64,000 bases of DNA. Origin: Flavisolibacter ginsengisoli DSM 18119. GTDB taxonomy: Bacteria > Bacteroidota > Bacteroidia > Chitinophagales > Chitinophagaceae. The position numbers and the translations under genes were made by a program. This document shows, piece by piece, positions 1-64,000 of the stretch (position 1 is the stretch's first letter; each line of letters opens with the position of its first letter). Below the pieces are notes generated by a model. It was not told the DNA's origin and did no database searches. It saw nothing but the letters and a program-made list of their open reading frames with translations. The stretch is taken from positions 248,001 to 312,000 of the forward strand of contig NZ_FQUU01000003.1 of the NCBI RefSeq assembly GCF_900129295.1, read 5' to 3'.

Positions 1-421
1 TTCCATTCAACGTGGTATCTTTTGAAAAAGATAAGGTCGTTTCGTTAAGGGAAACAATCTTAAACTGGCCACTTATACCTAATATGCCGGCTCCTGTAAA
101 ATTCAAAAAGGATTCATTATTGGAGAAGTTCCAATTAACATTTGAGCTTTGCGGATCTGAGGGATCACATTTGGTAGATCCTTCATCAAGGGTACCGGTT
201 CCATCAGCACGCAATGTTAGCGTATTGTCTTTTTCACAATCCTGTAATTGCGATGAAATACTTAGGTCAATGGTTCCATTTTTATCCATATCAGCGCCGG
301 CATCCTGGTATTTCCAGGCAGATTTAGTAATAAGATCTGTTTTTGTGGCAGTTGTTGTATTATCTTTTTTGCAGGAAAATAAAAAAATTGAAAAGCTAAT
401 GGTAAGGATGCAAAATTTCAT
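1..421 (-). CDS. Lipocalin-like lipoprotein, 3' end cut by window edge
   Basis: Reading the minus strand from the ATG at 421-419 gives an open frame to the window edge, so the C-terminus is missing. The start reads MKFCILTISFSIFLFSC-KKDN: a short hydrophobic signal ending in a lipobox (L14-F-S-C17) followed by Lys-Lys, as in Bacteroidota SPII lipoproteins. The remainder has a Trp in a KSAWKYQD context and a DKNGTIDL acidic loop, then a pattern of short strands (LTLRADGTGTL, VNWNFSNN). This resembles the small lipocalin-like domain lipoproteins of the phylum; family assignment is inference. It is divergent from the MoxR operon. The opposite-strand frame at 12-428 is its shadow. Confidence 0.75.
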   Translation of the reverse strand, partial: MKFCILTISFSIFLFSCKKDNTTTATKTDLITKSAWKYQDAGADMDKNGTIDLSISSQLQDCEKDNTLTLRADGTGTLDEGSTKCDPSDPQSSNVNWNFSNNESFLNFTGAGILGISGQFKIVSLNETTLSFSKDTTLNG

Positions 422-542
422 AAAGTGAATTTTATAGGTAAAGATAAATGCAGTAAAACTTTAAAAGGCATTAGTAAACTTACCTGTGATAACTTCGATA
501 AACGATCTTTTGATACTATTATTGGTTAAAAAGTAGGATTTT

Positions 543-550
543 TAGCTTTG
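543..550 (+). promoter_or_regulatory. Putative -7 box (TAGCTTTG) for MoxR operon
   Basis: TAGCTTTG matches the Bacteroidota -7 consensus TAnnTTTG exactly and lies 54 nt before the ATG at 605. A weak -33 candidate (ATTG, 521-524) is 18 nt upstream. The promoter would drive the operon through RsgA. Confidence 0.5.
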
Positions 551-604
551 CGGCAAATTATTTGCTAAAGCTCAGTTCGTAAATAAATGATCTAAACCTT
601 GACT

Positions 605-1606
605 ATGATAAAAACCGCGGATGATATCCGGCAACTAAATGAACGGATTAGCTATTCTGGAAGATTTATAGACACTCTTAGAAATGAGGTTGGTAAAGTG
701 ATCATAGGTCAATCGTACATGCTTGACCGTTTGTTGATCGGTTTGCTAAGTAATGGTCACGTGCTTTTGGAGGGTGTGCCCGGATTGGCAAAGACACTTA
801 CCATAAAATCATTATCCCAGGCTATTCATGCTCATTTCAGCAGGATACAGTTCACCCCGGATTTGTTGCCTGCCGATGTTATTGGTACTATGATCTATAA
901 CCAGCAGCGTAATGAATTTATAGTAAGGAAAGGTCCCATTTTTGCCAATTTTATATTGGCGGATGAGATCAACAGGGCTCCTGCCAAAGTGCAAAGTGCC
1001 TTGCTGGAAGCCATGCAGGAACGCCAGGTGACTATTGGTGATACAACCTATAAGCTGGATGAGCCTTTCCTGGTGTTGGCCACTCAAAACCCCCTGGAGC
1101 AGGAAGGTACTTACCCTTTGCCTGAGGCCCAGGTAGACCGTTTTTTAATGAAAGTAGTGGTTGGATATCCTACCCGCCAGGAAGAACAATTGATCATAAG
1201 GCAGAATGTGCAGGGATTGGGCTATCCTACAGTAAACCAGGTTGTTTCTGTGAGTGAGATATTAACGGCACGCCAAATGGTGAGGGATGTGTATATGGAT
1301 GAGAAAGTGGAACAATATATTCTTGATATTGTATTTGCCACAAGAAATCCTGGAGAATATAAACTGGATAACCTGAAGCCGCTCATTTCATATGGTTCTT
1401 CTCCAAGGGGAAGTATCAACCTTGCGGTGGCAGCCAAGGCGCAGGCATTCCTGAATAAACGCGGTTATGTGATACCGGAAGATGTGAGAAGCATTTGTAA
1501 TGATGTATTGCGTCATAGGATAGGTCTTACTTACGAAGCTGAAGCAGAAAATGTTTCCATACTTGAGATACTGGACCAGATCATTCAAAAAATAAATCTT
1601 CCATAA
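605..1606 (+). CDS. MoxR-family AAA+ ATPase
   Basis: 333-residue AAA+ ATPase of the MoxR clade (APE2220/MRP type), acting as a chaperone-like ATPase for vWA-domain partners. Visible motifs: Walker A GVPGLAKT (57-64), Walker B with LADEINRAP, sensor 1 in ATQNPLEQEGTYPLPEAQ, the arginine-containing VDRF that follows, and sensor 2 SPRGS near the C-terminal lid. Length fits the family (about 320-340). A TTG two codons upstream (599) is also open, but the ATG at 605 is the natural start. It is the first gene of a run MoxR, DUF58, BatD-like, BatA, RsgA with gaps of 23 nt or less. Family function (maturing or remodelling vWA proteins at the membrane) is known in general; the exact client here is inferred from the neighbours. 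Confidence 0.93.
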   Translation: MIKTADDIRQLNERISYSGRFIDTLRNEVGKVIIGQSYMLDRLLIGLLSNGHVLLEGVPGLAKTLTIKSLSQAIHAHFSRIQFTPDLLPADVIGTMIYNQQRNEFIVRKGPIFANFILADEINRAPAKVQSALLEAMQERQVTIGDTTYKLDEPFLVLATQNPLEQEGTYPLPEAQVDRFLMKVVVGYPTRQEEQLIIRQNVQGLGYPTVNQVVSVSEILTARQMVRDVYMDEKVEQYILDIVFATRNPGEYKLDNLKPLISYGSSPRGSINLAVAAKAQAFLNKRGYVIPEDVRSICNDVLRHRIGLTYEAEAENVSILEILDQIIQKINLP

Positions 1607-1629
1607 TAAGGAAGCAGTAAACCTAGTTC

Positions 1630-2502
1630 ATGTTAACAACGGCGGAAATATTAAGAAAGGTGCGGGCTCTTGAAATTAAAAGTAAGAAGCTCACCACTGA
1701 CCTGTTCACAGGCGAATACCATAGTGCCTTTAAAGGCAGGGGTATGTCATTCAAAGAGGTCAGGGAATATTCAGCAGGGGATGATATAAGGTTTATTGAC
1801 TGGAATGTATCTGCCAGGTTTGGTCATCCTTTCAGTAAAGTATTTGAAGAAGAAAGAGAACTTACGGTTATGCTCCTGGTGGATGTAAGTGCAAGTTCTT
1901 TATTTGGAACTATCATAGCGTCAAAAAAGGATATTGCAACAGAAATAGCTGCGGTTATAGCATTCTCCGCTGTAAATAACCATGATAAAATTGGGGTAAT
2001 ATTTTACAGCGATAAGATTGAAAAGTACATACCACCTAAAAAAGGTAAGCAACACGCACTATTTATTGTAAGAGAACTGCTGTCGGTTCAGTCTGGCCAA
2101 AAGAAAACACAACTGAACACTGCCCTTCGTTTCTTCAATAATACCACGCGTCAAAAGAGCATTGCTTTTATTTTAAGCGATTTCATTGATACTGGTTACC
2201 AGGATGCTTTAAGAGTTGCGGGAAATAAGCATGATATCATTGGCATTAAGATCTACGATAAAATGGATCGTACCCTGCCAAAATTGGGATTGTTGCGCGT
2301 TGAAGATGCCGAAACAGGTGAACAAAAATGGGTAGACTCGGAAAGCAAACTGGTTCGCTATGAATACGAGAAGGATTTTTTCAGGATCACCGATTATTCC
2401 AATGAAGTATTCAGGAAAGCAGGCTGCGACCTACTGCATGTAAGAACAGATGAGGACTATGTGAAAATATTGCAGCGATTTTTTATTAGCAGAAACAAGT
2501 AA
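1630..2502 (+). CDS. DUF58 domain protein (vWA-like)
   Basis: 290 residues. Contains the DUF58 signature G-D-DIRFIDWN (about 49-59) preceded by a GRGMSFKEVREY stretch, and a vWA-like fold with a MIDAS-type DVSAS at 85-89. It has no signal peptide or clear membrane segment, so it is probably cytosolic and peripheral to the membrane. DUF58 proteins are nearly always encoded next to MoxR ATPases, as here (23 nt downstream). Its last base overlaps the ATG of the next gene (TAATG junction), indicating translational coupling. Biochemical role is unknown; partner of the MoxR ATPase is inference from conserved gene order. Confidence 0.9.
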   Translation: MLTTAEILRKVRALEIKSKKLTTDLFTGEYHSAFKGRGMSFKEVREYSAGDDIRFIDWNVSARFGHPFSKVFEEERELTVMLLVDVSASSLFGTIIASKKDIATEIAAVIAFSAVNNHDKIGVIFYSDKIEKYIPPKKGKQHALFIVRELLSVQSGQKKTQLNTALRFFNNTTRQKSIAFILSDFIDTGYQDALRVAGNKHDIIGIKIYDKMDRTLPKLGLLRVEDAETGEQKWVDSESKLVRYEYEKDFFRITDYSNEVFRKAGCDLLHVRTDEDYVKILQRFFISRNK

Positions 2503-3362
2503 TGAAGAAATTAATCCTCCTGATAATCCATCTGACCATTTTTGTTGCAGTTGCAGTTTCTCAAACTACGCCTGTTTCTGCCACGGTAGATAAACAGAAG
2601 ATTTTAATTGGTGAGCAGGTACAGGTTTATTTAAAAGCGGTACTTCCAGGAAATATTAAATTTCCATGGCCTGTGGTAGATACCTTGCCTCATTTCGAGG
2701 TTTTAACCAGGTCAAAAATAGATACACAGCAAACAAGCATGGGTTTATTGCTTCAACAAACAATAACACTCACCAGCTGGGATAGCGGTCGATGGATGAT
2801 TCCTCCTGTGGTCTTTGGGCATTCAAAAACAAAGGCTATACCGATGTCGGTGGAATATAGTCCAATGGAGGCTAACCAACCCTATCATGATATAAAGGAT
2901 ATAATAGACGTTCCCTCTCCCATAGAATCTAATTGGTACTGGTACCTTCTTGGTGTTGCCGTACTTATTGCTTTGTTTATGTTATTCTTCCCTCCATCCA
3001 ATGAAAAGAAGGAAAAAGTAGTAAAGCCAGCAGAAGATCCCTTCAAGGTTTCAATGGAGCTAATCGGAAAACTTCGCTCATCGGATGAGCCTAAAATATT
3101 GTATACATCGCTGATAGATATATTCAGGAATTACCTGCTTCAAAAAAAGGATATTCATTCATTTTCAAAAACTACTGATGACCTGGCAAGACAGTTAGGT
3201 GAGTTAAGATTAAATGGCAGTGATCAGTTGATACAGGTGTTGCAAAGAAGCGATATGGTCAAATTTGCCAGGTATCAGCCTATGCTCACTGAGAATGAAC
3301 AAGCCATAGAAGTCATTAAAAAAAATATCATTTCCATAGAGAATTCTAGCAATGCTGTATAA
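2502..3362 (+). CDS. BatD-like membrane-anchored protein
   Basis: 286 residues: signal peptide (MKKLILLIIHLTIFVAVAVS-Q), a beta-rich extracytoplasmic domain of about 120 residues starting TTPVSATVDKQKILIGEQV (the immunoglobulin-like start seen in BatD proteins), one transmembrane segment around 147-164 (WYWYLLGVAVLIALFMLFF), then a charged cytoplasmic tail with a helical region resembling DUF4381/BatD tails. It overlaps the DUF58 stop by one base and the BatA start by 11 bases. In Bacteroidota this position in the MoxR operon is usually held by such a protein. Function is not known; membrane scaffold for the MoxR/vWA complex is inference. Confidence 0.75.
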   Translation: MKKLILLIIHLTIFVAVAVSQTTPVSATVDKQKILIGEQVQVYLKAVLPGNIKFPWPVVDTLPHFEVLTRSKIDTQQTSMGLLLQQTITLTSWDSGRWMIPPVVFGHSKTKAIPMSVEYSPMEANQPYHDIKDIIDVPSPIESNWYWYLLGVAVLIALFMLFFPPSNEKKEKVVKPAEDPFKVSMELIGKLRSSDEPKILYTSLIDIFRNYLLQKKDIHSFSKTTDDLARQLGELRLNGSDQLIQVLQRSDMVKFARYQPMLTENEQAIEVIKKNIISIENSSNAV

Positions 3363-4353
3363 TTGGTTCCAATATCTTGTTTTTGCCAATATCTGGGTGC
3401 TTCCTTTCCTGGGTATCTTACCTGTATTGGCTTTTCTTCATTTTCGTACGCAGGCCGCTGCCAAGTCAACATTTATTGTTTCCAATGCCAGGGCTTTTAC
3501 TTCCCGTACTTTAAGAAACAGCACCCTGCATTTGCCATTCTGGTTAAGGTTGCTGGCACTTGGTTGTATTATTACAGCGTTGGCAAGACCGCAGATCCGC
3601 AATGTGCAAAGCCGTACAAAAGGCGAGGGAATTGACATTATTCTTTGTATGGATGTCAGTGGAAGTATGTTATCAAAAGATTTTTTGCCTAATAGATTGG
3701 CTGTATCAAGGCAAATGGCTGCGGAGTTTGTAAAAGGTCGCCCTGTTGACCAGATAGGCCTTGTCATATTTGCAGGAGAAAGCTTCACACAGTTTCCTCT
3801 TTCAACGGATCATGAAAGCCTGTTGCAACAGATACAGGGCATTCAGTCTGGTATGCTGGAAGATGGAACCGTAATAGGTGAAGGATTGGCTAAGTCAGTT
3901 GAAAGGCTTTCCTCCAGTAAGGCAAAGAGTAAGATCATTATTTTGTTGACTGATGGAAATGAACAACCTCCTGAAACACGTATTATTGATCCTATAACTG
4001 CATTGGAAATTGCCAAAGCTAAAGGTGTAAAGGTTTACACTATTGGAATGGGTGCATTAGGTGGTACCAGTGTGCAGGAGAAAGGGGTAAGGAAATCTGA
4101 AGGCAGTGCCTTTCTTGATGAAGCCTTATTAAAACGTATCGCCACGCAAACAGGTGGTTTGTATTTTAGGGCAACTGATGAAGAAAGCCTTCATGCTATA
4201 TATAACCAGATCGATAAAATGGAAAAAACTGATGTGGAAGTGGTAACCAAAGAGAAGTTCCAGGAAGAGTTCACTGTATTCTTATTGGCCGCACTGTTTT
4301 TCCTTGCGCTGGAATTAATTTTGAGATATACATTATTGCGTACTTTTCCTTAA
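3352..4353 (+). CDS. batA: BatA-like vWA membrane protein
   Basis: 333 residues. N-terminal membrane helix (about 10-30) followed by a second (62-78, LPFWLRLLALGCIITALA), then a von Willebrand A domain with an intact MIDAS: DVSGS at 101-105, a Thr-containing loop, and LLTDGNEQPP. A C-terminal helix (FTVFLLAALFFLALELIL) returns to the membrane, giving the classic BatA topology. Known Bat (Bacteroides aerotolerance) operons continue with batB, batC and batD; here the next gene is RsgA after only 2 nt, so the operon is short. The 11-nt overlap with the upstream gene points to coupled translation. The gene symbol is by architecture; a batB paralogue is the main alternative. Confidence 0.85.
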   Translation: MLYNWFQYLVFANIWVLPFLGILPVLAFLHFRTQAAAKSTFIVSNARAFTSRTLRNSTLHLPFWLRLLALGCIITALARPQIRNVQSRTKGEGIDIILCMDVSGSMLSKDFLPNRLAVSRQMAAEFVKGRPVDQIGLVIFAGESFTQFPLSTDHESLLQQIQGIQSGMLEDGTVIGEGLAKSVERLSSSKAKSKIIILLTDGNEQPPETRIIDPITALEIAKAKGVKVYTIGMGALGGTSVQEKGVRKSEGSAFLDEALLKRIATQTGGLYFRATDEESLHAIYNQIDKMEKTDVEVVTKEKFQEEFTVFLLAALFFLALELILRYTLLRTFP

Positions 4354-4355
4354 TC

Positions 4356-5282
4356 ATGACAGGTGTTGTTTATAAATCTACAGGAAGTTGGTACCAGGTA
4401 AAAGATGCATCTGAGAAGTTTTGGAATGCCCGCATCAAAGGGGTAATGAAACTGGATGGCATCACATCAACTAATCCTATTGCTGTCGGTGACATAGTGG
4501 ATTTTGAACTGGAGAATGAAAAGGAAGGGTCTGTCATTATCAACAAGATACACGACCGTACGAACTACATCAACCGGCAATCGCCTAAAATAAAAAGCCA
4601 GCAACACATCGTGGCTGCCAATTTGGATCAATCTTTATTAATTGCTACTATTAAAGAACCACGTACTTCCCAGGGTTTTATTGACCGCTTCCTGGTAGCC
4701 TGCGAAATGTATCATGTGAAAGCAATCATCCTTTTCAATAAGCTTGACCTCTATAAAGAAAAGGAGATGGCAATTTATCATCGCATGAAGCGCGTATATG
4801 AAAATATTGGCTACACTGTTCTTGGTGCAAGTATAAAAGAGGGTACTGGATTTGAAGAAATAAAGTCTATTCTTCAGGGTAAGATCACGCTTGTTAGCGG
4901 GCATAGTGGTGTAGGTAAATCAACATTTATAAATACTGTGCATCCTGGCAGTAAGATCAAGACCCAGGATGTAAGCGGCTGGAGCGGTAAGGGACAACAT
5001 ACAACCACTTTTGCAGAGATGTATGACCTCGCCTATGGAGGCCGGATCATTGATACCCCTGGTATGAAGGAGTTTGGAATCATAGGAGTGGAGAAGGGTG
5101 AACTTTCAGGATATTTTCCGGAAATGCGGCAACGGCTCAATGAATGCCAGTTCAATAATTGCCTTCATGTAAATGAGCCCGGATGCGCTATTAAAGAAGC
5201 GGTGATAAATGGTGAAATAGATGAAGACCGCTATGTCAGTTATTACAATATTCTGGAGTCTCTCGATGAGAAAAACTGGTAA
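4356..5282 (+). CDS. rsgA: RsgA, ribosome small-subunit GTPase
   Basis: 308-residue circularly permuted GTPase that releases RbfA and helps final maturation of the 30S subunit. The permuted motif order is visible: N-terminal OB fold, G4 NKLD (128-131), then G1 GHSGVGKST (182-190), then G3 DTPG (233-236). The C-terminal zinc module has C264, C269, H271 and C277. It starts 2 nt after BatA and is probably co-transcribed. Its partner RbfA is encoded at 56868-57263. A hairpin at 5332-5366 lies 50 nt downstream but its T-tract points to the opposite strand, so it mainly ends the converging small gene. Confidence 0.96.
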   Translation: MTGVVYKSTGSWYQVKDASEKFWNARIKGVMKLDGITSTNPIAVGDIVDFELENEKEGSVIINKIHDRTNYINRQSPKIKSQQHIVAANLDQSLLIATIKEPRTSQGFIDRFLVACEMYHVKAIILFNKLDLYKEKEMAIYHRMKRVYENIGYTVLGASIKEGTGFEEIKSILQGKITLVSGHSGVGKSTFINTVHPGSKIKTQDVSGWSGKGQHTTTFAEMYDLAYGGRIIDTPGMKEFGIIGVEKGELSGYFPEMRQRLNECQFNNCLHVNEPGCAIKEAVINGEIDEDRYVSYYNILESLDEKNW

Positions 5283-5331
5283 GCTGTTTTGAATTATTTT
5301 AATACCAGGACTTCCCTAAACGTGAACTATA

Positions 5332-5366
5332 GCAAAAAAAAGAGGCTATCTATTTTGGAGATAGCC
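5332..5366 (-). terminator. Intrinsic terminator for the 5415-5747 gene
   Basis: Inverted repeat GGCTATCT (5344-5351) / AGATAGCC (5359-5366) with a 7-nt loop. Read on the minus strand it is followed by CTC and eight T residues, a good rho-independent terminator 50 nt after the stop of the minus-strand gene. Confidence 0.8.
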
Positions 5367-5414
5367 CATGAATAATCTTAATAGATAGCAATCGGTTATT
5401 ATACTCTTCAAACT

Positions 5415-5747
5415 TTAGGCAGCACCACGCCTCATGTCAAGGTTCATTAGTTTACCTTCTAAAACATTCGCTAATTCAACAACAGCTTTATTGTCTCTTT
5501 TGCGTGCATCCTTGGTTTTAGTTGGGAAAACAGAAATGCCATTGTAAATGCTGTACTGAAGCGTCAATTCATGTTGCCCAAGATGGAAATCCCAGCTGAT
5601 GGCATCAAAATCGTCTTCTTTGTTTGTAAAGTTTAGCTGAAGATCATCACTCAGGATGTTAGCTATCTGGTAAAAGCGTTTCAGGCCGCCATCATCATCA
5701 ATTACGGCTTCTGTGCAACCAAGTGTGGTTCGTAGGGTAAGGCTCAT
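5415..5747 (-). CDS. Conserved small protein of unknown function
   Basis: 110 residues, no signal peptide or membrane helix, so probably cytosolic. Mixed composition with an acidic middle (NKEDDFDAISWDF) and a strand-rich centre (HELTLQYSIYNGISVFP) followed by a basic helix (KTKDARKRDNKAVVELANVLEGKLM). I do not recognise the family. Start at the ATG at 5747; a proper terminator follows the stop, which supports it being a real, independently ended gene. It converges on RsgA. Function not assigned. Confidence 0.7.
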   Translation of the reverse strand: MSLTLRTTLGCTEAVIDDDGGLKRFYQIANILSDDLQLNFTNKEDDFDAISWDFHLGQHELTLQYSIYNGISVFPTKTKDARKRDNKAVVELANVLEGKLMNLDMRRGAA

Positions 5748-5845
5748 AATACCTGTTTTAAATTAGTAAAAATACGAAGTCATCATTTTCAGTAAAACTA
5801 CTTTAAAGACAACCGTATTTACCGATAAGCTGCATTATGCTATTG

Positions 5846-6010
5846 TTATGCCTTGAATTTTTTTGCTTTAGGGGCAGTTCCATCCAAAACCTTCTCAGCT
5901 CCTACATTCTTTCCATTTGTTCCGCAACCATATTTTGGTTTGTTGAAGACCGAACAGGAAGTGACCAGGGCAATTGAACAAAGAATAATTATATAGCGAA
6001 TCGTTTTCAT
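5846..6010 (-). CDS. 54-residue lipoprotein
   Basis: Short frame on the minus strand from ATG at 6010 to TAA at 5846. It begins MKTIRYIIILCSIALVTSC-SVFNKP: basic N-terminus, hydrophobic core and a lipobox V16-T-S-C19. The mature part is only 35 residues, with C29 in a YGCGTNGKNVGAEK segment and a Lys-rich tail. The same outline (tiny lipoprotein with a conserved Cys-Gly) occurs widely in Bacteroidota as unannotated genes, but I cannot name a family. It lies 39 nt downstream of the gamma carbonic anhydrase on the same strand and may be co-transcribed with it. Confidence 0.65.
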   Translation of the reverse strand: MKTIRYIIILCSIALVTSCSVFNKPKYGCGTNGKNVGAEKVLDGTAPKAKKFKA

Positions 6011-6049
6011 CGATACTGTTTTACTAAAGATAAAACGAAAAAAGCAGGA

Positions 6050-6589
6050 TTAAAAGTGTTTGCCGGCTTCATTAACATTTTCAAACCATTTGGAATAGCC
6101 CAGGTAATTCTTTGCTATTCTATTGATCTCACCTTCAACCTTTTCTGGTGAAATGTCTTTAACTTTTTTGGCCGGAACCCCTGCATACACTGCCCCCGCT
6201 TCGCATACAGTACCTTCCAGCACCACTGCTCCTGCGGCTATAATGGTGTTACTATGGACCAGGGCATTATCCATAACAATAGACCCCATGCCTATTAATA
6301 CATTATCATGGATGGTGCAACCATGAACAATGGCATTATGTCCAACAGAAACATTATTACCTAAGATGGCTTTAGTCTTTTTATAGGTGCAGTGTATAAC
6401 CGCACCATCCTGGATGTTTACCCTGTTACCAATCCGAATACTATTCACATCGCCCCGCAACACGGCATTGAACCATATACTGCATTCGTCACCCATGGCA
6501 ACATCTCCTACAATAGTGGCATTGGGAGCAATGAAACAATTATCGCCCCATGTGGGAAACTTGTCTTCAACTGGTAATACAAGAGCCAT
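6050..6589 (-). CDS. Gamma carbonic anhydrase family protein
   Basis: 179-residue left-handed beta-helix protein with many hexapeptide turns (for example VAMGDE, IRIGNR, AILGNN, VLIGMG). The three zinc ligands of the gamma-CA/YrdA fold are present: H66 (GAVIHC), H84 and H89 (GHNAIVHG); also the conserved RGD at 45-47 and QDG at 60-62. It lacks the long acidic loop of the archetype Cam, as do most bacterial YrdA/PaaY-like members, so carbonic anhydrase activity is possible but not certain. Start ATG at 6589, divergent from the aminotransferase. Confidence 0.9.
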   Translation of the reverse strand: MALVLPVEDKFPTWGDNCFIAPNATIVGDVAMGDECSIWFNAVLRGDVNSIRIGNRVNIQDGAVIHCTYKKTKAILGNNVSVGHNAIVHGCTIHDNVLIGMGSIVMDNALVHSNTIIAAGAVVLEGTVCEAGAVYAGVPAKKVKDISPEKVEGEINRIAKNYLGYSKWFENVNEAGKHF

Positions 6590-6657
6590 ATAAATGAATT
6601 TTTATTTCTGTTTATTCCAGGCGGATTATGAATGCAGATTTACGATTTTTGCTTCAT

Positions 6658-7836
6658 ATGAACCTGAGGCAGTTATTTCTTCAACATGTGGCTCAAACTT
6701 CAACCGCTCCCCTGGCCCTTGAGATAGTTAAAGCAGAGGGTTGTGAATTATTTGATGCCTCAGGAAAAACTTACCTTGATCTTATAGGAGGGATCAGTGT
6801 TGCCAATACCGGGCATAGGCATCCTGCAGTAGTAAAAGCTATAAAAGACCAGGTTGATGCCTACATGCATGTTATGGTATATGGTGAATTTGTGCAAAGT
6901 CCACAGGTTCGGTATGCACAATTACTTACGCAACACCTGCCACCATCTTTAAACTCTGTTTATTTTACCAATTCAGGTGCTGAAGCCGTGGAAGGGGCAA
7001 TGAAACTTGCAAAAAGAATAACAGGCAGGACTGAAATTGTGGGTTTTGTCAATTCCTACCATGGCTCTACCCAGGGTGCCCTTAGTCTGATAGGAAGTGA
7101 ATATTGGCGCAATGCCTACCGGCCATTGTTGCCAGGAATAAATCATCTGAATTACAACTCATTTAAGGATCTGCAATTCATTACAGAAAGAACTGCCTGT
7201 GTTATAGCAGAAACTGTGCAAGGGGAAGCTGGTGTGATTGTCCCCGAAAATAACTGGTTAAGGGCCGTGCATGATCGCTGTAAGGAAGTAGGCGCTCTCT
7301 TTATCCTGGATGAGATCCAGGCAGGTTTTGGCCGTACTGGTAAACTCTGGGGATTTGAAAATTTTGATGTAATTCCGGATATTTTACTTTTAGGAAAGGC
7401 ATTAGGAGGGGGTATGCCCCTGGGTGCTTTCATTGCTGATAAATCTTTAATGGATCATTTTACTGATAACCCGGTGTTGGGCCATATAACCACCTTTGGT
7501 GGCCACCCTGTATGCTGTGCTGCAGGCAAAGCAGCCTTTGAGGTTTTGCTACGGCAGCAATGGGATGTAAAACAAAAGGTAGCGCTGTTTACATCGTTGC
7601 TAATACACCCCCAAATAAAAGCGGTAAGGTCTTTTGGCCTGTGGATGGCTATTGAGTTTAATGATTTTGATGCCTGCAAAAAAGTTATTGATCATTGTAT
7701 CCAAAGAGGTGTCATTTCAGACTGGTTTTTGTTTGCTTCCAATTGTTTGCGCATTTCTCCGCCCCTTGTTATTACAGAGCAGGAGTTAAGGCAGTCCGCT
7801 GCCATTATTTTGGAAGCCATTGAAAATAATCCATGA
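6658..7836 (+). CDS. Class III PLP aminotransferase (acetylornithine/4-aminobutyrate type)
   Basis: 392 residues, fold type I PLP aminotransferase of class III. Signature: TNSGAEAVEGAMKLAKR (phosphate-binding loop), SYHGSTQG, the LDEIQAGFGRTG stretch holding the PLP-binding Asp, and the Schiff-base lysine K247 in LLLGKALGGGMPLG, followed by TTFGGHPVCCAAG. Length fits acetylornithine and related aminotransferases; substrate cannot be told from sequence, and no arginine genes flank it. Two ATGs compete: 6628 (10 residues longer) and 6658, where the family-typical N-terminus MNLRQLFLQHVAQTS begins; I prefer the second. It stands alone, divergent from the gamma carbonic anhydrase. Confidence 0.85.
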   Translation: MNLRQLFLQHVAQTSTAPLALEIVKAEGCELFDASGKTYLDLIGGISVANTGHRHPAVVKAIKDQVDAYMHVMVYGEFVQSPQVRYAQLLTQHLPPSLNSVYFTNSGAEAVEGAMKLAKRITGRTEIVGFVNSYHGSTQGALSLIGSEYWRNAYRPLLPGINHLNYNSFKDLQFITERTACVIAETVQGEAGVIVPENNWLRAVHDRCKEVGALFILDEIQAGFGRTGKLWGFENFDVIPDILLLGKALGGGMPLGAFIADKSLMDHFTDNPVLGHITTFGGHPVCCAAGKAAFEVLLRQQWDVKQKVALFTSLLIHPQIKAVRSFGLWMAIEFNDFDACKKVIDHCIQRGVISDWFLFASNCLRISPPLVITEQELRQSAAIILEAIENNP

Positions 7837-7874
7837 TTATTGATCACATAACTATAGAAAGTTTTCAGGAGGAC

Positions 7875-7905
7875 TTGTTAATATGAAAACTTTACTACAA
7901 CTTTG
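7875..7905 (+). promoter_or_regulatory. Putative promoter of the membrane protein/HTH_34 operon
   Basis: TTG at 7875-7877, 20-nt spacer, then CAACTTTG at 7898-7905 (one mismatch to TAnnTTTG). The -7 element overlaps the left arm of the palindrome at 7900-7916, and the ATG follows 18 nt later, so a protein bound there would block transcription. Assignment is inference. Confidence 0.4.
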
Positions 7906-7916
7906 AATTACAAAGT
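7900..7916. promoter_or_regulatory. Palindromic operator 1: ACTTTG-N5-CAAAGT
   Basis: Perfect 6-bp arms ACTTTG (7900-7905) and CAAAGT (7911-7916) around AATTA. The same arms recur at 8901-8917 before creD with a nearly identical spacer (AATTG). The two sites flank the gene for a winged-helix regulator, which makes them its likely operators. A TTG start at 7903 would fall inside the site and is disfavoured. Confidence 0.7.
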
Positions 7917-7923
7917 GCTTTTT

Positions 7924-8568
7924 ATGAGTGTTAAAGACCAACACCTGGATACCCTGGAGGATATACGGCGAATGATGAAACGCTCCAGCCGGTTCATTTC
8001 TTTGAGTGGCCTTAGCGGGATAGCTGCTGGCGTATGGGCTTTGATAGGTTCTTATTTGGCTTTTACATGGATAGGTAAATACCGCAATAACCTAGATAAT
8101 GTAAGAAACAATGATCTCGATCTTCACCAGCTACAGGTAGATCTGCTTCTGCTCGCCATTGCCATTCTTATAGTAGCTGTTATTTCAGCCCTGTATTTCA
8201 CCTGGCGTAAAGCTGGCAAGGACAGGCTGCCACTTTGGGATCACACAGCTAAAATGCTCATACTCAACATAGCAATTCCCCTGGTAGCCGGTGGTTTATT
8301 TATCCTGGCCATGCTGCAATATGATGAATGGCGTTTTATTGCACCTGCTTCCCTGATCTTTTATGGTTTAGCGCTGGTCAATGGTGGTAAGTACACATTA
8401 AGCGAGATCCGATACCTTGGTATCTCTGAAATTGTTCTTGGCCTGGTTTGTACCCAGTTTATTCACTATGGTTTATATTTTTGGGCAATTGGTTTCGGTA
8501 TACTGCATATTATATATGGCTTTGCCATGTGGAGAAAATATGAAGGAAGTAGAGTAGCGGAAGATTAA
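7924..8568 (+). CDS. Multi-pass membrane protein upstream of HTH_34 regulator
   Basis: 214 residues from the ATG at 7924 (the longer frame starts with TTG inside the operator). A charged N-terminus (MSVKDQHLDTLEDIRRMMKRSSRF) is followed by about six hydrophobic segments, including SGLSGIAAGVWALIGSYLAF, LLLLAIAILIVAVISALYF, MLILNIAIPLVAGGLFILAML and EIVLGLVCTQFIHYGLYFW. I recognise no enzymatic motif. The gene ends 10 nt before the regulator, so the two form one operon. Proteins of this type are regularly encoded with HTH_34 regulators and CreD in Bacteroidota; a role in envelope stress is inference from context only. Confidence 0.8.
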   Translation: MSVKDQHLDTLEDIRRMMKRSSRFISLSGLSGIAAGVWALIGSYLAFTWIGKYRNNLDNVRNNDLDLHQLQVDLLLLAIAILIVAVISALYFTWRKAGKDRLPLWDHTAKMLILNIAIPLVAGGLFILAMLQYDEWRFIAPASLIFYGLALVNGGKYTLSEIRYLGISEIVLGLVCTQFIHYGLYFWAIGFGILHIIYGFAMWRKYEGSRVAED

Positions 8569-8578
8569 ACATAAAGCT

Positions 8579-8884
8579 ATGGCTGTTAATAATCCCATAT
8601 CAGGCTTAAATAAAATATTCGATAACCGAATACGGTTGGGAGTTATGAGTATCCTGACAGTGAATGAAGAGGTCAGCTTTAATGATCTGAAACAGATGCT
8701 TGAGGTTACAGATGGCAACCTGGCAACGCATTTACAAACACTGGAGGAAAGTAAGCTGATAAAAGTGCATAAAGGTTTTATAGGGCGCAAAACAAATACA
8801 ACGTATGCAATTACAAAGACAGGCAGTAAATCGTTTAACGAACATATTGAAGCATTGGAAAAAATGATCAAAGGCTTTAAATAA
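8579..8884 (+). CDS. Winged-helix transcriptional regulator (HTH_34 type)
   Basis: 101 residues, one winged-helix DNA-binding domain: helices in NKIFDNRIRLGVMSIL and FNDLKQMLEVT, recognition helix DGNLATHLQTLEESKLI, and a beta wing KVHKGFIGRKTNTTYAITKTG. This matches the short MarR/ArsR-like HTH_34 family; there is no separate ligand or phospho-receiver domain. A C-terminal helix (SFNEHIEALEKMIKGFK) should form the dimer interface, consistent with recognition of a two-fold symmetric site. Matching palindromes precede its own operon (7900) and the downstream creD gene (8899), suggesting autoregulation plus control of creD. The effector is unknown. Confidence 0.88.
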   Translation: MAVNNPISGLNKIFDNRIRLGVMSILTVNEEVSFNDLKQMLEVTDGNLATHLQTLEESKLIKVHKGFIGRKTNTTYAITKTGSKSFNEHIEALEKMIKGFK

Positions 8885-8898
8885 TTTTTTTTGTACTT

Positions 8899-8919
8899 GT
8901 ACTTTGAATTGCAAAGTAC
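8899..8919. promoter_or_regulatory. Palindromic operator 2: GTACTTTG-N5-CAAAGTAC
   Basis: Eight-bp perfect arms (8899-8906 and 8912-8919) around AATTG, 44 nt before the creD ATG. The inner 17 bp match operator 1 at 16 positions. A TTTG inside the left arm (8903-8906) sits 17 nt before TATATATG (8924-8931, one mismatch to TAnnTTTG), so the palindrome probably overlaps the -33 element of the creD promoter. Confidence 0.75.
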
Positions 8920-8962
8920 TTTCTATATATGAAATAACCCGGCAACTTATCAATCAAATTAT

Positions 8963-10351
8963 ATGAATACTGAAACAATTGTACAAAACGTATGGACCAG
9001 AAGTAAATTACTCATCAAATCAATGATCATTGGTATCCTTGTCCTGGTCCTGCAGATACCGGCAATGTTTGTAAGAGATGTTATTGCCGAAAGAGAACAG
9101 CGCCAACAGGATGCCATAGCTGAAGTAAGTAGCAAATGGGCGGGCCACCAGGTGCTAACAGGGCCGGTCCTTGTCATTCCCTATTGGCAGTCCGCACCCG
9201 ATTCATCTGCCAGGCAGGTGAGAACCAGGGAGTATGCCTACTTTTTACCCGATAAACTGGATATAAGTGCCAACCTAACCCCCCAGGAAAGGCATAGGGG
9301 TATATATAAGGTAATGTTGTATTCATCTGAAGTTACCCTATCAGGCAGCTTTTCCCAACCCGCACTTCAGCGTCTTAATATTGCTCCTGCGGATGTGATC
9401 TGGAATGAAGTAACTATCAAACTTCCTGTTTCTGATAATAAAGGTTTGAATGAAGAGATCTATATGAAATTAAATGATTCTTCAATTGCCATGACACCTC
9501 AGACTTCTGCAGATCCTGCCATAGACAATGCACTACAGGGGGATATTCCAATTACTGGCCCGGATGATCTTAAAGAACTTCGCTTTTCTTCTTCATTTGT
9601 TATCAATGGTTCTCAACAAATTTCCTTCACTCCCATTGGAAGGAATACTACGGTGAACCTTGCCTCAACCTGGCCTCATCCAAGTTTCATTGGAGATGTA
9701 TTACCACAGAGCAGCCAGGTGAACACTAAAGGGTTTAAGGCTTCATGGAAAAGTGCTTTCCACAAACACAATTTCCCCCAACAGTGGAAAGGTAATGCCT
9801 ATAGCTTGTCCGATTATAAATATACTTCCGGAGGTAATATACAGGCTATGCCAATAGATGTCGCAAAACCAACAACTATTAATAATATTAATACAGCCTC
9901 TTTTGGTGCCGATCTTTTTGTGCCCGTTAATGGGTATCAAAAAACCATGCGGTCAATTAAATACGCAGCATTGGTTATCCTCCTCACTTTTGCTTCCTTC
10001 TTCCTTATTGAAACAACCAACAAGCGGTCCATACACCCATTTCAATATGGGCTTATCGGTCTTGCGCTGATCCTGTTTTATACCCTTTTGTTATCATTTT
10101 CTGAATATATCAGCTTTAATATCTCATATGTCATTGCCTCCTTATTTACCATAGGACTAATAAGTTGGTTTGTAAGAGGTTTATTGGCTTCCTCCCGATT
10201 GACTGTCTTTCTATCAACTATCCTGGTGCTGCTTTATGTATATGTATTCACCCTATTGCAACTACAGGATTACTCATTGCTCCTGGGAAGTATTGGGCTG
10301 TTTATAACTCTTGCACTTATCATGCATTTTTCACGAAAAATTCAATGGTAA
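8963..10351 (+). CDS. creD: CreD-family inner membrane protein
   Basis: 462 residues with the CreD layout: an N-terminal membrane helix (LLIKSMIIGILVLVLQIPAMFV), a large extracytoplasmic beta-rich domain of roughly 300 residues opening with the family-typical RDVIAEREQRQQDAIAEVSSKWAG and GPVLVIPY, then about six closely packed C-terminal helices from YAALVILLTFASFFLIETT onward. In E. coli CreD belongs to the CreBC regulon and affects envelope integrity and colicin/beta-lactam phenotypes; the molecular activity is unknown. No CreB or CreC is present here; instead the HTH_34 regulator 78 nt upstream, and the palindrome in between, suggest a different control circuit. Confidence 0.92.
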   Translation: MNTETIVQNVWTRSKLLIKSMIIGILVLVLQIPAMFVRDVIAEREQRQQDAIAEVSSKWAGHQVLTGPVLVIPYWQSAPDSSARQVRTREYAYFLPDKLDISANLTPQERHRGIYKVMLYSSEVTLSGSFSQPALQRLNIAPADVIWNEVTIKLPVSDNKGLNEEIYMKLNDSSIAMTPQTSADPAIDNALQGDIPITGPDDLKELRFSSSFVINGSQQISFTPIGRNTTVNLASTWPHPSFIGDVLPQSSQVNTKGFKASWKSAFHKHNFPQQWKGNAYSLSDYKYTSGGNIQAMPIDVAKPTTINNINTASFGADLFVPVNGYQKTMRSIKYAALVILLTFASFFLIETTNKRSIHPFQYGLIGLALILFYTLLLSFSEYISFNISYVIASLFTIGLISWFVRGLLASSRLTVFLSTILVLLYVYVFTLLQLQDYSLLLGSIGLFITLALIMHFSRKIQW

Positions 10352-10607
10352 CCCTATTTTATAAAGTTGAATTAAAAACCAATCATTTATCTGGGCTGGA
10401 AGAAGGCCAGATGCCTTATGGACGGGCTTTGAAAAATTTTCTTATTTGGCAAAATAGCATAAATCGCTACCATGGTTAGAATCAACTATTGCTCGGACTA
10501 TAATTCCGGTATAGAAATCCTTAAGTCTTATTTCTGCCATAAACATATAAATGTATATGAATGGGTAGGCTTTTGGGGACCTGAAAAGCTTTGAAACCTC
10601 CGTTCCG

Positions 10608-10646
10608 GGGTAGGATACCCATTGTTTTCCCTATAGCTAAGAGCTA
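10608..10646. repeat. Two small hairpins left of the large palindrome
   Basis: GGGTA-gga-TACCC (10608-10620) and TAGCT-aag-AGCTA (10634-10646). Each has a 5-bp perfect stem and a 3-nt loop. The segments around them also repeat CCTCCGT (10597-10603 and 10647-10653), so this looks like part of one structured element together with the following palindromes. Confidence 0.55.
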
Positions 10647-10663
10647 CCTCCGTCCTATCTAAA

Positions 10664-10700
10664 GTATAGATACTGCGTGATCATCACGCAGTATCTATAC
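10664..10700. repeat. Perfect 37-nt palindrome
   Basis: Arms of 18 nt, GTATAGATACTGCGTGAT (10664-10681) and its exact reverse complement (10683-10700), around one central C at 10682. As RNA or single-stranded DNA this would be a long hairpin with a tiny loop. There is no adjoining T-tract, so it is not an ordinary terminator. Confidence 0.85.
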
Positions 10701-10738
10701 CGCAGGTATAGCTTTAATAGGGAGGAGCTATACCGCAG
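10695..10738. repeat. Nested inverted and direct repeats right of the palindrome
   Basis: Inverted repeat GGTATAGCT (10705-10713) / AGCTATACC (10726-10734), plus a direct repeat CTATACCGCAG at 10695-10705 and 10728-10738. The first direct copy overlaps the right arm of the 37-nt palindrome, so alternative pairings are possible. Confidence 0.7.
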
Positions 10739-10947
10739 ACTGCCTGGAACTTGCTTTTTCTATAAATTGTAGTGATCATCGAATCAGAACAAAAACAGGT
10801 AATAGGAACGCTATTAGTATTAAATCATTTTATTGAATAATAATAATGGCCAGCCATTAAGGTTATCATTATCAATAGTATAAGTTTGTAATTATCATGA
10901 ATGCCGGTATTTCAACAACCTGGAATAACTGGTAAATTCAGTAAATA

Positions 10948-11319
10948 ATGGAAAGAAGAAGATTTTCATGGAAGGAGCGGGGAAATAGTTTCAGCTATGC
11001 CTGGCAAGGCATAAAAGGTCTTTTGCTTACTGAACATAATAGCTGGATTCACCTGGGTTTGACCTTATTGGTAATTCCTCTTGCTATTTACTATCGTATT
11101 ACCCGTTTAGAATGGATGTTCCTTATTATAGTAATGGCAATGGTTTGGGCAGCTGAATTGTTCAATACTGCACTGGAGAAATCTATGGACTTTATATCAA
11201 AGGAAAACCATCCCCAGATCAAGCTTGTTAAGGACCTGGCAGCTGCCGCTGTTCTTATTTCTGCACTGGCCGCCTTGGCTGTAGGTGCCATTATTTTCAT
11301 TCCAAGGATTCTTGGATAA
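10948..11319 (+). CDS. dgkA: Diacylglycerol/undecaprenol kinase family (DgkA-like)
   Basis: 123-residue integral membrane kinase of the DgkA family. Amphipathic N-terminus (FSWKERGNSFSYAWQGIKGLLLTEHNSWIH) is followed by three membrane helices: LGLTLLVIPLAIYY, WMFLIIVMAMVWAAELFNTALE and DLAAAAVLISALAALAVGAIIFI. The active-site signature E70-LFNTALE-K and the KDLAAAAV segment are intact. The family phosphorylates diacylglycerol (Gram-negatives) or undecaprenol (Gram-positives); the substrate here is not decidable from sequence. It stands alone after the palindrome-rich gap. No strong terminator directly follows; the hairpin at 11479 may serve it. Confidence 0.92.
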   Translation: MERRRFSWKERGNSFSYAWQGIKGLLLTEHNSWIHLGLTLLVIPLAIYYRITRLEWMFLIIVMAMVWAAELFNTALEKSMDFISKENHPQIKLVKDLAAAAVLISALAALAVGAIIFIPRILG

Positions 11320-11478
11320 CCGGCTGGTTAATTACCATGATTTCTGCTATAATTAGCATTTCTTAGGCCATAGCTATTACATTATTTAAACAGTAGGCGG
11401 TCAATAAGTACATTGGGAGTGTGACTGGAAACTCCTGTTCAACTAATAATCAAGGTCATTTTCCACAGGCATCAAATA

Positions 11479-11516
11479 AAAAGAGGCTTTCTTACATTGA
11501 TAAGAAAACCTCTTTT
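11479..11516. terminator. Bidirectional intrinsic terminator
   Basis: 16-nt arms AAAAGAGGcTTTCTTA (11479-11494) and TAAGAAAaCCTCTTTT (11501-11516), one mismatch, 6-nt loop. The A and T tracts serve both the converging minus-strand TolB/barrel gene (stop at 11540) and dgkA upstream. Confidence 0.85.
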
Positions 11517-11539
11517 ATATAATTGATTACAAAAAGGAT

Positions 11540-14500
11540 CTAAAAGTCCAAACCTAAAGCAAGGTAAGTCTGAGGCTTTCCTCTAAAGACCCCATTCATC
11601 TGCCAGGCTACGTCAAACCTTACAAAATAACCAAGTAATGTACTCCGGGCTCCAAATCCATAACCACCGGCAAATGGACCTATACCCCCTGCTTTTAATT
11701 TAACGAGCACAGTAGGATTGGTTTGATCCACATACCTGGAAGTGGGCCTTTCAAAATTATCATAACGGCCATTCCATGCAGTGCCGAGGTCAATGAACTG
11801 TACTACCTGGAAATTGCGCAGGAAAGCATTATTAATTGGCTTGTTCAATAAAGAAGTAAACACAGGAACTCTAACCTCACTGTTGATTACAACGTTATTG
11901 TTTCCATTGGCAATGTTTTGCTTAAAGCCCCTGAGGTTCACCGCCAGTGCCTGGTATGCATAATTATTATCAGGGTCAGGGGTATTATTAGGGTCAAAAT
12001 AACGATAGGAAAGTTCCCCTGTATTTGGATCTTGTTTGAAATTATCCCTGAACTTCAGCCAGCCATCCACTCCACCTAAATAATAAACCACTTTTTGGTT
12101 GCCCCATGAGAAATCACCTGCAGCTCTGAGTGCCCAGATAATATTCCTGTAAATAGGCAGGTAGTGCCTGGCATCAAAACCGGCATTGAAAAGGAAGCGT
12201 CCTTCTGTATTACCTGGGTTAAGGTGTGTGAACCAATCAACATAGGTCTTCCACCTTAATCCATGCCAGATATTCATAGTAGGGTTAAGGGTGTTATCAT
12301 AAACATATTCCAGGGTAAACTGCCCATAGGTCTTTTTCCTGTTTGGTTCTTTTAAATTGGCCACTGTTGCATCAAGGCCAACTGCAGGAAATATAATATT
12401 ATCGATACGTGGGCCAATAGTAAGCCTGACACTTCTCACCTTATCAAACGGATAACGCAGGCGGGCCAGGTAATAACTTGAATGCTGCTTGACCAGGGCA
12501 ATGCCGTTTGGATTGGTACCATTGGAGGTATCAATAATATTCTGGGCGCTGCTTCTATAATAGGTGAAGCCCCAATCAAAACGTTTCCTTAAGTTGGTGA
12601 ACTCAAATAAAACGTCATTGTCACGAAGGTTTGGCGCCAATCTAATGCCACCTGAAAGCTTATAGTCTTCAAAAAGGTCAACGGTACCCATCCTGATCAA
12701 ACCATTGAGGTCATTACCATTGGCAGGTTCTATTGGACCCTGGCCACCCTGGTAAGGCTGGTACTTGCTCACACCAAACATGGTATTGTTCAGGCCTGCA
12801 ACTACATAATCATTAAAGAACTTGGGAGGTCGGTATTCATATAATTTAGCCTTTTTAAGTATTGTTTCTGAGGGCAATTCTTCTGCTTCAAACACCTGCC
12901 CCAGTTGAGAGGTAGTTGTATCTTTTTTCTCATTCTGGAACTCATTTTGGAAGAAGTCAGTTTCCTTTTTGGTGGTATCACCTATCGGTTGCTGCAATAT
13001 AGAATTACGGGCAGCAGCAATGCGGGCTTTGTCTATCTGCTTCTTCATATATTCCGTAGGCTTGGCCGTAACGTTCCTGCGGCGCAGCGTATTTTCATCT
13101 ACACGTAACCGATAAAGGAATTTATAGTTGCCCTGCCTTACTACTTCGCTCACCAGGCTGTTATCACCTGCTGTTCTTGTTTCCAGCAAACTACTTTGAT
13201 AATTGGTAAGTGGGAATACATAGGCAGAATCATTGGTGATGGATACGAATCCTACGGAATCTATATCAGCCTTATCCCATTCTTTTAATACACTGTCCAC
13301 TTCCTTTGGAGGCGGGTTTCTTAACACCTCGTCGCCAATAAATACCAGGGTGTCCAGGCCTGCTCTTTCTGACCTGAAAAAGCCGGCATACCGATTATTA
13401 ATACCGTTTTCATCGCTTACAAAAGTAAAGTGAGAGGTGTTGTACTGTGATGGATAACGGGCATCGCCTAGCTTAACATTAGTTAATTGCGAGATCTGTT
13501 TGTATTCAGATTTATTCCAATTGTCTATGAGGAAAATATTATAGTGCCTGGGAGCAACTGCTGTATCGCTGGCGGGTGCAGTAGCCGAAGGCCGGTTGCT
13601 GGAGAATATGATACCTGTTTTACCCGGGAAGGCGACAAATGAAGGGTCAAGGTCGTCATAAACATCATCCGTGATCTGCTCTACTGATTGCTTATCTATT
13701 TTGTAAACAAATATATCTGTATGCCCGCTTTTTACTGCACTTAATATAAGGGTATTGGCGTCAAGCATATATTTCATATCCTGCACCTGCGTGAACATGG
13801 GTAGTTCCTGGTTCACTACCTTAACGCGGTTTACAGCATCGTAAACAAACAATTTGTTCTTACCCTCGTGGTTATATATAACGGCCAGCCTTGTGCCTTT
13901 GCCATCCCAGGCAAGAATCGGGTAATTAGGATTGATCTCATCTTCCCTGGTTCGAACACCATATTGCAGGATCACTTTCCTGTCTACAAAATTGGGATGA
14001 AAGACCACGCTGTATTTACCTTGCTTGAACTCTACTACTGCATAGGCAAAGCTCTTTGGCTGTGGATTGGCATTGAACCTGATAAAATCTTTTTTACCTA
14101 TTTCTTCAGTTACAGAAAGTTGTCCCTTTGGAACCAGGCGGCGTGCCCGGATATCCTTGTAATACATCTGAGACATTTCTGTCATGAAATCCTGCAAAAC
14201 TTCCTTGAACTTTTTCTTGGCTAATCTTTGGGTAGCACTATTCAGGTTGCGGTATATACGTGACAGGTATAGCAGGTAAGTGGTCTTTGACCTTCCGTAT
14301 TTATTACCCACATAATACCAGAAAGCATGGCCTGCCAGCAAGGGTTTATCAAAAGCCAGCTTATAAAAATTGCTGTATTCTCCACTTAATAGTGCACTCT
14401 TCAACTGGTTGTCAAGCGTGGGACTCCATTCTTCTGCTGCATATTCTATATAGCCATCAGTAAGCCATTTGGGCAGATCTAATAATGTTTGATTGGCTGC

Positions 14501-14977
14501 CATTTCGCCCAGGTCATCTCCAAACAATACATTGGCTACAAGCACACCTGCAATTCCCTGCCTGATTTGACGCCTAAGGTTTTCATGATTGGCATCGAAA
14601 TAGATCATCATTTTGTTGTTCACCAATTTGGTGACACCCCCTGTGTTCTGCCAATCAATACCAAGCCCTATATTGGACTGCTGCATTTCGTCAAAGCTGT
14701 TGTATACTACCACATTGGCCCTTCTTTGAAGGCCGTATTCAACAAATTCTTCCAATTGGGGCAATTCTTTTTCTGCCACCTGGGCCACATATTTCCCAAG
14801 GTCGAGACCATCCTGGCTGAAATAAGTGTTGAAGTTCTCTGTCTGGTAGTATTTCCAATTGAATTTTTGATATTGTACCCTGTTTTTTCCAAACTCCACG
14901 GCATTTACCTGTGCTTCTGAATTGGCAGACACCAGTAAAAAAGCAACACAGGCCAACCGGCCAATCGATTTAATCAT
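11540..14977 (-). CDS. TolB-propeller/outer-membrane beta-barrel fusion protein
   Basis: 1145 residues in three parts after a signal peptide (cleavage near ANSEAQ). Residues about 25-270 look like a gluzincin (peptidase MA-like) domain: the downstream PKWLTDGYIEYAAEEW matches the usual P-x-WL-x-EG-x-A-x-Y segment, but the expected HExxH is replaced by RQGIAGV, so it is probably catalytically dead. Residues about 300-560 carry TolB/WD40-like blades (LAWDGKGTRLAVIYN, GIIFSSNRPS, HFTFVSDENG). The last ~400 residues alternate aromatic/polar as in a barrel and end in ...LALGLDF with the C-terminal Phe of Omp85-type barrels. Such fusions are found in Bacteroidota, often named TolB or surface antigen; function unknown. 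Confidence 0.85.
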   Translation of the reverse strand: MIKSIGRLACVAFLLVSANSEAQVNAVEFGKNRVQYQKFNWKYYQTENFNTYFSQDGLDLGKYVAQVAEKELPQLEEFVEYGLQRRANVVVYNSFDEMQQSNIGLGIDWQNTGGVTKLVNNKMMIYFDANHENLRRQIRQGIAGVLVANVLFGDDLGEMAANQTLLDLPKWLTDGYIEYAAEEWSPTLDNQLKSALLSGEYSNFYKLAFDKPLLAGHAFWYYVGNKYGRSKTTYLLYLSRIYRNLNSATQRLAKKKFKEVLQDFMTEMSQMYYKDIRARRLVPKGQLSVTEEIGKKDFIRFNANPQPKSFAYAVVEFKQGKYSVVFHPNFVDRKVILQYGVRTREDEINPNYPILAWDGKGTRLAVIYNHEGKNKLFVYDAVNRVKVVNQELPMFTQVQDMKYMLDANTLILSAVKSGHTDIFVYKIDKQSVEQITDDVYDDLDPSFVAFPGKTGIIFSSNRPSATAPASDTAVAPRHYNIFLIDNWNKSEYKQISQLTNVKLGDARYPSQYNTSHFTFVSDENGINNRYAGFFRSERAGLDTLVFIGDEVLRNPPPKEVDSVLKEWDKADIDSVGFVSITNDSAYVFPLTNYQSSLLETRTAGDNSLVSEVVRQGNYKFLYRLRVDENTLRRRNVTAKPTEYMKKQIDKARIAAARNSILQQPIGDTTKKETDFFQNEFQNEKKDTTTSQLGQVFEAEELPSETILKKAKLYEYRPPKFFNDYVVAGLNNTMFGVSKYQPYQGGQGPIEPANGNDLNGLIRMGTVDLFEDYKLSGGIRLAPNLRDNDVLFEFTNLRKRFDWGFTYYRSSAQNIIDTSNGTNPNGIALVKQHSSYYLARLRYPFDKVRSVRLTIGPRIDNIIFPAVGLDATVANLKEPNRKKTYGQFTLEYVYDNTLNPTMNIWHGLRWKTYVDWFTHLNPGNTEGRFLFNAGFDARHYLPIYRNIIWALRAAGDFSWGNQKVVYYLGGVDGWLKFRDNFKQDPNTGELSYRYFDPNNTPDPDNNYAYQALAVNLRGFKQNIANGNNNVVINSEVRVPVFTSLLNKPINNAFLRNFQVVQFIDLGTAWNGRYDNFERPTSRYVDQTNPTVLVKLKAGGIGPFAGGYGFGARSTLLGYFVRFDVAWQMNGVFRGKPQTYLALGLDF

Positions 14978-15056
14978 AAAGTAGATGAAATTTCAGATTT
15001 AATGTATCTCCCGAATTTTGGACAGTAAATTGCAACTAAAAATACAAAAAAGGTAC

Positions 15057-15701
15057 ATGTTAACGGTTCAGGCATTTACTTTCAATCCAGTACAGGAGAA
15101 TACATATATCGTATACAACGAGAAAAGGGACTGTTGTATTATAGACCCGGGGTGTTATTTTGCCAATGAGGAGCAGCAATTGAAAGAGTTCATAGAGAAG
15201 AATAACCTCAAACCAGTATACCTCCTGAATACGCATTGCCACCTTGACCATATATTCGGCAATCGTTTTGTGCAGAAAACCTATGGTCTGCCTCTGCATC
15301 TTCACCAACTGGAAAAGGCTGTTCTTGAATATGGACCTGTGTCCGGTCAGATGTGGCAGTTGCCTTTTGACAACTTTGATGGAGAACTCATCTTCATTGA
15401 TGAAGGACAATCCATTACACTGGGAGAGGAGCAACTGGACATTTTATTTACACCTGGCCATTCCCCCGGCAGCATTAGCTTTTATAGTAAGGATGCCAAA
15501 TTTGTTATCAGTGGGGACGTGCTTTTCCAGGGAAGTGTAGGAAGAACCGACCTTCCTGGCGGTGATTTTACCATACTGGAAGAGAGCATCAAGATGAAGC
15601 TATATACCTTACCTGCTGATGTAATTGTTTATCCCGGGCATGGAGAATCTACTACGATTGGAGATGAGATGAAGAGAAACCCGTTTGTCAAGATGATCTG
15701 A
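15057..15701 (+). CDS. MBL-fold metallohydrolase (glyoxalase II-like)
   Basis: 214 residues from the ATG at 15057 (the longer open frame has only a TTG at 15018). Metallo-beta-lactamase fold with the di-metal motif THCHLDH, a Gly-rich FTPGHSPGS loop providing the next His, SGDVLF with the bridging Asp, and the late VYPGHG. This is the small cytosolic glyoxalase II-like (YcbL-type) subgroup, which lacks the C-terminal substrate domain of true GloB, so a specific thioester substrate cannot be assigned. It is divergent from the TolB/barrel gene and converges on the flippase gene. Confidence 0.88.
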   Translation: MLTVQAFTFNPVQENTYIVYNEKRDCCIIDPGCYFANEEQQLKEFIEKNNLKPVYLLNTHCHLDHIFGNRFVQKTYGLPLHLHQLEKAVLEYGPVSGQMWQLPFDNFDGELIFIDEGQSITLGEEQLDILFTPGHSPGSISFYSKDAKFVISGDVLFQGSVGRTDLPGGDFTILEESIKMKLYTLPADVIVYPGHGESTTIGDEMKRNPFVKMI

Positions 15702-15758
15702 TAGTATTCCAACTTTTAAAGCAGGTTAATATTACTGGTTGTTCAGGGCGTTGACCAT

Positions 15759-17258
15759 TTATACAAAGCGGCCTATATAGGGCATTTTCTGAAATTCTTT
15801 TCTTTCGATATTCAAAATGAGAAGTCCAAAACTTGCAATAAGTACAAGGGCAAAACCCCTGTTCACCCATATGCCAATATTGAGAAGAGAGAACAGAAGA
15901 TAAATACCATAAAGTGATACACTTATCACTAAATAAGCTACCAGCTTTTTCCAGGCATACGGTATCCTGTATTCTTTCTGGCCCCAGGTATAGGAAACAA
16001 CCATCATGGAGCCATAACAAAAGAAGGTTGCCCAGGCACATGCCATATATCCAAATCTTGGAATGAACAGGAAGTTAATGACCAGCGTAATTGCTGCCCC
16101 AATTAGAGTGATCCAGGCTCCTGCCATTGTTTTATTGGAAAGTTTATACCAGATAGAGAGGTTATAATAGACCCCCAGGAAAATATTGGCCAGCAAAAGA
16201 ATGGGAACCACTTTTAATCCTTGCCAGAATATCTTGTTTTGAATAAAATATTTCCATATGTCCAGGAAAAGAACCACAGCAAGGAACATGAAACAAACCG
16301 TTATAACAAAGAACTTCATTACCCTTGCATATATTTTTTGGGGCTGCTGGCCATGGGCTGCGGAAAAGAAAAATGGTTCAGCAGCCATGCGGAAAGCCTG
16401 AACTGATAAGGTTATCAATATGGAAAGTTTGTAGCAGGCACTATAAGTTCCTACTTCAATCTTTGCAGCTTCAGCGGTAGATACGGGTGCCCACCAGTTT
16501 AGCATGATCCGGTCAAAAGTTTCATTGATCATTCCTGCAAAGCCAGCCAGTATCAATGGTGCTGAATAGATTATAATGTTCTTCCACAATTGCGTATTGA
16601 ACTTCCACCTGAAAGCCATCAATTCTTTGGATAGGAACAATAAGGTAAAGATGGATTGAGCCAGGTTGGCAATGATCACATAACCAACCCCAATCTTAGG
16701 ATTATAAAAAGTGCCTATGAAACCATGCGGTGATTGTTGCTGGATCTTTGGACATACAGACAAAAAGAAAAAGGTAAGGGCAATATTGATCAATATACCT
16801 GCTATGCGAACTGTTGCAAATTTTACCGGGCGTCCTTCAAACCGTAGCTTGGCAAATGCCAGTGTTGTTAAAGCATCAAAAGCAATGATGAAAGCACTCC
16901 AGGTAAAATATTCCGGATGTTCCTTTATGCCAATCAGGGTTGCCAGTGGTTTATTAAAAAAGATCAATATACTGGTCAATATGGCCGTACTTACTATTAA
17001 TGATACCATGGATGTATTAAATACATCACGCTCCTGTTCTTTATCCTTCGAGAACCTGAAATAGGCGGTTTCAAGCCCGTACGTAAAAACTATATTAAGG
17101 AAAGGTAGTGTGGCATATACCAGGCTCATTTCTCCATAAGCAGCGCCTTTCAGGGCATATGTGAGGTAGGGCGTAAGTAAATAATTAATAAAGCGTGCGG
17201 CAATAGAACTGGCCCCATACCACAATGTTTGCCCCGCTAATTTTTTGATGCCGCTCAA
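15759..17258 (-). CDS. Wzx-type polysaccharide/lipid-linked oligosaccharide flippase
   Basis: 499 residues, about 12-14 hydrophobic helices, MATE/MVF-type flippase superfamily. N-terminus MSGIKKLAGQTLWYGASSIAARFINYLLTPYLT is the usual first helix of bacterial Wzx proteins. It moves undecaprenyl-linked sugars across the inner membrane (family knowledge). The start must be non-ATG: TTG at 17258, since an in-frame TAA lies four codons upstream and the next Met is at residue 43. No glycosyltransferase cluster surrounds it; the WecA-like and GT2 genes sit 40 kb away. Confidence 0.88.
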   Translation of the reverse strand: MSGIKKLAGQTLWYGASSIAARFINYLLTPYLTYALKGAAYGEMSLVYATLPFLNIVFTYGLETAYFRFSKDKEQERDVFNTSMVSLIVSTAILTSILIFFNKPLATLIGIKEHPEYFTWSAFIIAFDALTTLAFAKLRFEGRPVKFATVRIAGILINIALTFFFLSVCPKIQQQSPHGFIGTFYNPKIGVGYVIIANLAQSIFTLLFLSKELMAFRWKFNTQLWKNIIIYSAPLILAGFAGMINETFDRIMLNWWAPVSTAEAAKIEVGTYSACYKLSILITLSVQAFRMAAEPFFFSAAHGQQPQKIYARVMKFFVITVCFMFLAVVLFLDIWKYFIQNKIFWQGLKVVPILLLANIFLGVYYNLSIWYKLSNKTMAGAWITLIGAAITLVINFLFIPRFGYMACAWATFFCYGSMMVVSYTWGQKEYRIPYAWKKLVAYLVISVSLYGIYLLFSLLNIGIWVNRGFALVLIASFGLLILNIERKEFQKMPYIGRFV

Positions 17259-17281
17259 ATGGATATAGATTTAAAGAGCCT

Positions 17282-17289
17282 CAAATTTA
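17282..17289 (-). promoter_or_regulatory. Putative -7 box (TAAATTTG, minus strand) for the flippase
   Basis: Reverse-strand TAAATTTG fits TAnnTTTG and lies 23 nt upstream of the TTG start at 17258. No clear -33 TTG at 17-23 nt spacing. Confidence 0.4.
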
Positions 17290-17368
17290 ATGGCTCAGGA
17301 GTGAACATAGCGCATATTTTATAAGGATGTAACATTAAAATGGTCAGGGGTAGAATAATCTGAAATAT

Positions 17369-18412
17369 TTACGGTTCTCTATACCTGGGGTTATTAATAA
17401 AGCTGGAATCGCTTAAGGTTCTTAAAAACGCAATAATATCGTTTTCTTCTGTATCAGTCAGGGTTATGCCATTTGAAAGCAATGGATCAAGGGTAGGGCT
17501 ACTGGTGATACCATTGCGGTAATGCTCTAACATCATGCGCATGGCGCTTAACCTTCCATCATGCAGGTAATAAGAAGTAAAATCAACATTTCGCAGGCTT
17601 GGTACCCTGAACTTCAGGGAATCTTTAGGATCACCCGTCACCCGCATTCGGCCAAAGTCCTTAAGGAAAGGCTCAATTTCAAAGCCAACATTGCGGAAGC
17701 TGAAGTCTGTAAATAAAGGTTCTGTATGGCAGGAATTGCATTTGTTTTGAAAAATTGTATAGCCATTTTGCTCCTGCGTGGAAAAACTGGCTTCTCCTCT
17801 TTTAACCTTGTCATATTTTGAATTGGAAGAAACCAGGTTAATAACAAATTGGCTAAGCGCTTTCAGGATGCCAACCTGTGTTACCTCTGGAGCACCATAT
17901 GCTGCCTGGAACATTCGTTGGTAGGCAGTATCATATTTTAATTTAGCGATGATACCATTCATGCTTTCTGCCATTTCATTTGGCGCTGTGATATGGGCCA
18001 ATGAAATGTCTTCCAAATTGGAAGCACTTCCATCCCATTTATAAACCGGGTACCAGGCAAGGTTAGCTAATCCTGGCGCATTGCGTAAGGTGTGGGAATT
18101 ATTGTATCCATGGCTCCTGTCGTGTTCGTAGGTAGTGAAGGCAGCAACTTGTTGATGACAGGATGAACAAGGAAAGTGTCCATCGAGAGAAAGTCTTCCA
18201 TCATAAAATAGTTTTCTACCCAGTAAAAAGGATTCTTCAGTTATAGGGTTGTTTTGAAAATTGTATACAGGAATAGGAAATCCACTGGGAGTAATAAAGT
18301 TGATAGGTGTTGGTCTATAGTAAGATAAAGGTGTTTTATGGCAGCTATTAAGTAAAACAGTACCGGAAGCTATTAAAAGGAATATACAGATTATGACAAG
18401 CCTGGCCTTCAA
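17369..18412 (-). CDS. Di-haem cytochrome c peroxidase/MauG-family lipoprotein
   Basis: 347 residues. Hydrophobic signal ending in a lipobox (LLNSC, Cys24), so probably lipid-anchored in the periplasm. Two covalent haem sites: CSSCH and CNSCH. Also present are the family segments FYDGRLSLDG, LRNAPGLANLAWYPVYKWDG and FRVPSLRNVDFTSYYLHDGR. Members reduce hydrogen peroxide with electrons from small cytochromes or modify protein side chains (MauG); the choice cannot be made here. The start is TTG at 18412: an in-frame TAG lies upstream with no ATG or GTG between, and starting later would remove the signal peptide. Confidence 0.9.
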   Translation of the reverse strand: MKARLVIICIFLLIASGTVLLNSCHKTPLSYYRPTPINFITPSGFPIPVYNFQNNPITEESFLLGRKLFYDGRLSLDGHFPCSSCHQQVAAFTTYEHDRSHGYNNSHTLRNAPGLANLAWYPVYKWDGSASNLEDISLAHITAPNEMAESMNGIIAKLKYDTAYQRMFQAAYGAPEVTQVGILKALSQFVINLVSSNSKYDKVKRGEASFSTQEQNGYTIFQNKCNSCHTEPLFTDFSFRNVGFEIEPFLKDFGRMRVTGDPKDSLKFRVPSLRNVDFTSYYLHDGRLSAMRMMLEHYRNGITSSPTLDPLLSNGITLTDTEENDIIAFLRTLSDSSFINNPRYREP

Positions 18413-18462
18413 AAAGTAGTAATTGTACCCCTAATCTATAGTTTTTTGCTATTGGTAGTCTG

Positions 18463-18870
18463 TTAAAAGAATTGCCTGGGGTTGAACTTTTTCCTGCCTT
18501 CCTTTATTTCCGAAGAACGTTTTTTCGATTCCAGTCTTTTCTCCTTTGCCTTGCGTGAAGGCCTGGTAGCTATCCTAAGCTTTTTCTTTTTCAACGCCCC
18601 TGCTATTAACTCGTTGATCTTATTGATCACATCCTGTTTATTATCCAGTTGTGTTCTAAAGGTTTGCGATTTTACCACTAATACCTGTTCTGAGTTGACC
18701 CTGTTTGCTAGTTTGTGCAAGAGCAGCTCTTTTTGCCCCTGTGTAAACAAGGACGAAGCACCGATGTCAAAATAACCAATCACCGCGGTTTCTACCTTAT
18801 TCACGTTTTGGCCGCCTTTGCCTCCACTGCGTGTTGTCTGGAATTTGAGCTCCTGGGAAATATCTATCAT
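18463..18870 (-). CDS. arfB: ArfB (YaeJ), alternative ribosome-rescue peptidyl-tRNA hydrolase
   Basis: 135 residues. Release-factor-like domain with the catalytic GGQ in RSGGKGGQNVNKVETA, lacking any codon-recognition domain, followed by a basic flexible tail (from about residue 95, KKKLRIATRPSRKAKEKR to RKKFNPRQFF) that enters the empty mRNA channel of stalled ribosomes. This GGQ-plus-basic-tail layout separates ArfB from RF1/RF2. The gene is divergent from dtd with only 54 nt between the starts, so the two translation-quality enzymes share a promoter region. Confidence 0.93.
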   Translation of the reverse strand: MIDISQELKFQTTRSGGKGGQNVNKVETAVIGYFDIGASSLFTQGQKELLLHKLANRVNSEQVLVVKSQTFRTQLDNKQDVINKINELIAGALKKKKLRIATRPSRKAKEKRLESKKRSSEIKEGRKKFNPRQFF

Positions 18871-18924
18871 AAATTACCTATGACTGCAAAAATCGTGTAT
18901 CAAGCTTTTAACTTCGTAATTTTT

Positions 18925-19377
18925 ATGCGCGCTGTTATTCAAAGAGTTTCTTACGCAAGGGTCACGGTTGATAACCAGGTAACCGGTAGCATTGGTAATG
19001 GACTGCTGGTTTTATTAGGTATTGAAGATGGTGATAATAATGATGATATTATTTGGTTGAGTAATAAGATTGTGAACTTAAGAGTGTTTAATGATGAAAA
19101 TGGTGTTATGAACAAATCTGTTTTAGAAATGAATGGTGGAATATTACTTATCAGCCAGTTCACGCTTCACGCTTCCACAAAAAAGGGCAACAGGCCAAGT
19201 TATATTAAAGCAAGTAAGCCATCTATTGCCATACCCCTGTACGAGCAAATGGGAATGCAGTTGGAAGCAGACTTTGGAAAGCACATTGAAAGGGGCATTT
19301 TTGGCGCCGATATGAAAGTGGAACTATTAAATGATGGTCCTGTTACCATAATTATCGATTCAAAAAATAGGGAATAA
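18925..19377 (+). CDS. dtd: D-aminoacyl-tRNA deacylase Dtd
   Basis: 150 residues starting at the ATG at 18925 (MRAVIQRVSYARVTVD), the invariant Dtd N-terminus; the frame is open further upstream but that part overlaps arfB. Active-site motifs SQFTL and the C-terminal NDGPVT (Gly-cisPro region) are intact. Dtd removes D-amino acids, and Gly, from mis-charged tRNAs. The next gene starts 7 nt after its stop, so it leads a small operon with the globin and perhaps the MazG-like gene. The opposite neighbour is arfB. Confidence 0.95.
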   Translation: MRAVIQRVSYARVTVDNQVTGSIGNGLLVLLGIEDGDNNDDIIWLSNKIVNLRVFNDENGVMNKSVLEMNGGILLISQFTLHASTKKGNRPSYIKASKPSIAIPLYEQMGMQLEADFGKHIERGIFGADMKVELLNDGPVTIIIDSKNRE

Positions 19378-19384
19378 CAAGCAA

Positions 19385-19774
19385 ATGGATGAAAAAAGAG
19401 ATATAAAGGATCGTGCGGACCTGTTAGAACTTCTTGAATCTTTTTATAGCAATGCATTCAAAGATGAACTAATTGGGAGGTTTTTTACTGAGGTTGTTCC
19501 ACTTGACCTGGCAACACACATACCCATAATTGCTGATTTCTGGGAGTCGGTTATTTTTGGGGTGCATGCTTACCGTAAAAATGTAATGGAAGTTCACCAG
19601 CACATACATTCCTTATCCGCCATAAAAAAAGAGCACCTGGATAGGTGGGTATTATTGTTCAATCAAAATATAGATGAGCATTTCGCAGGCAATAAAGCTA
19701 CCCTGATGAAGCAAAGAGCAACATCAATTGCTACATTAATGGATATCAAACTCAACCACAAAGGCTTGCATTGA
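19385..19774 (+). CDS. Group III truncated haemoglobin
   Basis: 129-residue globin of the 2-over-2 family. Group III features seen: FYSNAFKDELIGRFF in helix B-C, DFWESVIFGVHAY, the His-rich VHQHIHSL preceding helix F, and LDRWVLLFNQNIDEHFAG at helix G. Group III globins bind oxygen and nitric oxide; in Campylobacter the homologue Ctb influences respiration at high oxygen. It starts 7 nt after dtd and is surely co-transcribed. The functional link with a D-aminoacyl-tRNA deacylase is not obvious and may reflect chance operon building. Confidence 0.88.
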   Translation: MDEKRDIKDRADLLELLESFYSNAFKDELIGRFFTEVVPLDLATHIPIIADFWESVIFGVHAYRKNVMEVHQHIHSLSAIKKEHLDRWVLLFNQNIDEHFAGNKATLMKQRATSIATLMDIKLNHKGLH

Positions 19775-19823
19775 TAATAACCAATTATAGACCTTCTTCA
19801 TTCTGATCATAATATTAACAGAT

Positions 19824-20165
19824 ATGGATTCAAACCTCACATTAAAAGAAGCCCAACAAAAAGTTGATGACTGGATCAAAACTACCGGGGTTCGCTATTT
19901 CAGCGAATTAACAAACATGGCAATTCTTACAGAGGAAGTAGGCGAGGTGGCTCGTTTGATGAGTCGTATGTATGGAGATCAGTCATTTAAAGATAGTGAC
20001 CGGCATAAAGAACTTCCTGATGAACTGGCTGATGTGCTCTGGGTATTGATTTGTATTGCCAATCAAACAGGCGTAGACCTGGCAGAAGCCCTTATAAAGA
20101 ATTTTGATAAGAAGAATAACAGGGATGCGCAAAGGCACAGGGAAAATGATAAACTATCCAGTTAA
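19824..20165 (+). CDS. MazG-like nucleotide pyrophosphohydrolase
   Basis: 113 residues, all alpha. The MazG metal-binding motif EExxE...ExxD is visible as EEVGE (about residues 36-40) and DELAD (about 66-70), with the helix LWVLICIANQTGVDLAEAL between domains and a basic tail. Members hydrolyse non-canonical NTPs to NMP and pyrophosphate, cleaning the nucleotide pool. It is 49 nt downstream of the globin gene on the same strand, so it may be the third gene of the dtd operon. Confidence 0.88.
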   Translation: MDSNLTLKEAQQKVDDWIKTTGVRYFSELTNMAILTEEVGEVARLMSRMYGDQSFKDSDRHKELPDELADVLWVLICIANQTGVDLAEALIKNFDKKNNRDAQRHRENDKLSS

Positions 20166-20260
20166 ATAGTGCAAACAGTTACATTGATATAACCTGCGTA
20201 TAACCCTGGGCAGAAAATACCTTGGCGACAATTTTGTAGAGCATATGCAAAAGGTATTGT

Positions 20261-21352
20261 ATGAAGAAATTCTCTATGGGGTTGGTATGGTCATCTTTAA
20301 AGCATTCATTCAAAGGTTTTTCAGAAGATAAGATTACCAAGCTCAGCGCTTCATTGGCTTATTATACCGTTTTTTCATTAGGACCTCTAATGATTGTTAT
20401 CATTTTTCTATGCAGTATATTTTTGGGACGTGAAGCTGTTGAAGGTTCTATAAATAACCAGTTACAAAGTTTTATTGGCAGTGATGCCGCAAAGCAAATA
20501 CAGGAGATCATTAAAAATGCTTCAATAAGTGGTAAGGGTGGAATAGCTGCTGTTATTGGTGTGATTACCTTATTAATTGGTGCTACAACAGTTTTTGGGG
20601 AAATACAGGATTCCATCAATGGTATATGGGGCCTGAAAGCTTCCCCAAAGGCGGGCATGTTAAAATTGATATTAAGCCGCGTATTATCTTTTGGATTGAT
20701 CACTACACTGGGTTTTCTACTTTTAGTATCCTTAGCTGTAACAGCCGTGGTAGAAGGCCTCGGTGCCCGTTTAAAAGATGCATTTCCTGATATTGCAGTG
20801 ATTGTATTTTATGTGATTAACCTGCTGCTAACACTAGGGGTAACAACGTTACTCTTTACTATTATATTTAAAGTATTACCTGACGTAAAGATCAAATGGA
20901 AGGCTATCTGGCCGGGTGCTATAGCCACAAGCCTGCTTTTTATGATTGGCAAATTTGCCATATCCTTTTACGTTAGTAAAAGCAATATAGGAAGCACATA
21001 TGGTGCTGCGGGTTCACTGGTAATTTTATTAGTGTGGATCTATTATTCTTCCATCATATTGTACTTCGGTGCTGAGTTTACAAAGAGTTATGCATTTCAA
21101 AAGGGTGTGCCTGTATCGCCAACTGAATATGCAAAATGGGATAAAGAGCCTGTTGTACCGGGATCTAAAGTTAAAGACAAGCCTCCTGTTCCATCAGAAC
21201 ATACAAAGCGAAAGCAATTACCCAATAAGGCACCACACCTTGGCTATGCAACAGCCAAAAACACGTCACAAACAAAAGAGGAAAGCCCTGGTGTTGGAGC
21301 CATGTTATTAGGATTGGCTTTGTATGTTTTTAATACATCCAAAAAAAATTAA
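20261..21352 (+). CDS. YihY/BrkB-family membrane protein, copy 1
   Basis: 363 residues. YihY (formerly called RNase BN) fold: N-terminal SLKHSFKGFSEDKITKLSASLAYYTVFSLGPLMIVII, then a GATTVFGEIQDSINGIWG segment and several membrane helices, with the conserved SKSNIGSTYGAAGSLVILLVWIYYSS and FGAEFTKSY near the end. A Pro/Lys-rich cytoplasmic tail of about 80 residues follows, absent from copy 2. The family is not an RNase; transport or envelope roles are proposed only. Immediately followed (69 nt) by a paralogue that shares every one of these blocks. Confidence 0.9.
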   Translation: MKKFSMGLVWSSLKHSFKGFSEDKITKLSASLAYYTVFSLGPLMIVIIFLCSIFLGREAVEGSINNQLQSFIGSDAAKQIQEIIKNASISGKGGIAAVIGVITLLIGATTVFGEIQDSINGIWGLKASPKAGMLKLILSRVLSFGLITTLGFLLLVSLAVTAVVEGLGARLKDAFPDIAVIVFYVINLLLTLGVTTLLFTIIFKVLPDVKIKWKAIWPGAIATSLLFMIGKFAISFYVSKSNIGSTYGAAGSLVILLVWIYYSSIILYFGAEFTKSYAFQKGVPVSPTEYAKWDKEPVVPGSKVKDKPPVPSEHTKRKQLPNKAPHLGYATAKNTSQTKEESPGVGAMLLGLALYVFNTSKKN

Positions 21353-21421
21353 GACTGATTTGTGTGTAAAGGGAATGGATGAACATAGTGGCGGTCTTTT
21401 TGTAGCTTACACTAAAAAAGG

Positions 21422-22408
21422 ATGAGCAAAAAGTTGACCTTAAAAGGAATATGGCAATTAATATCAGAATCTTTTATCGGCTTTAGTAATGATAAAATAT
21501 TTAAACTGAGTGGGGCATTAGCCTATTTTACGATATTCTCTATTGGACCTATGCTCATTGTCATCATTTTTTTTGCTGATCTCTTTTATGGACGAGAAGC
21601 GGTAGAGGGCACTATATATGGCCAGTTAAGAGGATTTGTTGGACCGGGGGCTGCTTTGCAAATACAGGATATTATTAAAAATGCCTCGCTAAGCGGTAAG
21701 AGCCATGTAACCGCTATTGTAGGTTTTATTACGCTACTTGTAGGCGCTACCAGTGTTTTTTCTGAGATACAGGACTCTATAAATATGATCTGGAATCTGA
21801 AGCCTAAACCCAAAAAGGGTTGGCTTAAAATGCTGATCAACAGGCTTATTTCTTTTTCCGTGGTGGTAAGCCTTGGATTTATATTACTGGTATCACTGAT
21901 AGTGAATGGTCTTATTGAGGGATTAATGAACAGGCTGCAAGCCCATTTTCCTGAAATGGCAGTTACCCTGGTTTACATTATTAACCTGGTTATTACCTTT
22001 TCTGTTACCACCATTCTCTTTGCCATAATTTTCCGTGTTCTCCCTGATGCTATTATCAAATGGAAGGATGTCCTTACCGGTGCCATGACTACTGCAATTT
22101 TATTTATGCTGGGCAAATTTGCCATCACCTTTTACATAGGTAAAAGTGATATTGGAAGCACGTATGGAGCCGCAGGTTCCTTAGTGGTATTGCTGCTCTG
22201 GATATATTATTCAGCTATCATATTATATTTTGGAGCAGAGTTTACAAAGGCTTATGCCTGTAATTATGGTAGCCGCATTCAGCCAGATCAATATGCTGTA
22301 TGGATAAAACAGGTGGAAGTAGAGGATGGTAAGGGATCATTGAAGCAGCACGAACAACAAATTAAGGAGGAAAACGAAAAAACAGGCGATAATATTACTG
22401 TAAAGTAA
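21422..22408 (+). CDS. YihY/BrkB-family membrane protein, copy 2
   Basis: 328 residues, parallel to copy 1 over its full membrane domain: FSNDKIFKLSGALAYFTIFSIGPMLIVIIFF, GATSVFSEIQDSINMIWN, GKSDIGSTYGAAGSLVVLL and FGAEFTKAYA. The tail is shorter and rich in Lys, Glu and Gln (VEVEDGKGSLKQHEQQIKEENEK). Tandem duplication with divergence is the simplest reading. Function unknown; the two could form a hetero-oligomer (inference). Confidence 0.9.
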   Translation: MSKKLTLKGIWQLISESFIGFSNDKIFKLSGALAYFTIFSIGPMLIVIIFFADLFYGREAVEGTIYGQLRGFVGPGAALQIQDIIKNASLSGKSHVTAIVGFITLLVGATSVFSEIQDSINMIWNLKPKPKKGWLKMLINRLISFSVVVSLGFILLVSLIVNGLIEGLMNRLQAHFPEMAVTLVYIINLVITFSVTTILFAIIFRVLPDAIIKWKDVLTGAMTTAILFMLGKFAITFYIGKSDIGSTYGAAGSLVVLLLWIYYSAIILYFGAEFTKAYACNYGSRIQPDQYAVWIKQVEVEDGKGSLKQHEQQIKEENEKTGDNITVK

Positions 22409-22453
22409 ACTCCTTATACTTATAGCGAATGTGCAGTTCTCAGCCATTCAACT

Positions 22454-22461
22454 TATTTTTG
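22454..22461 (+). promoter_or_regulatory. Putative -7 box (TATTTTTG) for glyS
   Basis: TATTTTTG fits TAnnTTTG and ends 8 nt before the ATG at 22470. If used, transcription would begin about at the start codon and the upstream GTG at 22431 could not be the start. Confidence 0.4.
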
Positions 22462-22469
22462 CCGCCAAT

Positions 22470-23933
22470 ATGGCAACAGATAATAACCGTTTTCAGGCAA
22501 TCATATCCCATTGTAAAGAATATGGCTTCATTTTTCCTTCCTCTGAAATTTATGATGGATTGGGAGCTGTATATGATTATGGACAATGGGGCAGCGAATT
22601 GAAAAAGAATATCAAGGACCATTGGTGGAAGAGCATGGTGCAGATGCACGAGAATATTGTGGGTATAGATGCTGCAATTTTTATGCACCCTACCACCTGG
22701 AAGGCAAGCGGCCATGTAGATAATTTCAGCGATCCCATGATCGATAATAAGGACAGCAATAAACGTTATCGTGTAGATCATTTAATAGAGGCAAAAGCTG
22801 ATGAACTGGAAAAGGAAGGACAACAGGAACAGTCTGAAATATTATTAAAGGAAATGGATACGCTTTTGGCTGCCAATGACTTTGATGGTCTGAAGACATT
22901 AATTGAAAATAATAAGATCAATTGTAGTGTCAGTAATACGTGCAATTGGACAGATGTGCGTCAGTTCAACCTTATGTTCTCCACTGAGTTTGGAGCGGTA
23001 TCTTCAGAAGAGGAAGAAAACAAAATATACCTGCGTCCGGAAACTGCACAAGGCATATTCGTAAATTTCCTGAATGTGCAGAAGACAGGTCGTATGAAGA
23101 TCCCGTTTGGTATTGCACAAATAGGTAAAGCTTTCCGAAACGAAATAGTGGCCAGGCAGTTCATTTTCCGCATGCGCGAATTTGAGCAAATGGAAATGCA
23201 GTTTTTTATCCGGCCTGGCACACAAAAGCAATGGTACGAACACTGGAAAGCCGAGCGTATGAAATGGCATTTAGGACTGGGGATCCCTGCAGAAAAGTAC
23301 AGGTTTCATGACCATGTAAAGTTGGCTCACTATGCCGATGCTGCCTGTGATATTGAGTATGATTTTCCCATTGGTTTTAAAGAAGTGGAAGGCATTCATT
23401 CCCGTACGGATTTTGACCTGAAAAATCACCAGGAGTACAGCAAAAAAAAGCTCCAGTATTTTGATAACGATATTGACCCGGCAACAGGTAAACCTTTTGG
23501 TAATTACATTCCTTATGTAGTCGAAACTTCCATTGGTGTTGACAGAACTGTAATGATGATTTTAAGTGAGGCTTATGAAGAACAGGATCTGAGCACAGAT
23601 GAAAAGAAGGACAGTCGCGTGGTGTTAAAGTTCCCCGCTCGTTTTGCACCAATAAAACTTGCCATTCTTCCCCTAGTCAAGAAAGATGGCCTGCCTGAAA
23701 TTGCACGTACCATAATGGAGGATTGTATGGGCCATTTCCGTTGTTTCTATGAAGAAAAAGATACCATTGGTAAAAGATACCGCAGGATGGATGCAATAGG
23801 CACACCTTTCTGTGTAACGGTTGATCATCAAAGCAAGGAAGATAATACGGTTACTATTCGTTACAGGGATACCATGCTCCAGGAAAGAATACCCATAGAT
23901 AAGATCAGGGAAATAGTATTGAAGGCAATTTAG
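22470..23933 (+). CDS. glyS: Glycyl-tRNA synthetase (homodimeric, class II)
   Basis: 487 residues from the ATG at 22470; the GTG at 22431 adds 13 residues with no family support. Homodimeric (alpha2) GlyRS: N-terminal IISHCKEYGFIFPSSEIYDGLGAVYDYGQWG, class II motif 2 region RPETAQGIFVNF and GIAQIGKAFRNEI, FRMREFEQMEMQFF, motif 3 ETSIGVDRTVM, and a C-terminal anticodon-binding domain (LAILPLVKKDGLPE onward). It charges tRNA-Gly. It sits 61 nt after the second YihY gene with its own -7 box candidate. A hairpin overlaps its stop codon. Confidence 0.96.
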   Translation: MATDNNRFQAIISHCKEYGFIFPSSEIYDGLGAVYDYGQWGSELKKNIKDHWWKSMVQMHENIVGIDAAIFMHPTTWKASGHVDNFSDPMIDNKDSNKRYRVDHLIEAKADELEKEGQQEQSEILLKEMDTLLAANDFDGLKTLIENNKINCSVSNTCNWTDVRQFNLMFSTEFGAVSSEEEENKIYLRPETAQGIFVNFLNVQKTGRMKIPFGIAQIGKAFRNEIVARQFIFRMREFEQMEMQFFIRPGTQKQWYEHWKAERMKWHLGLGIPAEKYRFHDHVKLAHYADAACDIEYDFPIGFKEVEGIHSRTDFDLKNHQEYSKKKLQYFDNDIDPATGKPFGNYIPYVVETSIGVDRTVMMILSEAYEEQDLSTDEKKDSRVVLKFPARFAPIKLAILPLVKKDGLPEIARTIMEDCMGHFRCFYEEKDTIGKRYRRMDAIGTPFCVTVDHQSKEDNTVTIRYRDTMLQERIPIDKIREIVLKAI

Positions 23934-23943
23934 TGCCTTCAAT
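23918..23943. terminator. Hairpin overlapping the glyS stop codon
   Basis: Arms ATTGAAGGCA (23918-23927) and TGCCTTCAAT (23934-23943) with a 6-nt loop that contains the TAG stop. Followed by ATTTTC only, so a weak U-tract. It lies between convergent glyS and the YdcF-like gene (stop at 23948) and probably ends both. Confidence 0.6.
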
Positions 23944-23947
23944 ATTT

Positions 23948-24709
23948 TCAACCCTTTCCAGTCATTTTATATACTGTGATACCTGCAATTTCTTTGATAA
24001 GATTTTCCCATTTATTTAAGGCAAGGGAAGAAGGCAATACATAATCTTCAATAAAATTGTTGCCTATATTCTTCGAGTCAAAGTCGCAGGGATAAGGTAT
24101 TACATTAATGTTTTGCTTTTCAAAAACGAGTTTTGCCCTGGGTAAATGCATAGCTGAAGAAATGAGTAAAAAGGGTCCTTTTAATCCTTCAGCATCAATA
24201 ATAACTTTTGAGTTGACAGCATTTTCAAGGGTATTCCTGGAAGTGCTGTCAGTGAGGATCTTTTCCGCTGGTATGCCCAATGTTACCAGGTTTTCTTTAA
24301 TAAAATTGGCTTCCTTAAAATTGTGTTTGGTGATGTAACCATTGCCAGCAGCCACGATGATCTGGTCTATATTTCCTTTTTTATACAGCAAGGCAGTTTG
24401 AATAAATCGATCGCTTGCTGCATTGAAATACCCCTTGTCATCCTTTTTATTGTAAGATATAAATCCACCCAGTAAAATACCTACACTATAGCGGGTGTTA
24501 GGTGCAGGTATAAACGCTTTTTCCTGGTAATAATTCAATACCTCTCTTATAATAAATGGATTGGTAAAAAAGACCATCAAGAGAACCGCTATCCTCAAAA
24601 GGTTTTGTTTGCGTTTGACATTGGATTGAAATAATGCAAATACGAACAAGGTTACTATCCATACTATTGGCCGCAGAAAAAATAGAAGAACCTTTAATAA
24701 AACAAACAT
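23948..24709 (-). CDS. YdcF/ElyC-family (DUF218) membrane protein
   Basis: 253 residues. Two N-terminal membrane helices (FVLLKVLLFFLRPIVWIVTLFVFALF and LLRIAVLLMVFFTNPFII) precede a DUF218 domain: GILLGGF, GNIDQIIVAAGNG, EANFIKENLVTLGIPAEKIL, STSRNTLENAVNSK and LLISSAMHLPRAKLVFEKQ, all landmark blocks of SanA/ElyC/YdcF. ElyC is linked to envelope assembly at low temperature; the biochemical activity is unsettled. Start ATG at 24709. Converges on glyS. Confidence 0.88.
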   Translation of the reverse strand: MFVLLKVLLFFLRPIVWIVTLFVFALFQSNVKRKQNLLRIAVLLMVFFTNPFIIREVLNYYQEKAFIPAPNTRYSVGILLGGFISYNKKDDKGYFNAASDRFIQTALLYKKGNIDQIIVAAGNGYITKHNFKEANFIKENLVTLGIPAEKILTDSTSRNTLENAVNSKVIIDAEGLKGPFLLISSAMHLPRAKLVFEKQNINVIPYPCDFDSKNIGNNFIEDYVLPSSLALNKWENLIKEIAGITVYKMTGKG

Positions 24710-24801
24710 AGCCAGGCTAAGATTATTACAGCAATAAATACAATGAAAAGGAGTAAATTATATTACTAGTATAGTTGTTAGTGATGTTAGCAGTTTATTG
24801 T

Positions 24802-25539
24802 TTATCCATACAGCTCCAGGTGAATGCTTTTTTTATCGTATCCAAGGTTTTGAATGCGTAGTTTGGCCTCGTCTACCATGTTTTTCCAACCACACAAATA
24901 AAAGCCTGCCTCCTTTACTGAATGGTCAGTCCTTTTCTCATTAACCAGGTTTTCATAAACAGCATGAACATAACCACAACAACCTTCCCATTGATCCCTT
25001 GAAAGTGTGGGGATGTAATGAAAACCCTCTATTTCCATTTCAAGTCTTTTCATTTCATCCATATACAGCAGGTCATCTCTTTTTCTTGTACCGAAAATGA
25101 GGTAAATATCTTTGTGCGGAATTTTATGTTCCTGTATATAATGGATCATGCTGCGAAAAGGGGCAATGCCAGTTCCTGTGCAAATAAAATAAAGGTCCTT
25201 GTCAATTGGCTTAGGTAGCGTAAATACCCCTTGCGGTCCACGAAGTATTAATTCCAGGCCAACTTTCCCTTCCTGGAATAAATAAGATGTGCCTTTTCCC
25301 CCTTCGAGTAAAACAATCAACAATTCTATCACATTTGTCCCATCTGGCCAGGAGGCAATAGAGTAACTTCTCCATCTTTTATTAGGTTTTTCATGTATCG
25401 GCAGATCAATAGTTACAAATTGACCAGGTTCAAAATCAAAAGATGCTACCTCCGGGATCTGTATCCAGAAACGCCTTGTATTTGGGGTTTCATTCTCTAT
25501 ACGTGTGATAATACCTTTCCTCCATGGGGGAGCTGCCAT
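24802..25539 (-). CDS. Ferredoxin-NADP reductase-like flavoprotein
   Basis: 245 residues. FAD-binding barrel with RSYSIAS (flavin motif) preceded by FEPGQFVTIDLP, then a Rossmann NAD(P) domain with CTGTGIAPFRSMI, YLIFGTRKRDDLLY and the final FYLCGWKNMVDEA. This is the FNR/flavodoxin reductase fold with no fused iron-sulphur domain, so it needs a separate electron partner such as ferredoxin. A possible promoter (25575-25603) lies just upstream. It stands alone; no partner gene is adjacent. Confidence 0.88.
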   Translation of the reverse strand: MAAPPWRKGIITRIENETPNTRRFWIQIPEVASFDFEPGQFVTIDLPIHEKPNKRWRSYSIASWPDGTNVIELLIVLLEGGKGTSYLFQEGKVGLELILRGPQGVFTLPKPIDKDLYFICTGTGIAPFRSMIHYIQEHKIPHKDIYLIFGTRKRDDLLYMDEMKRLEMEIEGFHYIPTLSRDQWEGCCGYVHAVYENLVNEKRTDHSVKEAGFYLCGWKNMVDEAKLRIQNLGYDKKSIHLELYG

Positions 25540-25574
25540 ATTCGTGTTTTAACAATTCAGAAATACCTGCAGAT

Positions 25575-25603
25575 CAAAAATAGCGTTTATAAGTTATCCA
25601 CAA
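25575..25603 (-). promoter_or_regulatory. Putative promoter of the FNR-like gene
   Basis: On the minus strand: TTG (25603-25601), 18-nt spacer, TATTTTTG (25582-25575), an exact match to TTG-N17-23-TAnnTTTG. The ATG is 35 nt downstream. Confidence 0.55.
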
Positions 25604-25693
25604 TTTTTCGCGATTGGCACAGAAGTTGAAAAATAAATCCTTAGAAAAACGATAATTAAAAACTCAAGATATTTAGTCGGACGGTTTAGGTTA

Positions 25694-25717
25694 AAGGCCG
25701 GTATTCTTACCGGCCTT
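25694..25717. terminator. GC-rich hairpin after the secreted unknown protein
   Basis: Perfect 10-bp arms AAGGCCGGTA (25694-25703) and TACCGGCCTT (25708-25717), 4-nt loop, directly after the stop of the minus-strand gene at 25722. The T-rich flank is on the plus side (ATTTTTATT); the minus-side has only TTT. It still most probably ends the minus-strand gene. Confidence 0.65.
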
Positions 25718-25721
25718 ATTT

Positions 25722-26249
25722 TTATTGTAATACTATAGGATCAATCAGCTTGATCTTGTCCTGAACAGCATAATAGAATTTCCCTCCATACTTATATACC
25801 AGCACCACCTCATTGGTTGCAGCCTTTGCTTTAGCCTTTGGAAAGTTTTTCCCATTAACAGCAACAGCAGGGTCAAGCTTTATTACTTTATTTTTTGTTT
25901 GAGGTACCAGGGTAATGGTTTTGGTATATTGAGGCAATTCCCCTGTCGAAAATTCTACAGGCGTGGAATTAACATCAGTTGTTTTGATGCCATGTCTTTC
26001 GCCTTTTAACCAGAGTTCCACAGGGTATATCCTTAATTTTTTAGGTCCTTCCAGGTAAAAAAGGTAACTGTATTTGGTTTTTGGTTTGATCATGGTCTGG
26101 CTGCCATTTTCCTGCGTAGATATCTTCGGCATAACGCCACCTGTTACCGGTCTTGCATATGCATATAGTTTTACATCATACCGGCTCTGCGCAAATAGTT
26201 TTGTAGATAATAAAACAGAAAGAGCTATAAGTATCAAAAAGTATTTCAT
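25722..26249 (-). CDS. Secreted protein of unknown function
   Basis: 175 residues with a clear SPI signal peptide (MKYFLILIALSVLLSTKLFAQ-SRYD). The mature part is strand-rich: VKLYAYARPVTGGVMP, KTKYSYLFYLEGPKKLRIYPVELWLKG, VVLVYKYGGKFYYAVQDKIKLIDP. I do not recognise a family. No sorting domain, lipobox or C-terminal barrel Phe, so periplasmic location is likely. It lies downstream of nothing on its strand except the T9SS propeller protein (83 nt further up), and may be read through from it. Confidence 0.75.
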   Translation of the reverse strand: MKYFLILIALSVLLSTKLFAQSRYDVKLYAYARPVTGGVMPKISTQENGSQTMIKPKTKYSYLFYLEGPKKLRIYPVELWLKGERHGIKTTDVNSTPVEFSTGELPQYTKTITLVPQTKNKVIKLDPAVAVNGKNFPKAKAKAATNEVVLVYKYGGKFYYAVQDKIKLIDPIVLQ

Positions 26250-26331
26250 AAACCTATTGTTTGTTCGGGGTTATGGTAAATTATACCATTTGAAGCAATT
26301 TACAGGTGAATGTTTGATACCCGTTTCTTCT

Positions 26332-29300
26332 TTAACGCTTAATTAATTTTTGTACATACCGGTGCCTGCCATCATTGGTATTCAGCATTAGATAATAAAC
26401 TCCTTTTGAAAACCTGCTCAGATCTATATCTCCGTTGGTATAAGCGCTTTCCCTGGAGATCATCATTTGACCACCGCTGTTATGCACCTGTATGGTCATT
26501 TTTTTAATAGTCGCAATATTTCCAACCTGGTAATAAACATGGTCAGTAGTAATAGTAGGGAATACCTTAGTTATGAAACCGGTATCATTGTTCACGGGAT
26601 CGAAGCCAGTACCCACATCCCCGGTGAAGTTTGCCGTACCAAGGTTAGTATAATACATACCATTTCCATGCGTACCCACCACCATCACATTGTCTAATGA
26701 ACGGTATGCCAGGGATTGAACTACCGCGAAGTTTAAAATATTATCTCCCTCCCGCTGCCAGGTGGGTGGTGTACCTGACAGTAGCCCTGCTTCTATATTG
26801 ACTGCACTATACAAACCCACTGAAGTGCCCACATAATATTCTGTAACAGGATTATTGCCTGCATCTTTTTTCACCACTATCATACAACTGCGTATAGAAG
26901 GAAGTGTTAGATTTCCTTCCGCGTTCTTCCAGGTAGGGCTAGCTGTTTTAGCATTATTGGTCCACCAAATGCCTACAGCGCCATAGTTTGAAACAACAGC
27001 TATGATCTCATTATCATTGTTAGGATTGACAGCAATATTCTGTACATTACCTGCCAGTCCTGCTGGCGTAATATCCACCGGAGTTCCTGTGGCCGGGAAA
27101 TTCCGGGGATCATCTATCCTGAAGATCTTGCCCTGTCTTACATTGGTGGTGGCATCCAGATCGGGTGTGGTGCCTATGTACATGCAATGATTGGAATTGT
27201 AAAGTCCCCTGCTAAAAGCCATTGCCCTGATCCTGATATTTCTGCCTCCCGTAGCATTGGCTGCATTGATAGCCTGGGCTACGCCTGTCAATTCTGTCCA
27301 TCCCGAATTGGTACTTACTGTGGAAGCCTTTGTGGTCCTGAAAAGCCGGTTGAAGTTGACGTAATACAGATCTTCAGTATTATCCGGATCCAGTTTAAAG
27401 TTGGTCACAAATTCTCCAAAATCAGATTCAGTCGGAGGATCTGTACTGGAAGTAAGGTTGGCTGGACGTATCTCTGTGCTGCTGTTCAAAGTAGGAAAGG
27501 GTGTTCGCCTTAACCTTCCGTTCTGGATGCCATAATAGATGTACTGGGTAGAACCGGTAATATTGGAAAAGCCTACAGAATTTCCATCACCACCGCCTGA
27601 AAGGATCCTGTGGTTGTTGCTGTCTGCAACAGGGGTTCCAAACAAACCTGTTTGATCTCTTACAGTGGTGCCGTTATCCTGTGCGCCTCCCGCAAAATTG
27701 TTTTTCCCCCTGGTAGGGTCGATGGCTACATAATAATATTGTAATGTCTGGTAATTATTAACAACACTCCAGGTCACACTTGCTGCAGCAATATTAGTGG
27801 TCTTGTGAAGTCCGCCGTCGTCTGCAGACAAGCCTTCATTTACATTAGAGGGATTGAATGCAAAATTGTGCATATCAGGATGACTGTTTGGATAAATTGC
27901 CGGATTCTGGGTTGTGATATCATCCTGCCTGTACCCACCTATCCAGGAAGAGTTGGATGTACTGGCAAAACCATCTGTAGAACGATAAAGGTTAGTGCCA
28001 CCAAGTATAACAAAATTAGGGTCGGTGGGTTTTATGGTGATGCACATATCATATCCTTCCTGCACACTATAGGGGTCTACACCAGCAAAATTGCCTCCGG
28101 GGAAATCAGGCATATTGGCTGACCGGTTGGTCCAGGAGAAAGTATTGCCGTTTATGTCCAGCCGGAACAGGTCACCTTCGGATTGGCCATTATCGCTAAG
28201 CAATCCGTTCTCATATAATACATAGGCAACATTCTGGTTGGAAGGTGCAAGGCTCAGCAGGATTCTCCGTGAATTATAGGTTGTCCCTGAAAGGAAATCA
28301 TATGCATTACCTCTCCACCCTGGAATGGAATCCACATTCAACGTCTGACCACCTGCAATGTGTGAATAAGTGGCCAGGTCACCGCTATTAGAAACCCAAA
28401 CACCTCTTAAGCCAACATCCTGGAACCCACCGTTCACTGCCAGGAAGATCCGGCCTGCATTCGTTATCGCCACATCCATCTGTCCATTTTCAGGCGTAGC
28501 ACCTGTCGTGCCACCAAACACTGCCTGGAACGATGCACCGCCATCTTTTGACCTTATCAACCTTCGGTGGGCCGCAATATATAGATCCCCGTTGACCGGG
28601 TTTACTGATAGCTTATGTACAAAGTCAAAAGGATGATCAAACAATTCAAGTGCGGTACCCGATGCGCCATTTCCCGGTATATCAGTAAAGTTTGTCAGGG
28701 AAAGTTTTGTCCAGGAAGCGCCATTATTAACGGATTTCCATATGCCCCAACCAAGGTATTGGGTGAGAGCAATGATACCCGTGGAATTACCAATGGGTTC
28801 TCCTCCGCCTGCATACCAGATATCCTGGAACCCAGGCCTTGGATCCTGCACAACAGCAGTAACATTATGAATGTCGTTTTCAGGTGAAACCCTTGTCCAG
28901 TTGGCACCACCATCTGTAGACCGCATGATGCCTCCACTTACACTTCCCGAAATGATCACCTTATTGGTACTGCCATCATAGCGCAGATCATAAGCCAGTG
29001 CCCTGGTTCTTCCTCCTACATTGTTAGGTCCTGCAGCTATGTAATTATTCAGGGCGTCCATTCGGAATTGAATACCAGTAGCTTCCCGAACAGGCAGCCC
29101 TTTGGCAAACAACAGTTCCTTTTCATGAATATTTTGAGGTATCAGTCCTGTAATAGGATCTTTCAACATGTCAAATTCATACCTGGCCCTTTCCCCGGCA
29201 TAAGAAGCTTCCACTTCTTCTTCTCCCATATCCATGATCCCTGCTATTTTAGATTGTTTTGACCTGGGGTGAGGCAGGCAAAGGATAACCAGCAATAGAA

Positions 29301-29340
29301 TTGTCAGAACAGAAATAAGGAAAGTTTTCATTTTTATCAT
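26332..29340 (-). CDS. T9SS-sorted BNR/WD40-like propeller protein, copy A
   Basis: 1002 residues (993 if the second Met, at 29331, is used). After an N-terminal signal (MKTFLISVLTILLLVILCLP) comes a ~90-residue segment with YEFDMLKDPITGLIP, then about 800 residues of sortilin/BNR-like blades: repeated SVSGGIMRSTDGGANWTRVS, LFRSxDGG-type and RLIRSKDGGASF motifs, and SADDGGLHKTTN. The last ~80 residues form a type A T9SS sorting domain (VFPTITTDHVYYQVGN, MTIQVHNSGGQMM, DLSRFSKGVYYLML, RYVQKLIKR). The protein is therefore secreted across the outer membrane and perhaps attached to the surface. Ligand or activity unknown. Paralogue of 30039-32975. Confidence 0.9.
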   Translation of the reverse strand: MIKMKTFLISVLTILLLVILCLPHPRSKQSKIAGIMDMGEEEVEASYAGERARYEFDMLKDPITGLIPQNIHEKELLFAKGLPVREATGIQFRMDALNNYIAAGPNNVGGRTRALAYDLRYDGSTNKVIISGSVSGGIMRSTDGGANWTRVSPENDIHNVTAVVQDPRPGFQDIWYAGGGEPIGNSTGIIALTQYLGWGIWKSVNNGASWTKLSLTNFTDIPGNGASGTALELFDHPFDFVHKLSVNPVNGDLYIAAHRRLIRSKDGGASFQAVFGGTTGATPENGQMDVAITNAGRIFLAVNGGFQDVGLRGVWVSNSGDLATYSHIAGGQTLNVDSIPGWRGNAYDFLSGTTYNSRRILLSLAPSNQNVAYVLYENGLLSDNGQSEGDLFRLDINGNTFSWTNRSANMPDFPGGNFAGVDPYSVQEGYDMCITIKPTDPNFVILGGTNLYRSTDGFASTSNSSWIGGYRQDDITTQNPAIYPNSHPDMHNFAFNPSNVNEGLSADDGGLHKTTNIAAASVTWSVVNNYQTLQYYYVAIDPTRGKNNFAGGAQDNGTTVRDQTGLFGTPVADSNNHRILSGGGDGNSVGFSNITGSTQYIYYGIQNGRLRRTPFPTLNSSTEIRPANLTSSTDPPTESDFGEFVTNFKLDPDNTEDLYYVNFNRLFRTTKASTVSTNSGWTELTGVAQAINAANATGGRNIRIRAMAFSRGLYNSNHCMYIGTTPDLDATTNVRQGKIFRIDDPRNFPATGTPVDITPAGLAGNVQNIAVNPNNDNEIIAVVSNYGAVGIWWTNNAKTASPTWKNAEGNLTLPSIRSCMIVVKKDAGNNPVTEYYVGTSVGLYSAVNIEAGLLSGTPPTWQREGDNILNFAVVQSLAYRSLDNVMVVGTHGNGMYYTNLGTANFTGDVGTGFDPVNNDTGFITKVFPTITTDHVYYQVGNIATIKKMTIQVHNSGGQMMISRESAYTNGDIDLSRFSKGVYYLMLNTNDGRHRYVQKLIKR

Positions 29341-29695
29341 TTATGCGCCCTGGTATAAAATGTCATTCTGGTTTCAAATGTCCGGATCTACATACGTAGG
29401 TTTACACCCGATGGTTTCTATAAGGCTTAGCTAAATAAATCATGATGCAATTTTCATGCTTCCTTATAATTTCCCGCCTTGGATAAAATGGAATTATATA
29501 CACATTTTAATTTTGTTATATGTTTCCCTGTTTCCCTGTAATTTCATGGCGTCTTCATCAGAAAAATTCAGTCATTGTAACTGTAAAACAGCGGGGAGCT
29601 ATAAAAACTTTCTATAGAGTACTCAATCATTTTCATGGATTGCGAATTAACTATAATGCCTGATTTTTCGGATGAGCTACTTCATTTATGCAAGG

Positions 29696-29739
29696 CCTTT
29701 GTAACGCCTATGTGCCGCCTTTGTGCCGCCTTTGTAACG
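29696..29739. repeat. Four tandem 11-bp repeats
   Basis: CCTTTGTAACG, CCTATGTGCCG, CCTTTGTGCCG, CCTTTGTAACG in direct succession without spacers. The GCCGCCTTT formed at unit junctions is complementary to AAAGGCGGC at 29749-29757, so the array can also fold into a hairpin. Lies about 360 nt upstream of propeller copy A. Confidence 0.85.
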
Positions 29740-29918
29740 GCTCTTTAAAAAGGCGGCAAAAAGACGTTATATAAGCAGGTTATTGGTTTTGGATACCAGG
29801 TTTATTAGACAGCCAACTGGCCATTTAGACCTTTAAGGTGTTATTTGCAGGCATAGTTAACTGTTGGAAGTATTCCATTTACAGGCATTGAACTGTGTCC
29901 TGGCAAATCGGGGAATTG

Positions 29919-29945
29919 GTTTATAAAAAGAATTCCTTTATAAAC
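29919..29945. repeat. Inverted repeat GTTTATAAA-N9-TTTATAAAC
   Basis: Perfect 9-bp arms (29919-29927, 29937-29945) with GAATTC in the spacer. Possible protein-binding site or remnant of a hairpin; located between the terminator of copy B and the upstream region of copy A. Confidence 0.55.
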
Positions 29946-30003
29946 TTAAGCTGTTGTTCCGGGTTTGGGGGATAATTGGATATAACAAGTAAATAATAAG
30001 ATT

Positions 30004-30037
30004 AAAAAAGGCTGCTTCATATGAAACAGCCTTTTTT
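30004..30037 (-). terminator. Intrinsic terminator of propeller copy B
   Basis: Arms AAAAAAGGCTG (30004-30014) and CAGCCTTTTTT (30027-30037) with an inner TTCAT/ATGAA pairing, only one mismatch in a 34-nt hairpin. It begins one base after the stop codon of the minus-strand gene. Confidence 0.85.
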
Positions 30038-30038
30038 A

Positions 30039-32975
30039 TTAGTTCTTTGAGATCTTTTGAACATGCCGGTATTTGCCGTCACTGCTTGTTATTTGCAGTA
30101 TATAATTGCCTCTCGACAATCGGCCCAATTTAACAGAGCCGTTTTGATAGGCCTGTTGTGCCTGGCTGATCTTTTGCCCGTTCATGCTAAATAGTTCTAC
30201 AGATATGGTTTTGACGGTATACATATTCCCTGTGTTGAAAAACACTGCATTACTGGAAGAAGTAGGATATACGAGCCTGATAAAATTCTTATCATTGGTT
30301 ACAGGATCATTAATGCCGGTAATAACATCGTTTCCGAGAACTACAGCATTACCGATGCTTGCCACAAAAGCTCCATTGCCATGTGTGCCCACCAATAAAG
30401 TATTGTCCTTTTGCCGGTTGACCAATGAACGAACTATAGCCCGCTTGATCATCCCTGTGCCCTCATTGAACCATTGAGTGCCTGCACCAGCAATAGTTGT
30501 GGTACTATACAGCCCTACTGAAGTACCAACATAATATTCAACACCCGTGGTTTTTACCACGATAGCGCAGCTTTGAGAAGATACTGTGCCTAATGCTCCG
30601 TCAATTACCTGCCAGGTTGGATTGGCCGATGTCGCATTCCCTGTCCAGAAAATATTATTTACTGTAACAGGTTGTCCGTTTGCATTCACACCATCATAAT
30701 TCGACACCACTGCAAGAACAGTATCTGGGTTCCTGGGATTAACACTGATACCTGCTATATAACTACCCTGTAACATGGAGGTGGGTGTGATTGAAACCGG
30801 TGTGGTTGTAGTACTTGTATTCGGGTTATTCAGGCGATAGATCTTGCCTGCAACGGTGCCAAAATATAGATACTTTGTTCCATTTCTTGATTTGCTGATA
30901 GCCATTGCCGAAAACTCTTCGTTGTCTGGAATGGTGTTATTTACACCTGTCATTTGAGTCCACGTGGATGATGTGACAGTAGATGCTGTTTTAGTCCTGT
31001 ATAATTTGTTTTTGTTGTTGTAATAAAGGTGTTGGGAGGAATCCGGATCATTCACAAATAAGGTCATCCACTGCCCATTATCTTTTTCCCCTGTAGGGGT
31101 AATTTCATTTTGCGAATAATCTGTAAGGTCAATAGTATTTCCAGAAATCTGCCATGTCAGGTTGCTCCTGTACAGTGTTCCCTGCACTACCGACATGTAC
31201 CAATATTGCTTCCATGTATTCCCGGTTTTAAAGAACTGGGTAATTGCTGCAGAAGCACCATCTCCTCCTGACAACTGAATATGGTCAAGCGCAGTGCCGG
31301 GGTTAAGATTAATATAAGTGCCATTATCCTGGGCCCCACCAATAATAAAGTCTGCATCTGTATCCGGCTGTATGTTCACAAACTGGTATTGCATGGTTTG
31401 AAGGTTGGCGTTCAGTGGCATCCAGGTTACAGTGTCTGACAGGGTGCTGTTGGTGGTTTTATGGATACCGCCATCATCGGCAGTGAACATTACATCATTG
31501 CTTCCGGGAGGGAAATATATTCCATGAATATCAGGATGGTGGTCCGGGTAGATGAAATTTCCTGAAGGGAAAAAACCCTTGCCATAACCGCCAATCCTTC
31601 TGAATTTCAGTGCAGGATCAGTCTGGGCCAGGTTGACCCGCTCCAGCACTGAACCACCGATAAATAGAATGTTATCGTTGTCAGGCTTCACATTCATTGA
31701 CATGTTAAAGCCGCTGAACTGTGTAGTATAAGGATCTATTCCTGCTTCATTGTAGTTAGGTTCGTCCGGAACATAGCTGTTTAAATTGGACCAGGCATAA
31801 GTGGCTGGATTTCCGGAGGAAACATCAGCCCTGAAAAGATCAGCCTCAGGCTCAGGTACAGCGCCATCAGCAGATTTACCATTCTTATAAAGGATAAATA
31901 ATTTTGAATTGGTGCCATTGAGGGCCAGCACTAATCTTTCCCATTTGGGGTAGGGCTGCCAACCCGGAATAGAGTCTGTTTGTCCTGAAGCGCCACCTGC
32001 TATTCTTTTCCACGATCCCACATCGCCGGTAGTAGATTCCCAAACGCCAGCCAGGCTTCTGTCCGGATTTGCACCAGTAATAGCTGCATATATTTTAGAT
32101 CCGTTTGAGGCTATAATTACATCGGTTATGCCCCCGGTTGCTGTAGTGGGAGAAGGTCCTTCCAACACAGCCTGCCAGCTTTGACCACCATCAGTAGAAC
32201 GCATGATGCGCCTGTGCACTGCGGCATAGACATTTCCATTTAAGGGGTTTACTGCTATCCTGTGAACAAGATCAAAGGCATTGTCAAGCTGGTTCTCATT
32301 ATTGCTACTTACTGTAAATGACAATTTGCTCCAGCTTACTCCATTATTGGTGCTTTTAAATATTCCGAATCCAAAAGTTCCGTTGGACACATCCTGGGAA
32401 CTGATAGGGTAAAAGGCTTCTCCTGTTCCGCAGTACCAGGTATCCGGGTTGAAAGGGTCCTGGGCAATGGTGGTGGCGCTGCGTATATCGTTTTCGCCAG
32501 ACACAAAAGTCCAGTTATTACCTCCATCAGTGCTTCTGAATATACCTCCCGTAACACCACCAGTTATCATGATATTAGGATTTCTTTTATCAAAAGCAAG
32601 TGTCCTGCTTCTTCCGCCAACATTATTTGGTCCCACACTTTGATAAGTATTTTGCGCCAGGATGGAGCCTCCACGCCATAAGGAACTATTGGCTTCCCTG
32701 GAAGGAATGTTTCTTACGGCTTCCAACTCCTGTTCCCTTATGTGTGCGGGTATTTTACCAGTTACAGGATTGCGTAACATCCTGTACTCATGGGCTATTC
32801 TTTCCTCTGTAAATTCTTCATTTTCCTCTTCAGAAGGTTGAACACTGGAAAATTTGAACGAAGAGGGAATGACAAAGTTTAATTTGGATGGTTTCGTTGC
32901 CGGGCGATATAATAAAAAAGGAGTACAGACTACCAGGAATAAGATAACCCTGGCGGTGGCTAGTTTACAATTCAT
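30039..32975 (-). CDS. T9SS-sorted BNR/WD40-like propeller protein, copy B
   Basis: 978 residues. Same plan as copy A: N-terminal signal (LATARVILFLVVCTPFLLY), a ~110-residue lead with HEYRMLRNPVTGKIP, then propeller blades sharing near-identical motifs (VGPNNVGGRSRTLAFD, GGIFRSTDGGNNWTFVS, GENDIRSATTIAQDP, TADDGGIHKTTN, GGAQDNGTY) and a type A sorting domain (VYPTSSSNAVFFNTGN to LGRLSRGNYILQI, KYRHVQKISKN). The blade count and order run in parallel with copy A, so this is a tandem gene duplication separated by 698 nt. The sorting domain predicts secretion by the type IX system. Substrate or ligand unknown. Confidence 0.9.
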   Translation of the reverse strand: MNCKLATARVILFLVVCTPFLLYRPATKPSKLNFVIPSSFKFSSVQPSEEENEEFTEERIAHEYRMLRNPVTGKIPAHIREQELEAVRNIPSREANSSLWRGGSILAQNTYQSVGPNNVGGRSRTLAFDKRNPNIMITGGVTGGIFRSTDGGNNWTFVSGENDIRSATTIAQDPFNPDTWYCGTGEAFYPISSQDVSNGTFGFGIFKSTNNGVSWSKLSFTVSSNNENQLDNAFDLVHRIAVNPLNGNVYAAVHRRIMRSTDGGQSWQAVLEGPSPTTATGGITDVIIASNGSKIYAAITGANPDRSLAGVWESTTGDVGSWKRIAGGASGQTDSIPGWQPYPKWERLVLALNGTNSKLFILYKNGKSADGAVPEPEADLFRADVSSGNPATYAWSNLNSYVPDEPNYNEAGIDPYTTQFSGFNMSMNVKPDNDNILFIGGSVLERVNLAQTDPALKFRRIGGYGKGFFPSGNFIYPDHHPDIHGIYFPPGSNDVMFTADDGGIHKTTNSTLSDTVTWMPLNANLQTMQYQFVNIQPDTDADFIIGGAQDNGTYINLNPGTALDHIQLSGGDGASAAITQFFKTGNTWKQYWYMSVVQGTLYRSNLTWQISGNTIDLTDYSQNEITPTGEKDNGQWMTLFVNDPDSSQHLYYNNKNKLYRTKTASTVTSSTWTQMTGVNNTIPDNEEFSAMAISKSRNGTKYLYFGTVAGKIYRLNNPNTSTTTTPVSITPTSMLQGSYIAGISVNPRNPDTVLAVVSNYDGVNANGQPVTVNNIFWTGNATSANPTWQVIDGALGTVSSQSCAIVVKTTGVEYYVGTSVGLYSTTTIAGAGTQWFNEGTGMIKRAIVRSLVNRQKDNTLLVGTHGNGAFVASIGNAVVLGNDVITGINDPVTNDKNFIRLVYPTSSSNAVFFNTGNMYTVKTISVELFSMNGQKISQAQQAYQNGSVKLGRLSRGNYILQITSSDGKYRHVQKISKN

Positions 32976-33194
32976 TTGGATAATCGGTTAATAGAATAAT
33001 AGTTTTGGCAGAATACAACAGTAGTAAAGTGATTTCATATAAAATCGGTCAGCCATTCTTCCTGGTGTTTATAATGCCATAGCAATATAATGAATTCACG
33101 TAAATCAATGTAGCAGATTAACTATCTATTGAGGGATGATGAAGCTGTTAACATTACATTAATCCTTAATCCCTGAATTTAAGTAAGGGGAGTC

Positions 33195-33202
33195 TATCTT
33201 TG
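33195..33202 (+). promoter_or_regulatory. Putative -7 box (TATCTTTG) for mfd
   Basis: TATCTTTG fits TAnnTTTG and lies 33 nt before the preferred mfd ATG at 33236. The TTG at 33200 falls inside the box and so is unlikely to be a start. Confidence 0.5.
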
Positions 33203-33235
33203 CCAATCTTTGGATGTAAGAGGAGTAAAGAGAAC

Positions 33236-36200
33236 ATGAGTTTTAGTGAGGTATTGAATAAATATGGCAATTCTTCCAGCCTTTTTCAATTGGCTGACAG
33301 GCTTTCTTTTGCCCCAAATGAAAATGGAGGACAAAAGATCTTCTTAAAAAACCTCAGGGGAAGTTCTTCGCAGTTTGTTGCAGCATCCATCTTTTTGCAT
33401 CCATCATGCAGCCAGTTAAACCATGTTTTTATTTGTAACGATGAAGAGGATGCGGCTTATTTTCATAATACCATCGAAAATCTTACACAGGCACTAAACA
33501 TACAATACTTTCCATCTTCCTTTAAAAACCGCAAGAATTACAGTCTATTAAATCCTTCGCATGTGATGCTAAGGACAGAAGCCCTTTCCAAATTTTCATC
33601 CGGAATAGGTGCACGGGTGGGGGCTTTGGTAACCTATCCGGAAGCATTATTTGAAAAAGTAGTACTGTCGAAAGCTATTTCATCCAATATCATCCATATT
33701 AAAACAGGAGATGAACTAGCCCTTGATAATCTTTATGAGAGGCTGGTAAATTATGGTTTTGAAAGAACCGATTTTGTATATGAACCAGGGCAATTTGCAG
33801 TAAGGGGTGGTATTTTGGACATATACTCTTTTGGGAATGAAAAACCATATAGAGTTGAATTGTTTGGTAACGATGTTGATTCCATCCGCATTATAGATCC
33901 TGAAACACAGTTAAGTGAAAGGAGGCTGTTGCAGGTAAGTATCATTCCCAATGTAGACCTGCAATTTGATAATGAAGAAAAAGTATCCTTGCTTGAATTC
34001 TTACCCGAGAATACAGTGATATGGATACAGGATGAAGAATTTCTAAGAGAAAGATTGCTTACATCAGAGGAAGATATCGGATTGTTCCTGAACTCATATG
34101 ATAGCAAGGCAAAGTCAAAAGAATCCGAGCAGGAAGATAAGATGTTTAAGAAGGAGATCAACCTGAATGAATTCACCACAACTGCGGATTTCTTTTCTGA
34201 TCTTACTCATAGGCATACAATATATTTTGGGCATGCAGTGCCTGTTAATAGTCAATATGAGATAGAGTTTCACACTACGGAGCAACCTGCTTTCAACCGG
34301 CAGTTCGAGTTGTTGATGAAGGACCTGAAAGCCTGGGAAAGTAAAGGATTTGAGCTGAATCTATTTGCAGAAAATCCTAAACAACTGGAGCGGCTCTATA
34401 CCATTTTTAAGGACCTGAAAGAAGAAATTCCTTTTAATCCAATAGCCACTTCAATACATGAAGGATTTATAGATGAAGACCTGAAGATCGTATGTTACAC
34501 GGATCACCAGATATTTCAACGGTATCATAAATACAAGGTCAAACAGGCCTATAACAAGAACAAGGCATTGACATTACGTGCCTTGAGAGAGTTGCAGCCA
34601 GGGGACTTTGTTACGCACATCGATCATGGGGTAGGGGTATACAGTGGATTGCAAAAAATGGAAATAAATGGTAAGCTGCAGGAAGCAGTAAGGATCATTT
34701 ATAAAGACAGCGATATCCTGTATGTTAATATTAACTCCCTGCATAAAATAGCCAAGTACACTGGCAAGGAAGGTACTGTTCCCAAGATCAATAAGTTGGG
34801 TAGTGATGTATGGAATCGCCTGAAGGAAAAGACAAAGACGAGGGTAAAAGAAATAGCCTTTGATCTGATCAAGCTCTATGCACAGCGAAAGGCACAGGAA
34901 GGATTTCAACATGCACCGGACAATTACATGCAAACAGAGCTGGAAGCCTCCTTCATATATGAAGACACCCCGGACCAAAGCAAAGCAACAGCAGATGTAA
35001 AAAAGGATATGGAATCTGCTTCGCCGATGGATCGCCTTGTTTGCGGCGATGTGGGTTTTGGTAAAACAGAAATTGCTGTACGTGCAGCCTTCAAAACGGT
35101 TTTGGATGGCAAGCAGGCTGCCATACTTGTGCCTACCACTATCCTTGCTTTTCAGCATTATAAAACTTTCAGCGAACGTTTAAAAGATTTTCCAGTTACA
35201 GTAGATTATGTAAACAGGTTTAAATCCTCGAAAGAGAAAAAAGAAACCTATAAAAAGCTGGAAGAAGGTAAAGTAGATATCATTGTAGGCACGCATGCTA
35301 TACTTGGCAAGGAAGTAAAGTTCAAAGACCTGGGTTTACTGATCATTGATGAAGAGCAAAAGTTTGGAGTAGCGCATAAAGAAAAGATAAAAACCCTGAG
35401 AACGAATGTTGATGCATTAACACTTACCGCCACGCCTATACCGAGGACCTTGCAATTCAGCCTGATGGGAGCAAGAGACCTTTCCATCATCAATACACCG
35501 CCACCTAACAGGCAACCGATACAAACCGAAGTAAGGGTGTTCCAGGAAGATTTTGTGAGGGATGCTATATACTTTGAAACCGAAAGGGGCGGGCAGGTAT
35601 TTTTTATTCATAACCGCATACAGGGTTTGGCCGAGATGTCGGCTATGATACAGGGATTATGTCCTGATCTTAGTATCGGTTATGCGCATGGACAAATGGA
35701 AGGACATGAGCTGGAAGAGCGCATCATGGATTTTATAGATAAGAAATATGACGTGCTGGTATGTACCAATATTGTGGAAAGTGGAGTGGACATACCTAAC
35801 GTGAATACCATCATAGTAAACAATGCCCATCAATTTGGTCTGAGCGACCTGCACCAGTTGCGCGGCAGGGTGGGAAGAAGTAATAAAAAAGCCTTTTGCT
35901 ATTTATTGGCACCTCCCATCAGTACATTGCCAACGGATTCGCGCAAGCGCCTGCAAACCCTGGAACAGCATAGTGAATTGGGGAGCGGTTTCCAGATAGC
36001 TATGCGTGACCTTGATATAAGGGGCGCGGGAAATATGCTGGGTGGAGAGCAAAGCGGGTTTATGGCAGAAATAGGTTTTGAAATGTATCAAAAGATACTG
36101 GACGAAGCCATCAGGGAGCTAAAACGCACTCAATTCAAAGAGCTTTTCAAGGAAGAAATATCCAGGCAGGATGATTTTGTACAGGATTGTACCATCGATA

Positions 36201-36661
36201 CAGACCTGGAGATACTTATTCCAGATGATTACGTAGAAAGTATTGCAGAAAGGCTTTCCCTATACTCCCGCCTGGATAATTGTGAAACAGAGGAAGAACT
36301 TGTGGCTATGGAGCAGGAAATGGCAGATAGATTTGGACCACTTCCCCCGCAGGTGCAGGAATTATTTATAACCGTGAGGAGCAGGGAGCTGGCTGTGGAA
36401 CTGGGCTTTGAGCGCATGATCCTTAAAAATGATGCTCTTAAATGTTATTTTGTTAACAGGCCTGACTCGCCCTATTTTGAATCAGAAACATTCAATTCTA
36501 TTCTTCAATACCTGCAGACAAGTACCAATAAGGCGAGGTTAAAGCAAGTAGGTAAGCTTTTCATGATTGTTGTAGAACCTGTGAAGGATATGCAGGATGT
36601 ATTTGGTTTTTTGCAAAGAATGCATGCAGAAGTGATCTCAAAAGAAGCGGCTCAAGTTTAA
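33236..36661 (+). CDS. mfd: Mfd, transcription-repair coupling factor
   Basis: 1141 residues from the ATG at 33236. Mfd strips stalled RNA polymerase from damaged DNA and recruits UvrA. Visible: UvrB-like N-terminal part (VRGGILDIYSFGNEKPYRVELFGNDVDSIR), RNA-polymerase-interacting domain (GDFVTHIDHGVGVYSGLQKM), helicase motif I (GDVGFGKTEIA), motif II DEEQ (IIDEEQKFGV), LTATPIPRTL, and later ESGVDIPNVNTI and QLRGRVGRS, plus the RecG-like TRG region and C-terminal domain. Full length and intact. Single-gene unit, divergent from propeller copy B. Confidence 0.97.
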   Translation: MSFSEVLNKYGNSSSLFQLADRLSFAPNENGGQKIFLKNLRGSSSQFVAASIFLHPSCSQLNHVFICNDEEDAAYFHNTIENLTQALNIQYFPSSFKNRKNYSLLNPSHVMLRTEALSKFSSGIGARVGALVTYPEALFEKVVLSKAISSNIIHIKTGDELALDNLYERLVNYGFERTDFVYEPGQFAVRGGILDIYSFGNEKPYRVELFGNDVDSIRIIDPETQLSERRLLQVSIIPNVDLQFDNEEKVSLLEFLPENTVIWIQDEEFLRERLLTSEEDIGLFLNSYDSKAKSKESEQEDKMFKKEINLNEFTTTADFFSDLTHRHTIYFGHAVPVNSQYEIEFHTTEQPAFNRQFELLMKDLKAWESKGFELNLFAENPKQLERLYTIFKDLKEEIPFNPIATSIHEGFIDEDLKIVCYTDHQIFQRYHKYKVKQAYNKNKALTLRALRELQPGDFVTHIDHGVGVYSGLQKMEINGKLQEAVRIIYKDSDILYVNINSLHKIAKYTGKEGTVPKINKLGSDVWNRLKEKTKTRVKEIAFDLIKLYAQRKAQEGFQHAPDNYMQTELEASFIYEDTPDQSKATADVKKDMESASPMDRLVCGDVGFGKTEIAVRAAFKTVLDGKQAAILVPTTILAFQHYKTFSERLKDFPVTVDYVNRFKSSKEKKETYKKLEEGKVDIIVGTHAILGKEVKFKDLGLLIIDEEQKFGVAHKEKIKTLRTNVDALTLTATPIPRTLQFSLMGARDLSIINTPPPNRQPIQTEVRVFQEDFVRDAIYFETERGGQVFFIHNRIQGLAEMSAMIQGLCPDLSIGYAHGQMEGHELEERIMDFIDKKYDVLVCTNIVESGVDIPNVNTIIVNNAHQFGLSDLHQLRGRVGRSNKKAFCYLLAPPISTLPTDSRKRLQTLEQHSELGSGFQIAMRDLDIRGAGNMLGGEQSGFMAEIGFEMYQKILDEAIRELKRTQFKELFKEEISRQDDFVQDCTIDTDLEILIPDDYVESIAERLSLYSRLDNCETEEELVAMEQEMADRFGPLPPQVQELFITVRSRELAVELGFERMILKNDALKCYFVNRPDSPYFESETFNSILQYLQTSTNKARLKQVGKLFMIVVEPVKDMQDVFGFLQRMHAEVISKEAAQV

Positions 36662-36709
36662 TTTATACCTCGCTTTAACAGTATCCATCCCCAGGCTTTT
36701 TCAGCAGTA

Positions 36710-36717
36710 TATTTTTG
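36710..36717 (+). promoter_or_regulatory. Putative -7 box (TATTTTTG) for the subtilase gene
   Basis: TATTTTTG fits TAnnTTTG, 62 nt before the ATG at 36780. It supports that start over the upstream in-frame codon at 36723. Confidence 0.45.
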
Positions 36718-36779
36718 ATTTTTTGGGTATACTATTATTAATAATTTTCATTATTTTTAGTTCCAGAACTGCGATATCC

Positions 36780-39700
36780 ATGAAACTGAACCGACTGCTG
36801 GTCCTAAGTACCCTCTTATTGTCATCATTCATTGCGTTTACCCAAAACAATTCCAACAGAATATATTTAAGGAATAGCACTATTACACCAGCTGAGAACA
36901 TCAGGCAGGGTTATGTGGATTCTTTGAATGCGAGGCTGCCCCGGTCAAATAATAAAGCACTTGTCCTGATCCAGTTCAATAAGCTTCCAACAGAGAACCA
37001 GCGAAAAGAGCTTATGTCAAACGGTGTGGAACTTCTTGAATTTCTATCTGGAAATGCATATACAGCCACTATCAATGGAAACATAAATGCTTCAGTATTA
37101 AGCAGGGTCAAAGCAAGGTCTGTAATAGAGATTTCACCAGAAGTCAAAATGAGCACTGCATTGGCCAGAGGTCAGATTGCTTCCTGGGCTGTTAAGGCAG
37201 CTGGCACTGTAGATGTGTGGGTTAGTTTTCCCGGCTCATTTTCAATAAATGAGGTTGTGGCTGCCTTGAAAGAAAGGAATATTGAGATATTATCTCTAAC
37301 AAATCAATCATACCGTATAATTGCCTTACGCATTGCTGTGAGCCGCCTGAAGGAATTGTCAACACTGCCATTTATTGATTATGTACAGGCAGCGCCAGCA
37401 GAAGATCAGCCCTTAAACTACAATGATCGTACAGCATCAAGGGCAAATGTGTTGAATGCTTCAATAGCTGATGGAGGAAGAGGATTAAATGGTGAGGGCA
37501 TCGTTGTTGGAATTGGTGACAATGCAGATATACGTTCACATACAGACTTCTCAGGGCGGTTAATCAACCGTGCAGGTGTAACGGCTGCAGCCCATGGCAT
37601 ACATGTGAGCGGAATACTTAGTGGAGCAGGAATCATTAATGAGTTATACAGAGGTTATGCTCCAAAGGCGACTATAGTTAGCCAGGCTTTTTCAGGCATA
37701 TTGGCAAATGCTGAAACCTATATCAAAGATTATGGTATGGTGATCACTAACAACTCTTATGGCGATATCATTGAGTGTGATTATAATGGTACCTATGATC
37801 TTACTTCCCGTATACTTGACCAGATGGCTTTCACTTATCCCAACCTGGAGAATGTCTTTGCTGCAGGTAACAGTGGCGCCTCTTCCTGCTTTCCATATAC
37901 TACAGGTTACAGAACAGTTTTGGGAGGTTACCAGTCAGCTAAGAATGTTTTGACTGTAGGCGCAACCAATGATTCTGGGGCTATTGCCTCTTTTTCATCC
38001 AGGGGACCGGTAAGGGATGGCCGCACCAAACCAGATATAGTTGCTATGGGCCAAAGAGTAATATCTACATGGGCAGGTAATACTTATTCCAGTACTAATG
38101 GTACCAGTATGGCAGCTCCAGGAGCTACCGGGTCTTTGGCATTATTGTACCAGCGGTACAGGCAATTGAATAGTGGAGCAGATCCAAAAAATGGATTGAT
38201 GAAAGCACTGCTTTGCAATGGCGCCGTGGACCGAGGAAATGCCGGACCAGATTATCAATATGGTTTTGGCTGGATCAATGTGTTGAGAAGTATTGAGATG
38301 CTGGAAGCCCATCATTATATTATAGGAAACAGTGTACCAGGCATGAGTGATGCACATACAATAGCTGTACCTCCCAACACGGCTGAATTGAAGGTGATGT
38401 TATATTGGAATGACCCTGCAGCTTCAGTGATGAGCCGCCAAACGCTTGTCAATGACCTTGATCTCCAGGTGATAGATGCAGCATCATCCACCCAATTGCC
38501 AAAATTATTGGATTCAACAGTAGCTAATGTAGGAAACGCAGCCTCGAATGGCGCAGACCACATTAACAATATGGAGCAGGTAGTAATTCATAATCCTGCG
38601 GCGGGTAATTACACTGTTAAAGTGATTCCGACGGCTATAGCAGAGAATCCATCACAGGAGTATTTCCTTGTGTATGATCCTATCCCGGTTCAATTAAAAC
38701 TAACAGCACCCGCAGGCGGACAAGGGCTGGTTCCGGGAGAAACCACCAAGATCAGTTGGGAAGCTTATGGCTATTCTTCGGGTAATGTGACACTCGAATT
38801 CTCGGCAGACAACGGGAGTAGCTGGAGTACCATTGCTTCCGGAATAGACATCAATCGCGTTGTTTATACCTGGTCAGTACCTAATATACCCACCAGTAAA
38901 GCAGTTGTAAGAATAACTAAAGATGGATCAGGTGAATCTGATATCACTAATCCTTTTGTAATAATTGGACTACCGGTGGTTTCACTGGCACCCGTTCAAT
39001 GTGAAGATTATATCAATATAAACTGGACAGCTGTTGGCGGCGCTACAGGATATGAAGTGATGAAATTAGAAGGTGATGAAATGAGATCCATTGCATTCTC
39101 ATCTTCAACATCCTATAGTTTTAACGGACTTTCTAAGGATAGTATTTATTGGGTAACTGTTCGCCCGGTTATAAACGGAAAACCTGGCAGAAGGGCGATT
39201 GCCATTTCACGCAAGCCTGATTCTGGAACATGTGCTGGTAACATATCGGATAATGATCTGAAAATAGATGCTGTTATTGGCCCGGTTTCGGGAAGGAAGT
39301 TCACAGCTTCAGAGTTGACAGCCTCTTCACCTGTGACCATCAGGATAAAAAACCTTGATGATGCTCCCCAGACAGGATTTGATGTAAAATATTCAATCAA
39401 TGGGGGCCCATGGATATCTGAAAATATTGCAGCCACCATCAATGGTAATGCTACCTATACTTATACGTTTACTACGAGGGCCGATCTATCAGCACCAGGC
39501 TCTTACTCAATTACAACAGTTGTAAAGAACATGGCTGGTGACCCGGTCAGTAAAAATGATACAGCCTTCGCTATAGTTAAGCAATTAGACAATCAGCCCA
39601 TTGACCTGGGTAATATGTTTACAGACGACCTGGAAGGTGCTGCTTCTAAAGAATACCTGGATACCAGTATTGGATTTGATGGTGCCGACCGTTATGACTT

Positions 39701-42140
39701 TTTCCCGGGTACTACCGTAGGCAGGGCAAGGACCTTTTTTAATTCAGGCATTGCCTATTCAGGATCTAAAGCAGTGACTATTGATGCTGACCAGGTGTAT
39801 ACACCAGGTAATAAAAATTATTGGATAGGAACATTTAACCTTGGTACGTATGATACATTAACAAGCGATGTCCGACTGGATTTCCAATACCTCAATCATG
39901 ACCAGTTTCTAAGTATAGATAACGGTGTATGGATCAGAGGTTCTGAAGCAGATCCATGGGTGGCAGCTTATAGCCTTGATGACCAAAATATTGCCGGGCA
40001 ATATTCAAAGACCTCAAGTATTGAACTGTCAGATATTTTAGCTGCCAATGGACAAAACTTTAGTAAAAGCTTCCAGGTGCGGTGGGGGCAGTACGGACAG
40101 CTGCCGGCTACAGACAGGATGTTTGGCAATGGATTTACTTTTGATGATATACGGCTATATAAAGTAGTCAATGATCTTCAAATGAAGAGCATTGATGCTC
40201 CATTCTCTTCAAATTGCGGATTAACTAACGCTACTGCTATAAAAGTTACCATTAGAAACAGCGCTACAAATGCTATTGTAAATATTCCTGTTCGTTATCG
40301 TGTCAATGGTGGGCCATGGGTTACTGAGGTCATTCCTTCAATTGGAGCAAAGGAAACCCTGCATTATACTTTTGCTGGAACGGCAGATCTTTCTGCATTT
40401 AAGTCTTATACCATCCTTGCCATTGTTGACCTGGATAATGATAGTTTTAAAGACAATGATTCCGCTATCTACGTGGTCAGGAATGCACCCGTAATTTCCA
40501 CATTCCCTTACCTGGAAAATTTTGAAAGCTCAGATGGAAATTGGTATGCAGGCGGCATTAATAGCTCATGGGAATATGGCACACCATTGTCTACAAAAAT
40601 AAACAGGGCTGCAAGTGGTGCTAAGGCCTGGAAAACAAGATTGCTGGGAAATTATAATGATAATGAGCTTTCTTACTTGTATTCTCCCTGTATCGATGTT
40701 ACAGGCATGTCAAAACCTACCTTGAGCTTTAGTGTGGCGATGGACATTGAAGATTGTGGTACCAACATTTGTGATGCAGCATGGGTGGAATTCTCTGTCG
40801 ATGGTATAACCTGGTACAACCTTGGAACCACAGGAAATGCAACCAACTGGTATAATAAGTCCTCGGTACAAGTGTGGAGTACACAAACAGCTTATAAATG
40901 GCACGTTGCAACTGCGCCCTTACCTACGGGAGCCAATCGCCTGCGTTTGCGTTTTGTAATGAATTCAGATCCTGGTGTAACTCGTGAAGGTATAGCCATT
41001 GATGATATTCATATTTACGATAATACAAAAGGGATATATGATAGCATAACCCTGGCTACACCAATAGTTACTTCTGTGTCAGGAAGCAATTGGATAGATT
41101 TTACAGCTGGAGGAAAACTAATTGCTTCTGTTTTACCCTCGGGACAGGATCTTGGCAATACGGCTGCACAGGTGTTTATTGCTAATGGCAAAGCAAGGAA
41201 TTACAATAACCAATATTATCATAACAGGAATATTACGATAAAACCCGCGAACAGGATTTTAAATGATTCTGCCACCATTCGCTTTTATTTCCTGGACAGT
41301 GAAACAGATTCACTGATCAACGCCAATGGTTGCAGCACATGTATTGCTCCTAATTCAGCCTATGAATTAGGTGTTTCAGCCTATAGCGATAAAGACACCT
41401 CCTTTGAAAATGGTTCAGTTTCAGACGACCAGCAGGGGACCTGGAATTATATTCCAGCCAATAAACTGGCTTTGGTTCCATTCGATAAAGGCTATTATGC
41501 GGAATACAAGGTGAAGGGGTTTTCGGAGTTTTGGTTGAACAATGGAGGTTTTGATAAAACTTCCCCTCTGCCCGTTAAAATGATGGATTTTACAGTTCAG
41601 AAAGGAACAGGTGCTGACGTTTTATTAACATGGAAAGTGGGAAGTGAATCAGACGTTTTAAAGTATGTGATAGAAGTAGCAAGGGGGGAAGCTCAAATGC
41701 AGGCAGGACAATTTGAAGCGATTGGTTCGGTAGAAAGCCTGGGCAATACTTATCAGCAACGCAGTTATAATTTTAAAGATCTTGAACAACCAAAATCAGG
41801 AGTACAGTATTACCGCATCAAAATAATAAACTCTGATGGCAGTTATTTATACTCCTCGGTGAAGTCTATACTGTTTGACCAGGCTGTTCTGTGGAGGGTA
41901 TATCCCAACCCTTCTAAAGGTCTATTTCAACTTATTTACCAGGTTAATGCGGGTGAACTTTTCGTTGTTTCAGTATTTGATTCCAGGGGCAGGTTAGTTT
42001 ATACCAATAATGTAACAGGTACAGGTAATATTCAAAAGTTTTCGGTTGATCTTACATCGCCCGCTTTTGCAAAAGGAATTTATTTACTCAGTGTCAAATG
42101 GAATGATAAATACCAAACCTTTAAGCTGAATAAATTTTAA
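36780..42140 (+). CDS. Large T9SS-secreted subtilisin-like serine protease
   Basis: 1786 residues. Signal peptide (MKLNRLLVLSTLLLSSFIAFTQ), an N-terminal prodomain, then an S8 catalytic domain with the triad D247 (GIGDNAD), H272 (HGIHVSG) and S443 (GTSMAAP) and the oxyanion Asn in FAAGNSG. Downstream are beta-sandwich modules: an Ig/FN3-like part (VSLAPVQCEDYININWTAVGGATGYEV), two CARDB-like repeats, and a MAM/laminin-like part. The C-terminus is a type A sorting domain (VYPNPSKGLFQL, VSVFDSRGRLVY, FAKGIYLLSV, FKLNKF). It is exported by T9SS, presumably as a surface or extracellular protease. Length and modular tail are unusual even for this phylum, but not unique. Confidence 0.92.
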   Translation: MKLNRLLVLSTLLLSSFIAFTQNNSNRIYLRNSTITPAENIRQGYVDSLNARLPRSNNKALVLIQFNKLPTENQRKELMSNGVELLEFLSGNAYTATINGNINASVLSRVKARSVIEISPEVKMSTALARGQIASWAVKAAGTVDVWVSFPGSFSINEVVAALKERNIEILSLTNQSYRIIALRIAVSRLKELSTLPFIDYVQAAPAEDQPLNYNDRTASRANVLNASIADGGRGLNGEGIVVGIGDNADIRSHTDFSGRLINRAGVTAAAHGIHVSGILSGAGIINELYRGYAPKATIVSQAFSGILANAETYIKDYGMVITNNSYGDIIECDYNGTYDLTSRILDQMAFTYPNLENVFAAGNSGASSCFPYTTGYRTVLGGYQSAKNVLTVGATNDSGAIASFSSRGPVRDGRTKPDIVAMGQRVISTWAGNTYSSTNGTSMAAPGATGSLALLYQRYRQLNSGADPKNGLMKALLCNGAVDRGNAGPDYQYGFGWINVLRSIEMLEAHHYIIGNSVPGMSDAHTIAVPPNTAELKVMLYWNDPAASVMSRQTLVNDLDLQVIDAASSTQLPKLLDSTVANVGNAASNGADHINNMEQVVIHNPAAGNYTVKVIPTAIAENPSQEYFLVYDPIPVQLKLTAPAGGQGLVPGETTKISWEAYGYSSGNVTLEFSADNGSSWSTIASGIDINRVVYTWSVPNIPTSKAVVRITKDGSGESDITNPFVIIGLPVVSLAPVQCEDYININWTAVGGATGYEVMKLEGDEMRSIAFSSSTSYSFNGLSKDSIYWVTVRPVINGKPGRRAIAISRKPDSGTCAGNISDNDLKIDAVIGPVSGRKFTASELTASSPVTIRIKNLDDAPQTGFDVKYSINGGPWISENIAATINGNATYTYTFTTRADLSAPGSYSITTVVKNMAGDPVSKNDTAFAIVKQLDNQPIDLGNMFTDDLEGAASKEYLDTSIGFDGADRYDFFPGTTVGRARTFFNSGIAYSGSKAVTIDADQVYTPGNKNYWIGTFNLGTYDTLTSDVRLDFQYLNHDQFLSIDNGVWIRGSEADPWVAAYSLDDQNIAGQYSKTSSIELSDILAANGQNFSKSFQVRWGQYGQLPATDRMFGNGFTFDDIRLYKVVNDLQMKSIDAPFSSNCGLTNATAIKVTIRNSATNAIVNIPVRYRVNGGPWVTEVIPSIGAKETLHYTFAGTADLSAFKSYTILAIVDLDNDSFKDNDSAIYVVRNAPVISTFPYLENFESSDGNWYAGGINSSWEYGTPLSTKINRAASGAKAWKTRLLGNYNDNELSYLYSPCIDVTGMSKPTLSFSVAMDIEDCGTNICDAAWVEFSVDGITWYNLGTTGNATNWYNKSSVQVWSTQTAYKWHVATAPLPTGANRLRLRFVMNSDPGVTREGIAIDDIHIYDNTKGIYDSITLATPIVTSVSGSNWIDFTAGGKLIASVLPSGQDLGNTAAQVFIANGKARNYNNQYYHNRNITIKPANRILNDSATIRFYFLDSETDSLINANGCSTCIAPNSAYELGVSAYSDKDTSFENGSVSDDQQGTWNYIPANKLALVPFDKGYYAEYKVKGFSEFWLNNGGFDKTSPLPVKMMDFTVQKGTGADVLLTWKVGSESDVLKYVIEVARGEAQMQAGQFEAIGSVESLGNTYQQRSYNFKDLEQPKSGVQYYRIKIINSDGSYLYSSVKSILFDQAVLWRVYPNPSKGLFQLIYQVNAGELFVVSVFDSRGRLVYTNNVTGTGNIQKFSVDLTSPAFAKGIYLLSVKWNDKYQTFKLNKF

Positions 42141-42156
42141 GTAGATACTGCTCATA

Positions 42157-42191
42157 AAAAAAGCTGCCAGGTTACACCAGGCAGCTTTTTT
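42157..42191. terminator. Bidirectional intrinsic terminator
   Basis: AAAAAAGCTGCC (42157-42168) / GGCAGCTTTTTT (42180-42191), with a further GGT/ACC pairing inside the loop. It lies between the subtilase gene and the converging 68-residue gene and can end both. Confidence 0.88.
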
Positions 42192-42207
42192 AATATAAAA
42201 AGGTCTA

Positions 42208-42414
42208 TTATTCCCAACCTTGTTTTGCTACACCAGCTTTGATTGCTGCCATGGCCTTAGCCTCATTACATAATGTGGTAAGTTTATTTCCTTTACCATC
42301 ATGTCCCTGGACCATATAAGCACCTTTTGCAGTTTTTGTGATGACTGCATCCTGGATAGGTACGCCCTTTTCCTTGGTTTTTACGTTATAAGCTGTGAGT
42401 TGCACATCAGACAT
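42208..42414 (-). CDS. Small conserved protein, unknown function
   Basis: 68 residues, no signal peptide. Composition and pattern (DVQLTAYNVKTKEKGVPIQDAVITKTAKGAYMVQGHDGKGNKLTTLCNEAKAMAAIKAG) suggest a small alpha/beta fold, two strands with a helical end. I cannot assign a family. The terminator directly after it and its compact, tidy frame support it being a real gene. Start ATG at 42414. Confidence 0.7.
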   Translation of the reverse strand: MSDVQLTAYNVKTKEKGVPIQDAVITKTAKGAYMVQGHDGKGNKLTTLCNEAKAMAAIKAGVAKQGWE

Positions 42415-42529
42415 ATGATTAAGTTTTTTGGTTAGTAATGTTTAAATCTACGTTTTTTCGGCAAATTGAAGGCCAAAAATGTCCCTCCGGCAGATGAGCT
42501 TGCTATAAATGAAGAGCATTTCTTGATAT

Positions 42530-43102
42530 CTAATGAAGATTAGATAATCCCACCAAAACATTAAGGGTATTAACCCCTGAGTTGGGCAATTTTAATCCTG
42601 CATTAGATATATGTCTCACCCGGAACTGGAGGTTGAGGAACAGGGGTTTATTTTTATTTAATTGCCTGAAAACGCCAAAGGCGAGGTTATCTGAAAAAAT
42701 AAAGCCTTTTGCCTGCCTGGGAAGGTCTGCTGTTATATAATGAGGCCCTGATCCAAGCATTTGATATAGGTAAAGGCCGGGAGAAAGTTGCTCGTAATAG
42801 CGCAATCCAATGTTTGATCCAAATTCTATATCTAATGGGCGTACTGTAGCAACCAGGTTGAACTGTGGTTCAAGGTAAAAGGCCAAAAAATGCTGCTTTC
42901 TTTCTTTTCCAAACTGCCAGGAGAGATCAGCTGCAAAGAATATGGGGTTATATTTTGTTTCTATATTTATTTGATGTCCATACCCAACTATTGCCCCAGC
43001 GGATTTAAACTTCTGAGTGCTATCCTGGGCCATTACTGTATCGCATATAATAAGCAATAGGCTAAAGAGCAGAACCTTGCCATTTCCAATTAGTTTCATC
43101 AT
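42530..43102 (-). CDS. PagL-like acyloxyacyl hydrolase (lipid A 3-O-deacylase family)
   Basis: 190 residues with a signal peptide ending near CDTVMAQ. An outer-membrane barrel (alternating aromatic strands) with the family motif FRVRHISNAGLKLPNSGVN near the C-terminus, where the His-x-Ser of PagL enzymes is present. In characterised PagL the triad includes a Glu fourteen residues after the His; here that position is Asn. Family-level assignment is good, enzymatic activity uncertain. It lies 34 nt downstream of the aldo/keto reductase gene on the same strand and is probably co-transcribed with it. Confidence 0.75.
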   Translation of the reverse strand: MMKLIGNGKVLLFSLLLIICDTVMAQDSTQKFKSAGAIVGYGHQINIETKYNPIFFAADLSWQFGKERKQHFLAFYLEPQFNLVATVRPLDIEFGSNIGLRYYEQLSPGLYLYQMLGSGPHYITADLPRQAKGFIFSDNLAFGVFRQLNKNKPLFLNLQFRVRHISNAGLKLPNSGVNTLNVLVGLSNLH

Positions 43103-43136
43103 TTCCCTTCTTCCTGTTTGATAAAAAAGCGCAAAC

Positions 43137-44132
43137 TTATTTTAAAATCTCTTCAATTTGTTGTAACTCATCTGTAGAGAAATGAGGGTTTTTGATACAT
43201 TCGATAGAATCAATCACCTGGCTTGATTTGCTTGCGCCAATTATCACGGAAGTGATCCTTTTATCTTTCAATACCCAGGCGAGAGCCATCTGGGCAAGAC
43301 TCTGTCCCCTGCCTTTGGCCATACTATTTAGCCGATCTACTTTTTGTAAAGTTGAAGGGGTTATTGCATCTGCTTCAAGGGCTCCATTACCCCGGGCACT
43401 CGCGGCCCTGGAGTCTAAAGGTATCCCATTTAAATATTTATTCGTCAGTAGTCCCTGGGCCAGCGAAGAAAAGGTGATGCAGCCTACGCCATTATCATCC
43501 AAAACATCTAGTAGTTTCTCCTCCACCCATCTTTCCAGCATTGAATACTTTGGCTGATGAATCAATAGTGGGGTGCCAAGAGAATTTAGAATATCAATGG
43601 CTTTTTTAGTCTCTTCTGCGGAATAACTTGATATCCCAATATATAATGCCTTTCCCTGCCTCACCATAAGATCCAGGGTTCTCATGGTTTCTTCCAAAGG
43701 GGTAACAGGATCTGGCCGATGATGGTAAAATATATCTACATAATCAAGGCCCATGCGAATAAGGCTTTGATGGAGGCTGGCCATTAAATATTTTTTCGAT
43801 CCCCAGTCTCCATATGGACCTGGCCACATGGGCCATCCTGCCTTGGAAGAAATGATCAATTCATCTCTATAAGGCCTGAGATCCCTGGAAAGTATTTTAC
43901 CAAAGGTGACTTCAGCCGCACCCGGTGGGGGGCCATAATTGTTAGCCAGATCAAAATGGGTTATACCATTATCAAAGGCAGTATGAACAATTTCCCTGCA
44001 TTTTTCAAAATCATCAATTTCACCGAAGTTGTGCCACAGCCCAAGGGATAGGGCAGGGAGCATCAAACCACTGTTACCACATCGCCTGTATTGCATTTCA
44101 TTATACCTGCCTTGTTCTGGAGAATAGCTCAT
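43137..44132 (-). CDS. Aldo/keto reductase (YghZ-like)
   Basis: 331 residues from the ATG at 44132. TIM barrel of the AKR superfamily, of the YghZ/L-glyceraldehyde-3-phosphate reductase group: opening CGNSGLMLPALSLGLWHNFG, FDLANNYGPPPGAAE with the catalytic Tyr, a Lys in ISSKAGWPMWPGPYG, YHHRPDP, GISSYSAEE, QPKYSML, and the NADPH-binding end VIIGASKSSQV. It reduces small aldehydes such as methylglyoxal with NADPH in the family. Downstream lies the PagL-like gene. Confidence 0.9.
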   Translation of the reverse strand: MSYSPEQGRYNEMQYRRCGNSGLMLPALSLGLWHNFGEIDDFEKCREIVHTAFDNGITHFDLANNYGPPPGAAEVTFGKILSRDLRPYRDELIISSKAGWPMWPGPYGDWGSKKYLMASLHQSLIRMGLDYVDIFYHHRPDPVTPLEETMRTLDLMVRQGKALYIGISSYSAEETKKAIDILNSLGTPLLIHQPKYSMLERWVEEKLLDVLDDNGVGCITFSSLAQGLLTNKYLNGIPLDSRAASARGNGALEADAITPSTLQKVDRLNSMAKGRGQSLAQMALAWVLKDKRITSVIIGASKSSQVIDSIECIKNPHFSTDELQQIEEILK

Positions 44133-44253
44133 ATTCAATTATTATTCGTTAAAATTAATTGAAACTGGAAAGCAGTTTAGACTTTAATTAAAATGAACTT
44201 GAATCATTTGAGCAATAAAGTATGTCAATGAGGGAATTATTGTATTTATGAAT

Positions 44254-44277
44254 AAAGCCCGGGGGTACCCGGGCTTT
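44254..44277 (-). terminator. Intrinsic terminator after gyrB
   Basis: Arms AAAGCCCGGG / CCCGGGCTTT (44254-44263, 44268-44277), loop GGTA. On the minus strand it is followed by ATTCATAAAT and stands 27 nt after the gyrB stop. Confidence 0.75.
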
Positions 44278-44304
44278 AGTATTTATAAGAAATGTATTGA
44301 ATGA

Positions 44305-46640
<2,336 letters not shown>

Positions 46641-47543
46641 ATGAAACAAAAACATGAAGTGGTATGTTTCGGAGAAGTGTTGTGGGATGTTTTGCCTACA
46701 GGAGCTTTACCTGGAGGTGCCCCAATGAACGTTGCTTATCACCTGCAGAAATTGGGCGTCAATGCCGCCATGATCTCCCGGGTGGGCCAGGATGACCGGG
46801 GCGAACAATTGAAAAAGGTTTTACAGCAAAACGGGCTATCCCTGGAATATCTTCAGACCGATGAGCAACATGAAACCGGGGTTGTTAATGCTACCTTTAG
46901 GCCTAATAATGAAGTATTGTATGATATTGTTTTCCCAGTAGCGTGGGATTTTATAGAATGGAATGCTTCGTTACAAAACCTTGTCGAAGAATCTACTGTT
47001 TTTGTTTATGGTAGCCTGGCGGCCCGAAATGAAATATCAAGAAAAACGCTTTTCAAACTAAGGGAAGCTGCACATAAAAGAGTTTTGGATATTAACCTAC
47101 GTCCTCCTCATTTCAATACTGAATTGATCGAAGACCTGTTGAGAAATACAGATATAGTCAAGCTGAATGATCATGAACTGGATTTTATTACCCAGTCGCA
47201 TCATTCAAATTCTGTAATAGAAGACAAGATCAGGTTTTTACAGGATAAGTTCTCTATTCCCGTTATCATAGTTACAAGAGGCAGTAAAGGAGCCATCTTA
47301 TGCAACGAAGGCCAATTGTTTAACCATGGAGGATTTAAAGTAACAGTTTGTGATACTGTTGGAAGTGGTGATGCCTTTTTGGCTGCCTTTATTTATAAAT
47401 CCCTCAAAGGTGCCAGGCCAGATGAACAATTACAATATGCTAATGCCGTAGGAGCATTTATCGCTTCCAGGCAAGGAGCTTGCCCCGAATATGGGCAGGA
47501 ACAAATTGAAGAATGGATCAATGGGATAGTAGTCCCTGACTAA
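46641..47543 (+). CDS. PfkB-family sugar kinase (fructokinase-like)
   Basis: 300 residues, ribokinase fold: N-terminal CFGEVLWDVLP and PGGAPMNVAYHLQKLG (substrate lid and binding), and the C-terminal anion-hole motif DTVGSGDAF with the catalytic Asp. The FGE-x-x-WDxxP start is typical of fructokinases, so a fructose-type substrate is likely, though not provable. Converges with lpxD, the two stops being only 4 nt apart. Confidence 0.88.
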   Translation: MKQKHEVVCFGEVLWDVLPTGALPGGAPMNVAYHLQKLGVNAAMISRVGQDDRGEQLKKVLQQNGLSLEYLQTDEQHETGVVNATFRPNNEVLYDIVFPVAWDFIEWNASLQNLVEESTVFVYGSLAARNEISRKTLFKLREAAHKRVLDINLRPPHFNTELIEDLLRNTDIVKLNDHELDFITQSHHSNSVIEDKIRFLQDKFSIPVIIVTRGSKGAILCNEGQLFNHGGFKVTVCDTVGSGDAFLAAFIYKSLKGARPDEQLQYANAVGAFIASRQGACPEYGQEQIEEWINGIVVPD

Positions 47544-47547
47544 AGAT

Positions 47548-48609
47548 TTACCTAGGTACACCATTCATTTTTTCAGCCATAAGCTGCCTGACTATTTTCT
47601 CAAGCTCGTAGATCCGCTTTTCCATTTCTGGCAAATTGCGAAAAACAGCCTGGCTTCTCAAAACGCTGCTATAATCAGCCGCGGGAGATCCTGTTACCGT
47701 ACCATAAGGTTCTTTCATGGATTTACTAACACCGCTTTGGGCATTTATTCGTGATCCATCGGCTATCTGGATATGGCCAACAATTCCTGCCTGCCCCCCG
47801 ATCATAACATTTTTGCCTACTTTGGTTGAACCGGAAATGCCCACCTGGGCAGCTATTACCGTACTTTCTCCAACTTCTACGTTATGGGCTATTTGGATAA
47901 GGTTATCAAGTTTGGCTCCCGCTTTTATACAGGTTGACCCCATGGTAGCCCTGTCAATGGTGGTATTAGCGCCAATTTCTACATCGTTTTCAACCAGTAC
48001 ATTCCCTATCTGTGGTACTTTTTTAAAGGAACCATCCGCCTGGGGGGCGAATCCAAATCCATCACTTCCAATTATAGTTCCAGCATGAATGATCACCCTG
48101 TTTTGCACAACACAATCATGGTAAATCTTTACCCCCGGGTGAATGAGGCAATCATCTCCAATTACAACATTATCACCCAAAAAGGTATTTGGGAAGATCT
48201 TTGTATTCTTTCCTACCTGCACATTTTCCCCAATATAGGAGAAGGCTCCAACAAATACATCTTCCTCAAGCTTGGCTGAAGAAGCTATATAGCTTGGCTG
48301 CTGAATACCTTTCATTTTTTGAGTGGCCATTTCCTGGTACTTACCCAATAATTGGGCAAATCCAGTATATGCATCCGGTACCCTTATCAGGGTTGGTTTT
48401 ACCGGGTCTCTTAGCTCATAGTTTTCATTAACAATTGCAATAGAAGCCTGGGTAGAGTAAAGGAAATCCTCGTATTTTGGATTGGCTAAAAAAGTAAGCT
48501 GCCCTTCCTGCGCTTCTTCTATTTTTCCAAAAGAAGAAACAGTTACATCGGCATTCCCCTCAATTCTTCCATTTAATAATATAGAGATCTGGGCGGCTGT
48601 AAACTGCAT
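47548..48609 (-). CDS. lpxD: LpxD, UDP-3-O-acylglucosamine N-acyltransferase
   Basis: 353 residues. Uridine-binding N-terminal domain (LNGRIEGNADVTVSSFGKIEEAQEGQLTFLANPKYEDFL) followed by about ten hexapeptide-repeat coils, with the catalytic His in IQIAHNVEVGESTVI and the GSDGFGFAPQ and GAKLDNLIQ segments conserved in LpxD. Third step of lipid A synthesis. In many Bacteroidota lpxD is next to lpxC/fabZ and lpxA; here neither is in the window. Upstream, 119 nt separate it from the HD-domain gene on the same strand. Confidence 0.96.
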   Translation of the reverse strand: MQFTAAQISILLNGRIEGNADVTVSSFGKIEEAQEGQLTFLANPKYEDFLYSTQASIAIVNENYELRDPVKPTLIRVPDAYTGFAQLLGKYQEMATQKMKGIQQPSYIASSAKLEEDVFVGAFSYIGENVQVGKNTKIFPNTFLGDNVVIGDDCLIHPGVKIYHDCVVQNRVIIHAGTIIGSDGFGFAPQADGSFKKVPQIGNVLVENDVEIGANTTIDRATMGSTCIKAGAKLDNLIQIAHNVEVGESTVIAAQVGISGSTKVGKNVMIGGQAGIVGHIQIADGSRINAQSGVSKSMKEPYGTVTGSPAADYSSVLRSQAVFRNLPEMEKRIYELEKIVRQLMAEKMNGVPR

Positions 48610-48617
48610 AGATTATA

Positions 48618-48654
48618 AGTAAAAGTTCAAAATGTTAGTATAAAGTTCAAAGTT
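48618..48654. repeat. AAGTTCAAA-type short repeats before lpxD
   Basis: AAAAGTTCAAAA near 48622 and AAAGTTCAAAGTTCC near 48643 in the 119-nt gap between the HD gene and lpxD. Similar short AAGTTCAA arrays occur in intergenic regions of many Bacteroidota (general knowledge); no function known. Confidence 0.4.
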
Positions 48655-48728
48655 CCGGTCATCAATAACACAAAAACGCTTTATTAATTGTTTTCTGTAA
48701 ATATTTTAAACTTTTAACTTTTATACGC

Positions 48729-49943
48729 TCAGCGGAAATAGCAAAGGTAATATTTTTTGACAGGGGAGGATACTTGTTGGTGGATCAGGGCATTATCCAC
48801 TTTGGAAATATCAGATATGGTTCCATCCTTATAAAGAATTTTAATGTGTTCATCGTTAGGGTTATACGTAGTATTGCTTGCCTCTCCGGTAAAAATGAAG
48901 TAGGACGCTTCTTCCAGCGTTATTTTTAATTTATCGGCTAGATCAGACCTAAGTGCTTCAACAAGTAAGTTGTCAAAAGGCTCTGATTGCAATTTGATCT
49001 TTAGTAGTTTCCGGTCTACCAAACCCTTACATAACCGGCCCAGTACAGGATCAAAATGGCCGCACCAGTTTTTAAGGGTGCACATAATATCTGTATCATC
49101 CAACTGGGTAAATCTTTCCAGGTGCTTGATAAAGTTACCATCCGGCTGATGTTCCTTTAAAAAGAAGTTCAGGTTTGTGGAAGCAGCATGTAACTCAATG
49201 CCGCTGGCAATAAGTTCATTGGCACGATCAATTATCTTGACAAGCATTTTTTCTGCTGCTACCACGGTTTTATGTAAGTAAACCTGCCAGTACATAAGTC
49301 TTCTTGAAACCAGGAACTTCTCCACCGTATAGATAGCCTTTTCTTCTATCATCAATTGGCCTTCATGAACAGTAAGCATTTTCAATATCCTGTCATAGCC
49401 AATAGCACCTTCAATGACGCCTGTGAAAAAAGAGTCCCGCGTCAAATAATCCATGCGATCCACATCCAGCTGTCCCGACACCAATTGATGTAGAAATTGC
49501 TTGGTGTAGGTTCCGCTAAAAATCTCAATGGCAATCGCCAGTTTGCCATTAAACTGCTCGTTTAACAGTTGCAATATCAGTGAGGAAATATCCTCGTGAT
49601 GCACCCCCTTGATGAGCTTTCTTTCTAAGGCATGTGAGTAAGGACCATGTCCAATATCATGGAGTAGAATGGCTATTTTGGCTCCCTGTTCTTCTTCTTT
49701 TGTTATATCTACCCCTTTATTGCGCAATTCTGTTAATGCTAGTCCCATCAAATGATAGGCTCCAAGAGAGTGGTGTAATCGGGAATGCACTGCGCCGGGA
49801 TATACCAGGGAGGCAAAAGCCATTTGATGTATCCTTCTTAACCGCTGGTAATAGGGATGGGAAATGATCTCAAATATGAGCGGATCATCAATGGTAATAA
49901 ATCCATAAACAGGGTCATTGATTATTTTCCTTACATATGCCAT
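48729..49943 (-). CDS. HD-domain phosphohydrolase (SAMHD1/dGTPase-like)
   Basis: 404 residues. HD superfamily metal site: H in RLHHSLGAYHL, the HD pair in ILLHDIGHGPYSHALE, and a later Asp region (LVSGQLDVDRMDYLTRDSFFTGV), the YqgF/SAMHD1-like block that separates this family from plain HD-GYP proteins. It probably cleaves dNTPs or related phosphoesters; substrate not known. It is 119 nt upstream of lpxD on the same strand, which may be translationally or transcriptionally linked. Confidence 0.85.
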   Translation of the reverse strand: MAYVRKIINDPVYGFITIDDPLIFEIISHPYYQRLRRIHQMAFASLVYPGAVHSRLHHSLGAYHLMGLALTELRNKGVDITKEEEQGAKIAILLHDIGHGPYSHALERKLIKGVHHEDISSLILQLLNEQFNGKLAIAIEIFSGTYTKQFLHQLVSGQLDVDRMDYLTRDSFFTGVIEGAIGYDRILKMLTVHEGQLMIEEKAIYTVEKFLVSRRLMYWQVYLHKTVVAAEKMLVKIIDRANELIASGIELHAASTNLNFFLKEHQPDGNFIKHLERFTQLDDTDIMCTLKNWCGHFDPVLGRLCKGLVDRKLLKIKLQSEPFDNLLVEALRSDLADKLKITLEEASYFIFTGEASNTTYNPNDEHIKILYKDGTISDISKVDNALIHQQVSSPVKKYYLCYFR

Positions 49944-50132
49944 GAGAAATTGCTTTGTTAATAATTCCCTGCTTAAAAATTACATGCCTGAAGGGATGTG
50001 TAAATTTGTTAGCTTGTAATAGTTTTCACCGCAAAGTACGTAATGACGTAAAGGTTGTACAAAGTTTCTTCAAACACTTTTCTACATCTGACTGGGTGGT
50101 GGGTATTAAATTTTAATAATAACAGGATTTAC

Positions 50133-51689
50133 ATGAGCCAGGCAAAAATTCTTTGGGTAGATGATGAAATAGAAAGTTTACAATCGCAGAAAATATTTCT
50201 GGAAAACAAAGGTTATCAGGTGCATACCCTTACCAATGGCTTTGATGCCATTGATTATATAAAGGAGAATGTTGTGGATGTTGTTTTGATTGATGAATCA
50301 ATGCCTGGCATTACAGGGCTGGAAACACTGGCCAAGATAAAGGAAGTGAACGGCCAGATCCCTGTGGTGCTTATTACAAAAAATGAAACAGAGAACCTGA
50401 TGAATGAGGCAATAGGAAGCCAGATATCTGATTACCTGATCAAGCCTGTTAATCCAAACCAGGTGTGGCTATCTCTGAAAAAGATCATTGACAACCGGAG
50501 GTTGGTGGCCGAAAAAACAACAACAGCCTATCAACAACAATTTAGAAACCTGTTCATGGCACTCAATAGTAGTCCCGACTTTAATGAATGGATGGGGATC
50601 TATAAAGAGCTGGTACATTGGGAACTTAGCCTTCAGCGAAGTGATAGCCCGGAAATGCAGGAAGTTTTTCTTACACAGAAAAACGAGGCCAATTCTGAAT
50701 TTTTCAAATTTATTTCCCGGAATTATCTGTCATGGATAAAAGAAAAGGGTGGCGCTAAACCTGTAATGTCGCATACACTGATACGTGAAAAAGTGTTGCC
50801 GGTAGTGGAAAAAGGCGTGTCGACTTTCTTTGTTCTTATAGATAACCTTCGGTTTGACCAGTGGCGTACCATAATGCCTATTTTTCTTGAAAGCTATAGG
50901 TTGGTAGAAGAGGATACTTTTTACAGCATCTTGCCTACAGCTACGCATTATGCCCGTAATGCCATATTTGCAGGGATGCTGCCTATAGATATTGAAAAGA
51001 AATTTCCGCAACAATGGAAGAATGATGATGAAGAAGGTGGTAAAAATTTAAGTGAAGAGGAATTCTTTAAGGCTCAATTGAAATCAATGGGCGAGGACCA
51101 GCTTCGAACATCCTATACCAAAGTGCTGAATAACCAGGCAGGTCTTGATCTGGTCAATAATGTTCATAATTTATTGTCGAATGATCTGAATGTAATCGTC
51201 TACAACTTCGTCGATATGCTCTCGCATGCACGAACAGAAATGGAAGTGCTTAAAGAACTGGCAGGCGATGAAGTGAGCTACCGTAGCATCACAGCCTCCT
51301 GGTTTGAACATTCGCCATTGCACCAGGCATTAAAAAAGATTGCTGATAAAAATGTAAAGATCATATTAGCTACTGACCATGGCAGTGTGCGGGTGAAAAC
51401 TCCGGTAAAAGTGATAGGGGATAAACAGACGACTACCAACCTTCGCTACAAACATGGGCGAAACCTGAATTATGACCCCAAAGAAGTGCTTGCTTTTCGT
51501 GAGCCTAAAGAAGGCGGACTGCCTTCACCCACTATAAATTCTTCCTACATTTTTGCAGGTGAAGATGTATTCCTTTGTTATCCTAATAATTACAACCACT
51601 ATGTGAATTATTACCGCAACACTTTTCAGCATGGAGGAATAAGCCTTGAAGAAATGATTGTACCGGTTATTCAATTGGTAAGCAAATAG
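50133..51689 (+). CDS. porX: PorX: response regulator with PglZ domain (T9SS regulator)
   Basis: 518 residues, the exact size of known PorX proteins. N-terminal receiver domain with the acidic pocket D10/D11, phospho-acceptor D54 (LIDESMPG) and the conserved K in LIKPVNPNQ; then a helical linker and a PglZ (alkaline-phosphatase superfamily) domain with the PTAT nucleophile region (T269/T271), ATDHGS and a HGRNLNYDP metal site. In Porphyromonas and Flavobacterium PorX is required for type IX secretion and has oligonucleotide phosphodiesterase activity. The ATG at 50133 is preferred; the longer frame lacks support. It is the only T9SS control gene in the window; its partner kinase PorY is not present. 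Confidence 0.93.
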   Translation: MSQAKILWVDDEIESLQSQKIFLENKGYQVHTLTNGFDAIDYIKENVVDVVLIDESMPGITGLETLAKIKEVNGQIPVVLITKNETENLMNEAIGSQISDYLIKPVNPNQVWLSLKKIIDNRRLVAEKTTTAYQQQFRNLFMALNSSPDFNEWMGIYKELVHWELSLQRSDSPEMQEVFLTQKNEANSEFFKFISRNYLSWIKEKGGAKPVMSHTLIREKVLPVVEKGVSTFFVLIDNLRFDQWRTIMPIFLESYRLVEEDTFYSILPTATHYARNAIFAGMLPIDIEKKFPQQWKNDDEEGGKNLSEEEFFKAQLKSMGEDQLRTSYTKVLNNQAGLDLVNNVHNLLSNDLNVIVYNFVDMLSHARTEMEVLKELAGDEVSYRSITASWFEHSPLHQALKKIADKNVKIILATDHGSVRVKTPVKVIGDKQTTTNLRYKHGRNLNYDPKEVLAFREPKEGGLPSPTINSSYIFAGEDVFLCYPNNYNHYVNYYRNTFQHGGISLEEMIVPVIQLVSK

Positions 51690-51727
51690 TTTGTAACTGT
51701 AACTGAAATGATTAATTTTTAAGTTTT

Positions 51728-51735
51728 TACTTTTG
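51728..51735 (+). promoter_or_regulatory. Putative -7 box (TACTTTTG) for the 51743 gene
   Basis: TACTTTTG fits TAnnTTTG and ends 7 nt before the ATG at 51743. No properly spaced -33 TTG. Use would produce an almost leaderless mRNA. Confidence 0.35.
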
Positions 51736-51742
51736 CCTTTCC

Positions 51743-52045
51743 ATGAAATATACACAGAATACACTAGATAAGATTGAAAAAGTAATTGAAGAAGTGGGCT
51801 ATATCATCCGTTATGAAAGAGGTACCTTTCAAAGTGGTTTTTGCATTCTGGAAGATAAAAAAGTAGTAGTACTAAATAAATTTCTTCAACTGGAGGGACG
51901 AATCAATACCCTTATTGAGCTTATTCCCCAATTGAAGATCGAGGCAGATGCATTATCTCCTGAAAGCCGCAAAGTATTTGATGATATAATGGGTCGTTAC
52001 CATGCAGGAAAGAGCGAGGAAGAGAACTTTAGCAATAATCAATAG
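51743..52045 (+). CDS. Small conserved cytosolic protein, unknown function
   Basis: 100 residues, no signal peptide. Begins MKYTQNTLDKIEKVIEEVGYIIRYERGTFQSGFCILEDKKVVVLNKFLQLEGRINTL, then a helical LIPQLKIEADALSPESRKVFDDI and an acidic tail. The first 60 residues look like a small alpha/beta domain. I recognise this as a type of conserved Bacteroidota orphan, but no named family. It follows porX by 53 nt on the same strand and precedes the MBL hydrolase by 33 nt; it could be in an operon with either. Role in T9SS control is only a suggestion from position. Confidence 0.75.
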   Translation: MKYTQNTLDKIEKVIEEVGYIIRYERGTFQSGFCILEDKKVVVLNKFLQLEGRINTLIELIPQLKIEADALSPESRKVFDDIMGRYHAGKSEEENFSNNQ

Positions 52046-52078
52046 TAGAATTTAAGATGAACCTGTAAACAATTGTCT

Positions 52079-52858
52079 GTGCAACATTGCCCCCCGTTAA
52101 AAATAACGTTTCTTGGCACTGGTACCAGCAGTGGAGTTCCCATGATTGCCTGCGATTGCGAGGTTTGTACATCACCGGCAAAAGAGGATAAAAGACTTCG
52201 GAGCAGTATATTGGTCCAATCCGAGGATACCACTTTAGTGGTGGACACTACTCCCGATTTCAGGATGCAGATGTTAAGAGAAAATGTAAAAACACTTGAT
52301 GCTGTTTTATTTACCCATCCACATAAGGATCATATTGCTGGCCTGGACGACGTAAGAGCCTATAATTTCTTCCAGGAGCAGGCCATGCAGATCTATGCCA
52401 ATCAAATGACCATAGATGGATTGATGCGGGAATTTGCATACGCCTTTGCCGATAAAAAGTATCCTGGTGTTCCCAACCTGGAGTTGAACACCATCAATCT
52501 GGAACCATTTATTATAGGTGATATACCAGTGACCCCTGTTTTGGTTTGGCACCTGAAAATGCCTGTATATGGTTTTCGCTTCGGGAAGTTCACTTATATA
52601 ACTGATGCGAACATGATCGAGGAATCTGAAATGGAAAAGATCTGGGGCAGTGAAGTGCTGGTGTTAAATGCCCTTAGAAAAGAAAAGCATATCTCTCACT
52701 ATAACCTCAATGAGGCAGTTCATATGGTGGATAAATTGCAAATCCAAAAGGGATACTTCACCCATATTTCTCACCAGCTCGGCCGGCATGCTGAAGTAGA
52801 AAGCCTCTTGCCCGAAAACAGGCACCTGGCTTACGATGGTTTGGTCATACATGTCTAA
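52079..52858 (+). CDS. PhnP/RNase Z-like MBL-fold hydrolase, non-ATG start
   Basis: 259 residues. Metallo-beta-lactamase fold of the PhnP group: LGTGTSSGVPMIACDCEVC (with the Cys-rich insertion), the metal motif THPHKDH, DDVRAYN and the later THISHQLGRH. PhnP-type enzymes act as cyclic phosphodiesterases; actual substrate unknown. An in-frame TGA at 52058-52060 and the absence of any ATG before the catalytic core force a non-ATG start: GTG at 52079 (preferred) or TTG at 52073. Confidence 0.85.
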   Translation: MQHCPPLKITFLGTGTSSGVPMIACDCEVCTSPAKEDKRLRSSILVQSEDTTLVVDTTPDFRMQMLRENVKTLDAVLFTHPHKDHIAGLDDVRAYNFFQEQAMQIYANQMTIDGLMREFAYAFADKKYPGVPNLELNTINLEPFIIGDIPVTPVLVWHLKMPVYGFRFGKFTYITDANMIEESEMEKIWGSEVLVLNALRKEKHISHYNLNEAVHMVDKLQIQKGYFTHISHQLGRHAEVESLLPENRHLAYDGLVIHV

Positions 52859-52886
52859 AGCACATGTTTCATACAAACTATTCATT

Positions 52887-52894
52887 TACATTTG
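52887..52894 (+). promoter_or_regulatory. Putative -7 box (TACATTTG) for the acyl-CoA dehydrogenase
   Basis: TACATTTG fits TAnnTTTG, 23 nt before the ATG at 52918. No good -33. It lies inside the longer open frame that begins at 52864, arguing against that upstream start. Confidence 0.45.
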
Positions 52895-52917
52895 TCACCC
52901 TTAACACGATTTGCTAC

Positions 52918-54060
52918 ATGAATTTTGAACCGAACGAATTAACGCTACAAGTGGCCCATACAGCCCGTGATTTTGCCCGACAACATATCAAGCCCCATGT
53001 TATGGATTGGGATGAAAGCCAGGAATTTCCATTACAGATATTTAAACAGTTGGGTCAATTGGGAATGATGGGAGTTTTGGTGCCTGAAGAATATGGTGGT
53101 GCTGGACTTTCTTATTTTGAATACAAAACAATCATTGAAGAAATAGCTAAGGTAGATGGTTCTATTGGCTTAAGTGTGGCTGCACATAATTCATTGTGTA
53201 CCGGCCATATACTTTTATTTGCCAACGAAACACAAAAAAAACATTACCTGCCAAAGCTGGCCACAGCTGAGTGGTTAGGCGCCTGGGGATTAACAGAACC
53301 TAATACCGGTAGCGATGCAGGAAATATGAAATGCACGGCTGTGAAAGAAGGCGATAATTGGGTAATTAACGGGACCAAGAACTGGATCACTCATGGACGT
53401 ACAGGCGATGTTGCTGTGGTTATTTGTCGCACAGGAGAACCAAGAGAAAAGAATAACGCTACAGCTTTTGTGGTGGAAAGAGGAACACCTGGATTCAGTG
53501 GAGGTAAAAAAGAGAATAAACTTGGCATGCGGGCATCTGAAACTGCAGAAATGATCTTTGAAAATTGCATCATTCCAGATGCAAACCGCCTTGGCGAAGT
53601 CGGTGAAGGATTTAAGCAAGCTATGAAAGTTCTGGATGGCGGTAGGATCTCAATAGCCTCCCTTTCGTTAGGTATAGCTAAAGGAGCCTATGAAGCGGCT
53701 GTTCAGTATGCACAGGAACGCCACCAGTTTGATAAACCTATTTCGTCCTTCCAGGGCATTTCCTTTAAGCTGGCAGATATGGCTACCGAGATTCAGGCAG
53801 CAGATCTTTTAACATTAAAAGCCTGCGATCTGAAAAACCGCCATGAGCCTGTAACTAAGGTAGCGGCTATGGCTAAATATTATGCAAGTGAAGTGGCAGT
53901 AAAAGTTTCCAATGATGCCGTTCAGGTATTCGGGGGTTATGGCTATACCAAAGATTTCCCTGTGGAGAAATTTTACAGGGATTCTAAATTATGCACCATC
54001 GGGGAAGGTACCAGTGAAATTCAAAAGCTAGTTATTTCAAGAGAAGTATTAAAAGCCTGA
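52918..54060 (+). CDS. Acyl-CoA dehydrogenase (short/branched-chain type)
   Basis: 380 residues from ATG 52918. Acyl-CoA dehydrogenase fold: helical N-terminal domain, FAD-binding segment WGLTEPNTGSDAG and WITHG, and C-terminal segment with VFGGYGYTKDFPVEKFYRDSK and the catalytic Glu of EGTSEIQKLVI. It oxidises acyl-CoA thioesters with electrons going to ETF (family knowledge). Chain length is not evident. It ends against the converging MsbA-like gene at a shared terminator. Confidence 0.94.
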   Translation: MNFEPNELTLQVAHTARDFARQHIKPHVMDWDESQEFPLQIFKQLGQLGMMGVLVPEEYGGAGLSYFEYKTIIEEIAKVDGSIGLSVAAHNSLCTGHILLFANETQKKHYLPKLATAEWLGAWGLTEPNTGSDAGNMKCTAVKEGDNWVINGTKNWITHGRTGDVAVVICRTGEPREKNNATAFVVERGTPGFSGGKKENKLGMRASETAEMIFENCIIPDANRLGEVGEGFKQAMKVLDGGRISIASLSLGIAKGAYEAAVQYAQERHQFDKPISSFQGISFKLADMATEIQAADLLTLKACDLKNRHEPVTKVAAMAKYYASEVAVKVSNDAVQVFGGYGYTKDFPVEKFYRDSKLCTIGEGTSEIQKLVISREVLKA

Positions 54061-54076
54061 TAATAGATCAAAGTCC

Positions 54077-54101
54077 AAGCCCTGGCATAATGCCAGGGCT
54101 T
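54077..54101. terminator. Bidirectional intrinsic terminator
   Basis: Arms AAGCCCTGGCA (54077-54087) and TGCCAGGGCTT (54091-54101), 3-nt loop, A and T flanks on both sides. Lies between the convergent acyl-CoA dehydrogenase and MsbA-like genes. Confidence 0.85.
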
Positions 54102-54103
54102 TA

Positions 54104-55930
54104 TTATTTAACTTCCTGCATCTGCACCAGCTTATAGTAATATCCTTTCTTGTCTAATAGTTGTTCATGCGTTCCCCTTTCAACAATGACTCCTTTTTGC
54201 AATACAATGATCTCATCGGCATGCCTGATGGTAGATAGCCTGTGAGCAATAACAATAGAAGTACGGTTCTCCATCATTTTATTAATGGCATCCTGTACCA
54301 ATCTTTCACTTTCTGTATCCAATGCAGATGTGGCTTCATCCATTATCAGTATTGGGGCATTTTTGTAAATAGCCCGCGCAATGGTTAGACGCTGTCGCTG
54401 TCCACCGCTCAGGCGCATGCCCCTGTCACCGATCATAGTATCATAACCTTCTTCGAGTTCGGCAATAAAATTATGGGCATTAGCTGCTTTTGCTGCTGCA
54501 ATGGCTTTCTCCCTGTCAATTATGGTATTACCAAAAGTGATGTTGTTAAGCACCGAATCATTGAAAAGAATGGCTTCCTGCGAAACAATAGCCATCAATG
54601 AGCGCAGATCATGAACTTTAAGATCCCTAATGTCTGTATCATCCAACAAAATGGTTCCTTCAGTAACATCATAAAATCTAGGAACCAGGTCTGCCAATGT
54701 TGATTTACCGGCTCCACTTTCTCCAACAAGAGCTATCATCTTTCCTTTTGCAATAGTTAGGTCTATGTTGTGCAACACGTTCTCGTGCATGTAGGAAAAA
54801 CCAATGTTTTTTAGATGAATGGAATGGTTGAATGCATGTACAGGCAAAGCATTTTCCTTTTCCTTTATCCTTTGCGGTTCGTCTAAAATGTTTAATACCC
54901 GCTCTCCGGCTACAAGGCCTCTTTGAAGATTAGTTATTGCAACAGAAATATTTTTGACAGGATTAATGATCTGGTAATAAAACCCGATATAGGCTATAAA
55001 GGATGATGCAGTCATATTACTTCTTCCTTCCAGGATCAGGTAGCCTCCATAAATAATGATCACTACTATCACTGTAACACCCAGGAATTCAGACAATGGT
55101 GATGCAAGTTCTCTTTGGTTAGTAATGGATTTGGTAGTACGTGCTAGTTTATCGCTTTCTGTTAAAAACTTCCTGTTGATAAAATCTTCTGCATTAAAGC
55201 CCTTGATAATGCGGATTCCACTGATGGTTTCTTCAGATAAATTTAGAATAGTTCCAAAGAGGCTCTGTCCCAGGTGCGATTTCTTCCGAAGTCTTTTGGA
55301 GATGGACGATATGATCAAACCAGAAACGGGGAAAAAAACAAGCGTGAAGAAGGTAAGCTGGGGCGACAGGTAAAATAAAAACGCAAATGTTGCTATCACG
55401 ACAAGTGGATCCCGGAAAAGTGTTTGTATTGCACTCACTACCGTGGTTTCAATTTCACCAACATCATTACTGATAATCGACAAAAGGTTGCCTTTCTTTT
55501 GTGTATGAAAAAACTGCAGTGATTGTGTGCTGTACCTGTAAAAAAGGTCTTCCCTGATGCGCTTTACCAGGTTTACCCGCATCCTTGTCAGCACCTTTTG
55601 GCTTAGAAATCCAAACAGGTTTTTAAGGAAAACAAATAGAAGCATAACAGCGCATACATAGGCCAGTACGCTGATCTTGCTCGTAGTTTGTATGTAATAG
55701 TTCAGGTTGTAATAAAAGGCAGCTTTGAAATACTCAGCTGATAAATGAAACGGTGGTAAGGAAGTTACCAGGGCCTGTTTTTTGGTTTCAAATAATACAT
55801 CAAGCAACGGAATAATCAAGGCAAAATTTAGCAGGCCAAATATGATGTAGAAGAAAATATAAATACAATATTCAGGAATATAGTGTCTATAGGGTTTGGA
55901 AAATTGTAAGAGCCGGAAGAAAATTTTCAT
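54104..55930 (-). CDS. msbA: MsbA-like ABC exporter (fused permease/ATPase)
   Basis: 608 residues from the ATG at 55930. Six-helix exporter domain (about residues 15-330) followed by a nucleotide-binding domain with Walker A GESGAGKST, signature LSGGQRQR, Walker B ILIMDEATSALD and the H-loop AHRLST. Type IV (B-family) ABC exporter, in Bacteroidota the usual candidate for lipid A flipping across the inner membrane. Multidrug export is the main alternative. Divergent from the GT2 gene. Confidence 0.88.
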   Translation of the reverse strand: MKIFFRLLQFSKPYRHYIPEYCIYIFFYIIFGLLNFALIIPLLDVLFETKKQALVTSLPPFHLSAEYFKAAFYYNLNYYIQTTSKISVLAYVCAVMLLFVFLKNLFGFLSQKVLTRMRVNLVKRIREDLFYRYSTQSLQFFHTQKKGNLLSIISNDVGEIETTVVSAIQTLFRDPLVVIATFAFLFYLSPQLTFFTLVFFPVSGLIISSISKRLRKKSHLGQSLFGTILNLSEETISGIRIIKGFNAEDFINRKFLTESDKLARTTKSITNQRELASPLSEFLGVTVIVVIIIYGGYLILEGRSNMTASSFIAYIGFYYQIINPVKNISVAITNLQRGLVAGERVLNILDEPQRIKEKENALPVHAFNHSIHLKNIGFSYMHENVLHNIDLTIAKGKMIALVGESGAGKSTLADLVPRFYDVTEGTILLDDTDIRDLKVHDLRSLMAIVSQEAILFNDSVLNNITFGNTIIDREKAIAAAKAANAHNFIAELEEGYDTMIGDRGMRLSGGQRQRLTIARAIYKNAPILIMDEATSALDTESERLVQDAINKMMENRTSIVIAHRLSTIRHADEIIVLQKGVIVERGTHEQLLDKKGYYYKLVQMQEVK

Positions 55931-56021
55931 GAAAGCTGTGCTGTTATTAATTATATACTTTTGCAAAATACGTGAAAAACCTGCTGTGCTGGCTCAAAGC
56001 GTGTTAATATAAATAATAGGA

Positions 56022-56864
56022 ATGCCACTTATCAGTATCATTACAGCCATACACAATGGTTTAGCATTTAACCAGCTCTTTTTCGAATCTCTCTCAAAAT
56101 ATACTGTTCATCCCTTTGAATTGATCATAATAGATAATGCATCCACCGATGGCAGCCGTGAATATTTCCAGGGCGTTGGCGCCACGGTTATTTGCAATGA
56201 AGTAAATTATTCTTATCCCTATTGCCAGAACCAGGGAATAGCTGCATCCAAAGGCGAATACCTCTTTTTCCTAAATAATGACCTTGTCTTATCACCCAAA
56301 TGGGACGAGATATTAGTTGAGGTTTCAAACCGGCACCAGGTGGACGTTCTGTCTGCCTCAGGTATTGAGAACCTTGGAAATAAAAAGGATACACAAGCTA
56401 TAGACCGCAAATGGAAGCGTACAAAAAATCCATTAATGGCTTTTGGCTTTGGAAAAAGGAACCTTTCTTTTATGCACAGGCTGATGTATGGTAACTGGGA
56501 AAAATTTTGTGCTTCAAGGTTTCAGAGGTATCATTGGGATATTGTGGAAGGCATTGTTGGTAATAATGTCATGATCACCAGGCATGGCCTGAACCTTGTA
56601 GGTCTTTGGGATGAGCGTATGCAGGAAGCCGATTTTGACTTGTTTATGCGCACAAAAACAAGGGCCTTGAAATATAAGGATATTAAACCTTGCCAGATTG
56701 CCCTGGGTGCCTTTATTCACCATTATGGCAAGATGACCTTAAAATATGCTGTTAAGCGGAAGCCATTTGCAGATCAGCAGAATCTTATCAGTTTATATGA
56801 TAAGTGGACAAATCAACAGATCGATGAATTACATCCCGATAACAGTACCATTAGAAAAAGATAA
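56022..56864 (+). CDS. GT2-family glycosyltransferase
   Basis: 280 residues, GT-A fold: opening PLISIITAIHNGLAFNQLFFESL, then ELIIIDNASTDGSREYF, and NNDLVLSPKWDEIL with the DxD-like acidic pair. The C-terminal half has an acceptor-type segment with GNNVMITRHGL and WDERMQEADFDLFMR. Transfers a sugar from a nucleotide donor; donor and acceptor not known. First gene of a run with rbfA (3 nt gap), and divergent from the MsbA-like exporter, a setting that suits envelope glycan synthesis. Confidence 0.88.
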   Translation: MPLISIITAIHNGLAFNQLFFESLSKYTVHPFELIIIDNASTDGSREYFQGVGATVICNEVNYSYPYCQNQGIAASKGEYLFFLNNDLVLSPKWDEILVEVSNRHQVDVLSASGIENLGNKKDTQAIDRKWKRTKNPLMAFGFGKRNLSFMHRLMYGNWEKFCASRFQRYHWDIVEGIVGNNVMITRHGLNLVGLWDERMQEADFDLFMRTKTRALKYKDIKPCQIALGAFIHHYGKMTLKYAVKRKPFADQQNLISLYDKWTNQQIDELHPDNSTIRKR

Positions 56865-56867
56865 GTT

Positions 56868-57263
56868 ATGCAGGAAAATAAACGACAAAAACAAATAGGT
56901 GGGTTGATCAATGAAGAATTGGCCACAATCTTTCAGCTTCTTGGATTGAACATTATTGATGGGGGCATGGTTTCAATATCATCTGTCAAGGTTACTCCCG
57001 ACCTCTTAGAGGCAAGGGTTTACCTTAGTATTTTTAATGCAAAGGACAACAAGGCGGCTCTTAAAAAGATCGAGGAGAGGGCCTGGGAAATAAAAAAAGA
57101 ACTGGCTGCCCGTGTCAAACACCAGCTTCGCCGTATCCCTGAAATGAAATACTTCCTGGATGATACCCTGGATCATGTATTTAAAATGGAGGAATTGTTC
57201 AAGCAGATCAAGAAAGAAGAAGGCGAAAATCCTCAAGGGGAGGGTCAAGCTCAAAATGATTAA
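56868..57263 (+). CDS. rbfA: RbfA, ribosome-binding factor A
   Basis: 131 residues. KH-like fold of RbfA: KRQKQIGGLINEELATIFQLL, then VSISSVKVTPDLLEARVYLSIFNAKD, KHQLRRIPEMKYFLDDTLDHVFKMEELF, with a Gln/Glu/Gly-rich tail. It binds the 16S 5' region of the immature 30S subunit and is displaced by RsgA, encoded at 4356-5282. Separated from the GT2 gene by 3 nt, so co-transcribed. Confidence 0.93.
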   Translation: MQENKRQKQIGGLINEELATIFQLLGLNIIDGGMVSISSVKVTPDLLEARVYLSIFNAKDNKAALKKIEERAWEIKKELAARVKHQLRRIPEMKYFLDDTLDHVFKMEELFKQIKKEEGENPQGEGQAQND

Positions 57264-57317
57264 ATAGCGGTACCCTTACACTACCATGTCAACTTAACCT
57301 TAAAACCTTCCAAAGCA

Positions 57318-58541
57318 GTGAATTTTCTTTTTGCCTGGAGATATTTTAAAGCAAAGAAATCTACCAATTCCATTAATGTCATTTCCTGGATTAGCATCCT
57401 GGCCATTGTAATTGGAACTGCTTCATTGATCCTTGTATTGAGCGTATTTAATGGGTTTGAGGGACTGGTAAAATCATTGTATTCATCATTTTATCCTGAC
57501 CTGAAAGTTTCTCCTCTTTCCGGAAAAGAAATGGTATTGACCCAGGAGCAACTTCAAAAATTAAGATCTGTCAAAGGTGTCAGGAATGTTTCACTTGTCG
57601 TGGAAGAAAAGGCCTTATTGAAAAACGGTGATTACCAGACTATTGTCAGTCTGAAGGGGGTGGATGATAATTATACGGCGGTTACCAATATCAGGGACCA
57701 GATCGTAAAAGGAGATTTTAATACCGGTACAGCCGATGATGCCTTATTAGTCCTGGGAGCAGGTATTGAGAGTGCAGTAGGTGTGCAGACAGACAGGAAC
57801 CTGGTACCCCTGGCAATTTACCTGCCCAGGAAAGGAGAAGTAAGCTTGTCCGATCCGTTCAAATCATTAAGTGTGGATACTATCAATACTTCCGGCACAT
57901 TTTTGATCCAGCAGGACTTTGATAATAAATACGCATTGACTAACCTGGCTTTTGTGAAGAATATGCTGGGTATGAATGCTGATACCTATGGTGGAGCTGA
58001 GATAGCTATTGATAACCGTATGGATGCTGATGCTGTACAGCAAATGGTTAAAGATGCACTTGGTAAACAATACATTGTTCTCAATCGTTATGAGCAAAAT
58101 GCTAGTTTGTTCTCCGTAATGCAGGTAGAAAAATGGATGATCTATGCCATCCTGTCGCTGATATTGGTGGTAGCTGCTTTCAATATGATTGGTGCACTGA
58201 CGATGCTGGTGCTGGAAAAAAAGCAGGATATCAGTGTGCTCCATGCTTTGGGGGCTGACCGATCCTTCATACAGCGCATATTCCTTACCAGTGGGTTATT
58301 GCTTGCTTTTTTAGGAGGCGGGGCCGGGATGCTACTGGCCTTTATTATAGGCACAGCCCAGACTAAGTTTCACCTGGTACCCCTGGAAGGGAACACTTTC
58401 ATGGTCAACTATTTCCCCGTTAAAATGGTATATACAGACTTTATATTAGTTAGCGTAACCGTTATCGTGATCGCATTGATCGCGTCCTGGATCCCCGCCA
58501 GGAAGGCGGCTGCCCAGCAGTTTATTTTAAGAAGTGAATAA
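57318..58541 (+). CDS. LolC/LolE-family ABC transporter permease
   Basis: 407 residues, four membrane helices in the usual FtsX/MacB layout: one at the N-terminus (INVISWISILAIVIGTASLILVLSVFNGFEGL), a large extracytoplasmic domain, then three near the C-terminus (WMIYAILSLILVVAAFNMIGAL to MVYTDFILVSVTVIVIALIASWIPARKAA). The MFNGFEG segment and the C-terminal PARKAA are hallmarks of LolC/LolE. The start is GTG at 57318. No ATP-binding partner is next to it, so the ATPase must be encoded elsewhere. Lipoprotein release is inferred from family only. Confidence 0.88.
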   Translation: MNFLFAWRYFKAKKSTNSINVISWISILAIVIGTASLILVLSVFNGFEGLVKSLYSSFYPDLKVSPLSGKEMVLTQEQLQKLRSVKGVRNVSLVVEEKALLKNGDYQTIVSLKGVDDNYTAVTNIRDQIVKGDFNTGTADDALLVLGAGIESAVGVQTDRNLVPLAIYLPRKGEVSLSDPFKSLSVDTINTSGTFLIQQDFDNKYALTNLAFVKNMLGMNADTYGGAEIAIDNRMDADAVQQMVKDALGKQYIVLNRYEQNASLFSVMQVEKWMIYAILSLILVVAAFNMIGALTMLVLEKKQDISVLHALGADRSFIQRIFLTSGLLLAFLGGGAGMLLAFIIGTAQTKFHLVPLEGNTFMVNYFPVKMVYTDFILVSVTVIVIALIASWIPARKAAAQQFILRSE

Positions 58542-58560
58542 GATCGCCCAATACTTCCTA

Positions 58561-59397
58561 TCAATAATCGCCGAGGGTTTCCGGTAGTTGAGCAAGAGCA
58601 TTTTTTAATTGCTCATCATTTGGAGCCACTCCATGCCAGTTGTGGTCGTTTTCCATAAAATCAACCCCTTTTCCCATAATGGATGTCATAATAATGGCAA
58701 TAGGCTTACCCTTGCCGGTTAATGCCCTTGCATTCTCTAAAGTTTTTACAACTTCATCCATGTTGTTACCATCCATTTCAAGGGTATGCCAGCCAAATGC
58801 ATCGAATTTCTGCTTAATATCCCCCAGGTCATTTACTTTCTTAGTAGTGCCGTCTATTTGTTGTCCGTTCCAGTCAATGGTGGAGATGAGGTTATCAACC
58901 TTATGGTTAGGCGCAAACATGATAGCTTCCCAGTTCTGGCCTTCCTGTAGCTCGCCATCACCATGCAAGGAGTAAACTATGGTATTATCATTATTTAATT
59001 TCTTCGCTAATGCGGCCCCGATAGCAACACTCATTCCCTGGCCTAAGGATCCGGAAGCAATGCGAACCCCCGGCAAACCCTCATGAGTGGTGGGATGCCC
59101 TTGCAGCCTTGAATTAAGCTTACGGAAAGTAGCCAGCTCGGCCACATCAAAATAGCCAGACCTTGCCAACACAGAATAAAAAACTGGGGATATATGCCCG
59201 TTAGACAATATAAAGACATCCTGGTCCTTTGCATCCATATCAAAAACCTCAGGATTGTGCTTCATTTCTTGGAAATACAGGGCCGTTAAAAAATCAGCGC
59301 ACCCTAATGAACCACCAGGGTGGCCGCTATTGGCCCCATGCACCATTCTTAATATATCTCTTCTTACTTGTGAAGCTGTTTCAACTAGACTTGGCAT
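58561..59397 (-). CDS. Transketolase, N-terminal subunit
   Basis: 278 residues from the ATG at 59397. Thiamine-diphosphate-binding half of transketolase: GHPGGSLGCADFL (25-37), LSNGHISPVFY, GSLGQGMSVAIGAALAKK and the TPP motif GDGELQEGQNWEA to DWNGQQ (from 146). It covers only the pyrophosphate-binding domain; the pyrimidine-binding and C-terminal domains belong to a second subunit in split transketolases. That second gene is normally adjacent but is not found here: the next gene downstream is the convergent permease. Together the two subunits exchange two-carbon units in the pentose phosphate pathway. Confidence 0.92.
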   Translation of the reverse strand: MPSLVETASQVRRDILRMVHGANSGHPGGSLGCADFLTALYFQEMKHNPEVFDMDAKDQDVFILSNGHISPVFYSVLARSGYFDVAELATFRKLNSRLQGHPTTHEGLPGVRIASGSLGQGMSVAIGAALAKKLNNDNTIVYSLHGDGELQEGQNWEAIMFAPNHKVDNLISTIDWNGQQIDGTTKKVNDLGDIKQKFDAFGWHTLEMDGNNMDEVVKTLENARALTGKGKPIAIIMTSIMGKGVDFMENDHNWHGVAPNDEQLKNALAQLPETLGDY

Positions 59398-59497
59398 AAA
59401 AATTTGTAGATTAATATTCCTGGTTAACACTTTAAGGATAATTCAGGAGTTGCAAATGTGCAACCTTTTTTTATAAAAACTATTTTGCTTAAGTCAT

Positions 59498-59505
59498 TAC
59501 CTTTG
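59498..59505 (+). promoter_or_regulatory. Putative -7 box (TACCTTTG) for the WecA-like gene
   Basis: TACCTTTG fits TAnnTTTG; the ATG at 59586 is 80 nt downstream. No properly spaced -33. Confidence 0.4.
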
Positions 59506-59585
59506 ATATCCCTATACCAGGATTCACATAAAAATTGTGAGGCTTAACTGATGGAACCTATATTTACACACCTAAACCCTGCTGA

Positions 59586-60716
59586 ATGCTAAATGTGTTA
59601 TTGACAGGAGTTGTTTCTTTCATGATCACTTTAGTAGCATTGCCTGCTATCATCAGAGTTGCGGATGAAAAAAAGCTTTTCGATCTGCCAGATGAAAGAA
59701 AACTCCATACCAAAACCATAGCATCTCTTGGAGGTGTTGGTATTTTCCTTGGCTTTTTTATTTCCACGCTATTACTGATCTCCAATAAGGATAATATCCC
59801 CTTTCAGTATTTCTTTGCTTCAGCGCTGGTGATCTTTTTTCTTGGCCTTAAGGATGACATCCTTATCATTTCAGCTACTAAAAAGTTCCTCGGCCAGTTG
59901 TTGGCTGCCTCCATATTGGTTCACCTGGCTCATGTTCGTATCGATAGCATGCATGGTTTCCTTGGTGTATACCACCTGCCGGAATTGGCCAGTATTTTTC
60001 TTTCCTATGCTACAATCATAGTCATTATCAATGCATTTAACCTGATAGACGGTGTAGATGGGTTGGCTGCATCCCTCGGGGTGGTGGCTACAACAGTATT
60101 TGGTTTTTATTTCTTTATGGCGGGGCTTATAGCCTATTCCATGCTTTCATTTGCCATGACGGCCAGTCTTTTGGCTTTTCTGTATTTTAATTACCACCCT
60201 GCCCGGATTTTTATGGGCGATTCAGGTTCACTGCTCCTGGGAATGGTTAATGCCATCCTGGTAATCAAATTTATTGGGGCGGCAGATGCAAAGGGTGTTA
60301 TCCTGCCACTGACATCTTCAGTCGCTATTGGATTTTCTATACTAATAGTTCCCCTTCTGGATACTCTGAGGGTTTTCAGCATCCGGATCTTTAAAGGCAG
60401 ATCACCTTTCTCGCCTGACCGCAACCATATTCACCATTTGCTTTTAGATAGGGGGCTTGATCATAGTAATGTTACCCTTACCTGCGTAGGTTTAAATATC
60501 AGCTTTATTGTAGTGGCTTTCCTTGCCCGCCCTATTGGCTCCACTTTATTACTTGGAACCATGATCCTTGGCTGGTTTGCCATTATTGGGGCTTTGATAT
60601 ATTTATGGAAACCAAAACCACAATTAGTGGTAGTACAACCTGGTGCTGAGCAAAAGCACCTCTCTTCTACCAAGGTAGTTTCTATTTCAAATGAAGTGGC
60701 TGTTGCACGGCAATAG
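59586..60716 (+). CDS. WecA/TagO-like undecaprenyl-phosphate GlcNAc-1-P transferase
   Basis: 376 residues, about ten membrane helices. MraY/WecA superfamily landmarks: KKLFDLPDERKLHTKTIASLGGVGIFLG, FFLGLKDDILIISATKKFLGQL, NAFNLIDGVDGLAASLG with the catalytic Asp pair, ARIFMGDSGSLLLG, and the GRSPFSPDRNHIHHLLLDRGL basic loop. It transfers GlcNAc-1-P (or a related sugar) to undecaprenyl phosphate, starting a lipid-linked glycan. The HIHH motif favours WecA/TagO over MraY. Single gene with its own promoter candidate. Confidence 0.92.
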   Translation: MLNVLLTGVVSFMITLVALPAIIRVADEKKLFDLPDERKLHTKTIASLGGVGIFLGFFISTLLLISNKDNIPFQYFFASALVIFFLGLKDDILIISATKKFLGQLLAASILVHLAHVRIDSMHGFLGVYHLPELASIFLSYATIIVIINAFNLIDGVDGLAASLGVVATTVFGFYFFMAGLIAYSMLSFAMTASLLAFLYFNYHPARIFMGDSGSLLLGMVNAILVIKFIGAADAKGVILPLTSSVAIGFSILIVPLLDTLRVFSIRIFKGRSPFSPDRNHIHHLLLDRGLDHSNVTLTCVGLNISFIVVAFLARPIGSTLLLGTMILGWFAIIGALIYLWKPKPQLVVVQPGAEQKHLSSTKVVSISNEVAVARQ

Positions 60717-60725
60717 TTCAAAGAG

Positions 60726-60758
60726 TTGATCAGAAATCTCTATCCTTTATTAGATTTG
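60726..60758 (+). promoter_or_regulatory. Putative frr promoter
   Basis: TTG at 60726-60728, 22-nt spacer, TAGATTTG at 60751-60758, then the ATG at 60778 after 19 nt. Fits the Bacteroidota pattern. Confidence 0.5.
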
Positions 60759-60777
60759 CGCTACAAAATTGTAAGGA

Positions 60778-61344
60778 ATGTCAGCAGAAGATGTGTCATT
60801 AACACTTGAGTTAGCGGAAGACTCTATGAAAAAGGCTATAAGTCACCTGGAAGCCGAATTAGGAAAGATTCGTGCAGGTAAGGCCAACCCTCAAATGCTT
60901 GATGGGATAGTAGTTGATTATTATGGTTCTCCTACACCTATCGGCCAGGTGGGCAATATTAGTGTGCTGGATGCCCGCACCTTAACTATTCAGCCATGGG
61001 AAAAAAATATGCTGCAGCCAATTGAGCGGGCTATCATTAACTCCAACATAGGTATCAATCCTCAAAATGACGGGGTGATCATTCGTTTGTTCCTTCCGCC
61101 TCTCACTGAAGAACGCCGCAGGGAACTGGTGAAAAGGAGCATGGGTGAAGGTGAACATTCAAGGATTGCTATCCGTAACATTAGGCGTGACGCTATTGAA
61201 AGCATAAAAAAAGCGCAAAAGAATGGACTCAGTGAAGATGCTGCTAAGGATGCAGAAGCTGATATCCAGGTTGTTACAGATAAATATATTGCATTGGTAG
61301 ATAAGCACCTGGCAACAAAGGAAAAAGAGATCATGGTCGTCTAA
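60778..61344 (+). CDS. frr: Ribosome recycling factor
   Basis: 188 residues, the standard RRF size. Three-helix domain I and beta domain II: MKKAISHLEAELGKIRAGKANPQMLDGI, VDYYGSPTPIGQVGNISVLDARTLTIQPWEKNMLQPIERAI, INPQNDGVIIRLFLPPLTEERRRELVK and the C-terminal KDAEADIQVVTDKYIALVDKHL. Together with EF-G it splits ribosomes after termination. It has its own promoter candidate and ends in a hairpin shared with the converging EamA gene. Confidence 0.97.
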   Translation: MSAEDVSLTLELAEDSMKKAISHLEAELGKIRAGKANPQMLDGIVVDYYGSPTPIGQVGNISVLDARTLTIQPWEKNMLQPIERAIINSNIGINPQNDGVIIRLFLPPLTEERRRELVKRSMGEGEHSRIAIRNIRRDAIESIKKAQKNGLSEDAAKDAEADIQVVTDKYIALVDKHLATKEKEIMVV

Positions 61345-61354
61345 AAGTTATAGG

Positions 61355-61401
61355 AGCCTGCGGTTTGTCTGTTCGTTAATCGAATGAATGAAACGCAGGC
61401 T
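61355..61401. terminator. Long hairpin between frr and eamA-type gene
   Basis: Arms AGCCTGCGgTTT (61355-61366) and AAACGCAGGCT (61391-61401), one bulged base, with an inner TTCG/CGAA pairing (61372-61375 and 61381-61384). Overlaps the stop codon of the minus-strand transporter gene and is T-rich on the plus side. Confidence 0.65.
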
Positions 61402-62267
61402 TATTTATTTGCCAGGTATACTCCGCCAAGGATGATGCCCAGGCAACCTACCTGGTTCAACGTCACATTTTCATGGTCCAGCAAGCCCCAGAGAATAGAT
61501 ACTATAGGAATAGCATAAGTAACCAGGGATGCAAATAAACCTCCTGCATTCCTGATCAATCCATAAAATAATACGGTTGCAATAGCGCTTCCCACAACCC
61601 CTAATAAAACTGAGGCTGCTATTGACCAGATTGCTCCTTCATCAAATTGGGCAATAGCAAAAACGTTTTGCTGCCATGCAATTATTCCTGCAGGTATAGA
61701 AAGGATGGCCAATGAAACTGTGGCCATTTTTAAAGGATCAACTTCCTTAAGATAATGACTTACTATGTTCACATTCAGCCCATAAAAGAAAGTGGCAAGC
61801 AAAATCAGCAATGTATATCCCAGGTTAACCGAATTCACAGAACCTTTGGCAAAGCTCAATATTAAAAGTCCAATAAAACCTATCAGTACCCCCGCAATCT
61901 TCCTGTTCGGCATTTTAGCTTTAAAAAAGAGCACTCCAATGATGATCACAAAAAGTGGAGTCAGGGAGTTCAGTATGCCTTCCATTGAACTTTCAATATG
62001 TTCTATGGCAATTGCAAAAAGAAACGCAGGAAAGAAATTGCCTAATAAACCGGAACATACTACCAGCGCTAACTTTTGCCTGGGAATTTTTGAAATATGA
62101 AATAAGGCAAAAGGAATAAATACAAGCCCGGCCGAAAAGATCCGTAAGGCTCCTATTTGAATACCCGTAAGATTTTCAGAGCCTTTTTTCATCAAAATGA
62201 AGGAACTGCCCCAGATCAGCGATAACAAAATGAAAATACTCCAGTTTCTTAGTTTATGATTGTTCAT
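61401..62267 (-). CDS. EamA/DMT-family transporter
   Basis: 288 residues with ten hydrophobic helices in two EamA repeats: first repeat from WSIFILLSLIWGSSFILMKKG with GALRIFSAGLVFIPFA, second repeat from GYTLLILLATFFYGLNVNIVS. Drug/metabolite transporter superfamily; substrate unknown. Start ATG at 62267. Confidence 0.9.
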   Translation of the reverse strand: MNNHKLRNWSIFILLSLIWGSSFILMKKGSENLTGIQIGALRIFSAGLVFIPFALFHISKIPRQKLALVVCSGLLGNFFPAFLFAIAIEHIESSMEGILNSLTPLFVIIIGVLFFKAKMPNRKIAGVLIGFIGLLILSFAKGSVNSVNLGYTLLILLATFFYGLNVNIVSHYLKEVDPLKMATVSLAILSIPAGIIAWQQNVFAIAQFDEGAIWSIAASVLLGVVGSAIATVLFYGLIRNAGGLFASLVTYAIPIVSILWGLLDHENVTLNQVGCLGIILGGVYLANK

Positions 62268-62317
62268 AAAATACGATCAGTTCCTCCTTTGAAATATTAA
62301 TGATCCCACGTAATGAG

Positions 62318-62346
62318 TTTGCAAAAGTGCAGAAGGATTACATTTG
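62318..62346 (+). promoter_or_regulatory. Putative ppk2 promoter
   Basis: TTTG (62318-62321), 17-nt spacer, TACATTTG (62339-62346): exact match to both Bacteroidota elements. The ATG at 62366 follows 19 nt later. Confidence 0.65.
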
Positions 62347-62365
62347 AATACAATAAATCTTTTTC

Positions 62366-63115
62366 ATGAGCCGGTTATCAGACATTAGTACAAAAGCTCC
62401 TAAAGAGCTGGATAAAGAAAAGATAAAAGGTGAAACAGCCAAACTTGTAAAACGCTTTGATGAATTGCAATACCTGTTGTATGCAGAAAGCAAGCATGCA
62501 GTGCTGGTTATTCTACAGGGATTGGATGCCAGTGGTAAAGATGGCGTTATCAATAAGGTCTTTGGGCAGCTAAACCCACAAGGAGTGCAGGTTACATCCT
62601 TTAAAGCACCAACCGAGGAAGAATTGAAACATGATTTTCTTTGGCGTATTCACAGGCATGCACCTGAAAAAGGAATGATCCAGATCTTCAACCGGAGCCA
62701 ATATGAAGATGTGTTAGTAACGCGTGTACATGGTTGGTGCGATGATGAAACAGCCAATAAAAGGTTTGAGGCTATCAACCATTTTGAACAACTGCTCACT
62801 GTTCATAACAACACCATGGTTTTTAAGTTTTACCTCCACATATCTCCTGAAGAGCAACAGGCAAGATTTAAAGAAAGGCTGGAAGATCCACGTAAAATGT
62901 GGAAATACAATAAGAGAGATTTTGAAGAAGCTGCCATGTGGGAAAAGTATATGAAGGTTTATGAAGATGTTTTCCAGAATTGCAATGTTTTACCATGGAC
63001 CATTGTGCCTGCAGACCAAAACTGGTATAAGGAATATGTAATTGCCAAAGAAGTGGTAGAAGCGTTAACTAAGTTGGATATGAAATATCCACAAATAAAG
63101 GAAGAGGCTCGATAA
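62366..63115 (+). CDS. ppk2: Polyphosphate kinase 2 (PPK2), class III-like
   Basis: 249 residues. Walker A GLDASGKDG (52-60), then PTEEELKHDFLWRIH, the Walker B region with NRSQYED, a lid region from FKERLEDPRKMWKYNKRD, and a C-terminal WTIVPADQNWYKEYVIAKEVVEAL. In the Walker B region class I enzymes have Asp before Arg-Ser (FDRSWYN); here it is Asn (FNRSQYED, N109), as in class III PPK2s such as that of Cytophaga hutchinsonii. Class III members can phosphorylate both AMP and ADP with polyphosphate. The class call is inference from this motif. Confidence 0.9.
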   Translation: MSRLSDISTKAPKELDKEKIKGETAKLVKRFDELQYLLYAESKHAVLVILQGLDASGKDGVINKVFGQLNPQGVQVTSFKAPTEEELKHDFLWRIHRHAPEKGMIQIFNRSQYEDVLVTRVHGWCDDETANKRFEAINHFEQLLTVHNNTMVFKFYLHISPEEQQARFKERLEDPRKMWKYNKRDFEEAAMWEKYMKVYEDVFQNCNVLPWTIVPADQNWYKEYVIAKEVVEALTKLDMKYPQIKEEAR

Positions 63116-63158
63116 ACTATTCATTTGGCTTATATTAGTAAAACTAAAACTATACATT

Positions 63159-63536
63159 ATGGGATTTGTAAAAGAATTCAGGGAATTCGCGCTTAAAGGC
63201 AATGTTATAGACCTTGCCATAGCAGTTATCATAGGTGCTGCTTTTGGTGCCATAATTTCTTCATTGGTTGACGATGTGATCACACCGCTTCTTTTAACCC
63301 CTGCTTTGAAGGCTGCACATGCCGAAGACCTGGATAAGCTTACGTGGGGAGCTGTTAAATACGGCAAATTCCTGGCTGCAGTTATCAAGTTCCTACTTGT
63401 AGCCCTGGTTTTATTCCTGATTATACAGGGCATCAATAAGATGAAGCGTAAGAAAGAAGAAGTAGCTCCTGCTCCGCCTGAATATTCACTGCAGGAAAAA
63501 CTCCTGATAGAGATCAGGGATTCTCTTAGGAAATAA
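63159..63536 (+). CDS. mscL: MscL, large-conductance mechanosensitive channel
   Basis: 125 residues, standard MscL size. GFVKEFREFALKGNVIDLAIAVIIGAAFGAIISSLVDDVITPLL opens with the amphipathic N-helix and TM1; the TM2 segment KFLAAVIKFLLVALVLFLIIQGINKMKRKKEE follows, with a C-terminal helix (EYSLQEKLLIEIRDSL). It opens in response to membrane tension at hypo-osmotic shock. It follows ppk2 by 43 nt and may be co-transcribed. A good terminator follows. Confidence 0.96.
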   Translation: MGFVKEFREFALKGNVIDLAIAVIIGAAFGAIISSLVDDVITPLLLTPALKAAHAEDLDKLTWGAVKYGKFLAAVIKFLLVALVLFLIIQGINKMKRKKEEVAPAPPEYSLQEKLLIEIRDSLRK

Positions 63537-63577
63537 CTATTAACCAGCTTTTTGTCCTATAAATCGTATTTTTGACC

Positions 63578-63607
63578 AGTCCCGTTTATTAACGGGACTT
63601 TTCTTTT
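63578..63607 (+). terminator. Intrinsic terminator of mscL
   Basis: Arms AGTCCCGTT (63578-63586) and AACGGGACT (63591-63599), 4-nt loop, then TTTTCTTTT. Ends the ppk2-mscL unit. Confidence 0.88.
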
Positions 63608-63618
63608 AAATATTGACC

Positions 63619-64000
63619 GTGAGTACTTACCAGATAAAGCTTGACCAGTTTGAAGGCCCCTTTGACCTCCTTCTTTTCTTCATTGAAAGGGATGAACTGG
63701 ATATATACAATATTCCCATCACCAGGATCATTAATGATTTCCTGGATTTTATCCATTCACAGGAATCATTGAATATTGAGCTCTCCAGCGAGTTTATCCT
63801 GTTCATATCGACCCTTATGCGTATCAAGGCAAAAATGCTGCTGCCACGCAAGGAAATAGATGCACAGGGTAATGAGATAGATCCCAGGCAGGAATTGGTA
63901 GATAAGATACTGGAGTACAAAAAGTATAAGGAAGTATCAGCACGCATGGCGGAAATGGAAGCCGACAGGATGCTGATGATCAAAAGAGGAAATATTCAAA
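63619..64000 (+). CDS. scpA: ScpA, segregation and condensation protein A (5' part)
   Basis: The frame runs from a GTG at 63619 off the window edge (127 codons visible). The start reads VSTYQIKLDQFEGPFDLLLFFIERDELDIYNIPITRIINDFLDF: the kleisin N-terminus that binds the SMC neck (FEGPFDLLL is the family hallmark), followed by SSEFILFISTLMRIKAKMLLPR. ScpA bridges SMC heads together with ScpB for chromosome organisation. A TTG at 63613 is in frame two codons earlier. No ATG is available before the motif. Confidence 0.92.
   Translation, partial: MSTYQIKLDQFEGPFDLLLFFIERDELDIYNIPITRIINDFLDFIHSQESLNIELSSEFILFISTLMRIKAKMLLPRKEIDAQGNEIDPRQELVDKILEYKKYKEVSARMAEMEADRMLMIKRGNIQ

Follow-up and report, generated by a model that had tools for sequence, protein, structure and literature searches.

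The locus studied here lies in a 64,000-nucleotide stretch of Flavisolibacter ginsengisoli DSM 18119 DNA (the window), and all genes and sites of the window described below are on the forward strand. The first gene (7924..8568) codes for a 214-amino-acid membrane protein that has no Pfam match and is predicted to be all-helical. It is followed by the gene of a 101-amino-acid winged-helix regulator of the HTH_34 family (8579..8884), and then by creD (462 amino acids, 8963..10351). A diacylglycerol kinase gene (dagK; PF01219, 10948..11319), possibly a further member of the regulon, is found 596 nt past creD. Between creD and dagK lies an inverted repeat (10664-10700) whose 18-bp arms match perfectly around a loop of 1 nt; it is possibly a terminator or a repeat element, and, if it is a terminator, read-through from creD into dagK becomes questionable.

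Direct reading of the window revealed two copies of ACTTTG-N5-CAAAGT where the preliminary description had placed them. The first copy, ACTTTG-AATTA-CAAAGT (7900-7916), together with a conserved GCTTT tail constitutes predicted operator 1 (7900..7921), whose right arm ends 7 nt before the ATG of the membrane protein gene. The second copy, ACTTTG-AATTG-CAAAGT (8901-8917), together with an ACTTT tail constitutes predicted operator 2 (8901..8922), and its arms extend to 8 bp (GTACTTTG, 8899-8906, and CAAAGTAC, 8912-8919). The AATT said to mark the spacer is indeed present in both window sites, but spacers in relatives, while A/T-rich, are variable. The window contains two exact cores, compared with a mean of 0.01 in 100 dinucleotide shuffles, none of which reached two; genome-wide, however, the core with at most one mismatch was not enriched (15 places vs. 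25 for a reversed control). Within the window, the eight matches with up to two mismatches were likewise unremarkable next to a shuffle mean of 4.7. The genome-wide count was therefore dropped as evidence, and the case presented below rests on position and conservation rather than on genome-wide counts.

The exact core occurs at four places in the 4.68-Mb genome: the two window sites, a site within a coding ORF on contig C6, and a site at position 88003 of contig C21, upstream of a gene coding for a 96-amino-acid membrane protein, with a one-mismatch tandem copy at 88030. These tandem C21 operators (1501-1549 of stretch L004, from the same genome) are 27 bp apart, and only the second carries the CTTT tail. 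The genome has a second HTH_34 gene, and a near-site some 2.3 kb away from it, at position 35170 of contig C14, was rejected because it is inside a coding ORF. In this region (L016, C14:35976-39215), the second HTH_34 gene stands behind genes for two membrane proteins of about 200 amino acids, an arrangement resembling that of the window operon, but no such palindrome was found in the 140 nt read at the operon head; HTH_34 and membrane proteins may form a recurring pair that employs different operators.

The regulator matched the complete HTH_34 profile (PF13601) with 92.4 bits (gathering score 27), and CreD was identified by both PF06123 (480.7 vs. 23) and NF008712 (460.5 vs. 275). HTH_34 matches were also present in 13 of 14 control genomes, in 11 of them above the cut-off. 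The structural model of the regulator (pLDDT 89) contains a winged helix and a 21-residue C-terminal helix, and the nearest structures in profile and fold searches were 1UB9 and proteins of the PadR family. Pyrococcus horikoshii PH1061 (PDB 1UB9) was the top fold match and the only chain at E ≤0.001 in the profile search (E 4e-13); it has the same 100-residue winged helix, though it is archaeal, and to our knowledge neither an operator nor a target of PH1061 is known. PadR proteins (Rv3488, LmrR, and 5H20 from Bacteroides fragilis) are small one-domain repressors that resemble the regulator in fold and size and probably in mode of action, but the PadR operator sequence differs from CTTTG-N5-CAAAG, and the regulator fell outside the family by profile (TIGR03433, 19.6 vs. 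a cut-off of 101.8; at E 0.001, Pfam likewise gave no PadR hit). ArsR/SmtB metalloregulators also share the winged helix, but the weak match to their profile was below the curated cut-off (NF033788, 31.2 vs. 55). The TDGNLA motif, in the predicted recognition-helix region, was invariant in 30 sequences. Seven helices were predicted in the 214-amino-acid membrane protein; its N-terminal stretch, LxxLxDIKxMMERSSRF, is conserved and modeled with lower confidence, and a fold search with the model returned no match at E ≤0.001. That this protein senses something is a guess.

Conservation was evaluated at 80 loci from named genomes, picked by the HTH_34 protein alone (the best 80 of 573); some of these genomes also belong to other sets used here, and two loci were cut too short for site 1. 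Pedobacter and Chitinophaga are among the genera in which the locus was found. With at most one mismatch, the palindrome was found upstream of the orthologous operons as anticipated, site 1 in 76 of 78 loci and site 2 in 69 of 80. The best of 119 palindromes with permuted arms reached 3 (site 1) and 2 (site 2) loci, and only the 5-base spacer worked in this set, as spacers of 2-4 and 6-9 bases yielded 0 or 1 loci each. Among the 11 loci without site 2, the closest sequence had two mismatches in 2 and three to five in 9. A second set was built around creD. CreD was found in 65 of the 198 genomes of the order, and stretches were taken from 60 of these 65 as well as from the locus itself (L052), with four partial or weak matches left out; one stretch (L110) was excluded, since CreD was absent from it by tblastn, and 60 loci remained. 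The membrane protein, HTH_34, and CreD occur together in 23 of the 60, and within these three-gene loci site 1 is present in 22 and site 2 in 21 (≤1 mismatch). In L085, a small extra ORF (2578-2820) comes before the membrane protein gene, and the operator (2441) precedes the extra ORF.

The −7 consensus of Bacteroidota sigma-A-like promoters is TAnnTTTG, according to the accessible text of PMC9723704. The candidate boxes of the operon promoter in the window are weak: CTTG (7874..7877) as the −33 element and, 20 nt further, CAACTTTG (7898..7905) as the −7 element, which has its TTTG in common with the left arm of operator 1. The proposed position of site 1 over the −7 box thus agrees with the predicted promoter. 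In 58 of 78 loci from relatives, the left arm is preceded by a TTTG that begins 24-26 nt before it, resulting in the arrangement TTTG-N18..20-TnACTTTG. This spacing puts the left arm in the −7 box and suggests that the HTH_34 regulator represses its own operon, in keeping with the autoregulation put forward in the preliminary description; as far as sequence goes, the operator overlaps the regulator's own predicted core promoter, as in autoregulated winged-helix repressors. At site 2, a T8-G tract directly 3′ of the regulator stop codon (8885..8893), which is kept in relatives, is a candidate −33 or upstream element of the creD promoter, and in 54 of 71 sites the TTTG of this tract begins 11-12 nt before the arm. 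The best −7 element there is a weak TACTTT box (8917-8924) that overlaps the right arm at a long spacing of 23 nt. The preliminary description had put this palindrome on the −33 of creD; it appears to occupy the space between the possible −33 and the weak −7 instead of just covering the former, and the promoter register at operator 2 is uncertain. Since both registers would set the bound protein on the core promoter, repression is the likely sign of control: operators over a −7 element or inside a core promoter usually mean repression.

We consider it about 85% probable that the HTH_34 protein binds CTTTG-N5-CAAAG as a dimer and represses its own operon, creD, and membrane genes in trans until it is released by a membrane-related signal. 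In this mechanism, the 101-residue protein would contact two half-sites whose centres are 10-11 bp, or about one helical turn, apart. Bound at operator 1, which spans the predicted −7 box and transcription start of the membrane protein/regulator operon, and at operator 2 in the creD promoter, the dimer would block RNA polymerase at both promoters. Repression by the HTH_34 protein would in this way cover its own operon and creD, possibly along with dagK downstream, and would reach in trans to further genes, mostly those coding for membrane proteins; a signal related to the membrane would then release the dimer. Activation of the creD promoter by the bound protein, or repression at one site combined with activation at the other, is unlikely. 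A conserved T8-G tract and a weak −7 element flank the palindrome at site 2, as in some promoters that need help, but the palindrome would be located within the core promoter, and at site 1 an identical operator stands over the −7 element, a geometry that is usually repressive.

Genomes were searched with an extended site, ACTTTG-N5-CAAAG-YR-CTTT, learned from the sites at creD loci. Of 146 genomes from the same family, 97 have the extended site, while a reversed control was present in none. A strong match to the HTH_34 subfamily profile (E ≤1e-40) was detected in 94 of the 97 site-positive genomes and in 4 of the 49 site-negative ones (Fisher p 3e-29; because of species kinship, the counts given here are non-independent, and p values are overstated). 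The three site-positive genomes without a strong HTH_34 match (G225, G240, and G283) are 83, 91, and 69% complete. When the first base may also be G and a single mismatch is tolerated, each of the four HTH_34-positive genomes that lack the extended site has a match near the HTH_34 gene. In G217 and G251 it lies 180 and about 690 nt upstream, respectively, and in G246 and G236 it lies 21-22 nt downstream of the region matched by the profile. In 12 genomes, this relaxed one-mismatch pattern gave 10 matches vs. 6 for the reversed control, and it also gave one match in two of eight genomes without a strong intact HTH_34; given these control matches, only its position beside the HTH_34 gene is counted here. 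In a sample of 395 genomes from the phylum, the extended site was found in 92, of which 91 have a gene of the HTH_34 subfamily (E ≤1e-25), while just one of 256 HTH_34-less genomes (G518) has the site; 48 genomes contain HTH_34 without the exact extended site, and the reversed control was absent from the matches listed.

The presence of creD had no such relation to the site. The seven CreD-less family genomes with an intact HTH_34 that were examined keep two or three sites each (G101, G130, G140, G171, G177, and G189) or one (G125), while no exact extended site was found in the four examined CreD-less genomes without an intact HTH_34 (G020, G081, G095, and G107). Of 37 creD loci without a nearby HTH_34 gene, only four have a site when up to one mismatch is tolerated, and all four genomes have HTH_34 elsewhere (4 of 18 such genomes vs. 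0 of 19 without HTH_34, p 0.046). At 19 HTH_34 loci away from creD, the site was present in 12 with at most one mismatch and in 16 with at most two, the latter count being soft, since shuffles yield about 0.4 chance two-mismatch matches per 5 kb; no site within two mismatches was found at L243, L245, and L248. In five genomes (L236-L240), the locus has no match to the membrane protein, and a near-palindrome with one or two mismatches is found at the start of the HTH_34 frame, where the argument is one of position, because two-mismatch matches are common by chance. The HTH_34 copy of G107 (L249) has an internal stop, and its locus contains neither a membrane protein match nor a palindrome within two mismatches; G289 (L188), of the same genus, differs in retaining HTH_34, the membrane protein, and the palindrome, and G107 has apparently lost the whole system. 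The operator, then, tracks the HTH_34 regulator, and neither creD nor the membrane protein. These data bear on a very improbable alternative, in which the sites are bound by another protein, either of the PadR or MarR type or the membrane protein acting via a partner, while the HTH_34 gene is just a linked neighbour. The membrane protein gene is in the same locus in 80 of 80 cases of the HTH_34-picked set, and the fold is common to many winged-helix families. Against this, the site follows HTH_34 across the phylum sample even where a creD site is unlinked from it, loci without a membrane protein match keep the near-palindrome, and a decayed HTH_34 gene is accompanied by absent sites.

In 150 sites with up to three mismatches, the inner CTTTG and CAAAG were nearly invariant and the outer base varied; with just two exceptions, CAAAG was followed by TG, CA, or TA. 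The conserved site is CTTTG-N5-CAAAG with a one-sided YR-CTTT tail, i.e., judged by its sequence it is longer on one side than first described. The CTTT is conserved in sites of both types; as it is kept although the two promoter registers seem to differ, it may be part of the footprint of the regulator. It is extremely improbable that the palindromes act instead as RNA hairpins in both transcript leaders, influencing translation or mRNA stability: the palindrome could fold in RNA, and the first ATG is found 6-10 nt past the right arm of site 1 in 78 of 78 relatives (7 nt in the window), but the arms are fixed in sequence and not merely complementary, permuted palindromes being rare at these places; in the 150 sites, a view limited by the three-mismatch threshold, 65 one-sided changes (50 of which turn the outer pair into A-C) stand against 4 that affect both sides, with pairing kept in 3; under the predicted −33/−7 register site 1 would be transcribed only in part; no Rfam match was found in 7700-11500 at gathering scores; and co-inheritance with a DNA-binding protein would be unexpected.

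We inspected 77 first genes located within −100 to +300 nt of sites in 60 stretches from the family, which were chosen from among the matches listed and include the pairs around the HTH_34 gene. Fifty-one of the first genes code for neither the membrane protein nor HTH_34, and, by simple hydropathy, 42 of these 51 have at least two predicted membrane helices, and the remaining 9 have fewer than two; among 106 background ORFs, taken from the upstream side of the sites, 22 have at least two. CreD itself makes up 11 of the 51, and homologues recur, so that the entries are not independent. CreD, the target proposed in the preliminary description, is just one of several, as such sites also stand ahead of other membrane protein genes. 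In 7 of the 11 creD-first loci, a diacylglycerol kinase homologue comes second or third among the genes listed behind the site, and in L171 the diacylglycerol kinase gene (PF01219) has an operator of its own. Other recurrent or notable targets are DUF1361 (PF07099) proteins near diacylglycerol kinase, DUF4153 proteins, and a family of membrane proteins of 96 to about 200 amino acids, to which the protein behind the tandem C21 sites belongs; members in other families (L216, L217, and L219) are 43-50% identical to it and are also targets. The regulon thus probably extends beyond creD, mostly to genes of membrane proteins.

In the accessible parts of two reports on CreBC-CreD (PMC4689548 and PMC5402928), creD expression in Escherichia coli and Stenotrophomonas depends on a regulator encoded nearby. 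Here, by contrast, the gene next to creD codes for a winged-helix protein of a single domain that goes with a palindromic site, and no two-component genes could be recognised among the ORFs listed around it. Neither an HTH_34 operator nor a Bacteroidota CreD regulon was found among the literature matches listed, subscription papers lying mostly outside the search; a search with the HTH_34 short name and Pfam accession found no paper, and in the accessible text of PMC12045153 the only match to CreD was CRediT. In kind, the predicted system resembles known ones, namely compact autoregulated winged-helix repressors. A bolder version has a small but real chance of being correct: the regulon would be a phylum-wide Bacteroidota response to membrane stress or composition, in which the co-transcribed 214-amino-acid protein, with its conserved LxxLxDIKxMMERSSRF stretch, is the sensor that holds and releases the HTH_34 dimer, an operator of three half-sites (CTTTG, CAAAG, and CTTT) loads more than one dimer, and the role that CreBC plays in proteobacteria is filled without a two-component system.

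The HTH_34 proteins described here are probably at the centre of a previously undescribed, self-controlling regulon that is widespread in Bacteroidota. This HTH_34 subfamily gains a predicted operator, a promoter geometry, and a list of targets, and the prediction is made precise enough to be proved wrong by the way in which site and regulator occur together across the phylum. The operators that CreD shares with diacylglycerol kinase and with further membrane proteins place these in one group and so offer a handle on the function of CreD and of several unnamed membrane proteins in Bacteroidota.
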